DNA from: Candidatus Pacearchaeota archaeon
Lineage (GTDB): Archaea > Nanobdellota > Nanobdellia > Pacearchaeales > GW2011-AR1
DNA length: 13,080 bases
Assembly: GCA_003694055.1 (NCBI GenBank)
Contig: RFLC01000127.1
Coordinates: forward strand, 1-13,080
Direction: 5' to 3'
Below are positions 1 to 13,080 of the stretch, one piece after another (position 1 is the first letter of the stretch; each line of letters starts with the position of its first letter). The notes under the pieces were generated by a model, which saw nothing but the letters and a program-made list of their open reading frames with translations, did not search any database and was not told where the DNA came from. A program made the translations under genes and the position numbers.

Positions 1-2
1 AT

Positions 3-101
3 TCAATCTTACATTCCAGGTACAAAGATTCACCGTCTGTAAATTATCAAGACACAAAACTCATGATTGAAGGAATAAAACTTGCAAGAAAATTAATATA
101 A
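3..101 (+). CDS. C-terminal fragment of an unidentified protein (runs in from the left edge)
   Basis: Frame 3 is open from the window edge to a TAA at 99-101 and encodes 32 residues ending ...EGIKLARKLI. The other two plus frames close early. The piece reads like the terminal helix of a globular protein (DTKLMIEGIKLARKLI is amphipathic, with Lys/Arg on one face). I cannot name the family from so short a tail. It ends just before the tRNA promoter, which is consistent with a real gene end. It could be a chance open frame. Confidence 0.45.
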   Translation, partial: SILHSRYKDSPSVNYQDTKLMIEGIKLARKLI

Positions 102-112
102 AATCAGCAAAG

Positions 113-119
113 TTTATAT
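113..119 (+). promoter_or_regulatory. TATA box of the tRNA-Leu gene
   Basis: TTTATAT lies in an AT-rich stretch with its centre 28 bp before the first base of the mature tRNA. This places transcription start 1-3 nt upstream of the tRNA, the usual archaeal tRNA arrangement. Confidence 0.6.
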
Positions 120-143
120 CGCCTTTTTATTTTATTTTTTCAC

Positions 144-227
144 GCGGGAGTGCCGGAGTGGTCAAACGGGCCACCTTGAGGGGGTGGTGGGTTAGTCCCT
201 GCGCAGGTTCGATCCCTGCCTCCCGCA
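144..227 (+). tRNA. tRNA-Leu, anticodon GAG (reads CUC/CUU)
   Basis: The cloverleaf folds completely. The acceptor stem GCGGGAG (144-150) pairs with CTCCCGC (220-226), with discriminator A at 227. A D arm starts CCG and closes with CGG. The anticodon stem CCACC/GGTGG (171-175/183-187) holds a 7-nt loop with GAG at 178-180. A long class II variable arm has a GGG/CCC stem (189-191/197-199). The T arm GCAGG/CCTGC (203-207/215-219) has loop TTCGATC. The long variable arm together with GAG identifies leucine. There is no intron, and the 3' CCA is not encoded (TTT follows), so it must be added enzymatically. A T-rich run (227-243) directly downstream is a likely terminator. Confidence 0.96.
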
Positions 228-575
228 TTTTTGGTTGTTGTGTTGCGGGTTCGCAAGCGCCGGGCGGGACGCAGCGCTTCGTGAGGGCGTTACGCGCTGC
301 GCGGCAAGAGCGTTGCGTGTTTGAAGTTGCGCGCGCTTGTGTTTTTGGGCTTGATAAAAACAGCGCGAGAGTAAAGTAAAGCGCTAAGAGTCTGGCGTGA
401 AACTCGCGGCAATGCGCTGCAGCAGTAATGAGCGCGCCTTTGAGAGTGTGAAAATGAATTAACAGGGGGTTATTAATGCAAATAAAAGTTACGAGCGGCG
501 TGCGTCGCGTCAGCAAAACTCTGCGGAGAGCAGCAGGCGTTGCCACGCGCTAAAACGCGAGATTAAAGTTAGGAA
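228..575. other. GC-rich intergenic stretch with nested inverted repeats, no convincing gene
   Basis: The 348 bp between the tRNA and the minus-strand operon are unusually rich in GCGC. Two clear inverted repeats stand out. CGCAGCGC (270-277) pairs with GCGCTGCG (294-301). TGTTTTT (340-346) pairs with AAAAACA (356-362), extended by CGCGC (332-336) with GCGCG (363-367) across a 3-nt bulge. Open frames exist on both strands, but they begin inside the tRNA or read as its antisense, and none has a ribosome site or protein-like composition. I see no SRP RNA, RNase P RNA or C/D-box signature. It could be a structured non-coding RNA, a long tRNA trailer or an eroded element. Confidence 0.5.
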
Positions 576-1154
576 TTAACTGCCTTCAAAAAAATCAACT
601 AGCATTTTGATGCGCTCTTTTTCACTCATTGTTTTGTGTTTAACTTCCTCGCTTTTCTTAAGTTGTTGCGAGCCAATGTATTCTGCAAGCTCCCAAATGC
701 TGATGCCAAGCAGAGATGCAGTTTTAGAAAGTGAAAGGCCCTGCTCGTACAACCGCGCGCCTTTGTTGATTGCCGCCTTGCGCAAAATGTCCTCGATATA
801 ATTGCGCATGTGCGCGGACTGCTGCGAGAGAATCTCTCTCATTTTTCTCACATACACTTCACATTTCTCTTGCTTGTTCTCAACGCTAGACTCTGCAAGC
901 TCGAGGTAAGTGAGGAGTTTCCTTTCAACCTTATCCCAGTTTTTTATCTTTATGTAATCGCTTCTTTCAATCAGTTTGCCGAGAGTGTAGGAAATAACAG
1001 CAAGGGTTATGGTAAGAGCGTCCTGCCGTGCGCATGCCTCTGAGATAAGCTCGTCAGAAAGTTGTTTGAGCTCTCGCGAATTTTTCTCACGCAAAGCTGT
1101 GCGCATTTTCTGCAGAACCGAGCCCAAGGCTATGCACTCTTTTTTGTCAAGCAT
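576..1154 (-). CDS. Helical protein with a C-terminal HTH-like segment, function unknown
   Basis: 192 residues, almost entirely predicted helix and rich in Lys/Glu/Leu. Residues 1-130 look like a helical bundle. About 136-162 (EQGLSLSKTASLLGISIWELAEYIG) have the spacing of a helix-turn-helix: a short helix, a glycine-containing turn, then a recognition-like helix. There is no signal peptide, membrane segment or metal motif. The ATG lies 1 nt after the stop of the mscS-like gene upstream, so the two are almost certainly co-transcribed and probably translationally coupled. By inference it may be a DNA-binding or scaffold protein linked to the channel's expression. I do not recognise a named family. 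Confidence 0.8.
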   Translation of the reverse strand: MLDKKECIALGSVLQKMRTALREKNSRELKQLSDELISEACARQDALTITLAVISYTLGKLIERSDYIKIKNWDKVERKLLTYLELAESSVENKQEKCEVYVRKMREILSQQSAHMRNYIEDILRKAAINKGARLYEQGLSLSKTASLLGISIWELAEYIGSQQLKKSEEVKHKTMSEKERIKMLVDFFEGS

Positions 1155-1155
1155 C

Positions 1156-2214
1156 TTACTCCTTTTTCAAGTGAACATCCATTTGCGGGAATGGTATGGA
1201 TATGCCTGCTTTGTTGAGCGCGTTGTAAATCCGCGTGTTTGCCTCGTCGATAGTTGCGTATCTGTTCTCATACGAGTCGACGTAAAAGAACGCTTTGAAG
1301 TTGAGTGAGGACTCTCCCATCTCTAGGAAACGCACGCTTGGCTTCGGATCGTCGAGAACATGCTTCAGTTTCTTTATTTCTGCCAATACGATTTTCTTAA
1401 CTTTGTCGATGTTGGAACCATAGGCAACTCCAAACGGCAGTACAACTCTTACCTTTGGCTCGGGTAGCGAGACATTTCTAACTATGCTGTCGGCAATTTT
1501 TGAGTTCGGAATTACAAGCATTTCATTGTCAAACGAACGGATTTTCGTGCTCCTGATTCCAACCTTTTCTATCACTCCCCAGGTTCCGTCCTCGAGCACA
1601 ACCCAGTCACCGACGCGCACCGATCGGTCAAGTATCATTGCTACTCCTGCAAACATGTTTCCAAGGGTCGGTTGCAAAGCTAACGCTACTGCAATTCCAG
1701 CCACACCTAACGCGCCAAGCAAGGGGAGGATTTCCACTCCCCACAAGTCAAGGATGTAAAGTACAACGAAAAATATGACGAAAATCTTGAGCGTGCTGTG
1801 GATGATTCCAATAAGCGCTTTGTCTATTTTTATCTTTGACTTTGTAGATACGATTGTCCAGCTATGCTTTAGGAAGATGTCAACAACCACGAATGTTATG
1901 TAACCAATTATCGCTACTATGGCAGAGTAGATTGCAAGGTTTGTGTTGCGCTCGAGCGCTGAATGGAGTGAGATTTCTTCGAGCGCGGCGCGCAGAGCGA
2001 TTAAGGTTGCGAGGATTGTCAACGGCTTGGTCGTGGCTTCATAAATCATATCGTCGAGCTTGGTTTTTGTCCTTGCAGTAAGTCGCACGAAGATTTTCTC
2101 GATAATTGCAAGTGCAAGGCGAAGCACAAACGCTAGCAAAACAAAAACAATAACTGCTCTCAGAAAATCGTTCTGCACATATGTTGCTAAACCGATAATT
2201 TGCCCGAGAGCCAT
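1156..2214 (-). CDS. mscS: Small-conductance mechanosensitive channel, MscS family
   Basis: 352 residues. It is a membrane channel of the MscS type that opens under membrane tension and releases solutes during hypo-osmotic shock. Hydrophobic segments lie near 16-40, 64-80, 92-114 and 140-158. A Gly/Ala-rich pore helix (about 163-190, LLGALGVAGIAVALALQPT then LGNMFAG) matches the TM3 of this family. The following beta domain has the family pattern VGDWV at 201-205 and IPNSKI at 235-240. The C-terminal alpha/beta domain ends in GISIPFPQMDVHL, another family hallmark. With four to five transmembrane helices it is slightly larger than the 286-residue E. coli MscS. The ATG is about 24 nt from a TATA box, so the mRNA is probably leaderless. 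The HTH-like gene follows 1 nt downstream. Confidence 0.95.
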   Translation of the reverse strand: MALGQIIGLATYVQNDFLRAVIVFVLLAFVLRLALAIIEKIFVRLTARTKTKLDDMIYEATTKPLTILATLIALRAALEEISLHSALERNTNLAIYSAIVAIIGYITFVVVDIFLKHSWTIVSTKSKIKIDKALIGIIHSTLKIFVIFFVVLYILDLWGVEILPLLGALGVAGIAVALALQPTLGNMFAGVAMILDRSVRVGDWVVLEDGTWGVIEKVGIRSTKIRSFDNEMLVIPNSKIADSIVRNVSLPEPKVRVVLPFGVAYGSNIDKVKKIVLAEIKKLKHVLDDPKPSVRFLEMGESSLNFKAFFYVDSYENRYATIDEANTRIYNALNKAGISIPFPQMDVHLKKE

Positions 2215-2234
2215 AGGAACTAAAGTCAGCGCAG

Positions 2235-2242
2235 ATTTATAA
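2235..2242 (-). promoter_or_regulatory. TATA box for the mscS operon (leaderless start)
   Basis: Read on the minus strand, the sequence is TTATAAAT, centred 24-25 bp before the mscS ATG (2214). Archaeal transcription starts about 25 bp after the TATA centre, so the transcript should begin at or next to the start codon. No ribosome binding site precedes the ATG, which fits a leaderless mRNA. Confidence 0.6.
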
Positions 2243-2299
2243 GCTTTAGCTTTGATTTTGGATTGTTAGAGTTCGCGCGGCTCTCCAACGTGAGATTGT

Positions 2300-2320
2300 G
2301 TATATACGTTTGTATATACA
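2300..2320. promoter_or_regulatory. Twin GTATATAC palindromes, 12 bp apart
   Basis: GTATATAC at 2300-2307 and the perfect 10-bp palindrome TGTATATACA at 2311-2320 form a direct repeat of an inverted repeat. The spacing of 12 bp is about one helical turn, which suits a dimeric regulator. The second copy is also a plausible TATA box for a small ORF starting with GTG at 2339 (23-24 bp from its centre). The first copy would instead start transcription near 2329, just before a hairpin. The site lies between the divergent mscS and ileS genes. Confidence 0.4.
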
Positions 2321-2330
2321 ATTTTAGTTG

Positions 2331-2492
2331 CGCGCAGAGTGAAAATCTGCCTAGCGCGGATTGACAAAACAAACAAAACTGCATGCTTTCGCTATACTCG
2401 CAGGTCGCGAGCAACGCATCGCGCTGGCGTAGGAGGGAGTTATGTGAAACTTGCATGTGAGGATTTCACTTTCTGCAATGCCTGCCAGCGCG
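2331..2492 (+). ncRNA. Stem-loop-rich segment, candidate structured RNA
   Basis: Three pairings are visible. GCAGA (2334-2338) pairs with TCTGC (2346-2350), with an outer CGC/GCG pair (2331-2333/2354-2356). CGCGCTGGC (2420-2428) pairs with GCCAGCGCG (2484-2492), a 9-bp GC-rich stem. Inside that stem GTGAAA (2444-2449) pairs with TTTCAC (2464-2469). The strand is not certain, because hairpins fold on both. The segment overlaps the possible small ORF at 2339-2506, and the two readings compete. No H/ACA, C/D-box, SRP or RNase P signature is present. Confidence 0.25.
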
Positions 2493-2506
2493 CTTGCTTT
2501 AAGTGA
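2339..2506 (+). CDS. Possible small basic Cys-rich protein (55 codons, GTG start)
   Basis: An open frame free of stops from 2294 to the TGA at 2504-2506 contains GTG at 2339, placed 23-24 bp after the TATA-like palindrome 2311-2320. That matches the leaderless layout of mscS, polB and csm6 here. The product would have 55 residues, many Arg/Lys, and six cysteines (4, 16, 40, 46, 49, 53), the last four in a CxxxxxCxxCxxxC arrangement suggestive of metal binding. A second in-frame GTG at 2444 has a very good Shine-Dalgarno AGGAGG (2431-2436, 7-nt gap) and would give a 20-residue Cys-rich peptide. Against this, the region is palindromic and open on the other strand too, so it may be an RNA gene or chance. 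No family is recognised. Confidence 0.3.
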   Translation: MKICLARIDKTNKTACFRYTRRSRATHRAGVGGSYVKLACEDFTFCNACQRACFK

Positions 2507-2564
2507 GTGAAGACAAAAACGGCAAGCTAGGGAATGAGTTTCAGATGCCCGCACCAACCAAATC

Positions 2565-2572
2565 TTTAAATA
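2565..2572 (+). promoter_or_regulatory. ileS promoter TATA box, pointing at a short upstream ORF
   Basis: A consensus archaeal TTTAAATA is preceded by an A-rich BRE-like AACCAAATC. Its centre is 25-26 bp before the ATG at 2594 but 98 bp before the ileS ATG. I see no convincing TATA box at the right distance for a leaderless ileS message. The ileS mRNA therefore probably begins at about 2594 and carries a leader of about 73 nt. Confidence 0.6.
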
Positions 2573-2593
2573 CTCTGTGTGCGAGACTTGATT

Positions 2594-2650
2594 ATGACAC
2601 TTGCTAATGAATCGTTGCGCTCAGAGATTATTGGAATTATTTCTAACTAA
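2594..2650 (+). CDS. Candidate isoleucine leader peptide upstream of ileS
   Basis: ATG (2594) to TAA (2648-2650) encodes 18 residues, MTLANESLRSEIIGIISN. Four are isoleucine, all ATT codons packed at 2627-2632 and 2636-2641. The ATG coincides with the predicted transcription start from TTTAAATA, so the peptide would be translated leaderless as the first ORF of the ileS message. The stop codon is 16 nt before the ileS ATG. An Ile-rich peptide ahead of isoleucyl-tRNA synthetase is what an amino-acid-sensing attenuator would look like. Function is inferred, and chance occurrence of so short an ORF cannot be excluded. Confidence 0.45.
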   Translation: MTLANESLRSEIIGIISN

Positions 2651-2671
2651 ATAATTATTTATTCCAATGGT
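2627..2671 (+). promoter_or_regulatory. RNA stem able to sequester the ileS start codon
   Basis: ATTGGAAT (2630-2637) is the exact reverse complement of ATTCCAAT (2661-2668), which contains the first two bases of the ileS ATG (2667-2669). Two G-U pairs and an A-U pair extend it to 2627/2671, so the whole start codon can be paired. An inner 7-bp pairing ATTATTT (2636-2642) with AAATAAT (2649-2655) is a compatible extension of the six outer pairs, leaving a 6-nt loop and a 3' bulge. The 5' arm is formed by the Ile codons of the leader ORF. A ribosome sitting on them would open the stem. The stem is mostly A-U and so only moderately stable. Confidence 0.4.
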
Positions 2672-5555
2672 GGATTTGCATAAACTCGAAGGAGATGTTC
2701 TGAAGTTTTGGGAAGAAAATCAGGTTTACGAGAAGAGAAAGCAGGCGAACGCTGGTGGAAAGAAGTTTTACTTTTTGCAAGGTCCGCCGTACACCTCGGG
2801 AAGGATTCATATTGGCACAGCGTGGAATAATTGTTTGAAGGATATGGCGTTGCGGTACAAGCGCATGAGAGGGTTCAATGTTTGGGACCGAGCAGGGTAT
2901 GACATGCATGGCTTGCCGACAGAGAATGCAGTGCAGAAGAAACTTGGTTTGAAGGACAAGGGTGAGATTGAGAAATTTGGAGTTGGGAATTTTGTGAAGG
3001 AGTGTTACAACTTTTCTGAAACGCATGCTGAGATGATGAGCAAAGACTTGTGGAAGCTAGGGGTTTGGATGGACTTTCCAAACGCTTACAAGCCGATAAC
3101 TCGGGAGTTTATCAGCGGGCAGTGGGCGTTGGCGAAGAAGGCGCACGAGCAGGGCAGACTTTACAAGGGTCTTAAGGTAATGCACTGGGATCCGATATGC
3201 GAGACTGTGCTCGCAAAGCACGAGCTGGAGTACAAGCAGATAAAAGATGATTCTATATTTTTGAAGTTCAAGAGGAAGGGTGCAGAGAAAGAGTATTTCA
3301 TTGTTTGGACGACAACGCCTTGGACAATTCCGTTTAACCTTGCGATTATGGTGAACCCGAACGTGCAGTATGTGCGCGCTCGCGTGGGGGATGAGGTGTG
3401 GGTGGTTGCAAAAGATTTATTGCATGTTTTCGTCACAGGATTGCTTGGCAAGAAGTACGAGGTGTTGGAAGAACTCTCTGGGATGGAGTTGGAAGGTATT
3501 GAGTATGAGCACTTTCTCGACGAGCTGAGCGAGGTTTATAAGAAGTTGAAAGAGAAGAGCAAGAATGTTCACACAATTGTGTTGAGCGAGGAGTATGTTG
3601 ACACTAGCTCGGGAACTGGTTTGGTGCATTGCGCTCCTGGATGCGGACCTGAGGATTTTGAAGTCGGAAAAGCATATGGCATTGAACCCTTGAACACGCT
3701 TAACGAGAAAGGCGAGTTTGAAGGGCTGCCTGCGTTTGAGGGTTGGAGGGCAAAAGTTGACGACGGCAAGTTTATAGAGTTGTTTGAGAAAAAAGGCGCG
3801 CTTGTTGCTAAAACTGAGATTGAGCACGAATACCCTTGTTCGTGGAGAACTCATGAGCCAGTTGTATTTCGCTTGACAGAACAATGGTTTTTGCGCGTGC
3901 AGGATCTTGTGCCGCGCTTGCTTGAGATGAACAAAGAGGTTAGGTGGGTGCCGAAGAAGTTTAGCGAGAGCTATGAGAGGTGGACAGAGAACTTGCGTGA
4001 CAACACGATTACTAGGCAGCGTTATTGGGGTTGCCCCGTGCCGATTTGGGTTAATGAAAACGATGAGAGCGATTTTCTCGTCGTGGGGAACGTTGAAGAG
4101 TTAGAGGAGCTCACAGGAAAGAAATTCACAGACATCGAGTTGCACAGGCCGTTTATCGACGAGGTCGTGATAGAAAAGGATGGAAAGAGATACAAGCGAA
4201 TTGAGGATGTGTTTGATGTCTGGCTTGACTCAGGAACTGCTTCTTGGAACTGCCTTTACAACAGACCTGAACTTATCGAGGAGTACTTTCCGGCAGACCT
4301 TGTGCTAGAGGGAAACGAGCAAACTAGATTGTGGTTTAGCGTCTTGCAAATCTGCTCAGCGATAATGTTCAACTCCACAAGTTACAAGAATGTTTTCGTT
4401 CACGGGATGATTTTTGACTTCGAGGGAATGAAGATGTCAAAGTCGCTTGGAAATGTTATCTCTCCCGACGAGGTAATTGCAAAGCATTCGGTGGATGTGT
4501 TTAGGTATTACATGTGTCAGGCAAAAGCAGGAGAGAACATAAACTTTAGTTGGGACGAGGTAAAGGTTAAACATAGGAATCTCATAATACTTTACAACAT
4601 CTCCCGTTACTTGCTTGACCTAGCGCGCCTCAACAGCTCTGGCGCTCTTGTTGACAACACCGAAGGCGTGGAAGAGCGTTGGTTAAACTCGCTTCTCAAC
4701 TCAACGCTTAAGCGCGTAACAGAACTTTTTGAGAGCTACAATCTCGACAAAACAATAACCGAGATTGAGAGATTTTTCATTCAGCTTTCGCGGGACTACA
4801 TAAAAATTGTGAGGCACAAGAGCGACACAAGCAAGGCAGTGTTTGAGGCGTTGAAAGAGAGCTATGTGAAGTTGCTCAAGATTTTCTCGCCGGTCGCGCC
4901 GTTCGTTACAGAGGCGATTTGGCAGGAACTGCGAGAGGAAGGGATTGTGAGCGAGGAGTCTGTGCACCTGACTAGCTGGCCTGAGCATGACGAGAGCAAG
5001 ATTGACAGAAAGTTGGAGGAGGAATTCGAGCTGGCGTTTGAGTTGATTGAAAAAGGACTTGCGGAGAGAGATAGGAACAAGGTCGGACTTCGCTGGCCGC
5101 TTGCAAAGGCTACGCTTTTTGTCAGTCCGTCGAGCGAGGGCAGGCTGCGCGCAGAGGTTTTGGAGGTTGTTAAGAGGCAATTGAATGTCAAGGCAATTGA
5201 AGTGCAATCCAGAGAGGAGAGCGAGTCAAGCGTGGAACTTGACTTTGAGCTGACTCCAGAGTTGCGACGCGAGGGGCTTGCGAGAGAATTTATTAGGAGG
5301 TTGCAAGAACAGAGGAAAAAGCACGGACTTAAGAAAGGCGAGATGATTGAGGTTAAAGTTGTCGAGGCAAGCGAGGAGATGAGGAGCGCTTTGGAGGACT
5401 TTTCCGACGATATAAAGAGCAAATGCCACATCTCGAAGTTTGAATTTGCGGAAGGCGATGGTTGCGACGCCGGCGCGCGCGACAGCGACGGGGAGTGGAG
5501 CGCGCGCTTCGACATAAAACAAAATTCTGCGCGTTTGGTTTTCAAAAAAGTTTAA
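2667..5555 (+). CDS. ileS: Isoleucyl-tRNA synthetase
   Basis: 962 residues. A class Ia enzyme that charges tRNA-Ile and edits mischarged valine, in the cytoplasm. The Rossmann fold starts with PPYTSGRIHIGT (40-51); the HIGH signature appears here as HIGT. GYDMHGLPTE follows at 77-86. The CP1 editing domain shows WTTTPWTIPFNLA (214-226) and GTGLVHCAPGCGPEDFEVG (316-334). The second catalytic signature KMSKSLGN is at 589-596 and is intact. DVWLDSGTASWN at 517-528 is typical of the Ile/Val/Leu group. A helical anticodon-binding domain (about 640-800) and a short C-terminal domain follow. The last 30 codons are markedly GC-rich. The ATG start gives the normal N-terminus; no Shine-Dalgarno is seen. 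It is preceded by a possible Ile leader ORF. Confidence 0.97.
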   Translation: MVDLHKLEGDVLKFWEENQVYEKRKQANAGGKKFYFLQGPPYTSGRIHIGTAWNNCLKDMALRYKRMRGFNVWDRAGYDMHGLPTENAVQKKLGLKDKGEIEKFGVGNFVKECYNFSETHAEMMSKDLWKLGVWMDFPNAYKPITREFISGQWALAKKAHEQGRLYKGLKVMHWDPICETVLAKHELEYKQIKDDSIFLKFKRKGAEKEYFIVWTTTPWTIPFNLAIMVNPNVQYVRARVGDEVWVVAKDLLHVFVTGLLGKKYEVLEELSGMELEGIEYEHFLDELSEVYKKLKEKSKNVHTIVLSEEYVDTSSGTGLVHCAPGCGPEDFEVGKAYGIEPLNTLNEKGEFEGLPAFEGWRAKVDDGKFIELFEKKGALVAKTEIEHEYPCSWRTHEPVVFRLTEQWFLRVQDLVPRLLEMNKEVRWVPKKFSESYERWTENLRDNTITRQRYWGCPVPIWVNENDESDFLVVGNVEELEELTGKKFTDIELHRPFIDEVVIEKDGKRYKRIEDVFDVWLDSGTASWNCLYNRPELIEEYFPADLVLEGNEQTRLWFSVLQICSAIMFNSTSYKNVFVHGMIFDFEGMKMSKSLGNVISPDEVIAKHSVDVFRYYMCQAKAGENINFSWDEVKVKHRNLIILYNISRYLLDLARLNSSGALVDNTEGVEERWLNSLLNSTLKRVTELFESYNLDKTITEIERFFIQLSRDYIKIVRHKSDTSKAVFEALKESYVKLLKIFSPVAPFVTEAIWQELREEGIVSEESVHLTSWPEHDESKIDRKLEEEFELAFELIEKGLAERDRNKVGLRWPLAKATLFVSPSSEGRLRAEVLEVVKRQLNVKAIEVQSREESESSVELDFELTPELRREGLAREFIRRLQEQRKKHGLKKGEMIEVKVVEASEEMRSALEDFSDDIKSKCHISKFEFAEGDGCDAGARDSDGEWSARFDIKQNSARLVFKKV

Positions 5556-5576
5556 ATACTGAGAAAAATTTAAATA
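5551..5576 (+). promoter_or_regulatory. Two TTTAAATA boxes ahead of the TrmB-like gene
   Basis: Identical TTTAAATA octamers lie at 5551-5558, overlapping the ileS stop codon (TAA 5553-5555), and at 5569-5576. The second predicts a start near 5598, leaving only about 6 nt before the ATG at 5604; the first predicts a start near 5580 and a leader of about 24 nt. Only the longer message would carry the purine-rich GGGAGTAGGAA (5593-5603) in front of the ATG. The two boxes could thus give mRNAs of different translatability. Confidence 0.5.
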
Positions 5577-5603
5577 GTATGGTTAACAATTAGGGAGTAG
5601 GAA

Positions 5604-6431
5604 ATGATAATTAACGAGGAGTTTTTAAGCAGGTTGAGGAAGTTGTTTGACTTGAACCTTTATGAAGTTAAGGTTTGGACTGCGCTTTTGTCGCGCGGCG
5701 TTTCTACTGCTGGGGAGTTGAGCACAATTTCTGATGTGCCGAGGTCGCGAACTTACGACATTCTTGAGTCGCTTGAGAAAAAAGGCTTTGTTGTGATGAA
5801 GCTTGGCAAACCAATTAAGTTTGTGGCGCTCGAACCAGAGGAAGTTGTTGAGCGAGTGAAAAAGAACCTGATTCACGAGGCGCATGAAAAGTCAAAGCGT
5901 CTTGAGCAACTCAAGGGAGGGGATGTGCTAAAAGAGCTCAACAGCCTTTACAAGAACGGAGTTAAGTATGTTGACCCTGCTGACCTTTCTGGCTCAGTGC
6001 ACGGCAGGCAGAACCTGTACAACCATCTCGATATGCTCGTGCGAGGCGCTGACAAGACTATCACAATCGTGACAACAGAGGATGGGTTGAACAGGAAGTT
6101 CGAAGCGCTCTATCCATCTTTTGAAAAGGCGAAAAAGCGAGGAGTTACTATTAGAATCGCAGCGCCGATAACAAAGAAGAACCTCAAGGTTGCAAAGCAC
6201 CTTGCGAAAATCGCAGAGCTGCGAGACGCAAACCCGAAAAAACTCACTGGGAGGTTTGCAATTATTGACTCTGAGGAGATTATGCTCATGCTAACAGACG
6301 ACTCTTCAATTCATCCTGCATATGACATCGGAGTCTGGCTTTCCACACCTTTCCTCGCAAAATCAATGGAACAGCTTTTTGAGCTAGCTTGGAAAGAGCT
6401 CACGCCGATGAGCAAGGTTAAGATTAAATAA
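5604..6431 (+). CDS. TrmB-family transcriptional regulator
   Basis: 275 residues. Residues 8-75 form the winged helix typical of TrmB proteins, with VPRSRTYDILESLEKKGFV (45-63) matching the recognition helix and wing of the family. A charged helical linker (about 76-115) follows. The C-terminal half (about 130-270) looks like the phospholipase-D-like sensor fold of TrmB, including TITIVTTED (152-160), FEKAKKRGVTIRIAAPIT (173-190) and GRFAIIDSEEIMLML (216-230). TrmB proteins bind DNA and often respond to sugars or other metabolites, but the ligand here cannot be told. The ATG at 5604 follows a purine-rich stretch. It is monocistronic, between ileS (48 bp upstream) and the convergent csm6-like gene. 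Confidence 0.9.
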   Translation: MIINEEFLSRLRKLFDLNLYEVKVWTALLSRGVSTAGELSTISDVPRSRTYDILESLEKKGFVVMKLGKPIKFVALEPEEVVERVKKNLIHEAHEKSKRLEQLKGGDVLKELNSLYKNGVKYVDPADLSGSVHGRQNLYNHLDMLVRGADKTITIVTTEDGLNRKFEALYPSFEKAKKRGVTIRIAAPITKKNLKVAKHLAKIAELRDANPKKLTGRFAIIDSEEIMLMLTDDSSIHPAYDIGVWLSTPFLAKSMEQLFELAWKELTPMSKVKIK

Positions 6432-6469
6432 TCTATTTCTTTTAGAGCGCAAAGTCTTCCGGCAAATCT
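6432..6469 (+). terminator. Pyrimidine-rich convergent gap, possible terminator
   Basis: Right after the regulator's stop, TCTATTTCTTTTA (6432-6444) is T-rich on the plus strand, the usual archaeal termination signal. The 38-bp gap separates converging genes, so at least one terminator is expected here. No strong hairpin is seen. Confidence 0.35.
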
Positions 6470-7972
6470 CTAATGAATAATTTTTTCTATTGACAGCTGG
6501 AAGTTGTCGAAGATGTTCTCAACCTTCTTTCCTAGCACATCTTCTAGAACTGACTTTAGCTTGCGCAGGAAATCATCTATTGTTGACACTCCCTCAATAT
6601 TTCTGATTAGCTCTTTTATGTCCCTCAGACTGACACCCTCTAGGCCGTGCCCCATTATTGATTTGTTGCGCAGTTTTGTTAGAGGGTTCTCCTTTTGTTT
6701 TGTGTTCTCATCTGGTTTTGGATAGCCTGCGTTAAGCTGTTTGAAAAACTCTATGGCTGAGAAATACCTGCGAGTTTTCTCTTTGAAATTTGCGCGCTCT
6801 TTTTCAGAGAGCTTGTTCATTTCATTCTCGAGTACAGAACTCAAAAAGAAATAATAAAAATTCTTGCCTGAGTTCACAGACACATTTTCAAATTTTGAGA
6901 AGTAATACTCCTCATTTTTCTTTTGGAAAATTTCTGCGAAGTGGTGGAGATAGATACTTTCAAAGAATTTCTTACGCCCATGTGGGAGCAGATCCTTCTC
7001 AAAGCTCTTGTTAAATACTTCTTCGCCTTTGCTGTTGATTCTCTTGACCTTGTCTCTCTCATTCACAAGCCCTTTGGATTTTAGGAAGTCATACAAAAGT
7101 AGATGCCAGACAGCTTCTTCAATTCTCCATATCCTTCCAGCAACCTCCGCATATCTTCCTTGCTTTAGGCAGACAATTAGGTTAGAGTAAATCAACTCTA
7201 TACCAATGCTAGCTTTCTCTCGATAGTTTCTACCTTCTGGGATGGATGAAAGATTGTAGGCTGAGATTGCCCGTTCACACAACTCTTTTACTTGCTCATC
7301 TTCAGACATCAGGTTTTTGACAGCCATGAAATCGTACATCTTTAAGAATTCCCTAACTTTGTGCCGTAAAATGTGCCTCCTTAACTCTACAAAATTCTTT
7401 TCACTAACTTCTTGATTGTATTCTTTCACTTCATAAACTCTGACGCTAACATTTGAAGGAAGTGCAAACAATGTGGCAGTCTCAAGAGCGCTGTGCATTT
7501 GAGGAGTTCCTCCGGAAACCTCTGTAAACACTGCTTCGTAGGATTTAGCCAGCTCGTTCATTAAGTCAGAAAAGAAAGCTACTAATCTTGGGAAGTCCGT
7601 AGGGTCAAAACTTATGTATTTCAGTTTGACTTCGTAGTCTCGCGACAATATCTTTGTTATTATCTCTCCGAGATACAGGGTGTCCTTTTCGTTTCTTTCC
7701 TTCTGATTTGTGCACACCAAATAAACAATCCTTACGTTATGCTTTTTGATTTTCTCTAAGAACGGCGTGACTAGCGGAAGTTTTATGTGCTGGGAGTATT
7801 CGTCAAAGTTCTTAAGTATGTGCTCAGTAGCGCCGCGGAACGTTTTTTTATTGATGTAAATCATGTGAGTATTTCTATTTGTGTCATACCACTCTTCTCT
7901 TGTTTTCCATCCTTGCCACTCCTTGCCAAATGCTATATCACTCGTGCCAAGGGTTATGAGAGCGCATTTCAC
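6470..7972 (-). CDS. csm6: CARF-HEPN ribonuclease, Csm6-like (type III CRISPR ancillary effector)
   Basis: 500 residues. Proteins of this family are RNases switched on by cyclic oligoadenylate made by Cas10 after target RNA binding. The N-terminal 185 residues look like a CARF sensor: MKCALITLGTSD (1-12), VYLVCTNQKERNEKDT (83-98) and the ligand-loop motif SGGTPQM (153-159). A long helical region leads to a C-terminal HEPN domain with the active-site RX6H motif in LRNKSIMGHG (R435, H442), so the nuclease looks intact. The start is GTG at 7972, the first possible start after an in-frame TAG, with a TATA-like box 26 bp upstream (leaderless). No cas10, csm or cas6 gene is in the window; the CRISPR array is 4.7 kb away. 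A related Csx1/Cas02710-type CARF protein is the alternative. Confidence 0.85.
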   Translation of the reverse strand: MKCALITLGTSDIAFGKEWQGWKTREEWYDTNRNTHMIYINKKTFRGATEHILKNFDEYSQHIKLPLVTPFLEKIKKHNVRIVYLVCTNQKERNEKDTLYLGEIITKILSRDYEVKLKYISFDPTDFPRLVAFFSDLMNELAKSYEAVFTEVSGGTPQMHSALETATLFALPSNVSVRVYEVKEYNQEVSEKNFVELRRHILRHKVREFLKMYDFMAVKNLMSEDEQVKELCERAISAYNLSSIPEGRNYREKASIGIELIYSNLIVCLKQGRYAEVAGRIWRIEEAVWHLLLYDFLKSKGLVNERDKVKRINSKGEEVFNKSFEKDLLPHGRKKFFESIYLHHFAEIFQKKNEEYYFSKFENVSVNSGKNFYYFFLSSVLENEMNKLSEKERANFKEKTRRYFSAIEFFKQLNAGYPKPDENTKQKENPLTKLRNKSIMGHGLEGVSLRDIKELIRNIEGVSTIDDFLRKLKSVLEDVLGKKVENIFDNFQLSIEKIIH

Positions 7973-7993
7973 TTGCTAGCATGGCAGGACTTG

Positions 7994-8002
7994 TTAATAA
8001 AA
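7994..8002 (-). promoter_or_regulatory. TATA-like box for the csm6-like gene
   Basis: On the minus strand the sequence is TTTTATTAA, centred 26 bp before the GTG start at 7972. There is no Shine-Dalgarno before that GTG, so a leaderless message beginning with GTG is the likely arrangement. It also supports GTG as the true start. Confidence 0.45.
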
Positions 8003-8020
8003 TTTTTGAATTCTTCTAAA

Positions 8021-8053
8021 CCAGCGATGCAACACATTTTTATACATTGCTGG
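8021..8053. promoter_or_regulatory. polB TATA box flanked by 9-bp inverted repeat (possible operator)
   Basis: TTTTATAC (8038-8045) is centred 24-25 bp before the polB ATG (8066), giving a leaderless start. It is flanked by CCAGCGATG (8021-8029) and CATTGCTGG (8045-8053), inverted arms matching at 8 of 9 positions. A dimeric protein bound here would cover the TATA box. The site lies in the 93-bp divergent region shared with the csm6-like gene. Confidence 0.45.
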
Positions 8054-8065
8054 CTTTTTTAGGGC

Positions 8066-10414
8066 ATGAAAGGAATTATCACTTACCTTGACAGCGTTAG
8101 CGAGGGTGGCAAGACATATGTTCATGTTTATGGCAGACTATCCAACGGCAAATCTTTTCTTTGCGTCAAAGAGTTTTCTCCTTATTTTTACATTCGCGAG
8201 AGTGATTTGGGCGTGGCGAGGCGAGCGAAGCTTGAAGAGGGGTTTGAAGTTGAGAAGACAGAAAAGCGAAATAAAAATTTGGAGGGAGTTGCGAAGTTGG
8301 TTTTCAAGACAAAGCGAGGATTTTCGAGCGCTTACAAGGTTTTGCACAAAGTTATTGATGTGTATGAAGCTGATCTTTCGCCGCAGCAGAGATTCATGAT
8401 TGATAATGACCTCTACCTAGGAATTGAGATTGAGGGAGAGTGTGAGATTGGGGAAAGGGTTGATTGCGTTTTTGTTGAGCCAAAGTTAAAGCCTGCGGAT
8501 TCCGAAGGCGCCAAGCAAGTCAAGCTGCTCTCAATTGACACAGAGTCGGATAAGGGCAACAACAAGCTGTTTTGCATTGGACTTTACTCGCAAGATTTCA
8601 AGAGAATTTTTATGGTGACAAACCACAAGATAAAAGACGTAGTTGCTTGCAAAGACGAGCGCGAGTGTTTGGTGAAGTTTAGAGAGGAGCTATTGCGCTT
8701 TGACCCTGACATCATAACAGGCTGGAGCGTTGTGGATTTTGATTTTGTTTTGCTAAAGCAGTTGTTTGAGAAGCACAAACTTGATTTTGATTTGGGGAGG
8801 AACAACAAGAATTGCAGGATTAGGATTGAGAGCGATTTTTTCAGGGATTCGAGCATTGATGTTCCCGGCAGGCAGGTTCTCGATGCGCTGGCGCTAATCC
8901 GCGACCCAATTTTGCGCGACGCGCCATTGCTCCGCTCTGCAAAGTTTGACTCATTCTCTTTGCAAGATGTTTCTTCCTCTCTGCTTAACGAAACAAAAAC
9001 AATCAAAGGAAAGTCGCGCCACAAGGAAATAGAAAAACTCTATTACGCAAACACCTCTTCCTCGCATGCAAAGCTGGCTAGGTACAACTTGCAAGATTGT
9101 AGGTTGGTTTACGAAATTCTTCGCAAGACAAAGTTGATTGAGCTGGCATTTGAGCGAGCGCGCTTAACTGGCCTGACACTTGACAGGCTGAGGGGTTCAA
9201 TAGTTGCATTTGACTCGCTTTATATTCGCGAGGCAACTAAGCGAGGGTTTGTTTCTCCGACAACCAGCTACAAGCAAAAAGAGCGCCGCATCACCGGAGG
9301 GTTTGTGCTCTCGCCAAAAGAGGGAATTTACAAAAGCGTGGCGGTGCTGGACTTCAAGTCGCTGTATCCGTCGATAATCCGCACATTCAACATTGACCCG
9401 CTTTCGTATGTTGACAGACCGAACAAGAAGGAAAAGCAACTCATCATAGCTCCAAACGGCGCAGCGTTCAAGAACAGCGAAGGAGTTTTGCCGGAAATAA
9501 TCGCGAAGCTTGCGGCAGCGCGCGAAAAGGCGAAAAAGGAGAAGGACTTTTTGAAAAGCCATGCGATAAAAATTATAATGAACTCTTTCTTTGGAGTGCT
9601 TGCTTCTCCGAGTTGCAGGTATTTCAACTTGAACATCGCAAACGCAATCACAAGTTTCGGGCGTTTTATCATAAAGCTAACTGCGCAAAAAATCGAGGAA
9701 AAGGGCTATAAGGTGATTTACTCGGACACCGACTCAGTTTTTGTTGAGTTCAAAACAGACGAGAGAAAAGCGCTTGCGAAAGCAGAGGAATTGCAGAGAT
9801 ACATAAACGATTTTTACAAGAGCTTTGTTAGGGAGAGATATTCGCGAGAGTCTTATCTTTTCCTAGAGTTTGAGAAGCTTTATCTCGTGCTAATGATTCC
9901 GCCGACAAGGGGGAGGGAGCAAGCAGCCAAGAAGCGATACGCAGGGATTGTTAGGCGTCAAGGCAAAGAAGTGCTTGAGGTTGTTGGGTTGGAGGCGATA
10001 CGCGGGGATTGGACAGATGCCGCGAAGGAGTTTCAGCGCGAGCTATTGTTGAGGATTTTTCGAGGAGAGAAAGTTGAGAGGTTCATACGCGAGTATGTTT
10101 CAAAAATTAAGCAGGGCAAGATGGATGATAAATTAGTTTACCGTAAGGCGCTGCGGAAGGCGTTGGATGAGTACACCAAAACAACTCCTCCGCATGTGAA
10201 GGCGGCGAGGCAACTTGATAAACTCGAGACAAATGTTATTGAGTATTTCCAGACTATCGCAGGACCTGAGCCAGTGCAAAAGCTGAGGCACAAAATAGAC
10301 TATGAGCATTACATCAACAAGCAAATCAAAGTGATTGCAGAGCAAATTCTCTCATTGATTGGCAAGGATTTTGATTCAATTGTTCGCAATTCAACTCAGA
10401 AAAAATTATTTTAA
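8066..10414 (+). CDS. polB: Family-B DNA polymerase, resembling bacterial Pol II
   Basis: 782 residues, close to the 783 of E. coli Pol II. DNA-dependent DNA polymerase with 3'-5' proofreading. Exonuclease motifs: Exo I LSIDTES (D158, E160), Exo II GWSVVDFDF (D226) and Exo III YNLQD (Y340, D344). Polymerase motifs: A DFKSLYPSII (D429), B KIIMNSFFGVL (502-512) and C YSDTDS (D554, D556). Motif B and its surroundings resemble E. coli Pol II more than the usual archaeal replicative PolB, which has NSFYGY. The Asn common in Exo II is Ser here. The protein ends TQKKLF, a terminal clamp-binding-like QxxLF. The ATG is 25 bp from a TATA box (leaderless). It is divergent from the csm6-like gene. All catalytic acids are present. 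Confidence 0.95.
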   Translation: MKGIITYLDSVSEGGKTYVHVYGRLSNGKSFLCVKEFSPYFYIRESDLGVARRAKLEEGFEVEKTEKRNKNLEGVAKLVFKTKRGFSSAYKVLHKVIDVYEADLSPQQRFMIDNDLYLGIEIEGECEIGERVDCVFVEPKLKPADSEGAKQVKLLSIDTESDKGNNKLFCIGLYSQDFKRIFMVTNHKIKDVVACKDERECLVKFREELLRFDPDIITGWSVVDFDFVLLKQLFEKHKLDFDLGRNNKNCRIRIESDFFRDSSIDVPGRQVLDALALIRDPILRDAPLLRSAKFDSFSLQDVSSSLLNETKTIKGKSRHKEIEKLYYANTSSSHAKLARYNLQDCRLVYEILRKTKLIELAFERARLTGLTLDRLRGSIVAFDSLYIREATKRGFVSPTTSYKQKERRITGGFVLSPKEGIYKSVAVLDFKSLYPSIIRTFNIDPLSYVDRPNKKEKQLIIAPNGAAFKNSEGVLPEIIAKLAAAREKAKKEKDFLKSHAIKIIMNSFFGVLASPSCRYFNLNIANAITSFGRFIIKLTAQKIEEKGYKVIYSDTDSVFVEFKTDERKALAKAEELQRYINDFYKSFVRERYSRESYLFLEFEKLYLVLMIPPTRGREQAAKKRYAGIVRRQGKEVLEVVGLEAIRGDWTDAAKEFQRELLLRIFRGEKVERFIREYVSKIKQGKMDDKLVYRKALRKALDEYTKTTPPHVKAARQLDKLETNVIEYFQTIAGPEPVQKLRHKIDYEHYINKQIKVIAEQILSLIGKDFDSIVRNSTQKKLF

Positions 10415-10444
10415 GTCTTGGTTTTGCGTTGTTAGCTTGGATTT
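10415..10444 (+). terminator. T-rich convergent gap after polB, possible terminator
   Basis: The 30 bp between the polB stop and the stop of the converging minus-strand ORF are T-rich on the plus strand (CTTGGTTTTGC, then GATTTTTAG spilling into the ORF). This is consistent with U-tract termination, and no hairpin is evident. Confidence 0.3.
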
Positions 10445-10660
10445 TTAGCGGGACTTCTGGGATTTTGAATAGCCTGGCTTTGAGACCTCTCCAGTTCGGT
10501 AATATAACTTTATTAGTGCGTCTTTGACCTGCGCTTTATCAACAGGGGCTCTTATCACATCGAAATAAGAGGCGACACGCAACTGAGTTTCCATCCTTCT
10601 ATAGGTATTAATTAAGACCCTAATAAGATTTCCACGACTATTAATTATAGGCCTATTCAT
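10445..10660 (-). CDS. Small ORF of uncertain status that contains a CRISPR repeat fragment
   Basis: 71 codons. The ATG overlaps the stop of the upstream Cys-rich protein gene by 8 nt (ATGAATAG), so it could be the third gene of that operon. Residues 19-26 (INTYRRME) are encoded by a piece of CRISPR repeat. An internal ATG at 10594, lying in that repeat, would give 49 residues. The C-terminal half is basic (KALIKLY-like helix, then Gly/Ser/Lys-rich tail ending KSQKSR). The stretch KAQVKDALIKLY faintly recalls ribosomal protein L23, but too weakly to name it. It may instead be a chance frame through a decayed CRISPR remnant. Confidence 0.35.
   Translation of the reverse strand: MNRPIINSRGNLIRVLINTYRRMETQLRVASYFDVIRAPVDKAQVKDALIKLYYRTGEVSKPGYSKSQKSR
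10549..10571 (-). other. Hairpin directly behind the solo CRISPR repeat
   Basis: CTCTTAT (10549-10555) is the exact reverse complement of ATAAGAG (10565-10571), with a 9-nt loop. On the minus strand it lies 15 nt after the repeat fragment, where a crRNA guide would sit. It could stabilise the 3' end of a short crRNA-like transcript, or be incidental within an ORF. Confidence 0.4.
10587..10609 (-). repeat. Isolated CRISPR repeat fragment (23 of 30 nt identical)
   Basis: Plus-strand bases 10587-10609 are identical to the first 23 nt of the array repeat (from GTTTCCATCC to TAGGTATT) and then diverge (AATTAAG instead of TTTCAAC). In the inferred crRNA direction (minus) this is the 3' 23 nt of the repeat, so the handle-type end ATGGAAAC is intact. 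It stands 2.0 kb from the array with no second copy beside it. Chance identity over 23 nt is negligible. It may be the relic of a former array or a solo-repeat regulatory RNA. Confidence 0.9.
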
Positions 10661-12029
10661 TATCTGGAACGCACTCGAAATTATAACAGCGGTATCCGTA
10701 TTTGCAATCCCAGTTTCTCTTGCACTCTATACAATAACTCTTTTCTGCCTTTCTAAATGAATAGCACAACATATTGCCAAATCTATTATTGGCCGTAGTT
10801 TCATGGCATTTGTCTCTGCTCGCTTTATCTGAGCAGTCCATGAATTTTTCTAGAACTTCTAATTTAACGCATCTCTTTTCCTGGCAGACATATCCTTCTT
10901 TACAATTTTTCTTAAATACGCTACACTCAATACATTCCCTATTATGATTACAGATTTTTGTATTATTTATGCAACCTTCGCAAGGTTTGGTGCACTCTGA
11001 ATCAGCTTTACATTCATCCTTTACACATTTGTTTTTTCTACAATGATATCCTTCTTTGCACTGCGTATGTTTTTCACCGACCCAAGAGTTACCTCCATCA
11101 CATTCTACACATTTAGTGAAATATCCTTGGACTCGTGCACTACAAAAATAGTGTCCTAGAAGGCAATTAGAGCAGGGCTTGTCGGCACACTCTACATGGT
11201 TTGCACATTCCACAGGAAAGCAAGACTTATTAATCCCCGTCCACGATATTAAAGGAGTAGGACCCCTAGGATATGGGTGTGGAGTAATACATTCTAATCT
11301 CTTTCCTGTAACTTTAATGGTTTTGCTAATTGTTGCTAAGGGTTTGTACCTGCTTCTATCTCTAACAAACGACTCAAAAAAACGTGAAATAGATGACCCT
11401 TCAGTTAATTTATGGGAGAATCTCCCTGTTTTGCATGGATAACTACTTCCAGGTGCAAAGATGGAGTAAAGATAGCTGCAATTAAAAACATAAATTGTAA
11501 AGTTATACTCGCCTGGCGAAAGAAAGTAATCTAACTCATCTGCTTTGTATATGTATTCAGGAGGTAGGGACCATCCAGTAATATAACCCTTTTCTCTCAC
11601 AAATATTCTCTTTGGAGAATATGGAGTATCAGGCCATATAGCAAATGCACCGATAGGATATCCTCCACGATTTAGCGAGCTATTCAAACCTTTTGAGCTT
11701 AGATTTTCTACATAGGCTGTGTAAATGTGTTCTTTGGACAATGAAGTGCTTAGGTCATGTAGGATAAGGGACTCAAAGGGCTCCCCTGCATAAGTTATGT
11801 TAAGTGTTAAATTGAACGACTCGCCGACTGCATAAACATCTTTTTTTGTAGATAGTGTTAGGAGAAGCTTTCCATCCATGGCTTTAACTTGTTTTATGCT
11901 TCCTCCAGCGAATTCTTTATTTTCTTCGTTTCCTTTTTTTGAACCATGATCTGAGAAAGTAAAGTAAAGTGTTACTGATCCAATAATAAGAATAATGGGA
12001 ACAAGCCCTACCCACCAATACCTTTTCAT
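10653..12029 (-). CDS. Secreted or surface-anchored Cys-rich protein
   Basis: 458 residues. An N-terminal MKR plus hydrophobic stretch (about 4-26) is an uncleaved signal anchor or signal peptide, so the bulk is outside the cell. Residues 50-245 are beta-rich and carry six N-x-S/T sequons (N73, N77, N109, N116, N176, N183); N267 and N355 add more. From 270 on there are about 29 cysteines, with three repeats of the pattern CxxC...C-x-x-GYxCxxxxC (307-335, 366-387, 433-453). These are likely small disulfide modules. Function is unknown; adhesion or cell-surface interaction is a guess. The ATG is 18 nt after the membrane-protein gene upstream (operon). Its codons are clearly more A/T-rich than those of ileS or polB, suggesting accessory origin. 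Confidence 0.85.
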   Translation of the reverse strand: MKRYWWVGLVPIILIIGSVTLYFTFSDHGSKKGNEENKEFAGGSIKQVKAMDGKLLLTLSTKKDVYAVGESFNLTLNITYAGEPFESLILHDLSTSLSKEHIYTAYVENLSSKGLNSSLNRGGYPIGAFAIWPDTPYSPKRIFVREKGYITGWSLPPEYIYKADELDYFLSPGEYNFTIYVFNCSYLYSIFAPGSSYPCKTGRFSHKLTEGSSISRFFESFVRDRSRYKPLATISKTIKVTGKRLECITPHPYPRGPTPLISWTGINKSCFPVECANHVECADKPCSNCLLGHYFCSARVQGYFTKCVECDGGNSWVGEKHTQCKEGYHCRKNKCVKDECKADSECTKPCEGCINNTKICNHNRECIECSVFKKNCKEGYVCQEKRCVKLEVLEKFMDCSDKASRDKCHETTANNRFGNMLCYSFRKAEKSYCIECKRNWDCKYGYRCYNFECVPDNE

Positions 12030-12047
12030 TTTTAATTGAATCTTGAA

Positions 12048-12476
12048 TCAGGCGCTAGGAAAAGCCTCCTTCACACTTTTGCTGAATATCAAGTAGCATC
12101 CGATCAGTGCATTAACCAAAAGAGAAAAACTTGCTATAACTCCGAAGCCTATTGCATATATTAACCATCCATTTAAAAGGACGCCAATAGCTGATAAGAC
12201 AATTGCAATTATTCTCCCCCAGTTCCTACCGGCCCATAGACCATAAGCAGAAAAACCAGTTATCAAAGCATAAGCCAAGAGAAGAACTCCAGCTACGAGG
12301 ATACTTCCACCGAGAAAACTCCCTAGCGCCCCAAGCGCTTCGTTTTCTGCACCTGTGCTAACACTAGCAATCAACCCTCCTCCTAGTAAGAGCAGGATAG
12401 AAAAAAGCAACGTTCCTACAGCGCTGATATAATACCAAACAGAGATAACTTTCACAAGGGTGGGAACCTCGCTCAT
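12048..12476 (-). CDS. Four-helix integral membrane protein, function unknown
   Basis: 142 residues with four hydrophobic helices (about 13-37, 53-80, 85-107, 110-131). The short cytoplasmic-type signature GLWAGRNWGRIIAI (79-92) between helices 2 and 3 is common in small tetraspan membrane proteins of prokaryotes. There are no catalytic residues and no signal peptide beyond helix 1. It starts at ATG 12476 behind a proper Shine-Dalgarno GAGGTG (12489-12484 on minus, 7-nt gap) and a TATA box. It is the first gene of the operon that continues with the secreted Cys-rich protein, so it may be a membrane partner of that protein. I cannot assign a role. Confidence 0.85.
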   Translation of the reverse strand: MSEVPTLVKVISVWYYISAVGTLLFSILLLLGGGLIASVSTGAENEALGALGSFLGGSILVAGVLLLAYALITGFSAYGLWAGRNWGRIIAIVLSAIGVLLNGWLIYAIGFGVIASFSLLVNALIGCYLIFSKSVKEAFPSA

Positions 12477-12483
12477 TTACGCG

Positions 12484-12519
12484 CACCTCGTACAGATGGC
12501 GCATCAGTCTTATTTAAAT
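12484..12519 (-). promoter_or_regulatory. Promoter and Shine-Dalgarno of the membrane/Cys-rich protein operon
   Basis: On the minus strand ATTTAAATA (12519-12511) is centred 39 bp before the ATG at 12476. The transcript should start near 12489, leaving a leader of about 12 nt that contains GAGGTG (12489-12484), complementary to the 16S 3' end. Unlike mscS, polB and csm6, this gene uses a ribosome binding site. Confidence 0.55.
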
Positions 12520-12539
12520 GTTTCTGTGGCTTAAGAGAC

Positions 12540-12573
12540 ACGAGCGGGTTATGTTGGAGTTGCAAACCCTCGT
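12540..12573. other. Imperfect inverted repeat at the left flank of the CRISPR array
   Basis: ACGAG-CG-GGTT (12540-12550) pairs with AACCCTCGT (12565-12573) through nine base pairs, with a 2-nt bulge and a 14-nt loop. If the array is transcribed leftward, this is a candidate stop signal for the pre-crRNA, though no U-run follows it. The rest of 12574-12633 is A/T-rich without a gene. Confidence 0.3.
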
Positions 12574-12610
12574 TAACTTAACTTCAATTAATAACTCAAA
12601 ATTAAATTAG

Positions 12611-12620
12611 AATATATAAG
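12611..12620 (+). promoter_or_regulatory. TATA-like box facing into the CRISPR array
   Basis: AATATATAAG lies 14 bp before the first repeat in an A/T-rich tract. On the plus strand it would start transcription near 12641, inside the first repeat. This either marks a leader on the left, opposite to what the repeat sequence suggests, or could make RNA antisense to the crRNAs. Confidence 0.35.
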
Positions 12621-12633
12621 TCAGCATCAAGCT

Positions 12634-13080
12634 GTTTCCATCCTTCTATAGGTATTTTTCAACTTTAATCCCGAAGAAATATAAATGCGGGCTTCTCTAT
12701 TGCGTTTCCATCCTTCTATAGGTATTTTTCAACGAGGCCGGCAGACCGGTAAATCTCTCGCTGTTTCTTATGTTTCCATCCTTCTATAGGTATTTTTCAA
12801 CAGGAAGCTATTGATTATGTTAAGAGCGCGCTGAAATTAGCGTTTCCATCCTTCTATAGGTATTTTTCAACTTCCTCCGCACTCTCGAAGAGCTGAAAGG
12901 AGGTGGTTTAAAAGTTTCCATCCTTCTATAGGTATTTTTCAACAAACTAGCGTACAAACAGGAAAACCCTAGGGATTTCTTCACCACGTTTCCATCCTTC
13001 TATAGGTATTTTTCAACGGACACTAACTTATACCTCAATGAGAAAGAGTATATACTCTCTAGTTTCCATCCTTCTATAGG
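12634..13080 (-). CRISPR. CRISPR array: 30-bp repeats, six spacers visible, cut by the right edge
   Basis: Identical 30-bp repeats (plus strand begins GTTTCCATCC, ends TTTTTCAAC) lie at 12634-12663, 12704-12733, 12772-12801, 12842-12871, 12914-12943 and 12988-13017; a seventh starts at 13062 and is truncated after 19 nt. Spacers are 40, 38, 40, 42, 44 and 44 nt. All complete repeats are exact copies. On the minus strand the repeat starts GTTGAAAAAT and ends ATGGAAAC, close to the ATTGAAAC/G handle of type I-B and III repeats, so crRNA is probably made leftward and the leader lies beyond the right edge. Spacer-length scatter suits type III or I-B. No cas operon adjoins it in the window; the only cas-type gene here is csm6-like. 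Confidence 0.97.

Follow-up and report, generated by a model that had tools for sequence, protein, structure and literature searches.

Some aminoacyl-tRNA synthetase genes of Nanoarchaeota are preceded by short open reading frames (ORFs) in which many codons specify the amino acid that the downstream synthetase charges. We consider these archaeal leader peptides, with their cognate specificity, to be a real system, and we infer from the sequences that it serves in regulation. In the window, by which we mean the whole 13,080-nucleotide stretch of DNA analyzed here, the ORF at positions 2594-2650 is likely a regulatory leader peptide that senses the supply of isoleucyl-tRNA and raises expression of ileS, as one of a wider set of cognate leaders in Nanoarchaeota. 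More generally, we think it probable that Nanoarchaeota control ileS, leuS, valS, thrS, and pheS by ribosome-mediated attenuation via leaderless, TATA-driven cognate leaders, that this is the first such regulon in Archaea, and that the module can outlive replacement of the gene behind it.

In the proposed mechanism, a shortage of charged tRNA would cause the ribosome to stall on the cognate codons, and more synthetase would be made as a result; translation of the ORF, stalling as the signal, and the switching on of the gene would all be parts of this model. In the window, the stalled ribosome would cover the 5' arm of a predicted stem and thereby free the ileS start, which is the most likely output there. 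In many relatives, the structure to be opened would be a hairpin that shortly precedes the next start codon, and in the thrS class the output may be transcription termination, as suggested by T-tracts.

The ileS leader in the window

The features of the locus are as follows.

2565-2572, + strand: TATA box TTTAAATA, read directly, starting 29 nt before the leader ATG
2594-2650, + strand: leader ORF of 18 codons, MTLANESLRSEIIGIISN followed by a stop, read directly, with counterparts in relatives
2627-2641, + strand: ATT ATT GGA ATT ATT (four Ile codons in five), the presumed stall site, read directly
2630-2637, + strand: 5' arm of the predicted stem, ATTGGAAT, from sequence and fold
2651-2666, + strand: 16-nt spacer from the leader stop to ileS, read directly
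2661-2668, + strand: 3' arm of the predicted stem, ATTCCAAT, covering the AT of the ileS ATG, from sequence, fold, and duplex test
2667-5555, + strand: ileS, isoleucyl-tRNA synthetase of 962 amino acids (aa), from Pfam

The elements named in the first-pass annotation (the TATA box, the 18-codon ORF, its Ile-Ile-Gly-Ile-Ile run, the 16-nt gap, and an 8-nt complement to the ileS start) were all found again when the sequence was re-read. The ileS ATG occupies 2667-2669, 16 nt past the leader stop, no Shine-Dalgarno sequence was seen by eye in the spacer, and 2630-2637 is the exact 8-nt reverse complement of 2661-2668. Based on the TATA spacing, we predict that the leader ORF is read from a leaderless transcript. 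With four Ile codons among the 17 that follow the ATG, it falls just under the 25% rule used in the survey below.

Relatives in the same genus

The genus is represented here by ten genomes, including the window's own, and the ileS upstream region is readable in nine of them; in G009, the contig starts inside ileS. Five of the nine readable members, namely, the window and the following four, have an Ile-rich ORF whose ATG is preceded by a TATA hexamer at a distance of 29 nt.

G004: MQIILISIIEII
G008: MLSILISTVGIII
G002: MQRIFVSITGIGIII
G001: MANRIISKIGIII

The ileS upstream regions of G003, G005, G006, and G007 contain no such Ile-rich leader. Conservation of the ORF and its Ile codons in relatives, which the first-pass annotation had put forward as a check, is therefore borne out in four of the eight readable same-genus relatives and not in the other four.

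Pairwise identity among the IleRS proteins of the window, G002, G004, and G008 is 58-79%. The G001 protein shares only 37-39% identity with this group but 82% with its G003 counterpart. Nevertheless, the leader region aligned over G001, G002, G004, and G008 has a mean column identity of 76%, and the same four genomes share an upstream gene of 83-85 aa, whose G001 copy is 48-59% identical to the other three. This is the nearest upstream gene in G001 and G002, and another gene intervenes in G004 and G008; the ORFs upstream of ileS in G003 and G005 include no homologue. Because G001 keeps the leader and the shared upstream gene despite its divergent IleRS, we read its ileS as having been replaced in place behind a retained leader. 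The single genus thus holds two IleRS clades that are about 38% identical (loci L029 and L027 versus L002-L004).

Ile-rich leaders across the class

We assembled 155 ileS loci from IleRS matches in two overlapping sets of 56 and 234 genomes, part of the matches having been fetched, and used the 152 loci with at least 150 nt upstream. A strict rule called for a TATA-like hexamer followed by an ATG at 26-32 nt, an ORF of 6-40 codons with at least four and at least 30% of one residue, and a limit of 430 nt. Applied to every residue, it returned 15 Ile matches and 2 Lys matches in the 152 upstream regions and none for the remaining 18 residues; in 40 rounds of dinucleotide shuffling, Ile matches averaged 0.1, with a maximum of 1. 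A looser, uniform rule (600 nt, ATG 26-33 nt after the TATA box, 25%) gave Ile 19, Lys 3, and Leu 1, with shuffle means over 20 rounds of 0.75, 1.25, and 1.6, respectively.

The 19 ileS leaders analyzed below consist of 18 looser-rule matches plus the window, the weak G228 match having been dropped. They span 15 genera in six families and are a minority of the upstream regions (19/152). Candidates kept outside this set include G055 (a GTG-started VCKIWIII), G175 (no TATA box), and further Ile-rich ORFs without a TATA box.

For background, both strands of 288 loci from archaea were scanned, a set enriched in ileS surroundings that totals 2.09 Mb when overlaps are counted. The scan yielded 24 Ile rows, of which 18 (17 leaders) lie upstream of ileS and 6 elsewhere. 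It also gave two Thr rows, both before thrS, and two Val rows, both before valS; rows for Leu (23), Lys (13), and Phe (12) came up as well, and we noted no cognate case in them.

Cognate leaders at other synthetase genes

Further synthetase families were first examined in 15 or 16 genomes, most of which bear an ileS leader. Matches were then found in 135 of 281 genomes for ThrRS, 161 of 281 for ValRS, 152 of 281 for PheS, and 79 of 188 for archaeal LeuRS, and the upstream regions read were those of the best 30 loci per family search and some additional stretches. The leaders recovered are listed here.

thrS, G148: MVVNNIFETQVLTTTTTTA
thrS, G271: MNRINITRTFSTSTTTTTTTA
thrS, G268: MKMAADWFDKLEELILLLLTTATTTTTC
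thrS, G312: MAKNLFYYNLTLLSTTSTTTTTA
thrS, G144: MASKKTTTTN
thrS, G295: MVLDYLFEIIFDLPLYSSTTTTTC (22% Thr, just outside the uniform rule)
thrS candidate, G259: MNCIQIQTSTTTA (no TATA box, not used)
valS, G148: MICVVVVVA
valS, G268: MNRLLKVYMVLVV
pheS, G268: MDTYVVSFNHIFFFI
pheS, G277: MKHLNQFAVSFGLDSAFFFF
leuS, G268: MKLNGLDLLLLLVL
leuS, G024: MKLTHYQFVLVLVLVVALL
leuS, G026: MDISKQILFLNALLISVLLLLL

One genome, G268, has cognate leaders at all five genes (ileS, thrS, valS, pheS, and leuS). The uniform rule, scored for Ile, Thr, Val, Phe, and Leu, gave the following matches, with the number of upstream regions in parentheses.

ileS (152): Ile 19, Leu 1
thrS (67): Thr 5, Leu 2
valS (65): Val 2, Leu 1
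pheS (40): Phe 2
leuS (47): Leu 3, Val 1

Over these five residues, 31 of 36 matches are cognate, compared with a mean of 10.3 and a maximum of 20 in 20,000 label permutations. The correspondence persists when ileS is removed (12 of 16 cognate; permuted mean, 4.1; p 4e-5 in 50,000 permutations); both figures come from genomes partly picked for their ileS leaders, from relatives that are not independent, and from sets that differ in depth. Outside the matrix, Lys scored three matches at ileS and one at leuS (counted before 27 leuS loci were added), and Ser scored one at pheS. Candidates left out at pheS are G144, G312, G153, and others without a TATA box, as well as G253 (20% Phe, 491 nt away). 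Neither the trpS/tyrS set (23 of 30 loci) nor the serS/proS/glyS set (15 of 19) gave a leader match; the remaining loci were dropped because their longest ORF belonged to a different gene or their start was ambiguous.

Anatomy of the leaders

The full set comprises 32 leaders (19 ileS, 6 thrS, 2 valS, 2 pheS, and 3 leuS). A TTTAAA or TTTATA hexamer starts 29 nt before the ATG in 14 of them, 30 nt before it in 6, and 31 nt before it in 4. Since a TATA box at 26-33 nt is built into the rule, the informative comparison is one that drops the TATA requirement: a hexamer at 26-33 nt precedes 30 of 57 cognate-rich short ORFs versus 50 of 1561 other short ORFs (Fisher p 1e-26, with nested ORFs counted separately). 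The placement of the cognate codons lies outside the selection rule, and all 32 leaders have at least three cognate codons among their last six.

Around or after the stop codon, 21 of 32 leaders have a predicted stem-loop with z below -1 (mean z, -1.6), and the window, at z +0.5, has none. In four genus members, the stem after the stop reads GCGAG/CTTGC, GCGAG/CTCGC, GCGGG/CTCGC, and GCAAG/CTTGC. Because MAFFT placed these four hairpins out of register, covariation was read by eye: pair 3 is G-U, G-C, G-C, and A-U, and pair 4 is A-U, A-U, G-U, and A-U. At the thrS and valS genes of G148 (L313 and L334), the leader stop appears by eye to lie in a GNRA-type tetraloop (GUAA and GUGA) of a hairpin.

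In 17 of 32 leaders, the distance from the stop to the next ATG is 24-38 nt; in 300 shuffles, 5.1 leaders on average and 15 at most had such a distance. What that next reading frame encodes varies; it may be an ORF of 16-29 aa (ORF2), another short ORF, the main gene, or a gene of 71-120 aa. The stop of ORF2 overlaps the ileS start in G001, G004, G008, G236, and G269. At eight loci (L049, L023, L050, L156, L173, L180, L438, and L439), a gene of 71-120 aa stands between the leader and ileS or leuS, and the eight encoded proteins are mutually unrelated and have no Pfam match. By eye, several leader-bearing genes also have a separate TATA-like sequence between the leader and the gene, from which some transcripts may start without the leader.

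How stalling might be read out

The first-pass annotation proposed translational attenuation in two parts, a leader peptide that senses isoleucine and a stem that sequesters the ileS start, and the two have fared differently. The leader-peptide half is strongly supported, given the relatives and the other synthetases with cognate codons. The stem half does only modestly better than chance. The fold of 2594-2700, suggested as a check, is no better than shuffles (z +0.55, with 137 of 200 shuffles equally or more stable), and the whole-leader fold was rejected as a signal on that ground. The local pairing of the leader 3' end with the ileS start (-13.7 kcal/mol) is matched by 0.8% of composition-preserving spacer shuffles and by 21.7% of synonymous leader recodings; that is, it beats 99.2% of the shuffled spacers but only 78% of the recoded leaders. 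The arrangement of Ile codons paired with the start was not seen in the relatives examined. We therefore regard the start-sequestering stem of the window as modestly supported at best, standing little above chance.

A general start-site switch was considered and rejected: across 26 leaders, predicted accessibility of the gene start showed no consistent direction with the codon position of the ribosome (the target was the main gene for 23 leaders and the next start for G261, G021, and G011; the window lacks an at-stop value). With the ribosome placed at the last cognate codon, the unpaired fraction of the next start rose from 0.42 to 0.56 in the 20 leaders whose next start is 15-38 nt away, compared with 0.45 to 0.52 with shuffled spacers. 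The opening was reached by 5% of shuffles or fewer in 6 of the 20 (G021, G011, G004, G001, the pheS leader of G268, and G231) and by 23% of shuffles in the window; accessibility was flat or falling in 7 of the 20, and placing the ribosome at the stop codon had the same effect as placing it at the last cognate codon. Of 31 regions from leader to gene, 13 contain a run of at least five T's, versus 5.8 expected (p 0.001 by mononucleotide shuffling, which preserved composition but not dinucleotides; the 16-nt spacer of the window was left out); five of the six thrS leaders are followed by one. Based on the next-start accessibility and T-tract results, we suggest that ileS and leuS may have a translational output and thrS a transcriptional one. 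For the window, the 16-nt spacer leaves start opening or reinitiation as the candidates.

Alternative explanations

Could the leader ORF mainly hand ribosomes to the next start, by termination-reinitiation coupling, and sense no charging at all? The distances from stop to start are short (16 nt in the window; ORF2 lies 27-29 nt downstream in several relatives), and the ORF2 stop overlaps the ileS start in five genomes. Coupling of this kind has been described for archaea, with little to none past 30 nt (PMC12548453). However, it leaves unexplained both the match of residue to downstream synthetase and the crowding of cognate codons at the 3' end, and we consider it unlikely. Transcription attenuation, through a T-tract or an FttA-type mechanism, differs from our preferred reading in the output step alone, and we hold it tentatively as a possible variant. 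The T runs noted above, above all those of the thrS leaders, speak for it, and archaeal polarity is likely due to FttA according to the same paper (PMC12548453); yet 13 of 18 ileS leaders (G000 excluded) have no such T-tract, and the window spacer is too small for one.

That the window ORF arose by chance in AT-rich DNA seems to us highly improbable. One short ORF may arise randomly, the fold is unremarkable, and the 25% rule is narrowly missed, but conservation and TATA spacing in relatives, together with shuffle means of 0.1 and 0.75 Ile matches per 152 upstream regions, argue otherwise. Even less credible is a T-box-like element or another known tRNA-binding riboswitch: although several of the same genes are targets of bacterial T-boxes, no Rfam family at gathering scores matches the window or 17 leader-bearing loci, so no T-box was found, and the element that the loci share is an ORF. 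Sensing of tRNA charging by a cognate leader peptide thus remains the reading that we prefer.

Relation to known systems

Leader-peptide attenuation is a textbook bacterial mechanism. The nearest single case is the pheST attenuator of Escherichia coli, in which the leader peptide PheM likewise carries cognate codons before an aminoacyl-tRNA synthetase gene; that system is bacterial and has a Shine-Dalgarno start and an intrinsic terminator, whereas the present one has a TATA promoter, a predicted leaderless ORF, and no consistent terminator. The thrL, ilvL, leuL, and trpL leaders likewise are short ORFs that string together codons for the amino acid under regulation, but they control bacterial biosynthetic operons rather than synthetases in Nanoarchaeota. 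In ermC-type translational attenuation, a stalled ribosome frees a sequestered start, as one would do in the window; ermC, however, senses an antibiotic and not tRNA charging, and the sequestering stem here has only the modest standing described above. Bacterial synthetase T-boxes share target genes and signal with the leaders, but here the sensor would be an ORF.

We know of no established archaeal case of leader-peptide attenuation. None was found in the excerpts that made up the open-licence literature searched, and a paper that joins DPANN and leader peptides concerns bacteriocin-type leaders (PMC6393860). Judged from sequence, then, the system appears to be new in domain, promoter type, and start type, and its general kind is known. 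It suggests that archaea, like bacteria, may sense amino acid shortage via stalled ribosomes. If it works as proposed, on messages whose first codon is that of the leader, the logic of attenuation is not tied to a bacterial promoter, terminator, or Shine-Dalgarno start, and in DPANN archaea that have not been cultured the leaders would give a readout of amino acid stress. Reporters could test the proposal directly on the loci collected here.

Other features of the window

A palindromic motif, GTATATACNNNNGTATATAC, lies at 2300-2319 and has 70 copies in the 995-kb genome to which the window belongs, versus 0 for the reversed pattern. It also occurs upstream of valS and leuS in the same genome and is possibly a dispersed regulator or nucleoid site. 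Farther downstream, 6470-7972 on the - strand encodes a Csx1/Csm6-like CARF-HEPN protein (PADLOC E value, 6e-37; Pfam Csm6 CARF below the cut-off), and this gene is adjoined by that of a TrmB-type regulator at 5604-6431.
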